From positions 124,001 to 188,000 of the forward strand of contig QFXJ01000045.1 in NCBI GenBank assembly GCA_003402375.1: a stretch of 64,000 nt of DNA, written 5' to 3'. The notes beneath the pieces are model-generated. The model was given only the letters and a program-made list of their open reading frames with translations, did not search any database and was not told the DNA's origin. Positions within the stretch are counted from its first letter, which is position 1. Each line of letters starts with the position of its first letter. This document shows positions 1 to 64,000 of this stretch, one piece after another. The stretch is from Candidatus Nitrotoga sp. CP45. GTDB taxonomy: Bacteria; Pseudomonadota; Gammaproteobacteria; Burkholderiales; Gallionellaceae. A program made the translations under genes and the position numbers.

Positions 1-1
1 G

Positions 2-514
2 TATGCTAAAAGTTCGCTGAATGACAGCTCACTTAAATCGTTGTCAGCGTTGGCAGTGATTGGTTTGTTTTGTAACTCATTTTCGGCGACTGCCGCGCCA
101 ATTCTAGGTTCAGCTTTTGCCAGTTCTTCGATTCGGGGCTCCCTGGGTGGAAAGAATATTGTTCCAAAAGAAAAAATTAGCGGAAATTCGAGCTTCGCCA
201 AAAATGTCTCAGTCGGCAAGGAGGGGTACGAATTTACAACTGGATCCGTACAATGGAATACCCCAATTGCGCAGCAGGGTCAGCTGGATCTGGAAGTTGC
301 GATCAAAGATTTAAATCTCGGGGATCCTACCCTTGCCACAATTGATCCGAACTCTACTGGCCCGATCTTTCCGGATACCGAGTCCGTGAGTAGCGGTGGC
401 TTTAGCCAAGTCGCCAATAATATTGGATCGGCGGCCACAACTGTCCCAGAACCTGCAACCTTGGCGCTGTTGGGACTCGGACTCGCCGGACTTGGATTCG
501 CTCGCCGTCGTTAA
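2..514 (+). CDS. PEP-CTERM sorting domain protein, 5' end probably beyond the window edge
   Basis: C-terminus VPEPATLALLGLGLAGLGFARRR is a canonical PEP-CTERM sorting signal. The frame is open back to base 2 (YAKSSLNDSSLKSLSALAVIGLFCNSFSATAA, signal-peptide-like); the TTG at 41 is probably not the true start. Confidence 0.85.
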   Translation, partial: YAKSSLNDSSLKSLSALAVIGLFCNSFSATAAPILGSAFASSSIRGSLGGKNIVPKEKISGNSSFAKNVSVGKEGYEFTTGSVQWNTPIAQQGQLDLEVAIKDLNLGDPTLATIDPNSTGPIFPDTESVSSGGFSQVANNIGSAATTVPEPATLALLGLGLAGLGFARRR

Positions 515-1608
515 ACTGCCGGCCACCTGAATTACCACGAAATTAAGCCAGTGAAATCGTTAAGCCTGAAGAGGAGCAGGATATGCGTCATTTTGATGAA
601 AGGCGATTTCAGGTTTGGATTAAAAACGCGTAGCTTCAAATATTCTTCCTCCGAACAGGACGGCAAAATTGCGTGGCTGAATACTGTGGCCAATCGAGAA
701 CGGCTAAAACTAACAGTACTCCGCAGTAGACGAGCAATAGTGGGCATAACTTGGCGTGGAGATGATGAACAGTAGATCGGGATCCGGTAGCATTCGATTA
801 CTAGACGCTGCAATTTTAGTATCAAACCCGGATTGTCCCTTAGAGCTCCTGATGATGTCGCTGAATCTCCTGAATATTTGCTAGCTGCACGCTATCAGCC
901 TTCTGGCTCTTATGATATATGAAGATGGGGAACTAAATAATCATTCGGCTAAAGTCTAGCTTTGCTCAGAAGCCAGAAAGCCGGATTTTCCCTTTGCGAA
1001 ACTTATCCCAGTTAACTTGTGGGCTTAGAGGGATTGGATAAAGAGATGATGGATGTATTATCTCAGAATAATGATCGTAACTGATGCCTGTAATTCCATT
1101 TATCTTTCAAAGCGGCAATAATTATGTGTTGCATTCTATGCTCTGTTGCTATTAGCAGATGCAATACACAATTCAATATTTCATTATTGATTGATAAATT
1201 GAATAAGGCGATGGGTAACATATTATTTATTTTAAATAAAATTCAATTAGCTAACTTCATTCTTTGCCGAGTTAATAAATGTTTGATCTATACTTTGGTG
1301 AGAGTGAATCGGTGTCTTAACTAAGGAGTGCCCAAGCTCAATTGAGATGGGATTGCAAATACAGCGTAGTATTTATACTGAAAAGTACACGAAGCGAATA
1401 GGGTGTGGTGTAGTTAAGAGGATGAGCGGTTCGTCTGGATGAAACAAAAACTATCACCATTTTGGAGGGCTTACGGTCTATTGGAGGCTTTGAGGGGCTC
1501 TCTCAATAATCCCCTTGACTTTGCGATGCCCATATAACGGGGCTTCGTAAACAGCAATTGAGCAATATACAGTTCAGAACCACTTGCATGCGACTGGATA
1601 CAATAAGT

Positions 1609-2565
1609 TTAGAGGGGAGCTGCTGTGGTTAATGTGCCAGCAACGTTTAAGGTGTTATTCGAGAGGGTATTATTGCCGTAAGAGATCATCGTTCCGTTGA
1701 AGAGCTGCGATAACCCGTGTGTGCTGCTGCCTGTCACCATGCTTTTGCGAACACTGACCGAGGCGGCTCCGACTGCGCTTTCGACAGCAATGCCTATGTT
1801 AGTATTCGAAACTATCGAACGGATCATTTCTATTTTTGCGGCGGCGGTGTTGGTGTCTGCAAGTGCGTATATACCGATTCCACTTCCTATCACAATAGTA
1901 TCGCTTACAGCGGCGGTCGTGGTCGTGCCAGCTATGGAATTGTTCACAAAGATGCCAGCAGTTGAATTACCTAAAAACTTCGATCCAGAAATGTCGGCCG
2001 TAGCTCCCGTTTGAATCTCAATGCCTATATCGCTATCGCGCACAAGGGTGTTAACCATCCGTACCGTTGCTGCTGTTTGGACTAAAACGCCGTGTTGGTT
2101 AACTGGGCTACCACTAATCGAAAAATTAGAAATGACACAGTTTTCGATTGAAAGCTTAGCGCCATCGGTCATTAAAATCCCGGTATCACCGCCTTGGCTA
2201 TTTATAGTCAGGCCGCGCAGAACCACATTCACGCCGGGAGTTGCAATTGTTACTCCCGTCGCCCCTGGGAAGACGGACATGCCGGCATAGACACCTGGGG
2301 CGGCCGTCAAGGAAATCGACTGAGTGAGCGTGACGGTGCCATATGGAGCGGTATCGAGCGCTACGACCTCTCCGTCTGGATCGACCACGGTTACTGCAGT
2401 GCGAAACCACCGGCACGGGAGATTAACGGGACAGTTAGACGTAACATTGGAGTCTGAACCGTAAGAGGCGACAAAGGCACGCTGTACGGCCTGGGCAGGG
2501 GTTACTAATATTGAACAAACAGTAGCAAGCAGATAAACGGCTGAAGATTTCATTAACATGGTCAT
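1609..2565 (-). CDS. secreted right-handed parallel beta-helix repeat protein (copy 2)
   Basis: Signal peptide; repeating beta-helix segments (VVLRGLTINSQGGDTGILMTDGAKLSIENCVISNFS...); strongly similar to the adjacent ORF 2608..3537. Confidence 0.8.
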   Translation of the reverse strand: MTMLMKSSAVYLLATVCSILVTPAQAVQRAFVASYGSDSNVTSNCPVNLPCRWFRTAVTVVDPDGEVVALDTAPYGTVTLTQSISLTAAPGVYAGMSVFPGATGVTIATPGVNVVLRGLTINSQGGDTGILMTDGAKLSIENCVISNFSISGSPVNQHGVLVQTAATVRMVNTLVRDSDIGIEIQTGATADISGSKFLGNSTAGIFVNNSIAGTTTTAAVSDTIVIGSGIGIYALADTNTAAAKIEMIRSIVSNTNIGIAVESAVGAASVSVRKSMVTGSSTHGLSQLFNGTMISYGNNTLSNNTLNVAGTLTTAAPL

Positions 2566-2607
2566 TTCCTGATTGTTAAAGTTGCGGGCTTTTAAAGAAC
2601 CTGGTAC

Positions 2608-3537
2608 CTACAATAGAGGTGTTGTAGAAAGGGCACCACCAGTGTTAGATGTGTTATCCGTAATAATGTTATTGACTAGCGAAGTTATCGTTCCGCCAGA
2701 ACCCTTTACATAACCGATTGCATTTCCCGTTAGCATGCTATCGCTAAGTGTCAGTGTAGCAGTTCCCCCGGAGGCAGATGCTGCGATGCCTTCTGTCGCA
2801 TTTGTGATTGTTGTACGAACCATAGTTATCCGGGAGTTTCCAGAAGTCGAAAGTGCTTCAATTCCAGTGCCACCTCCAGTCACGACAGTATCGCTGATCG
2901 CAACAGTCGTGGTCGTGCTGTTTATGCTATGTGCATAGATAGCAACATTGCTATTGCCGAGGAACTTGGATCCGGAGATGTCGGCAGTCGCCCCGCCCCG
3001 AAACTCAATGCCAAAGTCATTATCGCGAACAAGAGTGTCAACAATTCGCACCGTAGCTGCCGTGTCAACTAAAACGCCAGATTGGTTGGAACCATTAAAA
3101 TTAGAAATTACACAGTTTTCGATTGAAAGTTTGGAGCCAGCGGTCATGGAAACCCCGGCGGTGCCGCCTTGGCCATTTATAGTAAGGCCGCGCAGAACTA
3201 TATTCACGCCAGGAGATGCAATTGTTATTCCCGTGGCCCCTGGAAAAACGGACATGCCGGCATATGCACCCGGAGCGGCCGTCAATGAAATCGACCGGGT
3301 AAGCGTGACGGTACCATAGGGAGCGGTATCGAGCGCTACGACCTCGCCGTCTGTCGCGACCACGGTTACCGCTGAGTCAAAAGTACGGCAGGGCAAATTA
3401 ACTGGACAATTTGAGGCGACATTAGAGTTAGAGCCATAAGACGCGACAAAGGCACGCTGGACGAGGGCATTTGCAGGGTTTGCTATCGTGGCACACAGAA
3501 GAACTAATAGACACAGGGCTGGGGAATTTCTTAACAT
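2608..3537 (-). CDS. secreted right-handed parallel beta-helix repeat protein (copy 1)
   Basis: Signal peptide; shares QRAFVASYGS.SNV.SNCPVNLPCR and YGTVTLT.SISLTAAPG.YAGMSVFPGATG with the downstream paralogue. Confidence 0.8.
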   Translation of the reverse strand: MLRNSPALCLLVLLCATIANPANALVQRAFVASYGSNSNVASNCPVNLPCRTFDSAVTVVATDGEVVALDTAPYGTVTLTRSISLTAAPGAYAGMSVFPGATGITIASPGVNIVLRGLTINGQGGTAGVSMTAGSKLSIENCVISNFNGSNQSGVLVDTAATVRIVDTLVRDNDFGIEFRGGATADISGSKFLGNSNVAIYAHSINSTTTTVAISDTVVTGGGTGIEALSTSGNSRITMVRTTITNATEGIAASASGGTATLTLSDSMLTGNAIGYVKGSGGTITSLVNNIITDNTSNTGGALSTTPLL

Positions 3538-4012
3538 GATTGTCTCCTAATATTTTGATTAAATTCTATATTTATATTGACAGGATGGATTTGAATCGGA
3601 ATTCTACTGGTATTAGAGAGAGCTCCCAAGGTAATTGCGCTGAATGTGATAATAGTATTATTGACACAATTGCATTGTCCAAAACGTTATCCTTTTGCTA
3701 AAGTAACACAGTTTTTATTCATCTATCATGAAAATTACCGGATGTAAAGATGTTTTACAATAAAAAAAGTCGTATAAGTATCATATCAAAAATGAAATGA
3801 GCGTGATCATATTACGTTAACTTAACAAGCATAAACCATGCCAAATGGTAGTGTGTAAATAAAACTTTTTTATTTACAGCACCTTAATTTATTTACAACA
3901 TTTTATTATTTAATAGAAATGTATTTTTGAAAATGAGTGTAAAAACCCCCGACATTTTGACGCCTTGACTAACTTTTTATTTTGAAGAGTCCGCAATGAG
4001 GTTGCAGATGCG

Positions 4013-4159
4013 TCATATAAGCATTTTGTGTGTATCCTTGAGCAATAGAAGTCGTTGTTTCTCTCTCAGCGGTGAGGGTACAAAGCCAAACCGTGCATAG
4101 AGCTTAGCTAAATCAGCGATTGCGCGCGCTGTGCCAATTCTGATCAAGTGGTCTGCCAA
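4013..4159 (-). pseudogene. possible C-terminal remnant of a GNAT acetyltransferase
   Basis: Minus-strand translation LADHLIRIGTARAIADLAKLYARFGFVPSPLREKQRLLLLKDTHKMLI* resembles the C-terminal end of GNAT domains (LY..FGF.P); no N-terminal part found upstream. Confidence 0.4.
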
Positions 4160-4168
4160 GATTGACGG

Positions 4169-4747
4169 TTATGCCTCTTGCAATTTTACTGATTGTCTTT
4201 GCCATAAAATTTCTTCTTGCCCCATTGTGCGATTGAGTACACGACACAGTATGAATAATAAGTCAGAAAGACGGTTTAGGTAGGGTAGGCCATATTGTGG
4301 CACGGCTTCGAGCTGAGCGAGTGCGGCGAAGTCTCGTTCAGCGCGGCGTGTCACGGTACGCGCTACATGGCATTGTGCTGCTGCACGGGTTCCACCCGGC
4401 AGGATGAATTCTTTAAGTGGTGGCAGGCCAGCATTGTAATGAGCAATGGCGGCATCCAAGTGCTGGAGCTTGTTTTCGGTAAATTGCGCAGCAGGATATG
4501 CCAACGCGCCACCGAGATCGAACAGGTCATGTTGTACATGTAACAGCAAGTTGCGCACGTCGTCCGGTACGGTTTCAGCAAGCAGTACGCCGAGGTGGCT
4601 GTTGAGTTCATCTACGCTGCCGATAGCGTGAATACGTGCGCAATATTTTTCCACGCGCGTGCCATCGGCTAGCCCGGTGCTTCCTTTATCCCCCGTGCGG
4701 GTGACAATTTTGCTTAAACGATTAGCCACTATTGTTTCTCCAGACAA
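4169..4747 (-). CDS. cob(I)yrinic acid a,c-diamide adenosyltransferase (PduO/MMAB type)
   Basis: TRTGDKGSTGLADGTRVEK, GSVDELNSHLG, FILPGGTRAAAQCHVARTVTRRAER and YLNRLSDLLFILCR motifs. Confidence 0.95.
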   Translation of the reverse strand: MSGETIVANRLSKIVTRTGDKGSTGLADGTRVEKYCARIHAIGSVDELNSHLGVLLAETVPDDVRNLLLHVQHDLFDLGGALAYPAAQFTENKLQHLDAAIAHYNAGLPPLKEFILPGGTRAAAQCHVARTVTRRAERDFAALAQLEAVPQYGLPYLNRLSDLLFILCRVLNRTMGQEEILWQRQSVKLQEA

Positions 4748-5151
4748 TTCAAGTATACGTTTGCATCTGGGGCCGTGCCGTTACGTTGTGCTTGCCAGAT
4801 CATCTCACCCAGGCATTCCATCATGCGATGTTGGGCGTTGTGTTCTGATTCATGTTTTGCGACAAGCCGCTGAAAATGCATGCGGATGCCATGCGGTTGG
4901 TCGATGGAAATCTGTTCCTCAATGGTGAGGTGCATCATCAGGTGTAGAAAGGGGTTGGTCGTGCCTTGCTCTGGTGTGTAGTCTTTATCCTGATAGCGTT
5001 CCGGATTTTCCAGCATGGCGTAATATTCTGGATGTTTTTCGATTAGCTGTGCAGTGAGGTCTTCTAGCGGAGAGAGCAGCGTGCCTGCGCGACGCTTGCG
5101 CCAGGTATCGATGAGGAATAGCCGTGCTTCATCTCTGCTGGGATTGAACAT
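4729..5151 (-). CDS. DUF1841 family protein
   Basis: MFNPSRDEARLFLIDTWRKRRAGTLLSPLEDLTAQLIEKHPEYH-like N-terminus, typical neighbour of nth in betaproteobacteria. Confidence 0.8.
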   Translation of the reverse strand: MFNPSRDEARLFLIDTWRKRRAGTLLSPLEDLTAQLIEKHPEYYAMLENPERYQDKDYTPEQGTTNPFLHLMMHLTIEEQISIDQPHGIRMHFQRLVAKHESEHNAQHRMMECLGEMIWQAQRNGTAPDANVYLNCLEKQ

Positions 5152-5154
5152 TTT

Positions 5155-5787
5155 TTATATTTCCTTGTAGTGGTATTCGCACAGATCAACGATGCTACAA
5201 ATTCCACATTTTGGTTTGCGTGCTTGACATATATAGCGTCCATGCAGGATCAGCCAATGGTGTGCATCATGTTTGAATTTGTCCGGTACGAACTTGAGCA
5301 GTTTTTGTTCTACTTCCAGTGTCGTTTTGCCGGGGGCAAGGCCGGTGCGGTTGGATACGCGAAAGATGTGGGTATCCACTGCGATGGTAGGTTGGCCGAA
5401 GGCAGTGTTGAGCACTACGTTTGCGGTCTTGCGTCCTACGCCCGGCAGAGCTTCCAGCGCCTCGCGTGTTTGCGGCACTTTGCCATCATGATTTTCCAAT
5501 AATAGTCGGCAGGTTTGAATAATGTGCTTTGCCTTGGTTTTGTAAAGACCGATGCGCTGAACATAGCCGCGCAATTTTTCTTCGCTCAAGTCGAGAATGT
5601 CCTGCGGCGTGTTAGCCACCGGGAATAATTGCCGGGTGGCGGTATTTACGCTGACATCGGTAGCTTGCGCCGAGAGGATCACCGCCACAAGGAGCTCAAA
5701 CGCCGAGTGGTATTCCAACTCAGTGGTAGGGTGCGGATTGGCTGCTTGCAGGCGTAGAAAAATTTCTTGGCGTTTTGCTGGATTCAC
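5155..5787 (-). CDS. nth: endonuclease III
   Basis: HhH motif LPGVGRKTANVVLNTAFG, catalytic VDTHIFRV, and C-terminal Fe-S cysteines CQARKPKCGICSIVDLC. Confidence 0.97.
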   Translation of the reverse strand: MNPAKRQEIFLRLQAANPHPTTELEYHSAFELLVAVILSAQATDVSVNTATRQLFPVANTPQDILDLSEEKLRGYVQRIGLYKTKAKHIIQTCRLLLENHDGKVPQTREALEALPGVGRKTANVVLNTAFGQPTIAVDTHIFRVSNRTGLAPGKTTLEVEQKLLKFVPDKFKHDAHHWLILHGRYICQARKPKCGICSIVDLCEYHYKEI

Positions 5788-6136
5788 GAAGTTGTCTCAC
5801 ACAAGCAAAATTGGGCTGCGCAGTAGTTGTTCATAATGAGGTCGTAAGCTTGCAGGAGGATTTTGTAACTTCTAAAACCGGCATCCGAAATGCGGCAAGA
5901 TTGTTTCATTTGGATAATACCTTCTTTGAGTTGCCATATCGAGATGTAAAATTCACATTTCAATATGAAATCGGATTAAGGATAGGCAGGCTGGTTAGCA
6001 AGAATGGGGTAGCTTAGTGCTGTTGCGCTGAGGTATACGGAACAGCTTAAGCCAGATTGACTTCTGTCTTGACGGAAGGGTTCACTGTACGCTACGCTGG
6101 CACTACTATTTGGTCACGTGCATTTAAATAAACTTT

Positions 6137-6652
6137 ATGTTTAATAAAAAAATAATGGGTTTCGCGGGTTATTCCGGTAGCGGCAAAACGACGTTGCTGG
6201 AAAAAGTTATTCCTTTTCTGACTGCACAAGGCTTGCGCATTGCCGTTATTAAGCATGCCCACCATGATTTCGACATCGATAAACCGGGTAAAGATACCTA
6301 TCGCCATCGCAAGGCAGGTGCGGGCGAAGTATTGATTGTTTCTGCGCAAAGATGGGCGTTAATGCATGAACTGAACGATGAATCGGAGCCTAGCCTGGAA
6401 TATCTCTGTTCACGCTTCTCAGCCTATGACCTTATATTGGCGGAAGGTTACAAGCATGCAGCCATACCAAAATTGGAGGTGTATCGCAAAGAAACCGGGG
6501 TGGAAAGTCTATATCCATCCGAACCGGGTATTATTGCAGTTGTGACAAATAGCAAAGATAAATTCCCGCTACCTGTGCTTGATATTGACGCGCCAAAGGA
6601 AGTGGCCGATTTTATTCTGAATTATTTTTCCAGGGAAAGTCATGAAAATTGA
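6137..6652 (+). CDS. mobB: molybdopterin-guanine dinucleotide biosynthesis protein MobB
   Basis: P-loop GYSGSGKTTLLEKVIP, IKHAHHDFDIDKPGKDTYRHRKAGA, LAEGYKHAAIPKLEVYR. Confidence 0.95.
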   Translation: MFNKKIMGFAGYSGSGKTTLLEKVIPFLTAQGLRIAVIKHAHHDFDIDKPGKDTYRHRKAGAGEVLIVSAQRWALMHELNDESEPSLEYLCSRFSAYDLILAEGYKHAAIPKLEVYRKETGVESLYPSEPGIIAVVTNSKDKFPLPVLDIDAPKEVADFILNYFSRESHEN

Positions 6653-6965
6653 GATAGTGTATTTTGGTAAGCCGAGAGAAAATTTGAAGATATCACAGGA
6701 AACTGTAGATGTTCCAGGGGAGTCATTGACGCTTGCCGAGCTGCTTGCGTGGCTAAGTTTGCGAGGAGAAGTATGGGCACAACAAATGAATGAAGACCGT
6801 GTGCGCTGTGCGGTTAATCAGGACTTTGCCAGTCTGGCAAGAGTATTGAACACAAATGACGAGATTGCCATTACCGCTCATTACCATGGCTGTTCAGAAT
6901 TTTGGATTGATGATCCACGTTTAAGGCCAATTGAGCCGCGCTTTAAACCGAATCTGTGTTCTTGA
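6642..6965 (+). CDS. MoaD-like protein with replaced C-terminus (degenerate copy)
   Basis: MKIEIVYFGKPRENLKISQETVDVPGESLTLAELLAWLSLRGEVWAQ parallels the MoaD at 7232, but the chain ends ...AITAHYHGCSEFWIDDPRLRPIEPRFKPNLCS without the terminal Gly-Gly. Confidence 0.8.
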   Translation: MKIEIVYFGKPRENLKISQETVDVPGESLTLAELLAWLSLRGEVWAQQMNEDRVRCAVNQDFASLARVLNTNDEIAITAHYHGCSEFWIDDPRLRPIEPRFKPNLCS

Positions 6966-7231
6966 TTTTCCAGTAAATTTACAAATTGCCGTACAAAAAA
7001 TTCGCTCATCGTAGCGAACCGTGCGGGAGTTTGCCGCTTGGCGAAAAGTAAATCCGCTTATTTTCCGGCAGGCTCAGGACGAATGGATTGGCTCCTTTAT
7101 GCTAAAGGTTGAAAGTTGATTACCCACTCTATTTCACATACAGCTAAGAAATTCCCGTTATTTGTACTTGATATGAACGCATCCAAAGTAATTAGCCGTA
7201 TTTATTTTGAATTATTTTTCCAGGAACAACT

Positions 7232-7486
7232 ATGAAAATTGAATTGGTGTATTTCGGCCGGCCGAGAGAGCATTTGAAGATATCACGTGAAACCGCAGAT
7301 GTGCCAGCAGAAGCATCCACGCTAGCCGGTCTTCTGGCATGGCTGCGTTTGCGTGGAGATATATGGGCGCAGGAGCTGGCAGACAGCCGCGTGCGTTGCG
7401 CGATTAATCAAGAGTTTGCTGGTTTGCCTGCCGCCATTAACGAGCATGACGAGATCGCCATTTTCTCGCCTATCTCCGGAGGTTGA
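7232..7486 (+). CDS. moaD: molybdopterin synthase sulfur carrier subunit MoaD
   Basis: Ubiquitin-like protein ending ...DEIAIFSPISGG with C-terminal GG. Confidence 0.92.
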   Translation: MKIELVYFGRPREHLKISRETADVPAEASTLAGLLAWLRLRGDIWAQELADSRVRCAINQEFAGLPAAINEHDEIAIFSPISGG

Positions 7487-7487
7487 A

Positions 7488-7961
7488 ATGAGCGTGTTAA
7501 TACAGGAAGATGATTTTGACCTTGCCGCCGAATTGACAGCCCTGCGTTCCGGAAACTCAAAAGTGGGTGCCATGGTGAGCTTCGTCGGTTTAGTGCGCGA
7601 TTTTAGTCATAATGAAACGATAGAAAGTATTTATCTTGAATACTATCCCGGCATGACTGAAAAGGCGCTGAATAAAATCATTGCTGAGGCGACTGAACGG
7701 TGGAGCTTAATAAATGTACGTGTAATTCACCGCATTGGGCAATTGTTTGCAAACGACCAGATTGTGTTGGTGGCGACTACGGCATTGCATCGCGGTGAAG
7801 CATTTGCGGGCTGTGAATTTATTATTGATTACCTGAAAACTGCCGCCCCATTCTGGAAAAAAGAACAAACCAGGGAAGGGTCACAGTGGCTGGAAACACG
7901 TGAGACAGACGTGAAACGCATGGAACATTGGCATAACGATACAGTCAGGAAATCAGCATGA
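7488..7961 (+). CDS. moaE: molybdopterin synthase catalytic subunit MoaE
   Basis: [56 protein letters not shown]; start placed at ATG 7488, directly after moaD, rather than the longer ORF from 7353. Confidence 0.95.
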
Positions 7962-8437
7962 CAAATGGCATGACCCACTTCGATCAAGACGGACAGGCAC
8001 ATATGGTGGATGTTGCTGGCAAGAGCGAGACCCAGCGTATCGCAAAAGCGTCCGGTAGTATTAAAATGAGTCCCAGTACGTTGGAGTTGATTGCTTCTGG
8101 GACAGCCAAGAAGGGCGATGTGCTGGGTATAGCGCGTATCGCTGCAATACAGGCGAGCAAACGTACCGCTGAATTAATTCCATTATGCCACCCATTGTAT
8201 CTGACCCGTGTTGCGGTAGAGTTCCATCTCGATCATGAGAACAGCACGGTGGAATGCATCGCCACCGCAGAAACGTTTGGCCGCACTGGTGTTGAAATAG
8301 AAGCCATGACCGCAGTAAGTATCGCCCTGCTGACTATCTATGATATGTGCAAGGCGGTTGATCGTGGCATGGAAATTAACCGGCTACGCTTACTGGAAAA
8401 AAAAGGTGGGCGTTCAGGGCATTGGCAGGCTGCATAA
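7958..8437 (+). CDS. moaC: cyclic pyranopterin monophosphate synthase MoaC
   Basis: [66 protein letters not shown]. Confidence 0.97.
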
Positions 8438-8438
8438 C

Positions 8439-8987
8439 TTATTTTTGTCGTTGCGCTGATTTGGGGCGGAATGAAGTTAATACGTCTGGATTCGTTTCTA
8501 TGTAGGGCCCACCAATCAAATCTATGCAGTAAGGCACGGCGGCAAAAATTCCATCCAATGTTTCCTTGATTGCTTTTGGTTGTCCTGGCAGGTTTAGAAT
8601 CAGGGATTGTCCACGTGTCACGCCAAGCTGGCGTGACAAAATTGCCGTAGGTACATAACGCAAGCTGACTGCACGCATTTGTTCTCCGAAACCCGGTAAC
8701 ACCTTGTGTGCCACGGCCAATGTAGCCTCCGGCGTAACATCGCGTAACGCTGGACCGGTTCCTCCAGTAGTCAAGATTAGATGGCACTTTTCCTGGTCTG
8801 CTAATTCGATTAAGGTCGTCTCAATCATCGTCTGTTCATCCGGTATCAAACGTGTGACACATTGCCATGGGCTAGTCAGCGTTTGTGTAAACCACTCTTG
8901 CAACGCTGGTAAACCAGCGTCCTGATAAACGCCGCTACTGGCTCGGTCGCTAATTGAAATAAGGCCAATTTTAAGTGTATTTGTCAT
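8439..8987 (-). CDS. mog: molybdopterin adenylyltransferase (MogA/MoaB family)
   Basis: IGLISISDRASSGVYQDAGLPAL, LILTTGGTGPALRDVTPEAT, LNLPGQPKAIKE. Confidence 0.93.
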   Translation of the reverse strand: MTNTLKIGLISISDRASSGVYQDAGLPALQEWFTQTLTSPWQCVTRLIPDEQTMIETTLIELADQEKCHLILTTGGTGPALRDVTPEATLAVAHKVLPGFGEQMRAVSLRYVPTAILSRQLGVTRGQSLILNLPGQPKAIKETLDGIFAAVPYCIDLIGGPYIETNPDVLTSFRPKSAQRQK

Positions 8988-9096
8988 ATGTTTTATTAGA
9001 TTAAGAAATGTCGAACAACTCTTCGCCTAGAGTATGGTGTTGCGGTGCTGTCAATGATTGTTTAGCTTGCTGGACAAGTCAGAAAAACAATCAGTT

Positions 9097-10362
9097 TCAA
9101 ATTTTTGTTGCTAAGGTATTCTTCATCTGCGCTTGTTCTTTCAATAGGACTATTTTAGTCAATACAATAATCATTAGTAAGTGGTAATAGAGATCGAAAT
9201 TGGACAATCCAAGAAAGGCTCCAGCCGTTGCATAGCCAATCATGCTGACTTGTCCCATTGCGGCTAAATCGGCTGCCCACTTTTTGTCAGGATCACGTTT
9301 TGCCTGTTTGATTACCCAAGAGCCGGTTTGCCACGTTAAGATGGCAAGTAACAACCACAGCCCAAGTCCGATAAATCCGTGTTCACCCAGCACTTCAAAA
9401 TATACACTATGTACATCATGGACATTGACTGGATCGGGTGCATACGCGTGAAATGTTTGATACTGGAACATTTCAAACCCACCGCCTGTGAGGCGGGCCT
9501 TAGCCACATTGAACGCTGTCCACCAAGCGTTAATTCGCCCTAGGGCGGATGCATCTTGCTCATACGTTTTAATGGTTGTCATGCGGGCATACCACTCTGG
9601 TGGCATAACGAGGGCTATCGTACCGATAGCGACAACAAGCATAATGGCGGTGAAGAATTTATTCCGGCTTTTCATCCAGAAGATCGAGCCCATTACCGCC
9701 GCGCCCACCAGCGCACCGCGTGATTGTGAGCCGATGGCCGATACTGCGGTAAGTACCATGGCTGCCCCCAACCCTTGATGTAGCCACTTGCGTGTTTCTT
9801 GCAACTGTAAATAACGAATTAGAGGAATAGTCATAAGTAAAGCCAAAGCGATTTCATTGTTGCCGTCGATGAATGTTCCTGGCGGTCCCTGGACGCGGTG
9901 TGCCCCCCCTTTCATTATCGTGAAAATTCCACCTTTTACCCCATAAAAACCAAGTGATAGGGCTATTATCCACACCAAACCATGTAATCGTTGGCGGTTA
10001 TTTATTACTAGGGGTGTAAGAAAAATCATGAGTTGGATTTTAAGGACTTTCTGTAATTGCTCCCAGGCAAGATTGTAGAAAAATGCAAAATATGTGGTTA
10101 TCGACATCCATAGAACATATATAAGTAGCACTGTCATTTCGCGCGTCCACGGCATGTGCTTCGGCTCTTTTGAAGTGAATATGCTAATTAATGTCGTTAT
10201 TGCCACGATATATGCAAATGGCATGGTCGTCGCGAAACCCCAAGCCAGCTTATGGGGATTCATGTAGCTCAGCCAGGAATAGAGGTAAATGCCGACGTGT
10301 GGACGCGATAAGGCCATGGGCAAAAACCCAAACACGATGGCAGTGACGATTAAATCACGCAC
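9097..10362 (-). CDS. O-antigen ligase-like membrane protein, exosortase A-associated putative O-glycosylation ligase
   Basis: Multi-TM Wzy/WaaL-like protein with SQSRGALVG, VHDVHSVYFEVLGEHGFIGL; at the end of the XrtA cluster. Confidence 0.85.
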   Translation of the reverse strand: MRDLIVTAIVFGFLPMALSRPHVGIYLYSWLSYMNPHKLAWGFATTMPFAYIVAITTLISIFTSKEPKHMPWTREMTVLLIYVLWMSITTYFAFFYNLAWEQLQKVLKIQLMIFLTPLVINNRQRLHGLVWIIALSLGFYGVKGGIFTIMKGGAHRVQGPPGTFIDGNNEIALALLMTIPLIRYLQLQETRKWLHQGLGAAMVLTAVSAIGSQSRGALVGAAVMGSIFWMKSRNKFFTAIMLVVAIGTIALVMPPEWYARMTTIKTYEQDASALGRINAWWTAFNVAKARLTGGGFEMFQYQTFHAYAPDPVNVHDVHSVYFEVLGEHGFIGLGLWLLLAILTWQTGSWVIKQAKRDPDKKWAADLAAMGQVSMIGYATAGAFLGLSNFDLYYHLLMIIVLTKIVLLKEQAQMKNTLATKI

Positions 10363-10366
10363 TGGC

Positions 10367-11194
10367 TTACTCTCGTTTCTCGGAGGAAGCGCCGGTAAAC
10401 CATGTCACGCGCTTTTTTAAATGTATATTCTTGAGCAAGCCATTTTGCAAACTTTGTGTGAGTCGCTTTTCATGACGCCAGCCGCGATCTTTGACCTGGT
10501 ACAACTTGCCCTTGCATGATTGCGATGTACCCAGCGCTTCTTTTTGCGTGAGGCGTCCGATCGCTTCGGCGTAAACTTCGGCGCTATCGCGCACAGCGCG
10601 CCAAAATAGGGTGAGCTCGTCGTCTCCTTCATGTACTTCGGGGCAAATATGGGCGAGCAGCTTGCCGGTATCGATGCCGCTGTCGATGAAGTGTAACGTG
10701 CAGCCGATTTTTTCCGGTTCGCCGTTATAGAGTGCCCAGAATGTGCAATCTGCGCCGCGGTATTCGGGCGATAGGCCACCATGCAGATTGACGGTGCTCC
10801 AAGAGCCGCGCGTAAGCAGCGCTCCTTTGATGAGCGAAGTGCCGAACACGGCAATTACGTCGGGCCGAAGCCGATCGGCAAGTTCGATTACACCCGGATG
10901 GTTAATGTGTGGCACTTCGGTGACCAATTCGGGCCTATTGAGTCGCGGTTCGGCATCGCCAAAGAAAAACTTGCCTTCACCGCCGCCAGTGTAACGCTTG
11001 CGGTCGCGTAGCCAGCGCCACACTTTGCGCCATAGGTTATCCGGACGTAGTAGTTTGAATATTTTTTTGTACGTCCAGTGGCTGCCTGCTTCCTGCACGA
11101 TAGCTACTACCCGTGTGGCACTACACAGCTGGTTCGCGATATAAAGGTGGCGCGGTGCCCGCCCGCATAGCACCATGACCGAAAGCTCAGCCAT
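10367..11194 (-). CDS. formyltransferase family protein (methionyl-tRNA/sugar formyltransferase-like)
   Basis: VNLHGGLSPEYRGADCTFWALYNGEPEKIGCTLHFIDSGIDTGKLLA contains the formyltransferase N-H-D arrangement. Confidence 0.85.
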   Translation of the reverse strand: MAELSVMVLCGRAPRHLYIANQLCSATRVVAIVQEAGSHWTYKKIFKLLRPDNLWRKVWRWLRDRKRYTGGGEGKFFFGDAEPRLNRPELVTEVPHINHPGVIELADRLRPDVIAVFGTSLIKGALLTRGSWSTVNLHGGLSPEYRGADCTFWALYNGEPEKIGCTLHFIDSGIDTGKLLAHICPEVHEGDDELTLFWRAVRDSAEVYAEAIGRLTQKEALGTSQSCKGKLYQVKDRGWRHEKRLTQSLQNGLLKNIHLKKRVTWFTGASSEKRE

Positions 11195-12410
11195 GTGAAC
11201 CCCCCCCTGTCTTGGCGATTCGTGTAGCGACGGGAGGTATTACACAATCGTGCATATCCATCATCAGCGCATCGGCAAAAAATTTAGCTGCCCAGTTTGG
11301 ATATTCGAAACGGGAATAATCGCCCCAGATCGGTGAGGAGCCAGCGATACCCCCTCGCGCCACCTCGTCAGCATCATCAAGACGCTGTGCGCGTTTTACG
11401 TAGCCGATTGCACGGCGCGCGTTCTCGCGAAATTCCGGTGCGTTGCCATCTTGCGCCAGGCGTGTCCAATTGAGGCTCATTTGCGCTACACCAGTGAGGC
11501 AGCTGTAGTTCGCACAGGGTATCCAATTATCCGTATAAGTGCCGGCAAGCCAGCCATCGGCGCGTTGTACCCGTGCCATACCGCGAGCAGCGGCAAGGGC
11601 AGCTGAAAGATAACGTTCATCTTCCAGCAATATCCCACTCTCTAAAAAACCACGAATCGCATAGGCGATGGTATGGGTAAACGGTGCTTTGTCTGGAGTA
11701 AAGGCGTTGGTGCAAAACCATCCGGAAGTGGTTTGTTGGGTGAGTGCCCAATCGAGATTACGTCGTGCCGCTTGGGTGAGTTCTGGCTCGTTCGCGATTA
11801 GGCCCGTGGCCGCTAGCGCCCAAGTGCCACGGGTGTTGTACACGTGCGGTACATCATTGTGTTCGAAGCGATGCCAGCAGCCATCGGCATCTTGCTGACG
11901 GATTAGCCACAAACCGGCTTTGACTGCTGCCGCTAAGCATTCCTGGCGACCCAGTTGCAGATATCCGGCCAGCATACCATGCATGATTTGACCGGTATTG
12001 AAGATCACCGGGCGGCTGCCTGCTTCGCCGAAGTGGCCGGGGAATGCGCCATCATTTTGTTGTATGGAGAGTTCCCAATCGATCATGCGTCGGGCACGTT
12101 TTTCCAGATCGGGGCGTTCCAATACCTTGTTCGCCGCAAGGAAGGTTTCGATGATGTAGCCGGTGGTTTCCGGATAACTTGGCAGCCAGCCGTCCTCGAA
12201 GCTCCATCCTGCCGAAACACCGCCTGCGTCAGGCTGGCCATCCCTGATGTCCTGGGCACGGCAGAGCCAGTCGATTACGCCCGCGAGATGGGTTGTATGG
12301 TCAAGTTCGGGTTGGGCCGGTGCAGTAATGTCATTGAGGATCAGACGCATATGCCGTGGCCGCCAAGGACGATAACGGAAAGGTAGTGCAAGTAAATTGG
12401 TAAGGCTCAT
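11187..12410 (-). CDS. EPS-cluster protein with predicted alpha/alpha-toroid fold (function unknown)
   Basis: Repeated helix pairs with Gly/Trp motifs (WLLIRQQDADGCWHRF, NLDWALTQQTTSGWFCTNAF, GMARVQRADGWLAGTY); ATGA-type overlap with the formyltransferase. Confidence 0.6.
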   Translation of the reverse strand: MSLTNLLALPFRYRPWRPRHMRLILNDITAPAQPELDHTTHLAGVIDWLCRAQDIRDGQPDAGGVSAGWSFEDGWLPSYPETTGYIIETFLAANKVLERPDLEKRARRMIDWELSIQQNDGAFPGHFGEAGSRPVIFNTGQIMHGMLAGYLQLGRQECLAAAVKAGLWLIRQQDADGCWHRFEHNDVPHVYNTRGTWALAATGLIANEPELTQAARRNLDWALTQQTTSGWFCTNAFTPDKAPFTHTIAYAIRGFLESGILLEDERYLSAALAAARGMARVQRADGWLAGTYTDNWIPCANYSCLTGVAQMSLNWTRLAQDGNAPEFRENARRAIGYVKRAQRLDDADEVARGGIAGSSPIWGDYSRFEYPNWAAKFFADALMMDMHDCVIPPVATRIAKTGGGSHG

Positions 12411-12426
12411 GTTACTCGTTTTCCTG

Positions 12427-13848
12427 TTAAATTTTTTCCAGTTGTATAGTGGGCGGTGATTCTTGAAGTGCGCTATCGAGACCTGATTGTAGTGGCACGT
12501 GGCTCACCACGTAGCGGTATTTGCCCGAAAATTCTGGCGGAATCGAGTCCACAAGCCGTAGTTCGACCCGCACGTTGTTGCCCAGCCGAGCTTGAATTCC
12601 GCTCACGGTCTTGTCGCGAGATTGCTCGGTCCAATCAGGATTTCGCACCACAAAAATCTCTACATCTTGAATGCTGTGCTGGATGAATTTGAATTCGTCG
12701 ATGCCCTCTGTTGCCCGCAATACGTAGATTACTGCAAGCGCATGCATGATCGTGCCATCGGAGCGCACCACAAAATCTGTGGTACGGCCCATCACTTCCC
12801 CGATCACATGCAGGCCGCGTCCGGCTTTGCAGGTATCGCTCGCGTAGCGTACCACGTCGCCGGTACGGTAACGGATAAAGGGTTGTGCGTGGGAACAGAG
12901 TCCGGTCATGACCGCTTCGCCGGATTCGCCTGGCGCGACTGGATTGCCTTGGGTATCGAGGACTTCGAGGATGATGCTTTCGCTCATCAATAGCATTTGG
13001 CCGTCCGGGGTTTCATGGGCGGTGAAACCAATGTCGCGGCTGCCGAATTCATTGGCGGCGGGAACGCCGAAAATATCTTCGATCAACTTGCGCTGGTGCG
13101 GATAAAGCGGTTCCCCGGTGGTACACACCACTTTGAGCGAAGGCAGCTTGAACCTGATGCCGCGTTCTCCGGCGTGTGCCGCCAGCAGAGCCAAGCTACT
13201 GGCGTAACCGTAAATGCATTTAGGCTGAAACCCGTGAATGGCCTCGATGTAGGCATCCATGTTGGCTACCGACATGTCGAAAGCATTCAGCACCAGCTGA
13301 TTGAGCAGCCGGTCCCTCAGCGCCTTGATGTGGCCAGTTTTGTTCAATTCCACTGGCGCGCCCCAGAGATAGACTTCTCGGTCACCCACCTCGACGCCCC
13401 ACCAGCGCCGTGCGCGTATGCGCCCGGCGGCATCAGAGGCTTGGCGCAGGCGTCCATAGTGAAAAATAAGTGGCTGGCCGCTAGAACCGCCAGTATTGTA
13501 TTTGAAGGCGCCACCGGGAATGTCACGCCAGACCAGTTGCTCGATGTTGCGGGTGGCGTCTTGTTTGGTCATGGTGGGCAAGCGGCGTAGTGCTTCCAGG
13601 GTGAGTATCGCGTCGCTTTGCGGATCCAGACCGGCGGTGTGAATGCGCTCGGCATGCCATGGGCTGTGATGTTCTGCCGACTGGAGCAGCAGCTTGAGCT
13701 TGTGCATCTGTAATTGTTCGATTTCTGCTGGAGATAACCATTGGCTCTTCTCCAGCTCGTCCAGATAGTCGAAAGTGGGGCGTTGCATTAGCCGTTCATG
13801 CAGAGGAAACAGGGTATGCGCCACCAATCGGGTATAGAGACTGGCCAT
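12427..13848 (-). CDS. phenylacetate-CoA ligase/CapK-like adenylate-forming enzyme
   Basis: YNTGGSSGQPLIFHYGRLRQ, VVCTTGEPLYPHQRKLIEDIFG, GLCSHAQPFIRYRTGDVVR motifs of the PaaK/CapK family. Confidence 0.88.
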   Translation of the reverse strand: MASLYTRLVAHTLFPLHERLMQRPTFDYLDELEKSQWLSPAEIEQLQMHKLKLLLQSAEHHSPWHAERIHTAGLDPQSDAILTLEALRRLPTMTKQDATRNIEQLVWRDIPGGAFKYNTGGSSGQPLIFHYGRLRQASDAAGRIRARRWWGVEVGDREVYLWGAPVELNKTGHIKALRDRLLNQLVLNAFDMSVANMDAYIEAIHGFQPKCIYGYASSLALLAAHAGERGIRFKLPSLKVVCTTGEPLYPHQRKLIEDIFGVPAANEFGSRDIGFTAHETPDGQMLLMSESIILEVLDTQGNPVAPGESGEAVMTGLCSHAQPFIRYRTGDVVRYASDTCKAGRGLHVIGEVMGRTTDFVVRSDGTIMHALAVIYVLRATEGIDEFKFIQHSIQDVEIFVVRNPDWTEQSRDKTVSGIQARLGNNVRVELRLVDSIPPEFSGKYRYVVSHVPLQSGLDSALQESPPTIQLEKI

Positions 13849-13850
13849 GT

Positions 13851-14966
13851 TTATTTTCCATCTGGGGTAACAGCCAACGTCACCCCATCCAGTGCCATTT
13901 TGTACGCCAAAAAGAGTTCACCCCGTACGCTTTCCCATGCGAATCGGTGTGCGTGATCCAGACCGGTTTTAATCATGTATTCTCGCAACGATTCATCACG
14001 CAAAACGCGCAGCATAGCCTCGGCCATCCGCTCTGGATTACGTGGTGGTACCAGCAATGCGGTCTTTCCGTCTTCCACTAGAAACGGTATGCCGCCAACA
14101 TCGGTGCTGACCACCGGCACACCGCTTGCCAATGCCTCCAAAATCGAGATCGGCATATTGTCTGCCAGACTGGGATTAAGAGCGATATCTGCCTCGCGAT
14201 AAAGTACGGGCATATGCTCGTTATCTATTTGACCTGCAAATACTACCGCATCAGCCACGCCCAGCTCCTTTGCCATCGCTTCCAATTTCGCGCGCTCGGG
14301 GCCAGAGCCAGCGATAGTTAAATGCGCGTCAGGAATGACTATACGAACAATACGAAATGCTTCCAGCGCAGAGGTATTGTCGTACAAAGGTTCCAAATTA
14401 CGCGCCACTACGATATGTGGTGCCGAAAGGTTTCGTTTGTGCGAATGGTTAGGTATGAAACGGCTTAAATTTACAATATTGGGCACTATACGAGTGGTGA
14501 AATCTCGATCCGCAAATATTTTTTGCAGAAAACCAGAAGGTACGGTGATTATATTGGTTCGCTTAAGCGTCGGCTGTACCCAGGTAAATGCACGAGTAAA
14601 AAAATCGTCTGCTTCGCCACCGCGGTAATTGACTAATACTGCCTTGCCACGGAATTTTGCGACCCATACCGCCGGTGCCGCAAATAAATGCCAAGACCAG
14701 CCAGAGTTGGCCATGATGTGAAATAAATCGACCCTACCTGCGGCCCGCCATAAATGAAGTAAGTATGGCAGTAAGCGAAACACGGCACGCAGCCCTTTGA
14801 TGTGGCAGACAAAGTGTGGCCGGTAGGGCGCATTCACTGGGACAAGCTCTACGTTGACCCCTTCTTGTTTTAGCAGCGTAGCCAGTTGCCGCGTCTGGTT
14901 GGCCATGCCGCCCGAAGGTGGCGGCAGCGGCCCAACGAGGGCAATTTTTAAATCTTGAATTCGCAT
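13851..14966 (-). CDS. glycosyltransferase family 4
   Basis: ALVGPLPPPSGGMANQTRQLA, and C-terminal DIALNPSLADNMPISILEALASGVPVVSTDVGGIPFLV. Confidence 0.92.
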   Translation of the reverse strand: MRIQDLKIALVGPLPPPSGGMANQTRQLATLLKQEGVNVELVPVNAPYRPHFVCHIKGLRAVFRLLPYLLHLWRAAGRVDLFHIMANSGWSWHLFAAPAVWVAKFRGKAVLVNYRGGEADDFFTRAFTWVQPTLKRTNIITVPSGFLQKIFADRDFTTRIVPNIVNLSRFIPNHSHKRNLSAPHIVVARNLEPLYDNTSALEAFRIVRIVIPDAHLTIAGSGPERAKLEAMAKELGVADAVVFAGQIDNEHMPVLYREADIALNPSLADNMPISILEALASGVPVVSTDVGGIPFLVEDGKTALLVPPRNPERMAEAMLRVLRDESLREYMIKTGLDHAHRFAWESVRGELFLAYKMALDGVTLAVTPDGK

Positions 14967-14971
14967 CTTGA

Positions 14972-16186
14972 CTACCCGGACGCTTTGTCGGTTAAGCGGC
15001 TATAAACATCGCGATAGCAAGCTACGGATACTTTCCAATTACGCTCTGTCTCGACAAAGCGCCGCCCGGCAGCTTTTATTGCCGGCCAGCGCTCGGGCGT
15101 GTTAAGCAAATCGAGCACCTTGTTCGCTAGGTCTTGCGGAGATTCGGCTTTGAACAGCACACCCGTTTCGCCGTCACGAATTAATTCTCTGTGGCCACCT
15201 ACGTTAGAAGCTACAAACAAACGGCCTTGTGCCATCGCTTCCAGCGGTTTCAACGGCGTAACCAATTCAGTGAGACGCATTGAGTGGCGTGGATAAACGA
15301 GCACGTCCATCAGGTCGTAATAGCGGTTCACTTCACTGTGCGGCACTCGACCGGTGAACACAACTTTATCTGCAATGCCGAGTTGGCGAGATTGTTGTTT
15401 CAGTGCGTTTTCTTGTGGCCCACCGCCCACCAATAAAACACGTACATCGGGGGTTTGATCAAGAATACGTGGTAGTGCAGTGAGCAGTAAATCCAAACCC
15501 TCATAAGCATAGAACGAGCCGATAAAGCCCAATATGCGTGTACCGGCCAAATCGAGCTGAGTTTTTAATATTTCATCTGGCGCGCCACCGATAGAAAATT
15601 TTTTGATGTCAACTGCGTTGGGAACTAGGGTCACTTTAGTCGAAGGAATGCCGCGCGCAACGATATCACTGCGCAGGCCTTCGCAAATTGTGGTGACGGC
15701 ATCGACGTGTTTGAAGGCGTAAGTTTCCATTGCACGGGTTAAGCGATAGCGCATGCTCCCCTCTGTGGTTGTGCCGTGATCAGCTGCTGCATCTTCCCAG
15801 AATGCACGAACTTCATAAACCACCGGAATGCCTAGACTACGGCCAACGCGTAAAGCAGCTATGGCATTCAGGGCAGGGGAGTGGGCATGCAAAATATCCG
15901 GTTTAACAATTTTGGCTACTTTTTTAAGACGATGAGCAAGACTGTTAATGACGGAAATTTGGTTCAATAAAGGTATTTTCGTCATTTTGGCAATCGCATG
16001 GCGTGTGCGGAAGAAATGCCAGCCATCGATAGTTTCTTCGCTTGCGCTACAGATACCCTGCTTTGGGCTAGTTAAGTGAGTGGTTTCCCATCCTAAAGCA
16101 CGCTGTTCTTTAAGAATAGAAAGAGTGCGGAAAGTATAGCCACTATGCAGTGGAATGGAGTGATCGAGGATATGTAGGATGCGCAT
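14972..16186 (-). CDS. exosortase A system-associated glycosyltransferase (GT4)
   Basis: MRILHILDHSIPLHSGYTFRTLSILKEQRALGWETTHLTSPK and LTELVTPLKPLEAMAQGRLFVASNVGGHRELI. Confidence 0.9.
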   Translation of the reverse strand: MRILHILDHSIPLHSGYTFRTLSILKEQRALGWETTHLTSPKQGICSASEETIDGWHFFRTRHAIAKMTKIPLLNQISVINSLAHRLKKVAKIVKPDILHAHSPALNAIAALRVGRSLGIPVVYEVRAFWEDAAADHGTTTEGSMRYRLTRAMETYAFKHVDAVTTICEGLRSDIVARGIPSTKVTLVPNAVDIKKFSIGGAPDEILKTQLDLAGTRILGFIGSFYAYEGLDLLLTALPRILDQTPDVRVLLVGGGPQENALKQQSRQLGIADKVVFTGRVPHSEVNRYYDLMDVLVYPRHSMRLTELVTPLKPLEAMAQGRLFVASNVGGHRELIRDGETGVLFKAESPQDLANKVLDLLNTPERWPAIKAAGRRFVETERNWKVSVACYRDVYSRLTDKASG

Positions 16187-16313
16187 TGTTTTTTAAATTA
16201 TTTGCGTATTTTTAAATCGTAAATTTAAAGTGCAGTAATAGACAGCGGTTTGGTACAGCGTACCGTTTTTTGCAGAGTATCTATCCAGATTCCTAATCTC
16301 AGCATCGTGTATA

Positions 16314-17357
16314 TCATTCCATCAGGCCACGCGCGTCATTGATTTTTTCGCGGTAAGCATCAAAAATTTTGCGCAGGGCATCGGCCATCGAAATGACTGG
16401 CTCCCATCCCAGTTCTGCGCAGGTATTGGTGATCTTGGGAACGCGATTTTGTACGTCCTGGTAGCCATTGCCGTAATAGGTTGCCGCAGTGGTTGTTACC
16501 AGTTGCACCTTGCTTGCAGAATTGCGGTACTCCGGGTATTCCTCGGCCAGTTTCAGCATCATGGTGGCCAAGTCCCGGATGGAATAGTTGTTGACCGGGT
16601 TGCCGATGTTGTAAATCTTGCCGGAAGCGATACCATCCTTATTTGCAATGATCTTCATCAGTGCGGCTATACCATCGTCGATATAAGTGAATGCGCGTTT
16701 CTGCTGCCCACCGTCTACCAGACTTATATTCTCGCCTCGCACGATGTGGCCGAAGAATTGTGTCAGTACGCGCGAACTTCCTTCTTTCGGCGTGTGGATG
16801 GAGTCCAGTCCAGCGCCGATCCAGTTGAAGGGACGGAAGAGGGTAAAGTTCAATCCCTGTTCTATGCCATAGCCCCAAATGACACGATCCATTAATTGCT
16901 TGGCGCAGGAATAAATCCATCGCGGTTTATTGATCGGGCCGCAGATAAGTTCAGAACTTTCGGGGTCAAATTCTTCATCGTGACACATACCATATACTTC
17001 AGAAGTAGACGGAAATATTAGGTGTTTTTTGTACTTGACGGCTATGCGCACGATGGGCAGATTAGCTTCGAAATCCAGCTCAAATACACGCAATGGTTCT
17101 TTAACATAAGTGGAGGGCGTAGCAATTGCCACCAACGGCAAAACCACGTCGCATTTTTTGACATGGTACTCCACCCAATCTTTATTAATGGTAATGTCAC
17201 CTTCAAAAAAGTGAAAGCGAGGCTGGTCGAGTAGATCAGTGATGCGGTCAGTGTTCATATCCATGCCGTAAACATCCCAGTCAGTTGTAGCAAGGATGCG
17301 GTTGGATAAGTGGTGTCCGATGAAGCCGTTTACGCCAAGGATTAAAACCTTTTTCAT
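16314..17357 (-). CDS. NAD-dependent epimerase/dehydratase, ArnA C-terminal-like UDP-glucuronate decarboxylase
   Basis: GVNGFIGHHLSNRIL Rossmann motif; FPSTSEVYGMC..EEFDPESS; RPFNWIGAGLDSIHTPKEGSSRVLTQF characteristic of ArnA dehydrogenase domains. Confidence 0.88.
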   Translation of the reverse strand: MKKVLILGVNGFIGHHLSNRILATTDWDVYGMDMNTDRITDLLDQPRFHFFEGDITINKDWVEYHVKKCDVVLPLVAIATPSTYVKEPLRVFELDFEANLPIVRIAVKYKKHLIFPSTSEVYGMCHDEEFDPESSELICGPINKPRWIYSCAKQLMDRVIWGYGIEQGLNFTLFRPFNWIGAGLDSIHTPKEGSSRVLTQFFGHIVRGENISLVDGGQQKRAFTYIDDGIAALMKIIANKDGIASGKIYNIGNPVNNYSIRDLATMMLKLAEEYPEYRNSASKVQLVTTTAATYYGNGYQDVQNRVPKITNTCAELGWEPVISMADALRKIFDAYREKINDARGLME

Positions 17358-17504
17358 TGCAATTTCCTTAGTAATAACACGTTTAAATTTTTAAAACGTG
17401 AATAATATTTTCATGGTCGCCGTGGTCGGCTATATTATTTTTTTATAATATATAACTAGAGCATGACATTCGTTGTTTCATTGATTTTTTGCTCTAGCTG
17501 TACT

Positions 17505-19400
17505 TTATGTGCTTTGATTTTGACGCAGGAACGCTTCGAACATTAGCAGCGTCCACAGCGGGGTACTGTAATCGCGCAGCCCGGCTTGATGATGGTCAAC
17601 TAGTTCGTGGAGGTAATCTGTGTTAAAAAAACCAGTGTTTTTTAGCGTTGGTCCTAGAACTGCCTGCCGAACTTTTTCTTTCAGGGGGCCGCGAAACCAG
17701 CTTGCAAGCGGCACTGCGAAACCCATTTTCTTGCGGTATAAAATTTCATTTGGCAGGTGCGATTCCATTGCTTTTTTGAATATATATTTGCCTTCCCCTC
17801 CCTGAAGCTTTAGTGATGCGGGTAAGCGCGAGGCCCATTCCACCAATTTGTGGTCAAGCAGCGGTTCGCGCACTTCGAGGGCGTGCGCCATGCTGGCACG
17901 GTCAACCTTGGTAAGAATGTCGCCTACGAGATAGGTCTTGATGTCGAGGTATTGCACTCGTGCCAAGGGTTCCTGTGCAGGCGAGCGCGCATCGTGCCGG
18001 TACATCACTTCCACCGCGCGGTAGCCTCCCAGTGCTCGACTAAAATCTGGGCTGAAGAGACGCGCGCGCATTGCATCGCTCAAGAGTGAAACGCTATGAA
18101 AATAACCTTCTACCGAATCGCGCGCCATACCCTCAAATGTGGATTTGGCACGAAAAATTTTAGGTGCCCAATCTGCTTTTGGATAAAGCTTGCCCAGTAG
18201 GCCGAATACGGGACGACGCACAGCTGATGGCATCAAGCTACGCATGCGTTCTTCATTCAGATGCCAGCGATAACGTCGATAACCAGCGAAGTTTTCGTCG
18301 CCACCGTCACCGGAAAGCGCGACAGTAACGTTTTTTCGGGCCAGTTGGCACACGCGGTACGTGGGGATGGCGGAGCTATCTGCGTAAGGTTCATCGTAGA
18401 GTGCAGCCAATTTATCGATGAGATCGAAATCATTGGCATCAACTTGTTCCACCCGATGATTAGTGTGATAGCGTGTGGCGACTTGTGCAGCGTATTCTGA
18501 TTCATTGAATGCCGGATCGCCAAATGAGATAGAACAGGTGTTCACCGGTTCGCTGGACAATTCGGCCATCATGGCTACCACGGCGCTGGAATCTACGCCA
18601 CCGGAGAGAAATGCCCCCAGAGGTACCTCTGAGACCAAGCGGATTTTGACAGATTCGCGTAGCAGGGGTATGAGTTCTTCTTGAGCTTCGGCTTGCGTCA
18701 TTGGAGCAAGGGGTTGGAAGGGTACATCCCAATATTCTCGCGGCTGCGGAATTGGCTGGCCACGCTTTACGGTGAGGGTATGCGCGGGTGATAGTTTGAA
18801 GGCTTGTTGGTAAATGGTGCGCGGTTCGGGAATGTAACCGTAGGCAAAATATTCCTCAATTGCGCGCGGATCAATGTCACGCCGTAATGCTGGATGGGCG
18901 GTCAAGACCTTGAGCTCTGAGCCGAAGATAAGTTGACCATCGTCGAGCACTGCATAGTAGAGTGGCTTCACACCGAGGCGATCGCGCGCCAGAAAAAATG
19001 TCTCTTTATTGCGGTCCCATAATCCGAACGCGAACATGCCACGGAATCGTTCGACGCAGGCTTCACCCCATTGTTCCCAGGCGTGCACGATGACTTCAGT
19101 ATCGCAGCGGGTGCGGAAGGTATGGCCCAGTGCTTGCAGTTCGGGGATTAAATCGACGAAGTTGTAAATTTCGCCGTTAAACACCACCACTACGCTGCCG
19201 TCTTCGTTGAACAGGGGCTGGTGACCAGAGGAGAGGTCTATGATCGAGAGCCGCTTGTGCGCCATTGCCATTCCTGGCTCCGCGTGCAAGCCACTCTCAT
19301 CTGGGCCGCGATGATGCTGGGCCTGGTTCATGCGCGCAAGTAGCGCCTGGTCAATGGGGCGCTTGGCTTGCGTATCAAATATGCCGGCTATGCCACACAT
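17505..19400 (-). CDS. XrtA/PEP-CTERM system amidotransferase (asparagine synthase-like)
   Basis: MCGIAGIFDTQAKRPIDQALLARMNQAQHHRGPDESG; SEVPLGAFLSGGVDSSAVVAMM; synteny with XrtA cluster. Confidence 0.93.
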   Translation of the reverse strand: MCGIAGIFDTQAKRPIDQALLARMNQAQHHRGPDESGLHAEPGMAMAHKRLSIIDLSSGHQPLFNEDGSVVVVFNGEIYNFVDLIPELQALGHTFRTRCDTEVIVHAWEQWGEACVERFRGMFAFGLWDRNKETFFLARDRLGVKPLYYAVLDDGQLIFGSELKVLTAHPALRRDIDPRAIEEYFAYGYIPEPRTIYQQAFKLSPAHTLTVKRGQPIPQPREYWDVPFQPLAPMTQAEAQEELIPLLRESVKIRLVSEVPLGAFLSGGVDSSAVVAMMAELSSEPVNTCSISFGDPAFNESEYAAQVATRYHTNHRVEQVDANDFDLIDKLAALYDEPYADSSAIPTYRVCQLARKNVTVALSGDGGDENFAGYRRYRWHLNEERMRSLMPSAVRRPVFGLLGKLYPKADWAPKIFRAKSTFEGMARDSVEGYFHSVSLLSDAMRARLFSPDFSRALGGYRAVEVMYRHDARSPAQEPLARVQYLDIKTYLVGDILTKVDRASMAHALEVREPLLDHKLVEWASRLPASLKLQGGEGKYIFKKAMESHLPNEILYRKKMGFAVPLASWFRGPLKEKVRQAVLGPTLKNTGFFNTDYLHELVDHHQAGLRDYSTPLWTLLMFEAFLRQNQST

Positions 19401-19434
19401 GGTTTTGTTTCCATTTTTATTATGTTATTCGTCT

Positions 19435-20583
19435 CTATTTTAAATTACCCAGCACTGAGTCATATACGTTCAGGTATCCGCGTACCATGGCCGACATCGA
19501 AAAGCGCGCCTCGATCTTGGCCCGCCCCGCCGCGCCATGTGTGCGTGTAAGTGCAATATCTTGATAATACATTAGCAAAGCATGTGCCATTGCTTTCGGG
19601 TCGGCAGATGGTACCAGCGTGCCTGTGATCCCCGCCTCTACCAGTTCGCTGTTGCCGCCGACGGCGGTTGCAACCACCGGTAAACCGCATGCCATCGCTT
19701 CCAAAATAGTGTTGGATACGCCTTCGCCCAACGATGATAAGCAGAATACGTCGAATTGCCGCATCAAATCCGCTATGTCGTCACGGTTGCCCGGCAGCCA
19801 GGCTAAATGCTCGGCATTGGATTGCTTGAGCAAGCCTAGGCAGGTTTTGCGCGCCACGCCTTCGCCCAGAATTACCAGCCGCGCGCGGGCACCGATCTCA
19901 GGCTTAAGTTCGAGCATGCGCAGAAAAGCACGCACCAAATTTGGATAGTCCTTCACCTCCGCCATGCGTCCCACGGCGCCAAACACAAATCCTTCCGGCG
20001 GGCAAAACCCCGGCGGGCCGAAGTTAATTCTGGGGGCAGTGAACGGTGTGAATTTTACACTATCGACGCCGTTGTAAATTTGGGTAGCGCGTGCCGGATT
20101 TACATGTATGGTATCGATTAACCAGCGCTCCAGATCTTTGCTCACTGGAATGTAATGCTTTACTAGCGGCCGGATTGCTTGCCGCAGTAAATTGTATTTA
20201 CGATTTTTGCCCTGCAAGTCGAACATGTCACGTCCATGTTCGCCATGCACTCTGTTGCTGATGCCAGCGGCAGCGGCAACAACTTGTCCTTCCAAAGCCG
20301 CGAGATTTCGTGTATGCACAATGTCTGGCTTGAGCCGCCGCAGTTCACGAAACAATCGGCCATATAGGCCGACATCGTTGCCATCGCGCTTGTTGAGTGC
20401 CACCAATTCGACAGGCTGGTGCAGGCGCTGACGAAATTCGCTATATCCGGTCAGGCATACGATGGCGTGGCGATAGCGTCCTGGGGGCATATGGTTGATC
20501 AAATTCACGATGCCATTTTCCATGCCGCCAACGCCAAAATGGTGAATGATATGCACAATCAATGGGAGGCTATTAGTGTGCAT
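19435..20583 (-). CDS. exosortase A-associated sugar transferase (GT4, Stp2-like)
   Basis: MHTNSLPLIVHIIHHFGVGGMENGIVNLINHMPPGRYRHAIVCLTGYSEF; start placed at MHTNS (about 20583) because the longer ORF runs into the exosortase gene. Confidence 0.88.
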   Translation of the reverse strand: MHTNSLPLIVHIIHHFGVGGMENGIVNLINHMPPGRYRHAIVCLTGYSEFRQRLHQPVELVALNKRDGNDVGLYGRLFRELRRLKPDIVHTRNLAALEGQVVAAAAGISNRVHGEHGRDMFDLQGKNRKYNLLRQAIRPLVKHYIPVSKDLERWLIDTIHVNPARATQIYNGVDSVKFTPFTAPRINFGPPGFCPPEGFVFGAVGRMAEVKDYPNLVRAFLRMLELKPEIGARARLVILGEGVARKTCLGLLKQSNAEHLAWLPGNRDDIADLMRQFDVFCLSSLGEGVSNTILEAMACGLPVVATAVGGNSELVEAGITGTLVPSADPKAMAHALLMYYQDIALTRTHGAAGRAKIEARFSMSAMVRGYLNVYDSVLGNLK

Positions 20584-22174
20584 GTGTTCCGTGCTCTGCA
20601 ACTTCATTAAGGCTGGCATCGATTGCCGGCAGCATATCGTTGGCGAAAGATTGCAGTGACGATGCCGCTGATTCCGGTGTACCTTCATAGGGTGCAGTAA
20701 TAATGATCACTGCACCATCGTCACGCTGCCACAATAATTTAGCCTTTGCCAAAAGCAATTTCGCTAGATACGGGTTGGTAGTATAGGTACCTTTTAAGCT
20801 ACTCCAACTCCAGATTAATAATCGGTTTTTGGGGGCACGCAATAATGTTTGTTGGATCGTTTCATTCTTGCCATGGAGAGAAATTGTGCGTTGCCCTTCG
20901 CCTACATTGTTCCATACTGGATGTTTTTGCTGGATCATATAGTTTTGGGAATTGATTAATTCCGCATCTTGGCGCTGAGTCCGGTAATAACCGAGATAAA
21001 CGCTGACGGTTTTATCCCCCTTGCGATAGGTGTGCATGGCTTGCGCATGGGTGCCAACATAGTGTGGCTGCCATTCCGTAAATGGCGTAGCTTGTAAATT
21101 CCAGCCTTGAATTGATTCAGGTAGTTTTATCACTAGCCCATCGGTTTTGATTGGGCGGTTGTCCAAATAAGCAGCGTAGGCAGGCCACAAGGCTGCAACC
21201 AGAATGGTGATAACACCCGCCATGGCAAAGCCTCGGCCCGTTATTGTTCCGAGAGCCGTATTAGCCGCAATCCTTTTTTCTTGCTGTTGTTGATCTGATT
21301 GATCTTCCCGCCAAAAAGCGCCAATCCAGAATAGTAACGTCATAACGATTCCGAAAAAGACCCAACCGTAGATGTAATGGTCAACTCCCAATGCCAATTG
21401 CATATTGCTTAAGTGGGCGATCATCACGATCATATAAGCGCGCATCCCATTGGCAAAAATGGGGACGATCAATGACAGTGCTGCAAAAATGAGCCTGCGT
21501 TTATTGCTACGATAGGTGAGGTAGCCATACAAGGTGCCCAGAGTGAAAGATGCGATCAGGTAGCGCAAACCGCTACAACCTTCCACGACGGACCATTGGC
21601 CAGTGGGTATGGTGAAAAATGTTCCTTCGCGGTAAACCGGAATGCCTGTTATTTGCAGTGCGGTCACCACAAAATCGGCAGTGAAATCCATCAGCGGGGG
21701 AATCAAAAACTCCCCAAAAGGAACAGCAAAAAACAGAAATCCGAGGGGGAAAGTAATCGCGCGGGCCACCCGCAGCCCGAGCATAGTCCAGACCGTCACC
21801 GGGATCATTGCTACCAAACACAGCTGAGCGACAACCTGCACACTTCCGGCATCAGCAAGCAGCCAGCCAAGGCCTAGCCCTGCCATGGCCAACAAGCCGC
21901 GGTAATCCGGGCATGGGGCTATCTCGGCAAGCGATTTGCGCTTTATCCATATGAGATAGGCACTAATCGGAAAAATAAAAAAACCGTGGGTAAAGGTCTC
22001 GGATCGCAGCCAGATAGCGACGGTGGATAACACGGTTTGCTGGTAAATGGCGAGAATTATGACAATAACCGCAAGCGTGAGGGTGGCCATAAAGCGCCAT
22101 TGCAATACTGGCTGCCCGGTTTGGCTATCGATAATGCTGGGTGTCGTTAATGCTTGGGGTGCTGTGCCAGTCAT
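20573..22174 (-). CDS. xrtA: exosortase A (EpsH-type) with C-terminal EpsI domain
   Basis: Catalytic motifs VVEGCSGLRYLIAS, FANGMRAYMIVM, GVDHYIYGWVFF; EpsI-like C-terminal half (GWNLQATPFTEWQPHYVGTHAQAMHTYRKGDKTVSVYLGYYRTQRQDAELI). Start ATG 22174 overlaps the upstream stop (ATGA). Confidence 0.95.
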   Translation of the reverse strand: MTGTAPQALTTPSIIDSQTGQPVLQWRFMATLTLAVIVIILAIYQQTVLSTVAIWLRSETFTHGFFIFPISAYLIWIKRKSLAEIAPCPDYRGLLAMAGLGLGWLLADAGSVQVVAQLCLVAMIPVTVWTMLGLRVARAITFPLGFLFFAVPFGEFLIPPLMDFTADFVVTALQITGIPVYREGTFFTIPTGQWSVVEGCSGLRYLIASFTLGTLYGYLTYRSNKRRLIFAALSLIVPIFANGMRAYMIVMIAHLSNMQLALGVDHYIYGWVFFGIVMTLLFWIGAFWREDQSDQQQQEKRIAANTALGTITGRGFAMAGVITILVAALWPAYAAYLDNRPIKTDGLVIKLPESIQGWNLQATPFTEWQPHYVGTHAQAMHTYRKGDKTVSVYLGYYRTQRQDAELINSQNYMIQQKHPVWNNVGEGQRTISLHGKNETIQQTLLRAPKNRLLIWSWSSLKGTYTTNPYLAKLLLAKAKLLWQRDDGAVIIITAPYEGTPESAASSLQSFANDMLPAIDASLNEVAEHGTHAH

Positions 22175-23460
22175 TGTTGCTTTTCCTTGTAAGTGGTCAA
22201 GCGTGGTATTTCTGGCACTGCCCAAGTATTTTTGTCTGGCTTGCAAAATTCAGATGCAGTTGTTGGAGTTTCAGTAAGCAATGCTTTGACATGCATAAGG
22301 CTGCGTTCCCAATTGTAATCTTCCAGAATCCGGGCGCGCGCGGTCTCGCCAATATGTTCTTCGGCTTTATTTGCGAGTATCGATATAATAATGCGGCTAA
22401 ACTCTTGGCTGTCGCTGGCAATATGCAGCTCTTTACCTGATGTCGCCAGAATGCCTTCTGCTGCTTGGGGAGATGCAATAACAGTTTTAGCCATGGACAT
22501 GGCTTCCAGGACTTTGTTTTGTAGGCCTCTGGCGATGCGTAAGGGTGCCACTGCTAGTTGGGCATGGGCGAGATAGGGCCTGACATCCGCTACTGCGCCT
22601 GTTACCACGATTCCGGGTAGCTGGGTCAGTTCCTGCACTGCGGCGGTTGGGCGAGATCCTACGATATAAAAGAGTATATTGGGATGCTTAGCTAGTACAG
22701 CGGGAAAAATTTCCTGAGCGAACCAGCGCACGGCGTCCACATTCGGCCAATAGTCCATGGCGCCGGTAAACACAATGGCCGCTATGTTTGTCTGATATGG
22801 ATCAGGATACTCTCGGCCGGGTGAAAAATAGTCACTGTCCACACCATTATTGAAGAATCCAATTTTTGCAGCGCTCTCCGGTGCCAGTTGCTTAAAAAGA
22901 TCGGCCTCAGCTTCGGAAACGAACAGCGATGCATCATACTGGCACGCTACTTGTTGTTCGTAGCGGAGCAGTAAGCGACCTTCGCGTTGATATAGCCAAC
23001 TCATGGGCCACGGTTTTCTTGTTGCGTATTGACACCATTTGTCGGAGTCTATGTCGACGAAATCGATGATGCAACGCGCTTGCTGGATGCCTGCTACATA
23101 TTGTGCCATGGCGGAAGAAAATATTAGAACGCGCTTAATTGCCAGTTTTTTTATTACTTTCTTTACCCACTCCTGTAAATCGTTATTGCGGTAATAATCA
23201 AGAGTTAAAGGACGATTCTTTATGAGTGCGCCCAAACTTCGCAGACGCGCCGTACGGGGATTTAAAGATGCGAAATGGGTGTCTCCACACAATTGCTTTA
23301 CTGTATCTATGTATTGCCAATCGTCTGGATCATCGATAAAGGTGCCGAGATGAACATGGTAGTGCTGCGCCAAATATTTTAATAAATGGTATGAACGTAT
23401 TTTGTCACCCTTGTTGGGGGGGTAGGGGATGCGGTGGGTAAGATAAAGCAAATGATCCAT
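22171..23460 (-). CDS. exosortase A-associated sugar transferase (Stp1-like)
   Basis: MDHLLYLTHRIPYPPNKGDKIRSYHLLKYLAQHYHVHLGTFIDDPDDW; IDFVDIDSDKWCQYA; start placed at 23460. Confidence 0.92.
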   Translation of the reverse strand: MDHLLYLTHRIPYPPNKGDKIRSYHLLKYLAQHYHVHLGTFIDDPDDWQYIDTVKQLCGDTHFASLNPRTARLRSLGALIKNRPLTLDYYRNNDLQEWVKKVIKKLAIKRVLIFSSAMAQYVAGIQQARCIIDFVDIDSDKWCQYATRKPWPMSWLYQREGRLLLRYEQQVACQYDASLFVSEAEADLFKQLAPESAAKIGFFNNGVDSDYFSPGREYPDPYQTNIAAIVFTGAMDYWPNVDAVRWFAQEIFPAVLAKHPNILFYIVGSRPTAAVQELTQLPGIVVTGAVADVRPYLAHAQLAVAPLRIARGLQNKVLEAMSMAKTVIASPQAAEGILATSGKELHIASDSQEFSRIIISILANKAEEHIGETARARILEDYNWERSLMHVKALLTETPTTASEFCKPDKNTWAVPEIPRLTTYKEKQQ

Positions 23461-23465
23461 TGGCC

Positions 23466-24518
23466 TTATCCCAAATTTTTTACGATGTGCGGCCCGAGCC
23501 AGTTGGCTACTGGCAGGGGTAATTTTTGCCACATCTTGATGAATAGCTGGTATTTTGGATTCAATGGATTGGTATCAGGCACGGTTTTCGCCCGGAGCAA
23601 GTGATATTCGTAATGCAACGGTTGCGGTTCGAACCCCCAGTTTTTCTTGAAATCGAATGGGCCGGTGCCACGCTTGCTGCGTCCATAATCGAAGACTTTA
23701 ATACCGCGTTCGCACGCGCGTCGCATCAGTTCCCAGTATTTAAAATCATTTGCCGCAAAATCGCGAGCCTCCACGGTATCGCCCGCGTAGTAAGGTAACA
23801 CTTCATCGCGAAAATAAAAGCTCAGTACGCTGCTTAAGATGAGCCCATCTTTAACTACTGATAGTACTTCGCAGTCACTGCCGAATATTTCTTTAAGTAG
23901 TACGAAATAGCGTTTTGGCAATGCGGGAGTGCCATGGCGGTGTACATTGTCCGCGAACACGGAAAAAAATCGTTCTACGTCTTCGTCAATTTCGCTAGCG
24001 AGATCGTTTTTAATGCCTTTTCTAACCATCGCCCTTTGTTTGCGGGGGATGGCGAGCATGTTGGCTTCCACGTCCGGCTCGATGACCTTGCGAAAAGAGA
24101 CATAGAGATTCTTGCTTGGCCAGTCAGTGTGGAAGGGCGTAATGTTGCGATATTCCAGAAAGTCCACGGCTAGTTTCGCAGCCAGCATCTGAGCTGCATT
24201 ATCTAGTGCCATCCGCGCGTGCTCTGTACTTGCGACGATACCTCCGTAAACGCAAAACGGTAGTGAGGATAATGAATGTCCAAACAATCTGCTGTTAATC
24301 TCTGCCAGTGGCAGGATGCCTTGAATGGTTCCATTTTCTTCGGCCAGTAGGAAATGGGTATGGTGCCCGAAGGCGCGTTCTATTACTTCTTTCCAGCCAG
24401 CACGATGAAAAAATGTGGCGGCAGGACAGTCGTAAACGAATTCGTCCCAGCGTGCGGTATCATTTGATGTCATCACGCGTACTTGTAGTGCGGATGCGGT
24501 CACTGAGATGTCCTTCAT
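23466..24518 (-). CDS. FemAB/GNAT-type protein, XrtA/PEP-CTERM system-associated
   Basis: ATFFHRAGWKEVIERAFGHHTHFLLAEENGTIQGILPLAEINSRLFGHSLSSLPFCVYGG; GIKVFDYGRSKRGTGPFDFKKNWGFEPQPLHYEYHL. Confidence 0.92.
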   Translation of the reverse strand: MKDISVTASALQVRVMTSNDTARWDEFVYDCPAATFFHRAGWKEVIERAFGHHTHFLLAEENGTIQGILPLAEINSRLFGHSLSSLPFCVYGGIVASTEHARMALDNAAQMLAAKLAVDFLEYRNITPFHTDWPSKNLYVSFRKVIEPDVEANMLAIPRKQRAMVRKGIKNDLASEIDEDVERFFSVFADNVHRHGTPALPKRYFVLLKEIFGSDCEVLSVVKDGLILSSVLSFYFRDEVLPYYAGDTVEARDFAANDFKYWELMRRACERGIKVFDYGRSKRGTGPFDFKKNWGFEPQPLHYEYHLLRAKTVPDTNPLNPKYQLFIKMWQKLPLPVANWLGPHIVKNLG

Positions 24519-25369
24519 GTGCTTGTTTCCATGAATATACGGTCCATGCGATCCCAGTGAAAATCCTGCAACAACGATTGTATACGGGACTCCATATGTT
24601 TTAGGTTGATGTAATGGCGAAAGCGCGTTTTCGTCGAGATGTTAACTTGACGTGGTTGGTCTGGATCAAGCTCCCACGGGTGGAAATAGAAAATGCAGGG
24701 TTTGTCGTCCTGCCGATTGACACGGCGTATGAGCCAACGCGATGCTTGATAGGGTAGTAGTCTGAAATAGCCTCCACCTGCCGCTGGCAAGTTACGGCCC
24801 AACAACATTGCAGTGGTGGGGGGGAGTTCCAGCATGCCGTTTTTGCCGCGGGGGTAGTGGGCAAAGCGAGGTGCCTCAGGCATGCCGTAATGGTCGTGCC
24901 GAATCGGATAAATACTGGAACTATATTGATAGCCAGCTTCCTGGAGTAAATCAAGCGCCCACAGGTTGTCAGCGCCGATGGAAAAGCTCGGGGCGCGATA
25001 GCCAATTACCGGGCTACCTGAGAGGTCTTCTAATATTTTTTTTGCGCGGGAGATGTCCTCGTTGAATTCATTGCGGCTCAGCTCGCTAACGCGCTGGTGG
25101 CCATAGCCATGACTGGCAAGCTCATGTCCATTGTCTACGATGCGGCGCACAATGGTAGGGTAGCGCTCAGCGATCCAGCCTAAAGTGAAAAAAGTTGCGT
25201 GCGCCTTACCTTCATCCAGTAAAGCGAGTGCGATATCAATATTGCGTTCTACCCGACAAGGTAAGCTCTCCCAACGTTCGCGCGGAATAGTGGAGGCGAA
25301 GGCCGAAACTTGGAAGTAATCTTCTACGTCGATAGTCATCGCATTACGTATTAGCGATGTGGTCATCAT
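24515..25369 (-). CDS. polysaccharide deacetylase, XrtA-associated
   Basis: MTIDVEDYFQVSAFA, ATFFTLGWIAERYPTIVRRIVDNGHELASHGYGHQRV, GYRAPSFSI. Confidence 0.95.
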   Translation of the reverse strand: MMTTSLIRNAMTIDVEDYFQVSAFASTIPRERWESLPCRVERNIDIALALLDEGKAHATFFTLGWIAERYPTIVRRIVDNGHELASHGYGHQRVSELSRNEFNEDISRAKKILEDLSGSPVIGYRAPSFSIGADNLWALDLLQEAGYQYSSSIYPIRHDHYGMPEAPRFAHYPRGKNGMLELPPTTAMLLGRNLPAAGGGYFRLLPYQASRWLIRRVNRQDDKPCIFYFHPWELDPDQPRQVNISTKTRFRHYINLKHMESRIQSLLQDFHWDRMDRIFMETST

Positions 25370-25481
25370 ATTTTTTCCGGTAAACGTACATATTTGTGAA
25401 TATTTTTTTGGAATTATTTACTTAAGCTGTTTTATGTTTATTTAAGTGCATGGTGGAAAATTTTGGTAGAAGTTTTAATAA

Positions 25482-26639
25482 TTATTTGCTTTGTAAACCA
25501 TTTTTTAGCCAACCGAGAATTTCTGCTGCAATGCGTGTTGAGGCTTGCCCATCCCAGAGTTCAGGAATTCTTCCCGCTTTCCCGCCGGTAAGCATGATTT
25601 CGTCAAATATCGTCAGTATTTTTGCTGAATCCAATCCGGCGATCGTGTTGGTTCCCTCATCCACTGTGATCGGTCTTTCTGTATTGTTCCTGAGCGTAAT
25701 GCAGGGTACGCCAAGGGCCGTAGTTTCTTCCTGGATACCGCCTGAGTCGGTCAATACAACGCGTGCATCTTTCATGAGTCCCAACATTTCCAAATAACCC
25801 ATTGGAGGTAGTTGCAATACTGTAGGAACATCCAGCATTTTGCTCAATCCAAATTTTTGGATCATGTCACGAGTGCGCGGATGTATCGGGAAAATAATTG
25901 GCAATCTGGTACTAATCTTGAGGATTGTTTTAAGCAATGAGCGCAGGGTGTCGGGATCATCCACATTGGAAGGGCGGTGTGCGGTGAGGATGGCATATCC
26001 ATCATGGCCAACCAGAAACTCTTCACTGCTGGCATTTTGCAGGATTTGAGATACCGGGACTGCTTTTTCCAGGTTGTGATGCAAGGTGTCGATCATGACA
26101 TTGCCGACAAATCGAATACGATGTTCGGCTATTCCCTCGCGCAAAAGGTTTTCACGACCACTGCGCTCAGTGATGAATAGGAGTTCAGATATCTGGTCGG
26201 TCAAAACCCGGTTGATTTCTTCCGGCATAGCGCGGTCGAAACTGCGTAGACCGGCCTCAACGTGAATTACGGGGATCCCATTTTTTACTGCCACAAGCGC
26301 GCAGGCTAGCGTGGAATTCACATCACCAACTACCAGTACTGCGGAAGGACGTTCTGCGTGAAGAACTGATTCGAAACGGAGCATCACATTGGCGGTTTGT
26401 GCCGTATGGCTTCCCGAGCCAACCTCCAGATTAATATCGGGCTGCGGTATGCCAAGCGCTTCGAAATATTGATGGTTCATGGTGACATCATAATGTTGGC
26501 CGGTGTGAACCAGGGATACATCGAGTTCTGCTCCAACAGCGGCAAAGGCTGCCATGATAGGGGCCATTTTCATGAAATTTGGGCGCGCGCCTACGACACA
26601 TAGAATGCTATAAGGTGCAGGGGAGGGTAGTTTAATCAT
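25482..26639 (-). CDS. wecB: UDP-N-acetylglucosamine 2-epimerase (non-hydrolysing)
   Basis: CVVGARPNFMKMAPIMAAF, HTGQHYDVTMNHQYFEALGIPQPDINLEVGSGSH, VHVEAGLRSFDRAMPEEINR-like, LTDSGGIQEE. Confidence 0.96.
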   Translation of the reverse strand: MIKLPSPAPYSILCVVGARPNFMKMAPIMAAFAAVGAELDVSLVHTGQHYDVTMNHQYFEALGIPQPDINLEVGSGSHTAQTANVMLRFESVLHAERPSAVLVVGDVNSTLACALVAVKNGIPVIHVEAGLRSFDRAMPEEINRVLTDQISELLFITERSGRENLLREGIAEHRIRFVGNVMIDTLHHNLEKAVPVSQILQNASSEEFLVGHDGYAILTAHRPSNVDDPDTLRSLLKTILKISTRLPIIFPIHPRTRDMIQKFGLSKMLDVPTVLQLPPMGYLEMLGLMKDARVVLTDSGGIQEETTALGVPCITLRNNTERPITVDEGTNTIAGLDSAKILTIFDEIMLTGGKAGRIPELWDGQASTRIAAEILGWLKNGLQSK

Positions 26640-27261
26640 TGGTATTAACTGTTATTGATGATATGAATTTTTTAAAATGGCTCGTGAAAATGCCCCTAAT
26701 AATCCGTTATTACACTTACTTTGATGAGGCTGCAGGACATTATCGTGCCCTGCTAGTTAGTCTTGACGACTATGCAAACCTTGTGACTCACTAAATCTGA
26801 AAATTCGTCAAGGTTGACCTGGCCCTGGTTATACTTTGTCATCTTTGCCAACTTACATTACATACCTAGGTGTGGTTCTAGTACTGCAAGTGCTGCTTCC
26901 ATAAAGCGCTACTGACACTTGTCGGTTAAATTCGCTGGGAGATGGTTTGATGACTGGTTGGCAAGCTTTCTATAGGACAAGCATCCATCATTTGTTTTGG
27001 ACGATGACCTGTTGGATTAATTTTATGTGCTATTCCAATTTTCCTGCTTGAAGCGCAGGACGTTGGCATACACTTGGTGTCGTTTTTCTTGCAATGCCCG
27101 GCTCTGCTTTGAACTCAATTCACGTTGGCTCTGTTCTTTCTAATCTCGTACGAGTTGATCCATTTAATCTCACTTGCAATTTGTACCCTAAACGGCCTTA
27201 TAGAAATTGCACATTAAAGTGAATTAGCTTTTTTCAGCAATCATAATATTAATGTAGTTAT

Positions 27262-28269
27262 TTACTTCGTAAGGTTATTGATGCTTGAATTGGAGCGGGA
27301 AAGAATTCGCTTAAGCAGATCCAGTACAGAAATAACTGAGTTTTCCATCTTGAAAAGCCTCTCGTCCATATTTTCCAAACTCCCATGAGCCCCCTCTTCC
27401 TGCGCGATTTGGGGAATGTGGGTTGAATTCTGCGTCGCAGTATCCGATATGGGAAGAGCAAGCTCTTGTTGAATATCTCCTAAAACTTCATCTACATCAG
27501 AGCTTCCGAAAGTGTGACGTTCTTCGAGGTAACCCATTAAAAATAGGCGGTCACAAAGTGTATTTATTTTGCGTGGAACGCCCCCAGTAAAATTGTAAAT
27601 TTTAAAGAAAGCGTCTTCGCTTAAGGAAGGGTCTCCGTTCCAGCCAACGGTGTGTAATCGATGTTCAATATATTCTCTTGTTTCTATCGCGTCTAATGGC
27701 CCTAAGTGGTAGGTTGCGATTACCCTCTGCTGCAATTGTTGCATGTCATGACTAAGAAGGGTTTTTCTGAATTCAGGTTGTCCTAGCAAAAAAATTTGCA
27801 GCAACGATTTGTCAGCAGTTTGAAAGTTTGACAGCATCCTTAATTCTTCAACTGCTTGGAGTGAAAGATTTTGTGCTTCATCCACTATGAGTAGTGCGCG
27901 TTTCCCTTTTTGGTCACACTGCCGAAGAAACTGTTCAAGTCTGGTCAGCAAGGAAGCTTTGGAGTCGTTTTCGTACGGGAGTCCGAACGCAGCGACTACC
28001 ATTCTTAATGTGTCATCTGCATCAAGGTTGGTGTTAACGATTTGCGCTGCTTGAATTTTTTCCGATTCAAGTTTACAAAAAAGGCTGCGTACTAAGGTGG
28101 TTTTGCCTGCGCCAACGTCGCCGGTGATAACAATGAAGCCCTCTCCTTGAGACAGGCCATATTCCAGGTAGGCCATGGCACGCCTATGGCCTTTGCTGCC
28201 AAAAACGAACTGTGGATCAGGGTGTAATTGGAACGGTTTAGCACTTAATCCGTAGTAAGATTCATACAT
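27262..28269 (-). CDS. XrtA-associated ATPase (ExeA/GspA-like AAA)
   Basis: MYESYYGLSAKPFQLHPDPQFVFGSKGHRRAMAYLEYGLSQGEGFIVITGDVGAGKTTLVRSL; Walker B LLIVDEAQNL. Confidence 0.93.
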   Translation of the reverse strand: MYESYYGLSAKPFQLHPDPQFVFGSKGHRRAMAYLEYGLSQGEGFIVITGDVGAGKTTLVRSLFCKLESEKIQAAQIVNTNLDADDTLRMVVAAFGLPYENDSKASLLTRLEQFLRQCDQKGKRALLIVDEAQNLSLQAVEELRMLSNFQTADKSLLQIFLLGQPEFRKTLLSHDMQQLQQRVIATYHLGPLDAIETREYIEHRLHTVGWNGDPSLSEDAFFKIYNFTGGVPRKINTLCDRLFLMGYLEERHTFGSSDVDEVLGDIQQELALPISDTATQNSTHIPQIAQEEGAHGSLENMDERLFKMENSVISVLDLLKRILSRSNSSINNLTK

Positions 28270-28286
28270 TTATTTGGTTGCTCCAG

Positions 28287-29858
28287 CTAGAAACTCATTA
28301 ACAGAGATGCGACGATTGCATTCTCGCGATATTCACTGCCAATTTGGTTAGAGGTTCGCTCGGTATGCCGAAAATTAACTGCACCATTAAGCTTGGGCTG
28401 TATCTGCCGTGTTAGGCCGACCCTGAAAGTCTTAGTTTCGTCCTCTTGACCTGTGGCGAGTATGTTGGACTTAATGTATATGGCGCCGATATTAGCATTG
28501 GTTCGTGGAGAAATTTTCCAGCTCCAAAGAGCATTGCCGCCAATTTGTTTTGTATCGTTGTTCAGCGTAAAGTTGTTTATCCCAAACAAAGCACTATTGG
28601 CATCTCCTTGTGTTTGTGCTTCACGCAACATATGGAATATGCTAAACACGAGTGTGCTTCTAGCGCCACTCAACGCAACACTCCCCTGTAAGCGTTTTTG
28701 CAGAAAAAATTGATTTGTGAGGACGTTGATTGGATCAAAAATGGAAGCTGAAAGTCCATTATCTCTAATGAAGGCATCTACTGTTTGTTGGCGCATTACG
28801 GGGTCGGGAATGTTAGATGTCCAAAGCTGATCCAGGAAGTTTGCAGTATCAACCGTGGCAGGAATAACAAATTGGTCGCGGGTAGTGGTGATATTCTGGT
28901 TGTAATTTAGGCTCCAAGCCGATCTGCGAGTGCGATGGCTGGCTCTAAGCATGTAGGTAGTACCAAAGAAAGCTTTACCAGTATTGGCAGCGATATTAGT
29001 TCTATCGGATGGTGTCCAGACAAAACCAGTTGTCCAGAAAGAACCAGCCGAATTTCCAGTTATTGATGTATAGCTAAATTTTTGGTATCCACCTGTTCCT
29101 GTCAAACTGAATTTTGATGAAACCCGATAACGAAGATTACCCATATATCGTTCATTTACTACGGATGGGCCTAAACCGTCTATTTTTTGTTTGTTATAGT
29201 TTAAGCCCCAGCCTAGTGTGCGGAAAGCAGAGCCGCTGGTGAGGCTTAACAAAATGTTGTCCGATTGGCTGCTAGATAGTCCCCCTACGCCTGTGTAGAC
29301 TGCATTATGTGTGTAGCGCGCTTGAGTTGAGGCAAAATTGGAGAAATTGTGGCGTATATAGGGGCTAATGCTATAGGTTTTGATGGTGGTGCGATTGTTC
29401 GTGATGTTTTCATTAGTGGTCGCTAGTGGGCCAAGAAGAGAAATGTTTTGTTGACTGATGTTGGCGTTACTATCCAGAAAAAGAAAATTTTTAATTAGCT
29501 CCGCATTTTCTCCTGCACGTAGCTGATGCACGGTTCTATTTGAATCGCTCCCATTGGCATAAAACAGATTTTGCATTGTATAGTTGGCATTGACTTTCAA
29601 GCGTGCGCCGGTTCCGATCAATGATATTCCAGGATTAATTTGTGTGATGAAATCGCTTTTTTCACTTCCTCGAGCAGCCAAAGTAACGTTGTCAGTATAA
29701 GTTTCTATCAAATTTAACCTAGGTACGATTTTCCACTCCGCAGCAGCGGAATAGGCGGGGCATATTAATATGATAATGGCGGCTGTCCGGATTATCGTAT
29801 AGGGAAGCTTGTAAAATCCATTATTCTTTGCCACTTTAGTCATAATAGCCGTAACCAT
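28287..29858 (-). CDS. XrtA/PEP-CTERM system-associated outer-membrane beta-barrel protein
   Basis: WKIVPRLNLIETYTDNVTLAARGSEKSDFITQINPGISLIGTGARLKVNANYTMQNLFY; ends in aromatic F; syntenic position. Confidence 0.88.
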   Translation of the reverse strand: MVTAIMTKVAKNNGFYKLPYTIIRTAAIIILICPAYSAAAEWKIVPRLNLIETYTDNVTLAARGSEKSDFITQINPGISLIGTGARLKVNANYTMQNLFYANGSDSNRTVHQLRAGENAELIKNFLFLDSNANISQQNISLLGPLATTNENITNNRTTIKTYSISPYIRHNFSNFASTQARYTHNAVYTGVGGLSSSQSDNILLSLTSGSAFRTLGWGLNYNKQKIDGLGPSVVNERYMGNLRYRVSSKFSLTGTGGYQKFSYTSITGNSAGSFWTTGFVWTPSDRTNIAANTGKAFFGTTYMLRASHRTRRSAWSLNYNQNITTTRDQFVIPATVDTANFLDQLWTSNIPDPVMRQQTVDAFIRDNGLSASIFDPINVLTNQFFLQKRLQGSVALSGARSTLVFSIFHMLREAQTQGDANSALFGINNFTLNNDTKQIGGNALWSWKISPRTNANIGAIYIKSNILATGQEDETKTFRVGLTRQIQPKLNGAVNFRHTERTSNQIGSEYRENAIVASLLMSF

Positions 29859-30753
29859 AATTGGTTCCGCCAGGGAATGCCTTCGCCTTGTTGTAGACTA
29901 AATTAATGTGGCTATTCGTTTCGATCTGACGGAGCGCCTCTTTGACCGCATGCTGGGTTGTGGTTTCAGCTTCTACAACCATGACAATTTGCCCCATCTG
30001 ACTTGCTAGAACACGCGCCTCTGTTGTGGGGAGCAAGGGTGGGGAATCAAATATGACAATGCGGTCGGGGTATCGGTTTGCAATTTCATTTAACAAGCTG
30101 CTCATGGCTTGGCTTGCCAGCAATTCAGTTGCGTGTCTGTGGCTTGTTCCAGCGGGTAGAATCCTGAGAGTGTCAACGTTAGTTTTAATCATGACATCTG
30201 CTAAATCAAGTTTTTCGTCGAGAAGAATATCCATTAAACCGACAGCAGATTTCAATCCTAATGTGCGGAGAACCGATGGACGAGCTACGTCTGCATCAAC
30301 TAATAGAACCGTATGATCCATCTCTGTCGCGATGCTCATGGCTAAATTAATGGCGCAGAATGTTTTCCCCTCTCTAGGTAACGAACTGGTTACCATAATC
30401 AAATTTCCGTGGTGTATTGCCCCAGCACCTTTAATGAAGGCATTCTGAATCAATGAGCGCTTTATTCCTCTAAATTCCTGAGCGGCTAAAGTTTTTCCTT
30501 GATCCGGTGTAATCATGCCCAACTGATGTAATCTGGCAAGATTGATGTCGGCTTGCGCAATCATTTGTCTGTCGGGATTACGGGTGTTGTGCTCATTGAT
30601 AATTTTTGAGCTCTGTTCACCCGAGATAATATTTGAACTTTGTTCACCTGAGCTTCTCGGTTCCGGCGTTATTTTTAGTGGTCGCGTTATTTCACCTTTA
30701 GCCTGCTCAAATCTGTTTGCTGCTTTTTCAATAATACTCACATAATCTCCCAA
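29836..30753 (-). CDS. XrtA-associated tyrosine autokinase (BY-kinase)
   Basis: VTSSLPREGKTFCAINLAMSIATEMDHTVLLVDADVARPSVLRTLGLKSAVGLMDIL; IVIFDSPPLLPTTEARVL; C-terminal tyrosines YGYGYYD. Confidence 0.93.
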   Translation of the reverse strand: MGDYVSIIEKAANRFEQAKGEITRPLKITPEPRSSGEQSSNIISGEQSSKIINEHNTRNPDRQMIAQADINLARLHQLGMITPDQGKTLAAQEFRGIKRSLIQNAFIKGAGAIHHGNLIMVTSSLPREGKTFCAINLAMSIATEMDHTVLLVDADVARPSVLRTLGLKSAVGLMDILLDEKLDLADVMIKTNVDTLRILPAGTSHRHATELLASQAMSSLLNEIANRYPDRIVIFDSPPLLPTTEARVLASQMGQIVMVVEAETTTQHAVKEALRQIETNSHINLVYNKAKAFPGGTNYGYGYYD

Positions 30754-30876
30754 CAGTGTTCGGTCTGGCTGCTTTATCAGTTCTTTAAGATTTGGTTATT
30801 TAATTAAGCAAATCTCTCTCTTGGAATGAGCCTTGCCATAATTGTTGTTTTAGATTTTCAAGTGGTACCCTCAAAA

Positions 30877-32415
30877 TTATAATTTAAGGAACAAAAACAC
30901 CATTACCACGCTATATAGGGCAACCAGTAGGGTGATAGAAAACCCGAAAGCATAAAGACTCCTTTTGCGCTTAATTTTTTCATTGACAGTCCAATTCATG
31001 GTTACGGTACCTAGTATCGGCAAACCAAATGTTTCTCGTAGACTGTTCTGGCTCAAAAAAGTAGGTCTGATTTGGCTCATTAAGAGAGCACTCCCTATCC
31101 CACCCAGCAGAGCACCAACAAAAACTAAACTAAATAACATTAGTCGATTCGGTCCTGAAGGAACAAGTGGAACCGTAGGGGGGTCTATGACCTTGAATGT
31201 CAACATATCTGGAGTTGCACTCAATTCTCCTGAGAGCTTTGCAGACTCTCGGCGTCCTATGAGATTTTCATAATTTGATTTGTTGATATGATAATCGCGG
31301 TTTAGTTGAGAAAACTCTTCTGCCACTTGGGGTTTCGCAATAGTTAACGCTTTTAATTGAGCACTGCGAGAAGAATATTCTTCCACTCGAGCCTTCATCG
31401 CCGCGACCCTAGCTTCGGCTTCTGATAAAGAAACATTAAGTTGTTGCAGCATGGGGCTGTAACTCTTACCCCGATCTCGATCAGTGACAGGTTTTTTAAG
31501 TTTAGCTTCCTCTAGTTTGCGCTCTTCAAGTTTTGTAATTAAGCGTTTGATTGAAATAACATCTGGATGGCGTTCTGTAAAGCGCAGGCGCAAGGCATCC
31601 ATGTCATTGGTTAGCGCATGAATCCGAGCATCAATTTCCGGGTTAACAATATTTGATGGCGATTGTTCTGTCGCAAGGTCATCAGAAGGAACACCATCCG
31701 CAATTTGATTTTTGATGGCGTTGCGCGCTTGTTCTGCTTCACGCAGCCCCAGTTTTGCTTCATTCAGACTATCCGAAACAGCTTGCAGTTGTGAACCATA
31801 ATCACCATCCCGGGGCAATAAGCCGCTATTTTTTATTTGGAACTCTGTGACAGCCTTTTCTGCGACGATTAATTTGTCCTCATAATTTTTGATTTGCTCA
31901 TCGATAAATTTAATCGCTTTTTCGGAATCTTGTTTTTGATTCCCAAAGCTGCCTTCAACAAAGATGGTTAGAAAAGACTGGACTACGTCTTTTGCGATTT
32001 TTGGATTTTGATGGTTATAGGAAATAACGTAGAGATCAGCACTATTGCTTCCGCTGATCTTGATCTGGCTCATCATAGTAGCAACTAGCCGTTCATGATC
32101 CTTGGCATCCGTTACCTTTATATCCAAGTCCACCATTCGTAAAACCCGCTCTACGTTTGGACGGCTAAGAAGAGTGCGGCTCATGATTGAAACTTGTTGT
32201 TCCATGTTGGGAACAGTTGTCATGCCTGCCAGCAAAGGCTTTAAGATAGTTCGAGTGTCTACGAAAACTCTTGCAGAAGCCACATAATTATTGGGTAAGG
32301 AATATACCTTGTACCCTCCGGCTAAGACAATGATCCATGCAATAACTACCGCATACCACCGATATTTCCATATTCCCTTTAAGTAGGAAAGTAGCAGGGA
32401 AATTAATTCCTCCAT
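30877..32415 (-). CDS. Wzz-type chain length determinant protein, XrtA-associated
   Basis: N-terminal TM, long coiled coil, ARVFVDTRTILKPLLAGMTTVPNMEQQVSIMSRTLLSRPNVERVLR, PPTVPLVPSGPNR C-terminal motif. Confidence 0.93.
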   Translation of the reverse strand: MEELISLLLSYLKGIWKYRWYAVVIAWIIVLAGGYKVYSLPNNYVASARVFVDTRTILKPLLAGMTTVPNMEQQVSIMSRTLLSRPNVERVLRMVDLDIKVTDAKDHERLVATMMSQIKISGSNSADLYVISYNHQNPKIAKDVVQSFLTIFVEGSFGNQKQDSEKAIKFIDEQIKNYEDKLIVAEKAVTEFQIKNSGLLPRDGDYGSQLQAVSDSLNEAKLGLREAEQARNAIKNQIADGVPSDDLATEQSPSNIVNPEIDARIHALTNDMDALRLRFTERHPDVISIKRLITKLEERKLEEAKLKKPVTDRDRGKSYSPMLQQLNVSLSEAEARVAAMKARVEEYSSRSAQLKALTIAKPQVAEEFSQLNRDYHINKSNYENLIGRRESAKLSGELSATPDMLTFKVIDPPTVPLVPSGPNRLMLFSLVFVGALLGGIGSALLMSQIRPTFLSQNSLRETFGLPILGTVTMNWTVNEKIKRKRSLYAFGFSITLLVALYSVVMVFLFLKL

Positions 32416-32577
32416 CTTGTTAAATTCTCCATAAATGGTGTGGGCATCAATTTTTATTTAGCAGTACTCTGCCTTTACATACCAGAGTGGCCATGCTGTT
32501 ATGGAATGTATTGAGAAATTAGATGTGTCGCTTAATTTTTTAAATTAAGTCCGTAACTTTTAGAAAGAAAATATAAA

Positions 32578-33210
32578 TTAAAAAAAGCTTTCAGGAATAA
32601 CTAATATGTCCCCTGGACGTACTGGTATGTTGGCTGAAATATCGCCATCTTTAATTAGATCGTCCAAGCGGACGGCAATGTGTTGTGCTTTTCCATCAAT
32701 GTTGCGAATAATGCTAGCCTTGTTACCTGCAGCAAAATTTGTGATGCCACCTACGGCAATCATGACATCCATTAGTGACATACCTTTGTTATAGTGAAGC
32801 GCTTGGGGTTTACCAGCCTCTCCTATTACACGAATTTGTTCTGTATATGGCCCAATGAAACCAGTCACAATAACCGTTACAACCGGATCCTGAATGAATG
32901 TGGCAAGTGCTTTTTCAATGTCACGAGCCAAATGTGTTGATGTTTTTCCCATGGCGGGCAGATCCTCTACCAAAGGGGTGGTGATTTTTCCATCTGGGCG
33001 AACTGGAACTGACATGGAAACCTCGGGATTGTGCCAAACTATTATGTTTACGTTGTCACCTGGGCCAATCAGGTAGTCATGCGAGGGAGGTTCGACTGAT
33101 GGAGAAAGCGTTATACGCTTAGTGTTAGCGCAACCTTCAAGGGATAAAATCGAAAATGTTATAACAAAAAGAGCTAGCCATTTCATGATATTAGTATGTG
33201 GAGTACTCAT
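32578..33210 (-). CDS. polysaccharide export lipoprotein (Wza/OtnA-like), XrtA-associated
   Basis: Lipobox LEGC, DYLIGPGDNVNIIVWHNPEVSMSVPVRPDGKITTPLVEDLPAMGKT, SLMDVMIAVGGITNFA. Confidence 0.95.
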   Translation of the reverse strand: MSTPHTNIMKWLALFVITFSILSLEGCANTKRITLSPSVEPPSHDYLIGPGDNVNIIVWHNPEVSMSVPVRPDGKITTPLVEDLPAMGKTSTHLARDIEKALATFIQDPVVTVIVTGFIGPYTEQIRVIGEAGKPQALHYNKGMSLMDVMIAVGGITNFAAGNKASIIRNIDGKAQHIAVRLDDLIKDGDISANIPVRPGDILVIPESFF

Positions 33211-33964
33211 TTGAATTTCCTTAATTTGCGGTCATTGTGATAATAGTTGTTGTGTGTTACGCGCACATGTCACCTTCTCTATGAGTCGTATTTTGTTGCT
33301 GAGCTTCTATAGATATGCTGAATTTGCACTAAGTTAATGGTAGATCATCGGATAAAGCACTAAATACTTTAGTGTAGCTCTGGTTTTTTATCTTCGCCAG
33401 TTTCGGGCCGTTGTTTATTTTTTCGTTAATATCAAGGAGGCATGAGGAGAATGGTATGCTACGGAATACTATCGGGTTATATGCAATTCGTCCTCAATTT
33501 AACAACCCCATCTTTGAAAGGGATAAGGGCTTGTCAAATATTGCTTATAATTCGAAGGGGCAGCAAGTTATCAATCTAAACATTTATTTATTATAGCATA
33601 ATTTTTAAGTGGTTTAATAATGCAATTAATTATTAATGTGGCGTACAGGTAAGTTATCCGGGCTTGTGACATATGACATTCGATTTAGTGCAGCCGCTAG
33701 CGGCCTGCCGGATTTTCTCTCATTAAAAATAATAAGTTGCAAGTGTAAACTGGTACAGTTTTAGTTGTCTATCAATTAGTTGAATGACATTTTACGAGTC
33801 GCTTTAAGGAATAGGACAGGCTTAAAATATACTAAGACGCCCCGCCGCAAGCAGTAGTATTAACCGCGCTCTTCAATCTGTTTGTTTTCAATCAGCTTTC
33901 ACTCCGATGGGCGGGAAGTTGAACCCGCGGAGATTCAATTTAAAACCAACAAATAATTAGGGAA

Positions 33965-35698
33965 TTGAGATACGTGCCTCATAGCCTCAGCCTGATAACT
34001 ACTGTTGCCGCCAGTTTTGGACTTGCACTGATTTTTGGTTTCATCGCTGCGCGCTTGAAATTGCCAGTTCTGGTCGGCTACATGGTTGCCGGCATAATTC
34101 TTGGTCCCGGCACACCCGGATTTGTCGCAGATATTGGGCTTTCCAGTCAGCTTGCTGAAATCGGAGTAATTCTTCTAATGTTTGGCGTTGGGCTGCACTT
34201 CTCCCTAGACGACCTCTGGGCCGTTCGACGAATCGCTTTGCCAGGAGCCATTATTCAGATCACGGTTGCAACGGCGCTAGGTATAACTGTCTCTAAATTT
34301 TGGGGCTGGGGTCTTGGCGCTGGCATCGTGTTCGGTCTTGCTCTTTCAGTGGCGAGCACGGTAGTGCTCCTTAGAGCGTTGGAAAATCGCGGTGTCCTCG
34401 AATCCGTAAATGGGCGCATTGCCATCGGCTGGCTTGTGGTCGAGGATCTAGTGATGGTCTTGGTACTCGTGTTTCTACCACCACTAGCCGGATGGTTAGG
34501 GGGCGATGTAAATGGGCTTGCAGAGAAATCAGGAGACGGTATCCTGAAAATGCTTGCGCTTACGATTGGGAAAGTGTCGATATTTGTTGTGCTTATGCTT
34601 GTTGTGGGCCGTCGCGTTTTCCCTTGGTTGCTATGGCAGGTCGCCCGGACTGGTTCGAGGGAGCTTTTTACATTAAGCGTTATTGCTGTTGCCGTTGGTA
34701 TCGCCTTTGGTTCTGCCGAGCTTTTCGGCGTCTCCTTCGCGCTCGGGGCTTTTTTTGCCGGGATGGCCATGAGGGAATCTCAATTAAGCCATCGAGCAGC
34801 TGAAGAATCCCTCCCGCTTAGGGATGCTTTTTCCGTTCTGTTTTTTGTGTCGGTTGGAATGCTATTTGACCCAGATATTTTGTTGCAACAACCTTTACAA
34901 CTACTTATAGTAGTCTCAATCATAATTTTCGGTAAATCATTAGCCGCTTTTTTGCTCGTTCTTGCGTTTCGCTACCCTCTTAATACAGCGATTACGGTAT
35001 CGGCCAGCTTGGCGCAAATCGGTGAATTTTCTTTTATTCTGGCAGGGTTAGGGGTTACTTTAGGACTTCTGCCAATTGAAGGTCAAAGCCTTATTTTGGC
35101 GGGTGCGATTATCTCAATCGCACTCAATCCCCTGCTATTTCACGTTATTGAACCTGTACAAGCGTGGATACGATCCCGTTCAACAATCGCGCGCCTTCTG
35201 GAACGCCCCGATGATCCGCTGGCAGAGCTTCCCATGAGTGTTGATCAAGCCCATCTGACGGGTCACGTTGTGCTCGTAGGCTATGGCCGTGTAGGCCGCC
35301 GTATCGGTGAAGCGCTAACCAAACGCGGAATACCGTTCGTTGTGGCCGAACAAAATCGCGAACTGGTCGAGGAATTACGCAAACGCGGCATGCTGGCCGT
35401 CTCCGGTAATTATTCTGACCCGGCCGTACTCATTCAGGCACATATTGCGCGGGCGCATATATTAGTGATCGCGACTCCAGATTCCTTTCATGTACGACGA
35501 ATAATTGAAATCGCACGTATGCTCAATCCAAGCGTTGAGACAGTTGTGCGCACCCATAGCGATGAAGATGCGGCCCTGCTTCAAAAAGAACATGCAGGAA
35601 AAATATTTATGGGTGAACACGAACTTGCGCTTGGCATGACACGTTATGTGCTTGAGCTTATCGCCGAAAAAACCGAAAAAAATACTTTGGCTGAATAA
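33965..35698 (+). CDS. CPA2-family monovalent cation:proton antiporter with TrkA-N domain (YbaL/KefB-like)
   Basis: 12-TM antiporter core (LKLPVLVGYMVAGIILGPGTPGF), C-terminal GHVVLVGYGRVGRRIGEALTKRGIPFVVAEQNRE. Confidence 0.95.
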   Translation: MRYVPHSLSLITTVAASFGLALIFGFIAARLKLPVLVGYMVAGIILGPGTPGFVADIGLSSQLAEIGVILLMFGVGLHFSLDDLWAVRRIALPGAIIQITVATALGITVSKFWGWGLGAGIVFGLALSVASTVVLLRALENRGVLESVNGRIAIGWLVVEDLVMVLVLVFLPPLAGWLGGDVNGLAEKSGDGILKMLALTIGKVSIFVVLMLVVGRRVFPWLLWQVARTGSRELFTLSVIAVAVGIAFGSAELFGVSFALGAFFAGMAMRESQLSHRAAEESLPLRDAFSVLFFVSVGMLFDPDILLQQPLQLLIVVSIIIFGKSLAAFLLVLAFRYPLNTAITVSASLAQIGEFSFILAGLGVTLGLLPIEGQSLILAGAIISIALNPLLFHVIEPVQAWIRSRSTIARLLERPDDPLAELPMSVDQAHLTGHVVLVGYGRVGRRIGEALTKRGIPFVVAEQNRELVEELRKRGMLAVSGNYSDPAVLIQAHIARAHILVIATPDSFHVRRIIEIARMLNPSVETVVRTHSDEDAALLQKEHAGKIFMGEHELALGMTRYVLELIAEKTEKNTLAE

Positions 35699-35807
35699 CA
35701 TATTTTGCTGGTTTCCTGATGTATCTCCCCATCAGCGGCCATATTCTCCAAAAATATAAAGATAAGTTTGAAAAAACTAACATGCATCACGTATTAAATG
35801 CTGCCCT

Positions 35808-36419
35808 ATGAAACCTTACTCTGAATCATGCGAACAAAACCAAGCTCCTATACTTGAAATCTTACGGGAAACACTTCCCAATCAACAGCGTGTATTGGAA
35901 ATAGCCAGTGGAACCGGCCAACATGCCGTCTATTTCGGGCGTGCGTTACCTCACTTGACTTGGCAGACCAGCGAATTAGTGCAAAACCATGCGGGCATTC
36001 TGGCCTGGCTGAACGAGGCTCAACTACCCAATGTGCTTCCACCTGTGGCCATCGATGTGAACGACGACCGATGGCCTATCGAAATAGTAGATACAGTGTT
36101 TAATGCCAACACGGTGCATATTATTTCTTGGCCAGAGGTAGAGCGAATGTTTGCGGGCATAGCACGCGTTTTAAGCGCGGGTGGCATTTTGTGCCTGTAC
36201 GGACCTTTTAACTATGATGGCAAGTTTACCTCCGAAAGTAATGCGCGTTTCGATGCATGGCTCAAGTTACGTAATAAAAACAGCGGAGTGCGGGATTTTG
36301 AAGTTATCAATCGGCTCGCCGAAACGTATGGATTTTTTCTACTAAGGGATGTGACCATGCCTAGTAACAATCGAACCTTGGTGTGGCAACGCGCTCCCAA
36401 CATCCTTGAAGCACCATGA
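35808..36419 (+). CDS. DUF938 family SAM-dependent methyltransferase-like protein
   Basis: MKPYSESCEQNQAPILEILRETLPNQQRVLEIASGTGQHAVYFGRALPHLTWQTSE. Confidence 0.92.
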   Translation: MKPYSESCEQNQAPILEILRETLPNQQRVLEIASGTGQHAVYFGRALPHLTWQTSELVQNHAGILAWLNEAQLPNVLPPVAIDVNDDRWPIEIVDTVFNANTVHIISWPEVERMFAGIARVLSAGGILCLYGPFNYDGKFTSESNARFDAWLKLRNKNSGVRDFEVINRLAETYGFFLLRDVTMPSNNRTLVWQRAPNILEAP

Positions 36420-37531
36420 GCATAAAAATAATCGAATCCATAGCGGATATTTCTGAGACGCAATGGAATGCTCTCGCGGGCAGTAACCCGTTTCTTTCCC
36501 ATGCTTTTTTACGGGCACTACAAGAAAGTGGCTGTACCACCTCGCGTACCGGCTGGGAGGCGCAATTCCTCACGGTCTGGCAAGATAACCTCCTTGCTGG
36601 CGCTATGCCGATTTATCGTAAGCACCACTCCTATGGCGAATTCGTTTTTGATTGGGCATGGGCCGAGGCATATCAACAACATGGGCTGAACTATTACCCA
36701 AAATTATTGTGTGCCATACCTTTTACGCCTATTACTGGGGCAAGGCTTCTGGCGATAACCCCCGAAGTACGGACACAGCTTATTCGTTCCGCTTTGCAAA
36801 TGGCGGAGGATTCAGGCGTATCCTCCTTGCATTGTCTATTCCCCGATGAGAACCAGGCGCTGGAAATGCAACGGGAAGGAATGATGTTGCGTCGCGGAGT
36901 GCAGTTTCACTGGCAAAATCCTGAATATGCCGATTTCGATGCCTATCTTTCCAGCCTGCGTCAAGACAAGCGCAAAAAAATCAAACATGAGCGGCGCAAG
37001 GTGAAAGAAGCCGGCATTAGCTTCGAGCGCATCCGCGGAGAAAATATCTCTGAAGCCCAGTGGGATTTTTTCTTCCAGTGCTATATGCACACCCATAGTC
37101 AGTACAACTCTCCGCCATCATTGAATCTGAATTTTTTCAAACGCATCGGCGCAGCCATGCCTGAAAACATTCTGTTGATCATCGCATCGCGCAGCGGAAA
37201 GCAGGTTGCCAGCGCACTCAACTTATTCAATCGTGATGTTCTTTACGGGCGCTCATGGGGTGCGCTGGAATATCATCCTGGTCTGCACTTCGAAACCTGC
37301 TACTACCAAGCCATTGAATTTTGCATCGAACATAAGATCGCCACTTTTGAAGGCGGTGCCCAAGGAGAACATAAACTTGCCAGAGGATTTCTGCCGGTCA
37401 CAACATGGTCGGCGCATTGGCTGGCGCATCCGCAATTTTCACGGGCAGTGGAAGATTTTTTAAAGCGTGAAACAGGAAATATTATCCAATACGTGGATGA
37501 GCTAAACGACAGCAATCCCTTCAAACGTTAG
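36416..37531 (+). CDS. GNAT/FemAB-like N-acetyltransferase (DUF482/peptidogalycan biosynthesis-type)
   Basis: NPFLSHAFLRALQESGCTTSRTGWEAQFLTVWQDNLLAGAMPIYRKHHSYGEFVFDWAWAEAYQQHGLNYYPKLLCAIPFTPITGARLL. Confidence 0.93.
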   Translation: MSIKIIESIADISETQWNALAGSNPFLSHAFLRALQESGCTTSRTGWEAQFLTVWQDNLLAGAMPIYRKHHSYGEFVFDWAWAEAYQQHGLNYYPKLLCAIPFTPITGARLLAITPEVRTQLIRSALQMAEDSGVSSLHCLFPDENQALEMQREGMMLRRGVQFHWQNPEYADFDAYLSSLRQDKRKKIKHERRKVKEAGISFERIRGENISEAQWDFFFQCYMHTHSQYNSPPSLNLNFFKRIGAAMPENILLIIASRSGKQVASALNLFNRDVLYGRSWGALEYHPGLHFETCYYQAIEFCIEHKIATFEGGAQGEHKLARGFLPVTTWSAHWLAHPQFSRAVEDFLKRETGNIIQYVDELNDSNPFKR

Positions 37532-37588
37532 CCTATTAGTGTAGTGGTCTAATGTATACGGACACCTCGATAGGTGGAAAATCCACCA

Positions 37589-37870
37589 TCAGACCTTGGC
37601 TCGCTTGGCGCGAAGGTGGGCAATGACATTGGCCACGGGTTTGACCTTGCCAGCGGCTACATCCTGGTTGCCCAAGGCGAGGATTTTCAGCAAGGCCAGT
37701 GTTTCTCGTGTCTCTTCGTACGAGGCTATGTCCTGCAGAACGGCCTTGACCTCACCTTTTTGGGTGATAACCAGGGGCTCACGCTGTTCAGCAAGGTGCG
37801 TCAAGACCTTGGCAGCGTTGGCTTTGAGGTAGCTGGTCGGCTTGACTTGTGATGAGTAACGCATGGTCAT
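37589..37870 (-). CDS. Phd/YefM-type antitoxin without adjacent toxin
   Basis: MRYSSQVKPTSYLKANAAKVLTHLAEQREPLVITQKGEVKAVLQDIASYEETRETLALLKIL; no RelE/ParE-type ORF in the flanking bases. Confidence 0.85.
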   Translation of the reverse strand: MTMRYSSQVKPTSYLKANAAKVLTHLAEQREPLVITQKGEVKAVLQDIASYEETRETLALLKILALGNQDVAAGKVKPVANVIAHLRAKRAKV

Positions 37871-37912
37871 TCTCCAGATTAAATAAGACTGAATATAGTC
37901 TTTATTATGGGC

Positions 37913-39124
37913 TTATGGCAGGGTGCTTGAATGGAATGCGGTGCTGCCGTCAAGGAGCTGTTCAAGGCGATGAGCCAGCCAGTGGAAGCCGATGTGTTCC
38001 TGCTCCAGCCGCAGTCCAACGCGAATGCGGTTGTCGCGCAGATCGTCGTAGAGGGTCCTCTCTGCGGGCGTCAACCGGTGCAAGTCTATCCGGAGGGGCT
38101 TGTCCTCGCTTCCCCAAACGGAGGCGTGCGCATCGAGAGTTGCCCTGTCCATCAAGAACGAAGTTACGTGATCAAAGTAGCCGCGCAACTGATTCAGGAT
38201 ACCAAAGCCGTGGGTGTCAATATCGCCCCAGTAATGGAGTGAGCAGTCCTTCAGCCAATGACTGCGTGCCAGTGCATCCCAACCGTAACCGGCGCCAAAA
38301 ATCACGATGGCATCACGAATCGGCGGAAATGCCAGGAAGTTGGTCTCGTTCTCGGTGATGAATACACGCTGTACGGCGAGCTCCAAGTGACCAAAGTTAT
38401 CGGCATCCAATGTGACGTCAGGGCATCCTGAGCCGGGCACGGCCCGTATTGCTGGATCAAGCACTCGGAAGCGAATGCGTGTCGGCTTTTCCAAGAAGCC
38501 ATATCGGGCAGAAAACTGGCTGATACCGGTTTTGCTGATGTCCACCGCATCAGCAGGCAATGCCATATCGAGCAACTCGGCAAGCACGCCGCGATGGGCT
38601 TCGATGAATTTGCTGTGCACGCCCGGCAAGTCCACCTGCCGCAAGTAAATGCCCGGGTGCGGATGGTCGACAAACCACGCCACTACGGTCAGCAATCGTG
38701 GCCATTCGGCGGACAGCTCCAGCGCCTGCAGTGGGCGTTTTTCCAGCCAAGGCAGCAAGGCGGGATGCGCTTGCCGGGTGGCAGAAACTTGAGCCGAGAA
38801 GCGATCCCAATCTTTGCGCTTGCCCAGCGATATCAACGCATCTTCAAGCGTCTCGACCCACACGTAGGCCGGCATTTTTTGTGTCCCCTGGACGCGGTGT
38901 CGAAGTTCCTGCCACTCCACGCGGATCGAATTTGTGGCCGCCAATTCAGCAGCCCAAGCGCGAACCTCGTTAAAACGATCCGTGATGTCCGCTGAACTTG
39001 GGGGCCTGAGAGACAAGCGCAAAGGGAAACGTGGGTTTCCCGTCACCGCGTCTCGCAGCAGGTCTCCGCGCTCCCATAGCCGCGCCAATTGCGCCTTTAA
39101 CTCCTTGGGGCCAGTCCACGTCAC
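37913..39124 (-). CDS. jetD: Wadjet nuclease subunit JetD (DUF3322/DUF2220, TOPRIM-like)
   Basis: N-terminal DUF3322-like region; [39 protein letters not shown] (TOPRIM DxD); GTG start overlaps jetC stop. Confidence 0.93.
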
Positions 39125-42100
39125 TGCGCCGACTCCTGCACCGATTGGGCTGGCATCAAGGCTTTCTGGGCCCGGTACTCCTCGATGGAAAGATTGCGCA
39201 GCTTAGATGCCCGCCCACCTTCGTTATGAACGAAGCCGACACTGGAAACGTAGGGCTCGATGATATGGATTTTCTGCAACGGCGTCACGATCAGAAGTTG
39301 CAAGTTGAGTTGCCGGAATAACTTCAAGCCGTACTGGGCGGATTCATCCGAACCGCGTCCGAAGGCCTCATCGATGACCACGAAGCGGAAAGAACGGGAA
39401 CGGACCGCGCCCCATTCCAGGCCGAATTGATACGCCAGGCTGGCGGCTAAAATGGTGTAGGCCAACTTCTCTTTTTGCCCACCCGATTTGCCGCCGGAGT
39501 CTGAATAGTGCTCGTGCTCGGTGTTGTCCTCGCGCCAGCGCTCGCTGGCGGCGAACAGGAACCAGTTACGCACATCGGTGACTTTAGCCGTCCAACGGCG
39601 ATCCTGTTCAGACAAACCTTCGCGTCCCCGGAAGCGGTCGATGATGGCCTTGACCTGCAGGAACTTTGCTTCGGAATACTGGGCGTCATCGGAACCCGTG
39701 ACAGAGTCAGTGCAAGCGCGCAACTCCTGCTGGAAGTCGCGGATCTCGGCATCGGGGCTGATCTGCGACTCCAGCACGATGTAGCGCCCGGGGTTGTAGT
39801 CAATCTCGCCCAGCGATTTGTTGATGTGCGCGATCCGTTCCTTGATGGTTTCGCGCTCACGGGCCAGTTGGGCATTGAAGTTGGCGATTTCGTTGATCGT
39901 ATTGACGTTGAGCAGTTCTTTGAACCGCGCAACAAAACGTGGCAGGTCGTCGCGATTCAATTGCGTTAGCAGGTTTTCATACTCGAAGGTCGCCTCAAGG
40001 CTGGCATCTATTTCGGCAGTCTCAAGCTTAAACGCCTCTTTGAAGGAAGCCATGGCTTTAATGATCTTCTCGGCCAGGCGTTTGAGCTTCAGATCTTCTG
40101 CGTCAATTCGTGCCTGCAGCCAGGTACGCACGTCCTGCTCGCGGTTGTCACAAGATTCCACGGTCAGTTGATGCTCACCCAGCGACTGGGCACGCATGGA
40201 TTCGAGCATTGCCACCAAAGCATCGTCGATGATAACGCTTTGAAGCAGCGTTTCGGTTTGCTGGCGAAGATCTTGAGCATCTGAACGGCGCTGTTCCGCC
40301 TTGGCCCGTCTCTCGCGCGCAGCTTGCAGCTCTTCCCCTGTTTCCTTCTGCGCCTTCTGCCACGTACGCAGGTTGTCGTTCAACTGCTTGAGCACGTCCG
40401 ACGACGATTCTAGTCGACTGCGCTCATCCACCAGTTGCGCAATCTCGGTGGCGACGCTGGCCCAATCCAGCTCATCGAAGGCGGTGAACTCTTCAAGACG
40501 GGTCAGCGCATCAAGGCGTCTCGTGAGCCCATCACGCTCTTTCTGGATTTCACCGATTTGGCTGCTTACGTCACCGAGCCGCGTTTCCAGCTGGCGACGC
40601 TTGGCTTCTAGTGCCGCGATCTTGGCGCTGTTGCTCCAACCCAGCACATACCGGCTGCGATCATCAATACGGTGGCGGTCATCCTTTTCGTGTCGGCCGC
40701 TCGGGTCTTTGATCTGGCCTGCGCGCGTGATGGCCCGCGTTTCGCGGCGGAACTGTTCTTGCGTGGCGCAGCAGGCCACATCAAAGCGATGGGCGAGTTC
40801 GCGTTCTAGCCAATCGTAATGTGGGGAGTCGGACTTGATGGCCAGCTTGCGGACCAAGGAATCAGGGTGCAAGTCTGGTAATTCAGCTGCCTTGCGTGGC
40901 CGCACATGGAAGTACACCAAGCGGCCACGCAAATGAGCACTGTCTACCCATTCGGCCACCGCCTTGTAGTGGGCATCAGGTACCAGCAGGGCCAGACCGA
41001 AGCCGCGCACCAGACGTTCGGCTGCGCCTTCCCAGTCACGCTCATCCGCACGTACCTGGATCAACTCACCGGCGAAGGGCATGTCATCCACGTTCAGCCC
41101 CAGTGCCGCACATACTGCAGCGCGAATCTGAATCTGCTGATCGTCAATGTTGCTGCGCCGACGCTTGAGACTGTCGATTTCAGCGCTTTGCTGGTCGTGT
41201 TCCTGCTTGCCCTGACGCAAGGTGACGCCGTGTTCAGTGAGGGCGTTTTGCAAGTCGGCATCGCGGTTACGTGCCTCCTCGCGCCAGCTTTGGTATTTGC
41301 CACGCTGCGCGGCGAAGGTGGCGGCATCTGTTGCCACTGGCTCGCCCAGCAAGGTTGCCAGCTCACCATAGCGACCGTCCTTGGTTTTGCGTGTATCGCG
41401 CAACTGTTCCTTCTTGCGAATCTCGATAGCAAAGCGTTCCAGTCTGTCGCCGCCATTGTCATTGATGGCCTGTTTCAGTTCATCAACTTGTTGGCCTTGG
41501 GCCTCATGATACGCATTGAGCTTTTGTACCTGAGCATCTACGCGTTCCCATTCTTCTGCCAGCAAGCCCAGCCGCTTGTGGATCAAGCCAAGCTTCAGGC
41601 CAGCGAAATAGGGCCGCAGACTATCCCGGCATCCACGCAAACTGTCGACCTCGGCCATTAATGCGCTGTGGCGGCCGCAGTCCGCAATCAAAGGCGTGAG
41701 CAATTCAACCTGCTGTTGGGTTTTCAGTACAGCTTGATGGGCACGGTTGAGATCGTCGAAGTGGCCGATTAAGGCCTGCAGGCGTGGGCTAGCCTCGAAA
41801 GGTTCGAGCATATGGCTGCGCACGAAGTCGGTCAGGTTGCCCACCGACTTCATTGATACCGTTTGGTGAAATAGTTCCAGTGCCTGATCGTTCTCAATGC
41901 CGAAGCGCCGACGGAACCAGGCCGCATAGGGCGGAAAGCTGTCATGCAATTCAGCTCCCAGCCCGCGCAGCTTCTTGCGCAGTTGGGCTATGTCCGATCC
42001 GAAATGGGCGAAGTCAGAAGCAATCGTTAGCGCACGCTCGGCTCCCAGAAAGAACCGCGCCGGTTGCCCCTGCGCTTCCTTCATCCAGAACACCTGGGCC

Positions 42101-42510
42101 AGCGTTACTGTCTGGTCGTAGCCTGCGTTGTGGAACACGCCCAAGATCACGGAGTAGCTGTTCTGGTCGCGCAAGCTTACCGGCTTGGCCGCACCCGTGA
42201 TCTCGTTGCGCTCGGATTTGTAATGCCCGAGCACGTAAGAGCGCAGCGTTCTTTCCTTACTGTCCGCACCGGCAGCCTTGTTGTAGGCGATCCGGTTGGC
42301 AGACACCAGCAGGGTGGTGATGGCATCCACCAGTGTAGATTTGCCAGAGCCGATATCGCCCGTCAGCAGGCCATTTTTGCCATCGAGTTGCAGCGTCCAC
42401 ACCCGGCTGTCGAAGGTGCCCCAGTTGAATACCTCCAGACGGCTCAGGCGAAAGCCGGACAGCGTGTCATCGGCACAGAAGTCCAAGCCCAATGATTGCG
42501 GATCATTCAT
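39121..42510 (-). CDS. jetC: Wadjet SMC-like ATPase JetC (MukB-like)
   Basis: Walker [15 protein letters not shown], very long coiled coil, signature [22 protein letters not shown], Walker [25 protein letters not shown]. Start placed at MNDPQS (42510). Confidence 0.96.
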
Positions 42511-43180
42511 GGCCTGCTCCTTTCTTGGCATTGGTCACGCCAGCCAGTTGGGAATGGTAGGTGGCCAGACGCGTATCAAATTCGGCCAGCCATTGGGCAT
42601 CGACAAAGGCCTTTAGGATGCGTCGCACTTCGTAAGTGGCCGGCCCAGACGCTGCGCCGCCAGTGGGTTTGAGTTTTTGCAGAAATCCCAGTTCGGCCAC
42701 CTTGTTGATCGTGGTTTCAATCTGATCAATCAGCTTAGCCTCATTCGGGCCATCGGGCAGGAACACTCGCACCAGCTCCACGATGTCGTCGCGGGACAGC
42801 ACCAGCCGCGTATCGCCGCCGCCCGCATCAAACTCAGCCAGCTTCTTGCGCAACAAGGCGAGCAGCAAACTCATAGCGAAGGACAACGGCCGGCGTGCCA
42901 CCAAACGCGGCAGGCGGGGCGCTGGATCGTCGTCGGCAGGCTCGGGGCGGCTTTTCAAGAAGGCATAACCTTCCGCCTCATCTAGCACCAAATCAAGATT
43001 CAGCACCGCCACGTAGTCACGCACCCGTGCTTGCAGGTTCAGCAGTGCCGCCCATTGGCGTTCGTCGCCATCACGGTACAGCACACTTTTGAGCAAGCTG
43101 ATCAGCAACACCGATAAATCAGCGGCGGGAGCCACCATCGGATGCGTTGCCGGTGTTGTGTTCGAGAATTCTTCTTCCAT
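42503..43180 (-). CDS. jetB: Wadjet subunit JetB (DUF4194, MukE-like)
   Basis: [59 protein letters not shown]; position between jetA and jetC; start at MEEEFS (43180). Confidence 0.94.
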
Positions 43181-43217
43181 GGCTTGTCTCAGTGATGGCC
43201 TCAGCTTTTGTTTTTGT

Positions 43218-44672
43218 TCAGCGCGTGAAAAAAACACGTGGCAGTCGTGCGCTGCGGGTGATTGCCTGACCGTCCGTGGCCACTGTTTGCCAGCGGATGG
43301 GCTCGGGCGTGTCCTCATCGACCACGGTGCTGAAAGTCTCACTGCCCAATTGCAAATAGGCCACCAATTCAGCCAGTCCCTGTTGCAAGGGCTGGTTGAT
43401 CACCAGCTCGCTCAAAGTGATCTGCGCCCGGTCTTGCAGGGCGTGGCGGATGTGGCGGGTGAGCCGTGCCTTATCGACGACCACTTGATCGAATAGCGCC
43501 GAAGGGTCGATTTCTTCATCGCCCGCCTGTAAGGCCAGATCGGCAATCACTGGCTTGATAGCCGGGGTGAACAAGGGCCGTTCCATCGCCAGCTCAATGT
43601 CAGCGCAGGCCTCGGCCATTTCCATCACGTTGCCCGCAGGTGGCAAATCTCGTAAGGCCAGCGCCTTGCTCTCGATGCCGTGCAGAATGTCCATGATGCG
43701 GCGGTTTTCCAGCCAAGCCTGGTCATCCAGAAAGCGGCGCAACTGTTGTGACAAAGCGGCGACCGTGCGCTGCGTGTGCTCTCCCGCTTCCATCCAGTCG
43801 TAGTGCACGCGGCGTGTGCGGCTGTCGGGCTTCAGATCCGTTACGGCGGGCAGAGCCAGCACGCGATCCAGCAGCTCGGTCAATTCTTCCTGTCGACGGC
43901 TGGAGAGCAAAAAATCCCAGAAGGCGCGAAAGCTCTTGCCTTGATCGGAATCGGCAATCGCATCACGTTCGCCCATGATGTCTTCCAATAGCGCACCCTT
44001 GCTGCCTTCCCATAGCGCAATGCGCTCGCGCACGCGACGGTCCAGCTGGCGGAAGTTGTGCTCCACCTCGCGAAAGTCGGTGAGCAACTCGCGCGCACCC
44101 TGCATGAACTGCTGGAAGCGATCCTTTAGCGCCGTATCGTCCAGCAGCGGTACGTCGCCCGATAGCACTTGCGCGATCTCGGCATCGATGTCATCGCGTT
44201 TTTTGTGCAGCTCGGCGATGCGTTTGGCTGGATCGGCCTCGCTGCCCTCGCTCATCTGCTTGAGCAGGTCAAACAGCGTGAGCAAGCGCGATTCGGTGCC
44301 GACGAACTGCCGCTCACTGAGTTGCGCCAGCCAGGCAATGGCCTTCTCGGTGGCAGGCGTTAAATCGAACTGTGCCTCGTCCGTTCCGGGGCGGTAAAAC
44401 TTGCGCAGCCAGCCCTTGTCGGGTGCAGCCCAGTCGTTCAGGTACTCCAGCGCCGGTTTTGGGAAAGCAGACTCACCCAAGTGCAGGCGCAGGGCATACA
44501 GCTCATCCTCCAGCGACTCGGCCAAATCCGCCGCCGCCATCACCCGTACATTGGGTGCCACGAACACCCGCTGTAGAAAGCTCGCCACCAACGGCGCATG
44601 GTCCGAACGCAACAACCGCCACGCGGGGTGGTGGGTACGCAGGGTGTCGAGGGTGGCGAAATCGAGGGTCAT
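43218..44672 (-). CDS. jetA: Wadjet subunit JetA (DUF3375, MukF-like)
   Basis: MTLDFATLDTLRTHHPAWRLLRSDHAPLVASFLQRVFVAPNVRVMAAADLAESLEDELYALR; start ATG 44672 overlaps the upstream stop (ATGA). Confidence 0.94.
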   Translation of the reverse strand: MTLDFATLDTLRTHHPAWRLLRSDHAPLVASFLQRVFVAPNVRVMAAADLAESLEDELYALRLHLGESAFPKPALEYLNDWAAPDKGWLRKFYRPGTDEAQFDLTPATEKAIAWLAQLSERQFVGTESRLLTLFDLLKQMSEGSEADPAKRIAELHKKRDDIDAEIAQVLSGDVPLLDDTALKDRFQQFMQGARELLTDFREVEHNFRQLDRRVRERIALWEGSKGALLEDIMGERDAIADSDQGKSFRAFWDFLLSSRRQEELTELLDRVLALPAVTDLKPDSRTRRVHYDWMEAGEHTQRTVAALSQQLRRFLDDQAWLENRRIMDILHGIESKALALRDLPPAGNVMEMAEACADIELAMERPLFTPAIKPVIADLALQAGDEEIDPSALFDQVVVDKARLTRHIRHALQDRAQITLSELVINQPLQQGLAELVAYLQLGSETFSTVVDEDTPEPIRWQTVATDGQAITRSARLPRVFFTR

Positions 44673-45100
44673 GCGGCACTCGGTTCCGCTGGGGTAAACA
44701 GCGCCAACTCGAAGGCGGCCCAAGCCGACTGGTGCAGTCGGGCTGCCTCCCGCTCCATCCCATCAGCAGGAGAGAAACCAGCAATCAGTTTGTCTTGTTC
44801 GCCGAGCGAGGGAGCTGGAATTTCAAGGCTTAAAAAGCCTTCCGGTGTGGCGCGCTTGCGGCCACTCGTACCAGATGCCTTGCGTTGTAAGTCTGATTCG
44901 AAATGCGCTGCACATAGGAAATGTTGCAGATATGCTGCCTGTGTGCACCCATTCATCCACGTCTGCAACTGGAATTTCCACAGCCGCCCTACGCGGTGCG
45001 CAGGCAGGACTTTGTGCTCCGGCCAGCGGTAGACGGTTTTCTTGGCCACGCCCAGGTGCTGGGCGACATGCTCGGCGGTGACCCACGGTTCGGTGTTCAT
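44669..45100 (-). CDS. small HTH (excisionase/AlpA-like) protein fused to an HsdS-like C-terminal segment; first gene of the Wadjet operon
   Basis: MNTEPWVTAEHVAQHLGVAKKTVYRWPEHKVLPAHRVGRLWKFQ (HTH_17-like), then KASGTSGRKRATPEGFLSLEIPAPSLGEQDKLI typical of specificity-subunit conserved regions. Confidence 0.75.
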   Translation of the reverse strand: MNTEPWVTAEHVAQHLGVAKKTVYRWPEHKVLPAHRVGRLWKFQLQTWMNGCTQAAYLQHFLCAAHFESDLQRKASGTSGRKRATPEGFLSLEIPAPSLGEQDKLIAGFSPADGMEREAARLHQSAWAAFELALFTPAEPSAA

Positions 45101-45155
45101 GGCATTGGCGCTCGGGTGTTGTGTATCAGCCGTTGTAGATCGGCGAGAGTCTACC
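45101..45155 (-). promoter_or_regulatory. conserved leader of the Wadjet HTH gene
   Basis: Minus strand TAGACT...GATCTA.AACG...CCGAGCGCCAATGCCATG matches the leader at 57473..57528 at nearly identical spacing. Confidence 0.5.
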
Positions 45156-45456
45156 AATCTCTGACTGGGCTGGCGATGAAATCCGCATGGGATTGGGGCG
45201 GAGGTTGCCGTTTTGGCCTATTTTCAGCGGCGGGTTTTCTGCAACCTGCGCCCCAGCATTGAGTGTCCGTTTCCGGCCGATTTTGTTTGGCATATTCACG
45301 CTGCCAAACGCGCTCCATTTTGAGGTTCAGGAAGAAGCTTCGGGCTACGTCCTACACAGCTTCCCAACCAAGGTAAAAAAAGCGCACAATTCATGTGCTA
45401 CAAAACCGGATAATTCTAAAACCCCGCGACATTTTCTTTTTTTACCGGTCATTAAA

Positions 45457-46185
45457 ATGAATATATTTTTACCATTCCTTAGTATTGTCTTTTCAAGCGT
45501 TGCGATTGCCGCTCCTGTAATGGCTACCAAAGTCAATTCCGACAGTACCGTTACCTTAAATTCAGTTGGTAAGTCAAAGGTAGGTTCAACAAAAACAGTT
45601 CAGCAAAAGAAAAGCAAAAAAATTGTTAACCATGCTAAGAAAAAAGGGGGCAAGAAAGTTGGCATAACGCAACAACCCGTACTAACAAAAAGGGACAACG
45701 CTGACGGGACCATTACCTATAAAACATCGGGGAAACCGAAAGCGGATTTATCAGAAACAATTTCACTAAAGGAAAGTAAAGAAATTGATAAACAAGCTAA
45801 GGAAATAGGTGTCAAGGTTATTGATATAAAGGAACAACCCGTCATGACAAAGAAGGTTAATTCTGACGGAAGCGTTACCTATAACTTAGTAGATGATTCA
45901 AAGGCCGATTCCCCCGAAACTGTTCCACCTAAACAAGGCAAAGATATCGAAAAACAAGCAGAGGATACAGGGGTAAAAGTTATTGAAATAAAAGAGCAAC
46001 CTGTTATGACTAAGAAATTAAACCCAGACGGAACCGTTACCTATAATCCAGTGGGAGAACCGAGCGCCGATACCCCAGAAACTATTCTGAAAAAAGAAGG
46101 CAAGGAGGTTGATGACAGATTCAAGGAGCTGGGTGTGAAAGTTATTGACGTTACGCCGAAAAGAGACATAACGCCTCAACAGTAA
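45457..46185 (+). CDS. secreted lysine-rich tandem-repeat protein, function unknown
   Basis: Signal peptide MNIFLPFLSIVFSSVAIAAP, then repeats of ~54 aa (GVKVIDIKEQPVMTKKVNSDGSVTYN...PETV..K..K.I.KQAE..G). Start placed at ATG 45457. Confidence 0.75.
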   Translation: MNIFLPFLSIVFSSVAIAAPVMATKVNSDSTVTLNSVGKSKVGSTKTVQQKKSKKIVNHAKKKGGKKVGITQQPVLTKRDNADGTITYKTSGKPKADLSETISLKESKEIDKQAKEIGVKVIDIKEQPVMTKKVNSDGSVTYNLVDDSKADSPETVPPKQGKDIEKQAEDTGVKVIEIKEQPVMTKKLNPDGTVTYNPVGEPSADTPETILKKEGKEVDDRFKELGVKVIDVTPKRDITPQQ

Positions 46186-46237
46186 TTTCCCAGCCACTTG
46201 CAGGTTGCATGCCAGGGATATAATTTTTTAGTGCGTT

Positions 46238-46352
46238 TAGGGAAACACTGATTAATCCACAATCGTCGTTCCCGCGAAAGCGGGAACCCAGTTAAATCAA
46301 TAAGCTGGATCCCCGCTTTCGCGGGGATGACGAATTAATCAGCGTTTCCTTA
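46238..46352. mobile_element. MITE-like element with terminal inverted repeats
   Basis: TAGGGAAACACTGATTAAT ... ATTAATCAGCGTTTCCTTA termini are imperfect inverted repeats; inside are two palindromes TCCCGCGAAAGCGGGA and TCCCCGCTTTCGCGGGGA. Confidence 0.75.
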
Positions 46353-46360
46353 GGTCTCCG

Positions 46361-47677
46361 CTATTTCTTGGTAGACCAAAAACGACTTATTAAAGGTTTA
46401 ACGCTCGTCCCGTGTAAAAGAATGGAAAGCGTGATAACTACGAGCGTCATCTGAATCATTTGCTTAGCGATATTTTCTGGAAGACCATGCTGTATTGCAT
46501 ACATGAGATAGTAAATGGACCCGATGCCACGCACACCGAACCAACCTATCATCCAGCGTAGGCGCCACGTGGTAGAGGTATAGGCAAGGCTTATGAATAC
46601 ACTAACGGGGCGGGCTACGGTAAATAGAAATGCAGCTAGAGTGATTGTTTGCCAATTAAAAAATTGAACCGACAGCATTCCACCAATCAAAAAAACGAGC
46701 AGCAGCTCCGATAGCCGCTCTAAATGCTCCTCGAAGATTAAGGCTTCTGCGCTGATTTTAGGAGGGAGATCACTTTCCACGCTCACGCTAGCTATCTTAG
46801 GTTCTTGCGGTTGAACTTCTTGCACTTCCGCTTGATCCCGCTTCAGTTCCATCCGTTTAGTACGGGTTAGCATATTTTCGGTCTGACGTAATGCAACGCC
46901 CGCAAAGAATACGGTCAGGAATCCCCACGCATTAACAGAGACACTCAATCCATAAACTACGGCGATAAGTCCTAGTCCTACCAAATCATCTAATACCTCA
47001 TGCTTGGGGTCTTGCCCACGCAACATCCAGCCCAAATGAGCAAGCGCTGCTCCACCGAACACGCCTAAGCCAATTGCTGCCGAAGTTGCCCACAGCACAT
47101 CCAGTAAAATCCATTTTGTACCAAAATCACCGAGTTCATGCAGACCTAGCAACCCCAATCCAAGCATTACAAAAGGGAACCCACTGCCATCGTTCATGCC
47201 CGCTTCACTTGTTAAAGTAAAACGAAAATGATCATTGTCACCGGCGTGTCGGGACTGTACATCGGTTGCCAAAACCGGGTCGGTGGGCGCTAAAATCGCT
47301 CCAAGCAGTACGCCAGCACCTATGGGAAAATCAAGTACATAGTAAGCAAAAATAGCGACCATTCCCACCGTAATAGCCATGGATACCCATGCAAGTAAAA
47401 TAGGTGGTCGCCAACGCGATAACTTTACCGGCACGGGCATTTTTACCCCCGCCGAAAATAACGAAATCAGGACGGCGATTTCCGTCAAGAGTTCTAATTG
47501 TGCTGATTGTTTAAAGGGATCGAAATGGAATAGATTTAGAAATATAGGGCCGGCTGCAACGCCAACCATTAAATATATAATGGAGGAGGTAAAGGGCGAA
47601 CGACCCAGGATGGTGGATGTCAGCCCCCTCGCTAATAAGATACCTCCGATTAGTAAAAACCAGTGTGTATTAGTCAT
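46361..47677 (-). CDS. NhaP-type (CPA1) Na+(K+)/H+ antiporter
   Basis: Multi-TM; GAGVLLGAILAPTDPVLATDVQ, SEAGMNDGSGFPFV, RWMIGWFGVRGIGSIYYLMYAI. Start could be 47677 or 47689. Confidence 0.93.
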   Translation of the reverse strand: MTNTHWFLLIGGILLARGLTSTILGRSPFTSSIIYLMVGVAAGPIFLNLFHFDPFKQSAQLELLTEIAVLISLFSAGVKMPVPVKLSRWRPPILLAWVSMAITVGMVAIFAYYVLDFPIGAGVLLGAILAPTDPVLATDVQSRHAGDNDHFRFTLTSEAGMNDGSGFPFVMLGLGLLGLHELGDFGTKWILLDVLWATSAAIGLGVFGGAALAHLGWMLRGQDPKHEVLDDLVGLGLIAVVYGLSVSVNAWGFLTVFFAGVALRQTENMLTRTKRMELKRDQAEVQEVQPQEPKIASVSVESDLPPKISAEALIFEEHLERLSELLLVFLIGGMLSVQFFNWQTITLAAFLFTVARPVSVFISLAYTSTTWRLRWMIGWFGVRGIGSIYYLMYAIQHGLPENIAKQMIQMTLVVITLSILLHGTSVKPLISRFWSTKK

Positions 47678-48020
47678 TGCAGACCCCATTAAGATTTAAT
47701 TTTGCCTCCACCTGATCGAATTTAAAGTGAGTGATTATGCTCACAGTGGGTAAGCTCTTAGTGGTTATTCTTGTATTTGCCCACCAGCATCAATGGCTAT
47801 CGGATGGAATCAGACGGGATATTCTTTATATGGAATCAGGTTTAACGACGTTACTAAATCATACAAGCGAGAATAATTCATCAAACACTGTATGGACTCA
47901 AAGGTCATGCTTAGAAAGATCGGATTTCGCTAGCAGCCGGTTATTTCCGACATGGGAATCCAGAGGTCGGCAGAAAATTTATGTATGAACGCCTTGCGGT
48001 TATTGAATACACCAAAAACT

Positions 48021-48305
48021 CTAATTTCTCCTTTTATTAAGTAGTTTCCCCAAGGTAAAGCTCAGGACTATGGCAATGCTTAAACATTTGAGAGGGCTGC
48101 TTTGAATGCAACTCCTGCCTTTATCTAAAAGTTGATGATAGGTGTCTTCCAATTGTGCAGCTCGATAAGCAAGTGATTCAACAGTTCTGTGCGAGCCATC
48201 CGCCAAACTAGCAATTACATCCATTTCCTTATCGGCAACCTTATCAATTACCTCGTGCAACGTTGATTCAATATTTTTCTTGGGGTTTGGTGATGTGGCA
48301 TCCAT
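48021..48305 (-). CDS. small DUF883/ElaB-like membrane-anchored protein
   Basis: LHEVIDKVADKEMDVIASL amphipathic N-terminal part and a single C-terminal TM SIAIVLSFTLGKLLNKRRN. Confidence 0.55.
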   Translation of the reverse strand: MDATSPNPKKNIESTLHEVIDKVADKEMDVIASLADGSHRTVESLAYRAAQLEDTYHQLLDKGRSCIQSSPLKCLSIAIVLSFTLGKLLNKRRN

Positions 48306-48498
48306 GATTGAATCCTTATTAAAAATTGGAAGAATAGAACCCTCTCCTAAATGCGCGTCCGTAGACTTATCGAGTACAAATAATCACCTGCAAGGATGAG
48401 CTGTAATCTTATTAGCAAGACACAGGGAGCAATCGTAGGTTAATTGAAAGAGAGAGCATGGTCTGTGCGGTGGTACACAATCTGGAAAATTATCCAGT

Positions 48499-49087
48499 TT
48501 ATTTTTTCAGGTCACTGGCTCGGTCGCGCGCTCCCGAGCAAGCGAAGAAGCAAACAGACGGCCCGCAAACCCGCGCTGATACATGACTTCCATCTTGAAT
48601 GCCCGAGAGGGCAGCAGAGAACAGACGGTGGATGGTCGAATCCTTCCACACCAGCTTGCCGGTCGCCCCGATGGAACCTTGCCGTCCAGGGTGGTTTGGA
48701 TGGTATCGAGATGTTCGGTGCGCTCGGTCAGCACCTTGCGACATTGGCCATAGGCGGTGATGACTTCGGCAGTAATCGCGTCCGTTCGGGCTTGGGCGAT
48801 GGCAAAGTGCCGGAATACTTCCTGAATCCAGACTTGCCGGTGGTTTTGCTTTCCTAGCGGATTGGGTAGACGTCGGTGCTCCCGCGAAACAGCCAACGAA
48901 ATAGCGCCATTTTTTCGGCGGTGGAAAGACGAGAGGGTTCCGGCTCCAAGACTGGCGGCACTGGTTCAAGTGTGGTTGGCTCTGGCTGGCAAGTGCCAAT
49001 AAAGATACCGTGACCGTCCAGCAACGCGATCAGGCGGGCGTTTTCTGCTTGCAATGCGGTCAACTGATCGCGTTCACTTATCGGCAC
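48499..49087 (-). pseudogene. remnant of a TOTE conflict-system protein (primase N-terminus joined to SF2-helicase fragments)
   Basis: GTG-start ISERDQLTALQAENARLIALLDGHG...EPSRLSTAEKMALFRWLFRGSTDVYPIR* resembles the TOTE primase N-terminus; downstream frames carry AIAQARTDAITAEVITAYGQCRKVLTERTEHLDTIQTTLDGKV and ATGKLV, resembling its helicase part, with frameshifts and missing middle. Confidence 0.6.
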
Positions 49088-49619
49088 CGTACTCGGCAAG
49101 CAAGTCGTCCATATTGTCACCCACGCCATAGCCGAAGTTATGGCAGGTGCGGCGCACCGTATCCAGCCTGTCCGCAAATGGCTGGCGCTGAACGTCGGCC
49201 AAACTGGCGACGATTTTCAAGGCCTGCTCGAACATTTGCACCAGCGCATCGAAGTAGCCCTCATCCTGCAGGCCGACATCATTGCTGAACCCCGCTGCCC
49301 GCTCGCAATAGAACACCATCAGCTCGGCCAGACCTTCCGCTTGGCCGATGGCTTTTTTGTAATCGGCGATAGGCTTTTTTGCCTTGGCGACCGAGATGTC
49401 TTGATTCTTGAACACGTCGGGCCATAGCCAGCGCTCGATGGTTACCTTGTACGGTTTGAGCACGTCGTCGCCCAGATTGAGGCGCGCGTGCAGGAAGGTT
49501 TGGTTATCCTTGTTGGCTGCGTACAGATCTTGCAGCAGACCGAGCAGTCCGGCACGGTCGAAATCGGCCAGTTTGGTTTTGACGTCACTCCACGAGACTG
49601 AGTTTTTCTTGGTGACCAT
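49074..49619 (-). CDS. DUF6155 family protein
   Basis: VKTKLADFDRAGLLGLLQDLYAANKDNQTFLHARLNLGDDVLKPYKVTIERWLWPDVFKNQDISVAKAKKPIADYKKAIG. Confidence 0.8.
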   Translation of the reverse strand: MVTKKNSVSWSDVKTKLADFDRAGLLGLLQDLYAANKDNQTFLHARLNLGDDVLKPYKVTIERWLWPDVFKNQDISVAKAKKPIADYKKAIGQAEGLAELMVFYCERAAGFSNDVGLQDEGYFDALVQMFEQALKIVASLADVQRQPFADRLDTVRRTCHNFGYGVGDNMDDLLAEYGADK

Positions 49620-49622
49620 TCT

Positions 49623-50693
49623 TTATTTTCCCTCTTCATCGGATTTGTGTTCAGATTCGATCTGTTTGACCAAGCGGTCGAAATCACTCTCATACAAGCG
49701 ATCCTGCACGATGCGGTACTTCTCAAATTCGCTTTCGGCGTGTGCCTTGGCAATTTCCGCCGTGACTTTGCCCGCGTCCTGCAACACTTTCCGGTCCGTG
49801 GCCTCGATAAAGCGGTTGAGGCGCGTTTCCCAATCCTGCATGGTCATGGGAATCTTGCGCTGCGCCATGTCCTCGGCCACATCCAGATAGGCGTTGACCA
49901 GGCGGGAAAGCTGCGCCATTTCCTGCTCGGTCAGGTAGTTCTTGGCCACCACCACATCGAATTTTTGAATCTTGCCCGCCGGGGCATCCTTCCACGTGCT
50001 CAGCCCCATGTTCGCCTTATCGGCGTCTGCACGGTGGTAGACGATCTCGGCCGCCGTCTGCCCGTGGATGGCCCAGTGCAGCTTGTTTTGCACGGTGGCG
50101 AAAAAGCGTTTGGTAGCCAGCGCTGTGATGTCGTAGTCAATCGACGTGGCGTAAATGTCAGTGATCTTCTGGTAGAACTTGCGCTCCGAAAGGCGAATCT
50201 CGCGGATGCGCTGCAACTGCTCTTCAAAATACTGCTCGGTGAGAACGGAGCCACCGGACTTGATGCGCTCGTCATCCATCACATAGGCTTTGATGGTGAA
50301 CTGCTCGATGATGCCGGTTGCCCACTTGCGAAACTGTACGGCACGTTCGGAGTTGACCTTGTATCCCACGGCGATGATGGCCGCGAGGCTGTAGTGCTGA
50401 GTGTCGTACGTCTTGCCATCAGCGGCGGTTATTCGAAATTTTCGAATAACTGAATCTTCCTCCAATTCGCTGTCAGAAAACACTTTTTTCAGGTGGTAGT
50501 TGATGGTGTGGGTTTCTACGTCGTAGAGCACGCCCATCATCTTTTGCGTCAGCCAGATGCTCTCATCCGCATAAATGGTCTCCACACCGCCTTGCCCACT
50601 GGCCGCGACGAAGGTCAGGTATTCGGCCGCTGATGAACGGACGAGAGATACCTCGTTTTTCTTGGGCGCTTGCGGTTGTTTGTTCTTGCTCAT
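49623..50693 (-). CDS. rhuM: RhuM family protein
   Basis: ETIYADESIWLTQKMMGVLYDVETHTINYHLKKVFSDSELEEDSVIRKFRITAADGKTYDTQHYSLAAIIAVGYKVNSERAVQFRKWAT; start placed at MSKNKQ (50693). Confidence 0.93.
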   Translation of the reverse strand: MSKNKQPQAPKKNEVSLVRSSAAEYLTFVAASGQGGVETIYADESIWLTQKMMGVLYDVETHTINYHLKKVFSDSELEEDSVIRKFRITAADGKTYDTQHYSLAAIIAVGYKVNSERAVQFRKWATGIIEQFTIKAYVMDDERIKSGGSVLTEQYFEEQLQRIREIRLSERKFYQKITDIYATSIDYDITALATKRFFATVQNKLHWAIHGQTAAEIVYHRADADKANMGLSTWKDAPAGKIQKFDVVVAKNYLTEQEMAQLSRLVNAYLDVAEDMAQRKIPMTMQDWETRLNRFIEATDRKVLQDAGKVTAEIAKAHAESEFEKYRIVQDRLYESDFDRLVKQIESEHKSDEEGK

Positions 50694-50709
50694 ACCTATC
50701 TCCTTTGTT

Positions 50710-50806
50710 CCTCCCCCTTCAAGGGGGAGGTTAGGTGGGGGATGGGGTGTTAAGTTGATCACAAATTTCACCCATCCCCACCCCAGCCCTCCCCTTGAAG
50801 GGGAGG
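50710..50806. repeat. inverted pair of ~40-bp palindromic repeats with a 19-bp spacer (MITE-like)
   Basis: CCTCCCCCTTCAAGGGGGAGGTTAGGTGGGGGATGGGGTG (50710..50749) and its imperfect reverse complement CACCCATCCCCACCCCAGCCCTCCCCTTGAAGGGGAGG (50769..50806), between hsdS and rhuM. Confidence 0.85.
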
Positions 50807-50811
50807 TAGCA

Positions 50812-52038
50812 TTACGCCACCGTGACTTGGCCGTTCATCAGTAGGGGCAGGAGCCAGTCGCGTAATCTGGAAAGCTCTTGATTTTCAAAAATAGATTGCT
50901 TAATTTTTTTAAACCAGGGCGTTACGACATCTTGATATCTTTGTGCGACAGAGCGTTCAGGAAGAACAATTCTTGATTCTTTTAAAAACTTGAAATGCCG
51001 TGCATATCCATAACTAGATAAGTCGATATCTGATACCACTTGATACATGAGGTAGCCGGGCATTCTTTGGCTTTCGGAAAGCAAAATCTGCGTGCCATCT
51101 GCTCCCCGCGCATAGTTGAAGTTCACCAACTTGACTGCTCTAGTGTGATCGCCAAACACAACATGGGGTTGCTTGGGAACGATTAGGGATGATTGTTCGT
51201 TTGTAAAACCACAGATATAACTCTGGCCTTGATCGATCACTGGGATCAAGCCGGTCTCAAGGATGTTTTTGTTCAGTATCTTTGTTGTAGTGGGCACCTT
51301 ACCCAAGACATCTCCGATAAGCGAATCCTCCCACCCCGCCGGAATCTCCCGTTTCAGGGTGGGGTTGTAAACCATCTTGCCGCCGGAGGATTTGTAGGGT
51401 TTGCCGTTGGCGTCGGGGAAGTCTAACTGCACGAACCAGTAGTCGTACAGCGTCTTGGCCATCGCCTCCAACTCGGCGTTGATGCGGTTGTTGCAGTCGA
51501 TTTTGGCGTCTAGGGCGGAGAGGACGGCGGCGATTTTTTTCTGCTCAGAAATGTCCACAGGCAATACAACGGGAAGCGAACGTATTATTCCTAGATTAAT
51601 TAATGGAACAGTGCTCCCTGTGTTTCTATTTGTAATTGCATTAAAAATCCATGGGCTGGCTAGCCACGCGTATAAAAAATTGGGGTCTGCTTTTTCTGTG
51701 TCCGCACGAAACCGGAGTTGCTTGTTTGATATGACATATCTTTTGTAAGCGCCACCCTTGGGAATCATTCCAACTTGGCCGATAGTTCCAGCGGCGGTGA
51801 ATATTAGGTCGCCTTCAATTGCGTAAGCATTCAACTCATCTGCCTTTTCCTCTGTCAAAAAAACGAAACCGTCGTCAATAAATTTCCGGTAGTCGATGGT
51901 TAAGTTATTGCCCCGGATAACGGGAATGCCTTCGTTTCTGAAATACTGTTTTCCTATGTTGCTTCCGAATGGCCCCGAAATTACTGATCGACCTGCTGCC
52001 GCCAAATCTCCAAGCCTTACTTTTTTCCTATTACTCAT
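50812..52038 (-). CDS. hsdS: type I restriction-modification specificity subunit
   Basis: Two target recognition domains with conserved regions (INLGIIRSLPVVLPVDISEQKKIAAVLSALDAKIDCNNRINAELEAMAKTLYDYWFVQLDFP). Confidence 0.96.
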   Translation of the reverse strand: MSNRKKVRLGDLAAAGRSVISGPFGSNIGKQYFRNEGIPVIRGNNLTIDYRKFIDDGFVFLTEEKADELNAYAIEGDLIFTAAGTIGQVGMIPKGGAYKRYVISNKQLRFRADTEKADPNFLYAWLASPWIFNAITNRNTGSTVPLINLGIIRSLPVVLPVDISEQKKIAAVLSALDAKIDCNNRINAELEAMAKTLYDYWFVQLDFPDANGKPYKSSGGKMVYNPTLKREIPAGWEDSLIGDVLGKVPTTTKILNKNILETGLIPVIDQGQSYICGFTNEQSSLIVPKQPHVVFGDHTRAVKLVNFNYARGADGTQILLSESQRMPGYLMYQVVSDIDLSSYGYARHFKFLKESRIVLPERSVAQRYQDVVTPWFKKIKQSIFENQELSRLRDWLLPLLMNGQVTVA

Positions 52039-53665
52039 ACCGCAATCCCGTCAACTGCTTCCTGATCTCCTGCTCCAACCCCGCCGATTCCTTGAAAAGC
52101 TTGTCCAGGTTGTCGGTAAAGCCCTGCAACTTTGCGGCGAACTGCGCCGGCGTCAGATCGCTGTACTCGATCTTCACGTCGAAATACTGCCCGGCACTCA
52201 AGCTGTAATTCTTGTCGGTGATCTCGTCGTAGCTCACAACCACCGAGAAATCCTCCACCGCCTGCTTGGCGTTGAAGGTAGCGATGATGCGGTTTTCCTC
52301 AGCATCGGAAAGCAGGGTTTTCTGATTCTTGCCATCCTTGACCTTGGTGCCAAGGTTGGAGGCATCAACCAGTACCACACCTTCCTTGTTGGCGTCGTCG
52401 ATGAATAGGATGGAAACATTGGTGCCGGTAGTTGCGAAGATGTTGCTGGGCATGGAGACCACGCCGGCGAGCATCTTCTTGTCCACCAGATGTTCACGAA
52501 TCTTCCTGTCGATACCCGACTGGGCGGTGACGAATCCGGTGGGCACCACGACCGCCGCCTTGCCGCCAGGTTTCAGCGAATAGATGATGTGCTGGAGAAA
52601 GAGCTGGTAGATGGACATCTTATCGACGGCCTGCTTGGGAATGTTCGGCACGCCCGCGAAGAAGCGTTCCTGATGCTCCTTGGCGTCCAGCTCGTTGCGG
52701 TCATCACTGAAATCCATCTTGAAGGGCGGATTGCTGACGATGTAGTCGAACTTCTTCAGCACCTTGCCCTCCCGGTGATAGGGGTGGAGCAGGGTGTTGC
52801 CCTGGATGATGTGGGGGATGGAGTGCACTAGGTTGTTGAGGATGAGGTTCAGGCGCAGCAGGCTGGAGGACTTCTGCGAGATGTCCTGCGAATAGATGCT
52901 GCAGCGTTGCTCGCCGATGGCGTGGGCGATGTTCATCAGCAGGGAGCCGGAACCGGCTGATGGGTCGTAGCAACTGACATCCTTGACCTTGCCGCGCACC
53001 GCCTCCGGCACCAGGATGGCTGCCATGATTTTGGCGACGGCGTGCGGGGTGTAATACTCGGCGTATTTGCCGCCGCTGTCTTTGTTGTAATCTTTGATCA
53101 GGTATTCAAACAGCGCAGCGTAGAAGTCATATTTCTGCGTGAAGATGCGCTCGAAGCTGAAGTCGCCCAATTTGTTGATGAGGGCGCGGCAGAAGGCGTC
53201 GCGCTTGGAGGGATCGGAGATGAATTCGCTGACCCGGTCGAATAGGGTGATCTTGGTGCCGCCATCGGTTTTCACCGCGAAAATTTCATTGTTGCTGATA
53301 GCGATGTCGCGCAGGGTATCATCAAACAGTTTGGCGAATTCCGGCGCGGTCTGACGGTTCCACAGGTGGGCAATGAAGTGCTCGGGTTTCAGGCGAGCGG
53401 TGTCCGGCCCCATCTGCATTTGCAGCATGTCCAGCTCGTTGGTACTCAGGCTGGCGATGGCTTGTTCCCACTTGTCTGCCTGCGCGAGGTCGGGCCGGAT
53501 TTTCTTGGCCTCGAAGGCGAATTTGTCATTGAGAAATTTATAGAGAAAGACCTGGGTGATGATCTTGAATTCGTTGCCGTCGTTGCCCAAGCCATAGGCG
53601 GCGCAGATGGCTTTTATGCTGTCGATCAGCTCACGCGTGCGTTGTTCAAATTCCTGCGTTATCAA
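52031..53665 (-). CDS. hsdM: type I restriction-modification methyltransferase subunit
   Basis: DPSAGSGSLLMNIAHAIGEQ and NPPF (DYIVSNPPFKMDFSD) N6-adenine methylase motifs. Apparent TTG start at 53665 overlaps the DUF559 stop. Confidence 0.97.
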   Translation of the reverse strand: MITQEFEQRTRELIDSIKAICAAYGLGNDGNEFKIITQVFLYKFLNDKFAFEAKKIRPDLAQADKWEQAIASLSTNELDMLQMQMGPDTARLKPEHFIAHLWNRQTAPEFAKLFDDTLRDIAISNNEIFAVKTDGGTKITLFDRVSEFISDPSKRDAFCRALINKLGDFSFERIFTQKYDFYAALFEYLIKDYNKDSGGKYAEYYTPHAVAKIMAAILVPEAVRGKVKDVSCYDPSAGSGSLLMNIAHAIGEQRCSIYSQDISQKSSSLLRLNLILNNLVHSIPHIIQGNTLLHPYHREGKVLKKFDYIVSNPPFKMDFSDDRNELDAKEHQERFFAGVPNIPKQAVDKMSIYQLFLQHIIYSLKPGGKAAVVVPTGFVTAQSGIDRKIREHLVDKKMLAGVVSMPSNIFATTGTNVSILFIDDANKEGVVLVDASNLGTKVKDGKNQKTLLSDAEENRIIATFNAKQAVEDFSVVVSYDEITDKNYSLSAGQYFDVKIEYSDLTPAQFAAKLQGFTDNLDKLFKESAGLEQEIRKQLTGLRYE

Positions 53666-54168
53666 AGGGGTGCTCCTGTGTTATTAAGGCTTCCATCTGC
53701 TCTATCTCCCTCCCCTTCAAGGGGAGGGTGGGGATGGGGTAAAGTAGTCTTGTTCTGTAAAGCTGTCCAGATAGCCTCGACCACTGCGTCAGTTTCTTGT
53801 AAAACTTGGTTGTTCCAAAATCGCAATACCTCAAATCCAGCTTTCTGCAAACGCCTGTCGCGTTCTCGATCTCGCTCGTTTTCCAAGTGCTGGCCACCGT
53901 CAACCTCGACAATCAAGCACCTTTCCAGACAGACAAAGTCCAATACGAAATCCATGTACGGATGCTGGCGGCGAAATTTACAGCCAGCCAATTGCCGATT
54001 GCGTAGCCGTTGCCATAACCGAATTTCCGCATCGGTCATGCTGTTTCGCAGTGTTCGTTGAAGCTTTTTGACGATAATCGTGCGGTTTGTTTGAGCCTTC
54101 ATCTCTACCCCATCCCCACCCCAGCCCTCCCCTTGAAGAGGAGGGAGTTTTGTTTCACCCGCTGACAT
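53662..54168 (-). CDS. DUF559 (Vsr-like/PD-(D/E)XK) endonuclease-domain protein
   Basis: LQRTLRNSMTDAEIRLWQRLRNRQLAGCKFRRQHPYMDFVLDFVCLERCLIVEVDGGQHLENERDRERDRRLQKAGFEVLRFWNNQVL. Real start likely MKAQTNR or later; ends read through flanking repeats. Confidence 0.92.
   Translation of the reverse strand: MSAGETKLPPLQGEGWGGDGVEMKAQTNRTIIVKKLQRTLRNSMTDAEIRLWQRLRNRQLAGCKFRRQHPYMDFVLDFVCLERCLIVEVDGGQHLENERDRERDRRLQKAGFEVLRFWNNQVLQETDAVVEAIWTALQNKTTLPHPHPPLEGEGDRADGSLNNTGAPL
53706..53741. repeat. palindromic GC-rich repeat, left boundary of the DUF559 cassette
   Basis: CTCCCTCCCCTTCAAGGGGAGGGTGGGGATGGGGTA; same family as 50710..50806 and 54106..54148. Confidence 0.85.
54106..54148. repeat. palindromic GC-rich repeat, right boundary of the DUF559 cassette (inverted)
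   Basis: TACCCCATCCCCACCCCAGCCCTCCCCTTGAAGAGGAGGGAGT is the inverted counterpart of 53706..53741. Confidence 0.85.
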
Positions 54169-54191
54169 TTACATAGCTTCACTATTTTTTG

Positions 54192-57100
54192 TTATGCCGA
54201 CTTACTTCGAGAACCCGTAGCAAATTCATTCATGTATTCGGCCACGACCAAGTGGTTGATGGTGCGGGAAGCATCGGGTGTCAGTTTGATGTTTTGTTGA
54301 GTCTGAAACTCGCCGATCACGATGGGTTGCATCATTCGTTCGAAATAGCTTTCGTTATCCAGCAATTGGGTGTTTTGCAGCACCTGTTCATCAGCCTGCT
54401 GTTTGACGCCCAAGAGCGCGTCAAACAGATTTCGATCGGTTTGCGTTAGCGCGCCGCGCTCTTGCAGGCGCTTGTGGATGCGGGTGTATTTGGCATCGCC
54501 CCGGTATTTGGCGCGGAGCTGGTTGTTTTGGCGGTTCAGCTCTTTCACTTTGTCGTGAATGGCGCCCAGTGCGCCGATGTTGGCGTTCATATCGTCCTGC
54601 GTGACTTCGTTGAGCTTCTTTTGCTTGAACAGCCTCTCCAGCTCTTCCCTGAGGGTGATGAATTTCGGGTCTTGCTGATCGAAGTTGTCAGCGAGCGCTT
54701 CGCGGGTCTGGCGCAAGGTGTTCTTGAGCTTGTCGGCCAGTACCAGCTCTTCTTCCTTGATCTTGGTGAACATGAAGAGCACGTCTTCCAGCGCGACGTT
54801 GAGCAGGCTGCTGGTATCGGTGGCCGATTCGATGCTTTCCTTGAGGTTGAGCAGATCAAGGTGGTTGCAGGTTTCGCGGTAGAGCTGGTTGAGCTTATGG
54901 AAGTCGAGCTGTTGCAACAAGCCGTAGTCGCCCTGCAGGCGGATCAGGTTATAGAGGCTGCGGGCATCGGTCAGCGCTTTCTTGAGCGCCAGTAGGGTGG
55001 CACGGTCCTGAATCTGGCTAATCTGCCGTGAAAACTCCTCGGCGTTTTCGATATTGAAGCGGAACAGGATGTCCTTGATTGTTTCGATTTCCTGCGCAAT
55101 CTCTTCGGCGGATTTAAACAGGTTGGAGTAATGCTCCTGCTCGTCGCCCAGCTCCTCATTTAACTCTTTCAAGTAACGCTGGTTCGTTTCTTCAAACTCT
55201 TTACTGATATCGGCGAAATCAACCACGTAACCGTAGCGGAAATCCTTGTACGGGCGGTTGACCCGTGTCAGTGCCTGGAGCAGGTTCTGTTTACGGATCA
55301 CCCGGCCCATGTAGAGCTTCTTCAGCCGTTTTGCATCAAAGCCGGTGAGCAGCATGTTGTAGACAAACAGCAAGTCGATTTTGCCTGACTTGAAGTCTTC
55401 CACCCAATTCTTGCGCTCATCTTTGTTGCCCACGTCGTGCAGGATCAGCGCGGCGCTTCGGGCGCGATTTTCAAGCAGAGTGCGGGCGGCGTAGCTTTCC
55501 AGTTGCGTGGCGGCGATCAGTTCTTGCGCGGAATCCTGCACGGCATAAGCCGGTGTGGGCTGGGCTGCATAGACGGTATTGAAAATCTCAAACATCTGGC
55601 GGGCTTGATCGGCGCTGTCGCAGATGACCATGCCGCCGATGCTGGCATCGCCCAGCGCGCTTCGGCTCTTCTCGAAATCGCGCACGATGTAGTCCAGCAT
55701 GGGCTCGACAAACTTGGGGTGCGCGTAGATGAGTTTGCGGTCGATGTCTCCTTGCTGAAGCTCCACGGCCGCGAGCGCTTCTTGCAGCGAGAGCTTGTAG
55801 TTGGTGGCGATCTCTTCGCGGATCAGGCGCAGGGTGTAGCCGTCGGCGATGGAGGCGTTGTAGTAGTACTTGTGGATGTAATCGCCAAACAGGGCGCGGG
55901 AATTGTAGTCGTCTCCCAGCAGCGGCGTGCCGGTGAGGCCGATCTTGATGGCATTGCGGTCTGACTGGCTGAGATTGGCGAGAAAGCTGCCCTGCGGGTT
56001 GTAGCTGCGATGCACCTCGTCGAGAAAATAGACGCGCTGGATGCTGACATCGTAGTCTTCGGCGTGCACCACATCCGGGTCGTCCTGAAATTTCTGGATA
56101 TTGACCACGGTAATTTCAGGTTTGCCGGTATTGTTGTGAAGCACTTGCGTGGTCTTGATGTCGCGAGCAAAGGCATCGCGGCTATCAATGGTATGCACGA
56201 TCAACCCGCGCCCGGAAAATTCACGTTGCGCCTGGGTGAGTAGGTCGATCCGGTCGACGATGAAATAGAACTTGGGGATGATGCCCCTGCGCTGGAAATA
56301 GTCGGTGAGAAAACGGGTGTTGTAATAGGCTAGCGCGGTTTTGCCGCTGCCCTGAGTGTGCCAGATGATCCCCATGCGTACACCGGCATCCAGCTTCCGT
56401 TCAATCGCCTTGGTAGCGAAGATCTGCGGGTAACGCATGACGTGCTTATGCAGGCCGTCGGCCTCGTTCACATAGACAAGCGCAAAGCGCAACAGAAAGG
56501 CCAGACGGTCACGGCTGAGCAACGATGTGCAGATGCGATTGGTCGGAGTGTCGGGCGCTTTATTGCTGAGGAATTCCGGGCTGTGCTTGATGACGTTGAG
56601 GTTGTTATCACGCAGCACCTCGTTTTCAAGCACATCATCCTCGCCGGTCAGCAGGTCTGCCAGATTCAGCTCCTCTTCTTCGCGGAAGTAGTTGAAGATC
56701 GGCGCGTCATACGAGGGGCTGGCGTAGAACGCTCCCTCGATAGGGTGTGGCGAGCCGTCTTCGTACTCCATGTTATTGGAGAAAACCATCAGCTGGGTAA
56801 TGTTGATGAAGCGACGGAAACGGGGATTGCGGCAGCGCGTGATAATGCGGTTGCGCTCGGCAAGCACGCCTTCACGGTTGTTGGGTTTCTTGACCTCGAT
56901 GAATACCAGCGGCATGCCGTTGATGAGCACGGTGATGTCCGGCCGGAATTCGTCGTCGCCATTCTTGCAGGTTAACTCGGTGACGACATGGAAGCTGTTG
57001 TTGCTGAAGTTCTCGAAGTCGATCAGCCGGATACCTGAGCGCTCCGTAAGCTTTTCGTAGAAGGCTTTGCCGAGGTCTTCGTTATCCAGCAGGAGTTTAA

Positions 57101-57296
57101 CGTCTGCCAACAGCCGGTCAATGTCGTCATGCTCAATGCCGGGATTGATCCGGGCGATGGCGGCACGAAACAAGTCTGGAAAGATATTGGTCTCTTCGTC
57201 CCATACGGCATTCTTGAGCGAGAGGTAGCGGTAGCCAAGCCGCACCAGATGCTGTATGCAGGGGATTTTTACGCGTGAATCTTCGCTGAAAATCAT
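54192..57296 (-). CDS. hsdR: type I restriction endonuclease subunit R
   Basis: FENFSNNSFHVVTELTCKNGDDEFRPDITVLINGMPLVFIEVKKPNNREGV nuclease region; IIWHTQGSGKTALAYYNTRFL Walker A; VYFLDEVHRSY; start at MIFSED (57296). Confidence 0.97.
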   Translation of the reverse strand: MIFSEDSRVKIPCIQHLVRLGYRYLSLKNAVWDEETNIFPDLFRAAIARINPGIEHDDIDRLLADVKLLLDNEDLGKAFYEKLTERSGIRLIDFENFSNNSFHVVTELTCKNGDDEFRPDITVLINGMPLVFIEVKKPNNREGVLAERNRIITRCRNPRFRRFINITQLMVFSNNMEYEDGSPHPIEGAFYASPSYDAPIFNYFREEEELNLADLLTGEDDVLENEVLRDNNLNVIKHSPEFLSNKAPDTPTNRICTSLLSRDRLAFLLRFALVYVNEADGLHKHVMRYPQIFATKAIERKLDAGVRMGIIWHTQGSGKTALAYYNTRFLTDYFQRRGIIPKFYFIVDRIDLLTQAQREFSGRGLIVHTIDSRDAFARDIKTTQVLHNNTGKPEITVVNIQKFQDDPDVVHAEDYDVSIQRVYFLDEVHRSYNPQGSFLANLSQSDRNAIKIGLTGTPLLGDDYNSRALFGDYIHKYYYNASIADGYTLRLIREEIATNYKLSLQEALAAVELQQGDIDRKLIYAHPKFVEPMLDYIVRDFEKSRSALGDASIGGMVICDSADQARQMFEIFNTVYAAQPTPAYAVQDSAQELIAATQLESYAARTLLENRARSAALILHDVGNKDERKNWVEDFKSGKIDLLFVYNMLLTGFDAKRLKKLYMGRVIRKQNLLQALTRVNRPYKDFRYGYVVDFADISKEFEETNQRYLKELNEELGDEQEHYSNLFKSAEEIAQEIETIKDILFRFNIENAEEFSRQISQIQDRATLLALKKALTDARSLYNLIRLQGDYGLLQQLDFHKLNQLYRETCNHLDLLNLKESIESATDTSSLLNVALEDVLFMFTKIKEEELVLADKLKNTLRQTREALADNFDQQDPKFITLREELERLFKQKKLNEVTQDDMNANIGALGAIHDKVKELNRQNNQLRAKYRGDAKYTRIHKRLQERGALTQTDRNLFDALLGVKQQADEQVLQNTQLLDNESYFERMMQPIVIGEFQTQQNIKLTPDASRTINHLVVAEYMNEFATGSRSKSA

Positions 57297-57472
57297 CAGA
57301 TAAAATCTCCCTGTACTTGTTTTGTATTTGTCAGGCTGGCCCACTTCGCCCCGCGCCCCTTACCCGTAGGGGCAATCAGCCCCTTGCGCTCGCGCCAGCG
57401 GTAGACGGTGCTTTTTACCACGCTCAGGTGCTGGGCAACTTCGCTTGCGGTGACCCACGGTTCAGTATTCAT
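57296..57472 (-). CDS. 58-aa HTH (excisionase/AlpA-like) protein heading the type I RM operon; not in the supplied ORF track
   Basis: Manual translation MNTEPWVTASEVAQHLSVVKSTVYRWRERKGLIAPTGKGRGAKWASLTNTKQVQGDFI*; TGATG overlap with hsdR; paralogue of the HTH at 44669..45100. Confidence 0.8.
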   Translation of the reverse strand: MNTEPWVTASEVAQHLSVVKSTVYRWRERKGLIAPTGKGRGAKWASLTNTKQVQGDFI

Positions 57473-57528
57473 GGAATTGGCGCTCGGATTAAAGCCTTAA
57501 AGTCGTTCTAAATCGTCATCAGTCTAAC
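57473..57528 (-). promoter_or_regulatory. conserved leader of the RM HTH gene
   Basis: Minus strand TAGACTGATGACGATTTAGAACGACTTTAAGGCTTTAATCCGAGCGCCAATTCC-ATG; similar to 45101..45155. Confidence 0.5.
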
Positions 57529-57779
57529 AGGCAGACCGCTTGGCGACCACAAGTGAAGAGCGGCTGCACAAGCCAGTGCATAGCAATCCAAAAAGCATCG
57601 TTTTGCGCAACAACGGTGAAAAATGGGGGATATTTGAACTATTCACTTACGCCCCCGTCCTAAAGGGCATTAGGTAAACATAAAACTATCGCCTTATTTG
57701 CAGCCTTAAATATTACTGTTTCAGGTCTATCGGATCGCAAATTGAATAATTATGTATGTAAATTAAAAAAGGTATAGAA

Positions 57780-58235
57780 ATGAAGCAAATAACAATACGC
57801 CTACCGTTGGTGTTTTTCTCAATATTTCTGGTGGGAATATCGGCCAGCCAGTCAGCATTCGGGCATGGTGGTCCGTGGTATGGTGGCGGTTGGGGTGGAG
57901 GTGGCCGAGTGGGCATCTATCTTGGCGCACCGATTGGTTTTAACTTTGGGTTTTCTCCGTATTCATACTACAGGGCGCCGTACTACGGGTCGCCGTACAA
58001 TTATTTGCCTGCGCCCGTATATTATCCTTCTGTGCAGCAACCTCCGCAGGTAATTTACACTGAACGAAGAGTTGGTTCACCCCTAAGCTCACAGGAATCA
58101 CCCACAAATTCTATTCAAAATTTTCAGAACTCGTGGTGGTACTACTGCACGGCTTCCAATGCGTATTATCCCTATACTAAGAAATGCCCCGGAGGTTGGT
58201 TACGCGTCGCTCCGCAGCCTGTACTCGACAAATGA
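57780..58235 (+). CDS. secreted Gly/Tyr-rich small protein, function unknown
   Basis: Signal peptide MKQITIRLPLVFFSIFLVGISASQSAFG; GGPWYGGGWGGGGRVGIYLGAPIGFNFGFSPYSYY; C-terminal WYYCTASNAYYPYTKKCPGGWLRV. Confidence 0.75.
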   Translation: MKQITIRLPLVFFSIFLVGISASQSAFGHGGPWYGGGWGGGGRVGIYLGAPIGFNFGFSPYSYYRAPYYGSPYNYLPAPVYYPSVQQPPQVIYTERRVGSPLSSQESPTNSIQNFQNSWWYYCTASNAYYPYTKKCPGGWLRVAPQPVLDK

Positions 58236-58264
58236 CTGACTACATATAATAAGGAACCTGCGCC

Positions 58265-58852
58265 ATGCCCCAGAAATTAAAACTCTTTTCAATGCTAGTG
58301 GTGGTTTTCGGCATTAGCGCTTGTACATCGATCCCGGCGGGTCCGGGAATGCTTGTTTTACCTGGCACGGGAAAAAGCTTTAACCAATTTAGATTTGACG
58401 AAGACGATTGTAGACAATACGCCAGCGCTCAGGTTGGAGGACGCACGGCGAATCAGGCAGCCACTGATAGTGGTGTGAAAAGTGCTGTGGTTGGCACCGT
58501 AGTCGGTGTTACAGCAGGTGCTTTGTTAGGCGGGAACAGTGGTGCTGGGATTGGCGCTGGATCTGGATTGCTCATTGGTTCGGCGATTGGAGCGGGAACG
58601 GGTGACAGCTCAGGATACAACCTCCAGCAGCGTTATGACTTTGCTTATGTCCAATGCATGTATGCTAAAGGCCATCGGGTCCCAGTATCAGGTAACTTGG
58701 AAGATTCGCGGCAGCCCGTCATTAAAAACACCGCCGCTGTACGGGCACCAAGCGCGACCCCATCATTGCCTCCTGCTAGTTCTTCCGTGCCTCCGCCCCC
58801 CCCTCGCGGAAACCCGCCCCCGCCACCTTCGGGCGTTTCCACTGCCCCTTAA
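58265..58852 (+). CDS. glycine-zipper lipoprotein with proline-rich tail
   Basis: Lipobox GISAC; VVGTVVGVTAGALLGGNSGAGIGAGSGLLIGSAIGAGTG; tail SSVPPPPPRGNPPPPPSG. Confidence 0.8.
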   Translation: MPQKLKLFSMLVVVFGISACTSIPAGPGMLVLPGTGKSFNQFRFDEDDCRQYASAQVGGRTANQAATDSGVKSAVVGTVVGVTAGALLGGNSGAGIGAGSGLLIGSAIGAGTGDSSGYNLQQRYDFAYVQCMYAKGHRVPVSGNLEDSRQPVIKNTAAVRAPSATPSLPPASSSVPPPPPRGNPPPPPSGVSTAP

Positions 58853-58955
58853 GGGAGGCTAATCTGAGTTATGGGGTTACCCCTAAGAGTTACCCCTGTC
58901 TAAAGCTGGATGCTATAGGACAGTGTTACCCCGATTTGGACGATAAAGGCAAGAA

Positions 58956-58980
58956 AAAACCCGCACTTAGGCGGGTTTAA
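58956..58980 (-). terminator. rho-independent-type hairpin downstream of ssrA
   Basis: aaaaaacccgcacttaggcgggtttaa: stem AACCCGC/GCGGGTT with an A/T tract, located just 3' of tmRNA (minus strand). Confidence 0.7.
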
Positions 58981-59011
58981 GGATGTTACTGAACTTCTTG
59001 AAACACTTAAT

Positions 59012-59380
59012 TGGTGGAGGCGGCGGGAATTGAACCCGCGTCCGCAAGCACTCTACAGGCAGTTCTACATACTTAGTCAAGTTATTTAATTTTATCCGGT
59101 AGACGCCAACCGACAGGCTGCTACCGAACGAGTTACCTAAATTTAATGCCATACAAAGTAACCCTGCATGACACGATTCCGTGTAAATGACCTCACTCAT
59201 CGCGGCCTTGCGGCCTTGAGCCCCTCCACGGACAGCAGGGTGTGAGGTCTAACCGCTTACGCGGCTAAAGCGTACGTTTCGTCGTTTGCGACTATTGGTT
59301 TTCCAGCTGATTTACGAGGTTGCGGGTCCTCGGTATGCCCTACACTGCTTTGCAACCCACGTCGAAGCCAAGTCGCCCCC
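59012..59380 (-). ncRNA. ssrA: transfer-messenger RNA (tmRNA)
   Basis: Minus strand starts GGGGGCGACTTGGCTTCGACGTGGGTTGCAAAG, ends ...GCGGACGCGGGTTCAATTCCCGCCGCCTCCACCA; tag reading frame GCAAACGACGAAACGTACGCTTTAGCCGCGTAA = ANDETYALAA*. Confidence 0.96.
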
Positions 59381-59848
59381 GGTTTCGATATGTTTTAGAT
59401 ACAAATTCCTGCTACAAAACTTAGCAGATTGTAGCAGTTATGAGTGGCGAAGGCAGAAGAAGTTCCGTATCTTCTCAATTAACTGTAATAGCCGTTTAGG
59501 GGGTAAAGGGTTCTGGTACAAACCGCATCGGTGCTACCGTTCACGGAATCAGGCTACAGGAAATCACCAGGTACATTTGATTCATCCATATACGGGCAAC
59601 GAAAACAGACTTGCCCCAATACTGTTTGGTTAAAGACATTCCGTTCGCCTAGACCCTTCGACTTTGCTCAAGACTGAAGGCATTGTCGAAGGGCTCTGGG
59701 TGAGCAGCTGGTGGTTCGACATGCTCACCACGAACGGTTAAGCGGGAAGTATTTATCCCCGTCCAGGTTATCCGTCACCCGTTGCTTTCATGCAGTGATA
59801 CCATGTAAATCAATTCGCTGCTTGACTCGTTGGACTACTGTTTTAACA

Positions 59849-61798
59849 ATGATAGATAAAAAACTCGCATTCCTGTTTTCGCCTAATGGTGCGCTGGCCG
59901 AGCACATCCCTGATTTTCGCGCGCGTCCACAGCAGGTGGAAATGGCGCAAGCCATCGCTCAGGCAATTACCGCGAATGGACAGCTTATCGCAGAGGCAGG
60001 TACAGGAACAGGCAAGACTTTTGCTTATCTCGTCCCTGCCTTGCTTGCAGGTGGTAAGGTGATTATTTCCACCGGCACAAAAAATTTGCAAGACCAACTG
60101 TTTCAGCGCGATTTGCCCACGGTACGTGATGCGCTCAAAGTGCCGGTTTCAATAGCATTGCTCAAGGGGCGTTCCAATTACGTCTGCCATTATCACCTCG
60201 AACGCACGCAGTCTGATGGCCGCTTTACTACACGCGAGGATGCGCGCCATCTAGCCAAAATTGTGAAGTACGCGAAAATTACCCAGTCCGGCGACAAGAG
60301 TGGTGTGAGCGATGTGCCAGAGAATGCACTTATCTGGATGCAGGTAACTTCAACGCGCGATAACTGCCTGGGGCAGGAATGCCCGCATCATAAAGATTGC
60401 TTTGTACTTAAGGCGCGCAAGGAGGCGATGCGGGCCGATGTGGTGGTGGTGAACCATCATTTGTTTTTCGCCGATTTGATGCTGCGCGACGAAGGTGTGG
60501 CGGAACTGTTGCCAGCCTGCAATACGGTTATTTTCGACGAAGCACATCAATTGCCCGAGACCGCCAGCTTGTTTTTTGGCGAAAGTATTTCAACTTCACA
60601 AATCATCGAATTGGCGCGAGATACGCGTTTGGAGGCGGCAATTTCGGCTAAAGACTTTGCCGCGCTTCCCGCTGCCACGGACTCGTTGGATAAAGCCGCG
60701 CGTGATTTGCGCTTGGTGTTTAAACAAAGGGAAGGGCGCATGACTGCCATCGCTATTGAAGACTTATCCAGCTGGATAGATGCCATGGCCGTGCTGATCG
60801 AAAAGCTCAAACAGGTTAACAATCTGTTGGAGAAGCAGGCAGAGCGCAGCGAGGGGCTTGAGAATTGCTGGCAACGGGGGCAGGTGATGGCGCAAAAAAT
60901 TTCACAATGGCAGGACAAAGAGCAGGTGGATAGGGTGCGCTGGCTGGAAATATTTCACCAATCCGTGCAGCTCAACACGACGCCGTTGTCCATCGCGGAA
61001 ATATTTTCCAAGCAAATTAATGGCCATCCGCGTGCATGGATTTTCACTTCAGCCACGATCACAGTGAAGCAGGATTTTTCGCACTATCAATCCGAAATGG
61101 GGTTGCTTGAGGCTCAAACCGCTTGCTGGGATAGCCCTTTTAACTACCCTGAGCAGGCATTGTTATATGTGCCCCAAAATATGCTCGACCCGAATAATCC
61201 TGGTTATACCGAAGCGGTGGTGTTGGCGGCTCTGCCATTGATCGAGGCCAGCAAGGGGCGTGCATTTTTGCTGTTCACTAGTCTGCGCGCCATGCAACGC
61301 GCACATGAGATTTTAACGGCTGAATTCGAGCGTAAGAAACTTAGTTATCCGTTGATGTTACAGGGCGAAGGTTCGCGTAATGAGCTATTGAGCCGCTTCC
61401 GTGAACACGGCAACGCCATACTGTTGGGCAGCCAATCGTTTTGGGAAGGGGTAGATGTGCGCGGCGAAGCGCTTTCACTAGTGGTAATAGACAAACTGCC
61501 GTTCGCTCCGCCGGATGACCCGGTATTGGCGGCGCGCCTTGCACAGATTACCAGCCAGGGACGTAACGCCTTTATGGAATATCAGTTGCCCCGCACAGTC
61601 ATTAATCTTAAGCAAGGTGCAGGACGCTTGATCCGAGATGAGACCGATCGCGGTGTGCTAATGATTTGTGATCCGCGTTTGATAGCAAAATCCTACGGCA
61701 AGCGCATATGGCAGAGCTTACCGCCATTCAAGCGCACACGGGATTTAAGCGAGGCGGTGGATTTTTTTCGTAGTGCATGGAAGTCATGCGTGGTGTAA
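59849..61798 (+). CDS. ATP-dependent helicase, DinG/YoaA family
   Basis: LIAEAGTGTGKTFAYLVPALLAGGKVIISTGTKNLQDQLF, Fe-S cysteines CLGQECPHHKDC, VIFDEAHQLPE, SFWEGVDVRGEALSLVVIDKLPF. Start placed at MIDKKLAF. Confidence 0.95.
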   Translation: MIDKKLAFLFSPNGALAEHIPDFRARPQQVEMAQAIAQAITANGQLIAEAGTGTGKTFAYLVPALLAGGKVIISTGTKNLQDQLFQRDLPTVRDALKVPVSIALLKGRSNYVCHYHLERTQSDGRFTTREDARHLAKIVKYAKITQSGDKSGVSDVPENALIWMQVTSTRDNCLGQECPHHKDCFVLKARKEAMRADVVVVNHHLFFADLMLRDEGVAELLPACNTVIFDEAHQLPETASLFFGESISTSQIIELARDTRLEAAISAKDFAALPAATDSLDKAARDLRLVFKQREGRMTAIAIEDLSSWIDAMAVLIEKLKQVNNLLEKQAERSEGLENCWQRGQVMAQKISQWQDKEQVDRVRWLEIFHQSVQLNTTPLSIAEIFSKQINGHPRAWIFTSATITVKQDFSHYQSEMGLLEAQTACWDSPFNYPEQALLYVPQNMLDPNNPGYTEAVVLAALPLIEASKGRAFLLFTSLRAMQRAHEILTAEFERKKLSYPLMLQGEGSRNELLSRFREHGNAILLGSQSFWEGVDVRGEALSLVVIDKLPFAPPDDPVLAARLAQITSQGRNAFMEYQLPRTVINLKQGAGRLIRDETDRGVLMICDPRLIAKSYGKRIWQSLPPFKRTRDLSEAVDFFRSAWKSCVV

Positions 61799-61863
61799 TT
61801 ATTACATACCGGGATAGGGTCACCCGGGATGTGTCTGTTTCCAGTGAAAAATCAGGAGAGAAC

Positions 61864-62148
61864 TTATCGGTTGAGACGCATCTTGTCCGGTAATGTAATG
61901 TTAAGCTCCAGTACGTCATATTCGCCATGCTTCTCTAATTGAACATTGATAGATTCGCGGTCTATATGAATGTATTTCGCAATCACAACCATAAGTTCTT
62001 CTTGGAGTGCAGGCAAATAATCTGGAGTGGGCGCACCCCTTCCGGCACGTTCGTGGGCCAGAATAATCTGTAGACGTTCTTTAGCGACGATGGCGGTTTT
62101 TTTTTCGTTACCACGCAGGTAGCTGATTAAGCCAGCGATCATGGACAT
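61864..62148 (-). CDS. minE: cell division topological specificity factor MinE
   Basis: [43 protein letters not shown]; downstream of minD. Confidence 0.97.
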
Positions 62149-62149
62149 C

Positions 62150-62983
62150 TCAGCGGCCCCCCAGCAGTCGTTTGAAAAAACTCTTTTTCTCTACGGTAAC
62201 AAAACGCATCGGTAGTCCTTCGTCACCCATAAAGCGCCCCACCACGTCCCGATAGGCTTCAGCCACGTCGCTCTTATCTAAATGGATAGCTGGAGTGCCT
62301 GCATTAGAGGCTTGGAGTACTGATTCCGATTCCGGAATTACGCCGATCAAGGGGATGCGCAAGATTTCCTGGATGTCAGTAACCGACAACATTTCGCCAG
62401 CTTCTACCCGCTTGGGATCGTAGCGAGTAATCAGTAAATGTTCTTTCACTGGATCGAGGCCATCCACAGCGCGTTTGGATTTGGCTGCGAGAATCCCGAG
62501 AATGCGGTCCGAATCCCGCACTGATGACACCTCCGGATTAGTTACTACCAAAGCCTCATCGGCAAAATACATTGCGGTGAATGCGCCTGATTCGATGCCT
62601 GCCGGGGAGTCACATACGATACAGTCAAAACTTTCTTTTAGTTCGTTCAGTATGCGTTCAACGCCTTCCAGGTTGAGCGCATCTTTGTCTCGGGTTTGGG
62701 ATGCGGGAAGAATGTACAGGTTGTCACAGTTCTTATCTTTGATGAGTGCCTGTTTAAGGGTCACCTCGCCGTTGATGACGTTGATGATGTCATACACCAC
62801 ACGCCGCTCGCAGCCCATGATGAGGTCCAGGTTGCGTAAACCCACATCGAAGTCGATGACAACCGTTTTGTTTCCCCGTAGGGCGAGACCGCTGGAGAAG
62901 CTGGCGCTGGTTGTGGTCTTACCTACACCACCTTTCCCTGAAGTAACTACAATAACTTTAGACACGTTTATATTCCTGAACAA
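62150..62983 (-). CDS. minD: septum site-determining protein MinD
   Basis: [58 protein letters not shown]-terminal amphipathic FFKRLLGGR. Confidence 0.98.
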
Positions 62984-63029
62984 GATTTAGATACATTTTA
63001 CCCGTAAATGGGGATGCTAAAAAATTCCT

Positions 63030-63866
63030 TTAGCTAAGCAAGGGCTGGATAATCAAATCAGAGCCATTCAGATGCACCTGAACGGGTTTGCCGCGTAAAT
63101 TTTCGGGAATGCCGTTCTCGAATACCTTAAAGCAGCCAGCAACGGAAATCAATTCTGCTTCCAGGCTATGTACGAAAATACGCGCATTCTCGTTACCTTG
63201 AGCCCCCGCGATTGCACGGCCGCGCAGCGGGGCGTAAATGTGGATATCTCCGTCAGCAATCAGTTCAGCGCCTGCATTAACAACGCCCAGTACAACCAAA
63301 TTACTACCTTCGGCATAGATTCTCTGGCCAGTGCGGACCGGTTTGTTGATTATCATGGTTGGACGGAAAGTTGGCGGTACTTGGGAAACGGGATTTTGGC
63401 GTTGGGTATCTGAGTCAAGGACGTTGCTGTTATTGGTTTCTATCGTCAATCCAAATTCGGGCAGTTCGGGTGCATTATTTTTTTCTGCATTAGGAGTAAT
63501 GCTTGGGGCTGTGGTGGGAATCGGTGCCGTCTTTACTGTGGGTTTAACAATGGTGTCAGGGAAGAGTCCCAAGCCTGATTGTACGGCGGCTTCGCGCTGC
63601 TCAGTGGATCCCCCTATAACACCAGTGGCATGCATGCCATGATCCAGCATGAATGACATAAGGTCAGCAAAGTCTGGGGAAATGTTGCTGTTCGCGATAG
63701 CAGAGAGATCGAGAGCAACAGGTGTATTGGAGAAAAAATTATGCGTTTTATTAACACGCGTATCCAATTGATTTTTTAGTTGAGCCATGTCGGTTGTATT
63801 GACATAGAGCACAAATAAAGAGAGATTGGCAATTTTGAGTTTGAATGCTGGTTCTGCGTGTGCCAT
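63030..63866 (-). CDS. minC: septum site-determining protein MinC
   Basis: C-terminal RTGQRIYAEGSNLVVLGVVNAGAELIADGDIHIYAPLRGRAIAGAQGNENARIFVHSLEAELISVAGCF. Confidence 0.97.
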   Translation of the reverse strand: MAHAEPAFKLKIANLSLFVLYVNTTDMAQLKNQLDTRVNKTHNFFSNTPVALDLSAIANSNISPDFADLMSFMLDHGMHATGVIGGSTEQREAAVQSGLGLFPDTIVKPTVKTAPIPTTAPSITPNAEKNNAPELPEFGLTIETNNSNVLDSDTQRQNPVSQVPPTFRPTMIINKPVRTGQRIYAEGSNLVVLGVVNAGAELIADGDIHIYAPLRGRAIAGAQGNENARIFVHSLEAELISVAGCFKVFENGIPENLRGKPVQVHLNGSDLIIQPLLS

Positions 63867-64000
63867 ATTTTTGAGTCTTTTAGAGTCTGTTGCTAAGCTT
63901 GGTAGGACTCCGCCCCCTAAGTCTTAAGAAGGTCGCGCAGTTTAACGATGCCTTCCGTGGTTTTCAAGCTTGTCACCGTTTATTTAAAGAATCTAGTCGA

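What the first reader, a model, noticed from the sequence alone, without database searches (positions are those of the whole stretch)
50710..50806. 'Empty' version of the DUF559-flanking repeats ~3 kb away in the same operon (hsdS-rhuM junction)
The same palindromic repeats occur as a close inverted pair separated by only 19 bp, exactly in the hsdS/rhuM gap. The relation to 53706..54148 is like that of a MITE to its gene-carrying parent. Two copies in one operon, both at gene junctions, suggest a preference for stop/start boundaries or that insertions elsewhere are purged. The long hairpin could also affect hsdS/rhuM mRNA.
Basis: partly seen in the sequence, partly recalled or inferred. Interest (0 to 1): 0.65.

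Follow-up and report, generated by a model that had tools for sequence, protein, structure and literature searches.

The report
Empty partner of nuclease-carrying hairpin element
Between two genes of a restriction-modification operon sits a ~100-base inserted DNA element made of two unlike hairpins facing each other, a gene-less member of a widespread bacterial repeat family; related hairpins also bracket a small nuclease gene (DUF559), which may be what spreads them.

Summary
The inverted pair is real: arms 50709-50748 and 50771-50809, 22 nt apart, between the hsdS stop (50812) and the rhuM ribosome-binding site. In the 2.8-Mb genome the repeat was found only here and around the single DUF559 gene 3 kb away. 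It belongs to a dispersed family of paired-hairpin elements. All 15 empty copies aligned have two unlike ends (stem A CCCTCCCC; stem B mostly CCTCCCCC). The window's DUF559 element has A-A ends and the empty copy A-B, so it is better called a sibling than a deletion product. A related 98-bp A-B copy interrupts a cusA gene in frame, at a site unoccupied in about 90 listed places in relatives. A conserved attenuator is not supported: the closest operon and other rhuM loci lack the pair. Inverted hairpin pairs flank 18 of 27 sampled DUF559 genes, 0 of 25 rhuM genes and 3 of 390 random intervals. DUF559 is under purifying selection and folds like homing endonuclease I-Bth0305I and Vsr. Most likely a REPIN/MITE-like non-autonomous element tied to DUF559 rather than a RAYT; mobilisation by DUF559 is inferred, not shown. 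No held paper was found that describes this association.

The parts
50709..50809 (-). whole empty paired-hairpin element (about 101 bp, A arm first when read on the operon strand)
   Evidence: homologous over the whole length to L056, L073, L055 copies; aligned with 14 others
50771..50809 (-). A arm: hairpin CCTCCCC-TTCAA-GGGGAGG followed by tail GCTGGGGTGGGGATGGG
50709..50748 (+). B arm: hairpin CCTCCCCC-TTCAA-GGGGGAGG followed by tail TTAGGTGGGGGATGGGG
50749..50770 (.). spacer between the arms, unlike in sequence between most copies
50812..52038 (-). hsdS (type I specificity subunit); its stop codon lies next to the element
   Evidence: PF01420
49623..50693 (-). rhuM; ATG about 16 nt downstream of the element, RBS outside it
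   Evidence: PF13310
53706..54148 (-). gene-carrying sibling: DUF559 ORF between two inverted A arms
53665..54102 (-). DUF559 nuclease-fold protein, 146 aa from ATG 54102 (longer ORF 53662-54168 runs through the repeats)

Best explanation
50709-50809 is an insertion of a ~100-bp non-autonomous mobile element: two unlike palindromic hairpins (A and B), each with a G-rich tail, facing each other around a short spacer. It is a gene-less member of a repeat family whose other members bracket a DUF559 (Vsr / I-Bth0305I-fold) endonuclease gene, as at 53706-54148. Shown here: the pair is a dispersed unit with its own two-ended structure in several genomes; a related copy is present or absent at matching sites; stem B is kept by paired base changes; DUF559 genes carry inverted hairpin pairs far more often than controls; DUF559 is under purifying selection. 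Inferred: the DUF559 protein recognises the hairpins (as cruciform or single strands) and nicks or cuts at their base, so that repair or replication copies the unit elsewhere, moving both gene-carrying and empty units in trans. In this operon the copy sits between the hsdS stop and the rhuM RBS, leaving both reading frames intact; a mild effect on mRNA stability or hsdS/rhuM coupling is possible but untested.
For: Family and two-ended structure: 15 empty copies from several genomes, all A plus B or a B variant, with unlike flanks and mostly unlike spacers. Compensatory change in stem B, CG to UA and UA to CG in 3 of 10 sequences; 97.5% of cells paired. Insertion: in a CusA-type pump gene of G401 (L113) a 98-bp A-B pair adds about 31 codons in frame, while about 90 listed places in genomes of the family of G403 run across the same site without it. 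Link to DUF559: 18/27 DUF559 genes against 0/25 rhuM genes and 3/390 random intervals have flanking inverted repeats at score >= 16. Several dispersed DUF559 copies in one Gallionella MAG, alike over ~440-530 bp with unlike flanks. Palindrome-bearing genomes in an unselected Pseudomonadota draw all have DUF559, 10/10 against 76/239, Fisher p 1.7e-5 (not independent, since some palindromes flank DUF559 itself). DUF559 dN/dS 0.12-0.14 in all but the closest comparison; fold match to I-Bth0305I and, more weakly, Vsr. No Y1 transposase detected in the Gallionella MAG, and none of the Y1 loci of the repeat-bearing genomes carries these hairpins. A DUF559 protein of Caulobacter, VsrA, is required for a DNA damage response in cells lacking a cytosine methyltransferase (PMC12907096).
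Against: No excision, transposition or cleavage has been observed. No target-site duplication was seen at the empty copies, so their exact ends are inferred from where similarity stops. In the Gallionella MAG the DUF559 copies lie inside outer terminal repeats (GGTTCTATGTGA...) with an 8-bp direct repeat at L053, so a conventional transposase may move them there, with DUF559 and the hairpins as passengers. About a third of sampled DUF559 genes show no flanking inverted repeat. The window genome has eleven Y1-transposase matches of its own. No strictly matching unoccupied hsdS-rhuM junction was found.
Confidence: 0.6

Rival explanations
1. The pair is an insertion element, but the mover is a conventional DDE transposase acting on outer terminal repeats (MITE-like); hairpins and DUF559 are cargo.
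For: Gallionella DUF559 copies share outer repeats GGTTCTATGTGATTTACAGTGGGT / ...ATAGAGCC with an 8-bp repeat AAGATGTC on both sides in L053 and near-matches in L062 and L077; L198 has perfect 17-nt outer repeats, L218, L226 and L056 weaker ones.
Against: The window pair and most other empty copies tested have no outer repeat clearly above the shuffle range; A/B arms are alike across genomes while outer repeats differ from genome to genome.
Confidence: 0.2
2. REPIN moved by a RAYT (Y1 tyrosine transposase).
For: Two facing palindromes around a short spacer look like a REPIN; the window genome has 11 Y1 matches.
Against: No Y1 gene detected in the Gallionella MAG with most DUF559 copies, nor in G154, G119, G020; none of 25 Y1 loci has these hairpins in its flanks; no GTAG tag seen in the arms.
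Confidence: 0.06
3. A conserved regulatory hairpin (attenuator or terminator) of the hsdS-rhuM junction.
For: Strong predicted RNA stem; position between stop codon and RBS.
Against: Absent downstream of hsdS in the nearest operon and not seen upstream of the rhuM genes printed; no U-run; the same sequence occurs at unrelated places elsewhere.
Confidence: 0.05
4. Local internal deletion of a DUF559 element, i.e. a direct deletion derivative of the neighbour at 53706-54148.
For: Same operon; A arm 95% identical to the arm at 54109-54147. In G403 the DUF559 element (L055) has one B and one A arm like its empty copies.
Against: The window's DUF559 element has two A arms; the empty copy's B arm and spacer edges match a distant empty copy (L056, 87% over 98 bp).
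Confidence: 0.09

Closest known systems
REPINs (Bertels and Rainey 2011, PMC3116915)
   Same: Two inverted palindromes around a spacer, dispersed as one unit, associated with a gene flanked by the same repeats; can fold into one long hairpin.
   Different: No RAYT link found; associated gene is DUF559; arms unlike (A and B); no GTAG tag; fewer copies; some copies in frame inside genes.
MITEs
   Same: Short, non-coding, inverted ends, dispersed; a gene-carrying relative in the same genome.
   Different: No target-site duplication seen for the bare pair; ends are hairpins; presumed partner is a Vsr-fold nuclease, not a DDE transposase.
CGTC-tagged REPs (PMC3733652)
   Same: Paired palindromes whose mobilising enzyme is unknown.
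   Different: No CGTC/CCA tags noted in A/B arms; those stems mostly start with AT pairs, these are C/T-rich.
Rickettsia palindromic elements (from memory)
   Same: In-frame insertion of palindromic repeats into protein genes.
   Different: Unrelated sequence; an associated nuclease gene here.
Vsr / EDxHD homing endonucleases (I-Bth0305I, PDB 3r3p)
   Same: DUF559 has this fold; I-Bth0305I is a mobile-intron protein.
   Different: DUF559 sits between hairpin pairs, not in an intron; specificity unknown.

Membership tests
REPIN | two inverted palindromes acting as one dispersed unit | tested here: met
REPIN | cognate RAYT (Y1 transposase) gene flanked by the same palindromes | tested here: not met
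   25 Y1 loci from the window genome and other repeat-bearing genomes, none with these hairpins
REPIN | GTAG tag at the foot of the palindrome | tested here: not met
   arm sequences
MITE | occupied and unoccupied sites in relatives | tested here: met
   cusA site for the related copy L113; not for the window copy itself
MITE | target-site duplication next to terminal inverted repeats | tested here: inconclusive
   none seen for bare pairs; 8-bp repeat outside the outer repeats of Gallionella DUF559 copy L053
MITE | derived from an autonomous element with the same ends | tested here: inconclusive
   DUF559 element in the operon has A-A ends, empty copy A-B; L055 DUF559 element has B-A ends
CGTC REP | CGTC tetranucleotide at one end | tested here: not met
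   arm sequences against the description in PMC3733652
conserved attenuator/terminator | conserved at the junction in homologous operons | tested here: not met
conserved attenuator/terminator | stem followed by U-run (intrinsic terminator) | tested here: not met
DUF559 / Vsr-like nuclease (gene-carrying sibling) | Pfam PF04480 and Vsr-like fold | tested here: met
   E 1.8e-36; 3hrl, 3r3p; 1vsr weaker
DUF559 / Vsr-like nuclease (gene-carrying sibling) | endonuclease activity on the hairpins | not testable with these tools
   needs purified protein

The most novel reading that the evidence does not exclude
DUF559 proteins are the missing enzymes of a large RAYT-independent class of bacterial paired palindromes: a minimal mobile system with one Vsr/homing-type nuclease of about 120-150 aa that acts on two unlike hairpin ends (A and B) and spreads both its own gene and empty ~100-bp pairs, including in-frame insertions into protein genes.
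Probability: 0.35. Interest if true: 0.82.

Novelty: new variant of a known kind. Interest (0 to 1): 0.6.

Why it matters
DUF559 is a common Pfam family still called a protein of unknown function, and many genomes carry palindromic repeats without a known mobilising enzyme (PMC3733652 leaves this open for CGTC repeats). A statistical link between DUF559 and paired palindromes gives a testable candidate enzyme for such a class of repeats, offers a reason why DUF559 genes recur with the same C/T-rich palindromes, and accounts for LPPLQGEGWGGDG-like peptides in predicted proteins as translated repeat.

Tried and rejected
Rfam scan of 48-58 kb: no match. Unoccupied-site search at hsdS-rhuM through rhuM relatives: rhuM has other neighbours elsewhere, so no clean matching junction. 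Intergenic sites of L217 and L218: relatives G781 and G895 carry remnants or diverged sequence, so these were not counted as clean unoccupied sites. RAYT link tested and rejected. 'Plain deletion of the neighbour' weakened by the A/B versus A/A difference. Phage records: no copy. Plasmid records: same two-ended pairs in Photobacterium and Rahnella, in tandem. DUF559 hits in E. coli, Klebsiella and P. aeruginosa records without clear inverted flanks were not pursued. Literature searches found no report linking DUF559 to these repeats in the held library.

Full report
OBSERVATION. Two inverted palindromic repeats lie at 50709-50748 and 50771-50809, 22 nt apart. The hsdS stop codon (50812-50814) is next to one end, the rhuM ATG (50693) about 16 nt from the other; AAAGGAGATAGGT-ATG with the likely ribosome-binding site is intact. 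The same repeats, as two inverted arms, bracket a DUF559 ORF at 53706-54148. In the whole genome (2.8 Mb, 59 contigs) these are the only copies found and there is one DUF559 gene. In the window the palindrome occurs 3 times against 0.08 expected.

WHAT IT IS. Searching outward from the DUF559 protein and the palindrome gave the same repeats in Gallionella, Sulfuritalea/Rhodocyclales, Accumulibacter and others. Besides DUF559-carrying copies there are many gene-less pairs of ~100-120 bp with unlike flanks and mostly unlike spacers. Aligned, 15 empty pairs share one plan: arm A (CCCTCCCC-TTCAA-GGGGAGGG, tail YTGGGGTGGGGATGGGG) facing an arm B (mostly CCTCCCCC-TTCAA-GGGGGAGG, tail TTGGGAGGGGGATGGGG). 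The window copy is of this type and is 87% identical over 98 bp to a copy in another betaproteobacterium (L056). Photobacterium and Rahnella plasmid copies have the same A-B plan with other loops, in tandem. In stem B two pairs change on both sides in 3 of 10 sequences, and 97.5% of cells pair; the three are probably one lineage in G403, so this is few independent events. A Gallionella copy (L194) and L093 carry further stem variants with both sides changed.

INSERTION. At a CusA-type pump gene, G401 (L113) carries a 98-bp A-B pair where about 90 listed places run straight across the site. The product reads HKHLER-LHSSPFKGEAGRGMGEEGGAQPHPHPNPPLEGEGT-RQRAEAII against HKHLERLKDGGSRSEAMIDACKE in a relative, so the insert is in frame. 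The same linker holds other palindromic inserts in further genomes (L289-L293) and a decayed copy in L223. This indicates that A-B pairs enter existing sequence as units. For the window copy itself no strictly matching empty junction was found: the 95%-identical operon L050 has hsdR-DUF559-hsdM-hsdS but no rhuM and no pair after hsdS, and other rhuM genes have different neighbours.

LINK TO DUF559. In DUF559 genes sampled from 249 Pseudomonadota genomes without reference to repeats, 18 of 27 have flanking inverted repeats at score >= 16; 0 of 25 rhuM genes and 3 of 390 random intervals do. The sample is the best-scoring loci and holds some relatives, so the numbers are indicative. The sequences differ between lineages but the plan (hairpin plus G-rich tail, tails inward) recurs in alpha- and betaproteobacteria and, in looser forms, in Chloroflexi and other MAGs. 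Two alphaproteobacterial-type loci (L037, L044) and one rhodocyclal locus (L055) have B upstream and A downstream of the gene; the window and Gallionella copies have A on both sides. Genomes with the palindrome in an unselected draw all have DUF559 (10/10 against 76/239, p = 1.7e-5), partly because some palindromes are DUF559 flanks.

THE NUCLEASE. The alignment keeps D55, E66-x-D68 and H72; dN/dS is 0.12-0.14 in all but the closest comparison, including between Gallionella copies. The predicted fold (pLDDT 77) matches 3hrl and the homing endonuclease I-Bth0305I, and more weakly Vsr. Caulobacter VsrA, a DUF559 protein, is needed for the SOS response of cells lacking the methyltransferase ScmA (PMC12907096); repair of methylation damage is therefore another possible role for DUF559 proteins.

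MECHANISM. The best reading is a non-autonomous two-ended hairpin element whose partner is DUF559, by analogy to REPIN/RAYT but with another enzyme. That DUF559 cuts the hairpins and drives copying is inference. The main rival is conventional transposition by outer repeats, which seems to apply to the Gallionella DUF559 copies (8-bp direct repeat at L053) but not to bare pairs such as the window's. RAYT mobilisation is disfavoured. A conserved attenuator is disfavoured, though the strong stem may affect mRNA.

KNOWN OR NEW. The architecture is of a known kind (REPIN, MITE); the association with DUF559 and the conserved A/B asymmetry were not found in the held literature. Subscription journals are mostly absent, so novelty is provisional.

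Noticed in passing
L052, L053, L058, L062, L077 (Gallionella STB_49): DUF559 copies share outer inverted repeats GGTTCTATGTGATTTACAGTGGGT outside the hairpins, with an 8-bp direct repeat AAGATGTC in L053; the window DUF559 copy keeps a possible left remnant CTATGTAAATGTCAGCGGGTGAAAC.
   Followed up: partly
L113 1489-1586; L223; L288-L293: A linker of CusA-type pump genes in Rhodocyclales relatives is a repeated landing site for different palindromic elements, in frame in the copies translated.
   Followed up: partly
L225: A single arm appears to lie in frame inside a lipoyl/biotinyl-carrier-like gene of G403 (read by eye).
   Followed up: no
L051 and L058: Two Gallionella DUF559 copies carry swapped outer ends (TTGTGTAGATACC type on one side, GGTTCTATG type on the other), as if recombined through the hairpins.
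   Followed up: no
G154 (e.g. L020, L023): About 90 near-exact CCCTCCCCTTCAAGGGGAGGG palindromes, many in pairs with orientation opposite to the window's, in a genome with one DUF559 gene and no detected Y1 transposase.
   Followed up: partly
window 46239-46355: Another dispersed repeat: similar stretches in L085 (both orientations) and L055.
   Followed up: no
window 57315-59010: About 1.6 kb upstream of hsdR present here but missing at the matching place in L050.
   Followed up: no
L299, L301, L302: A-B pairs in tandem arrays on Photobacterium and Rahnella megaplasmids; in Photobacterium similar arms also follow a DUF559 gene.
   Followed up: partly
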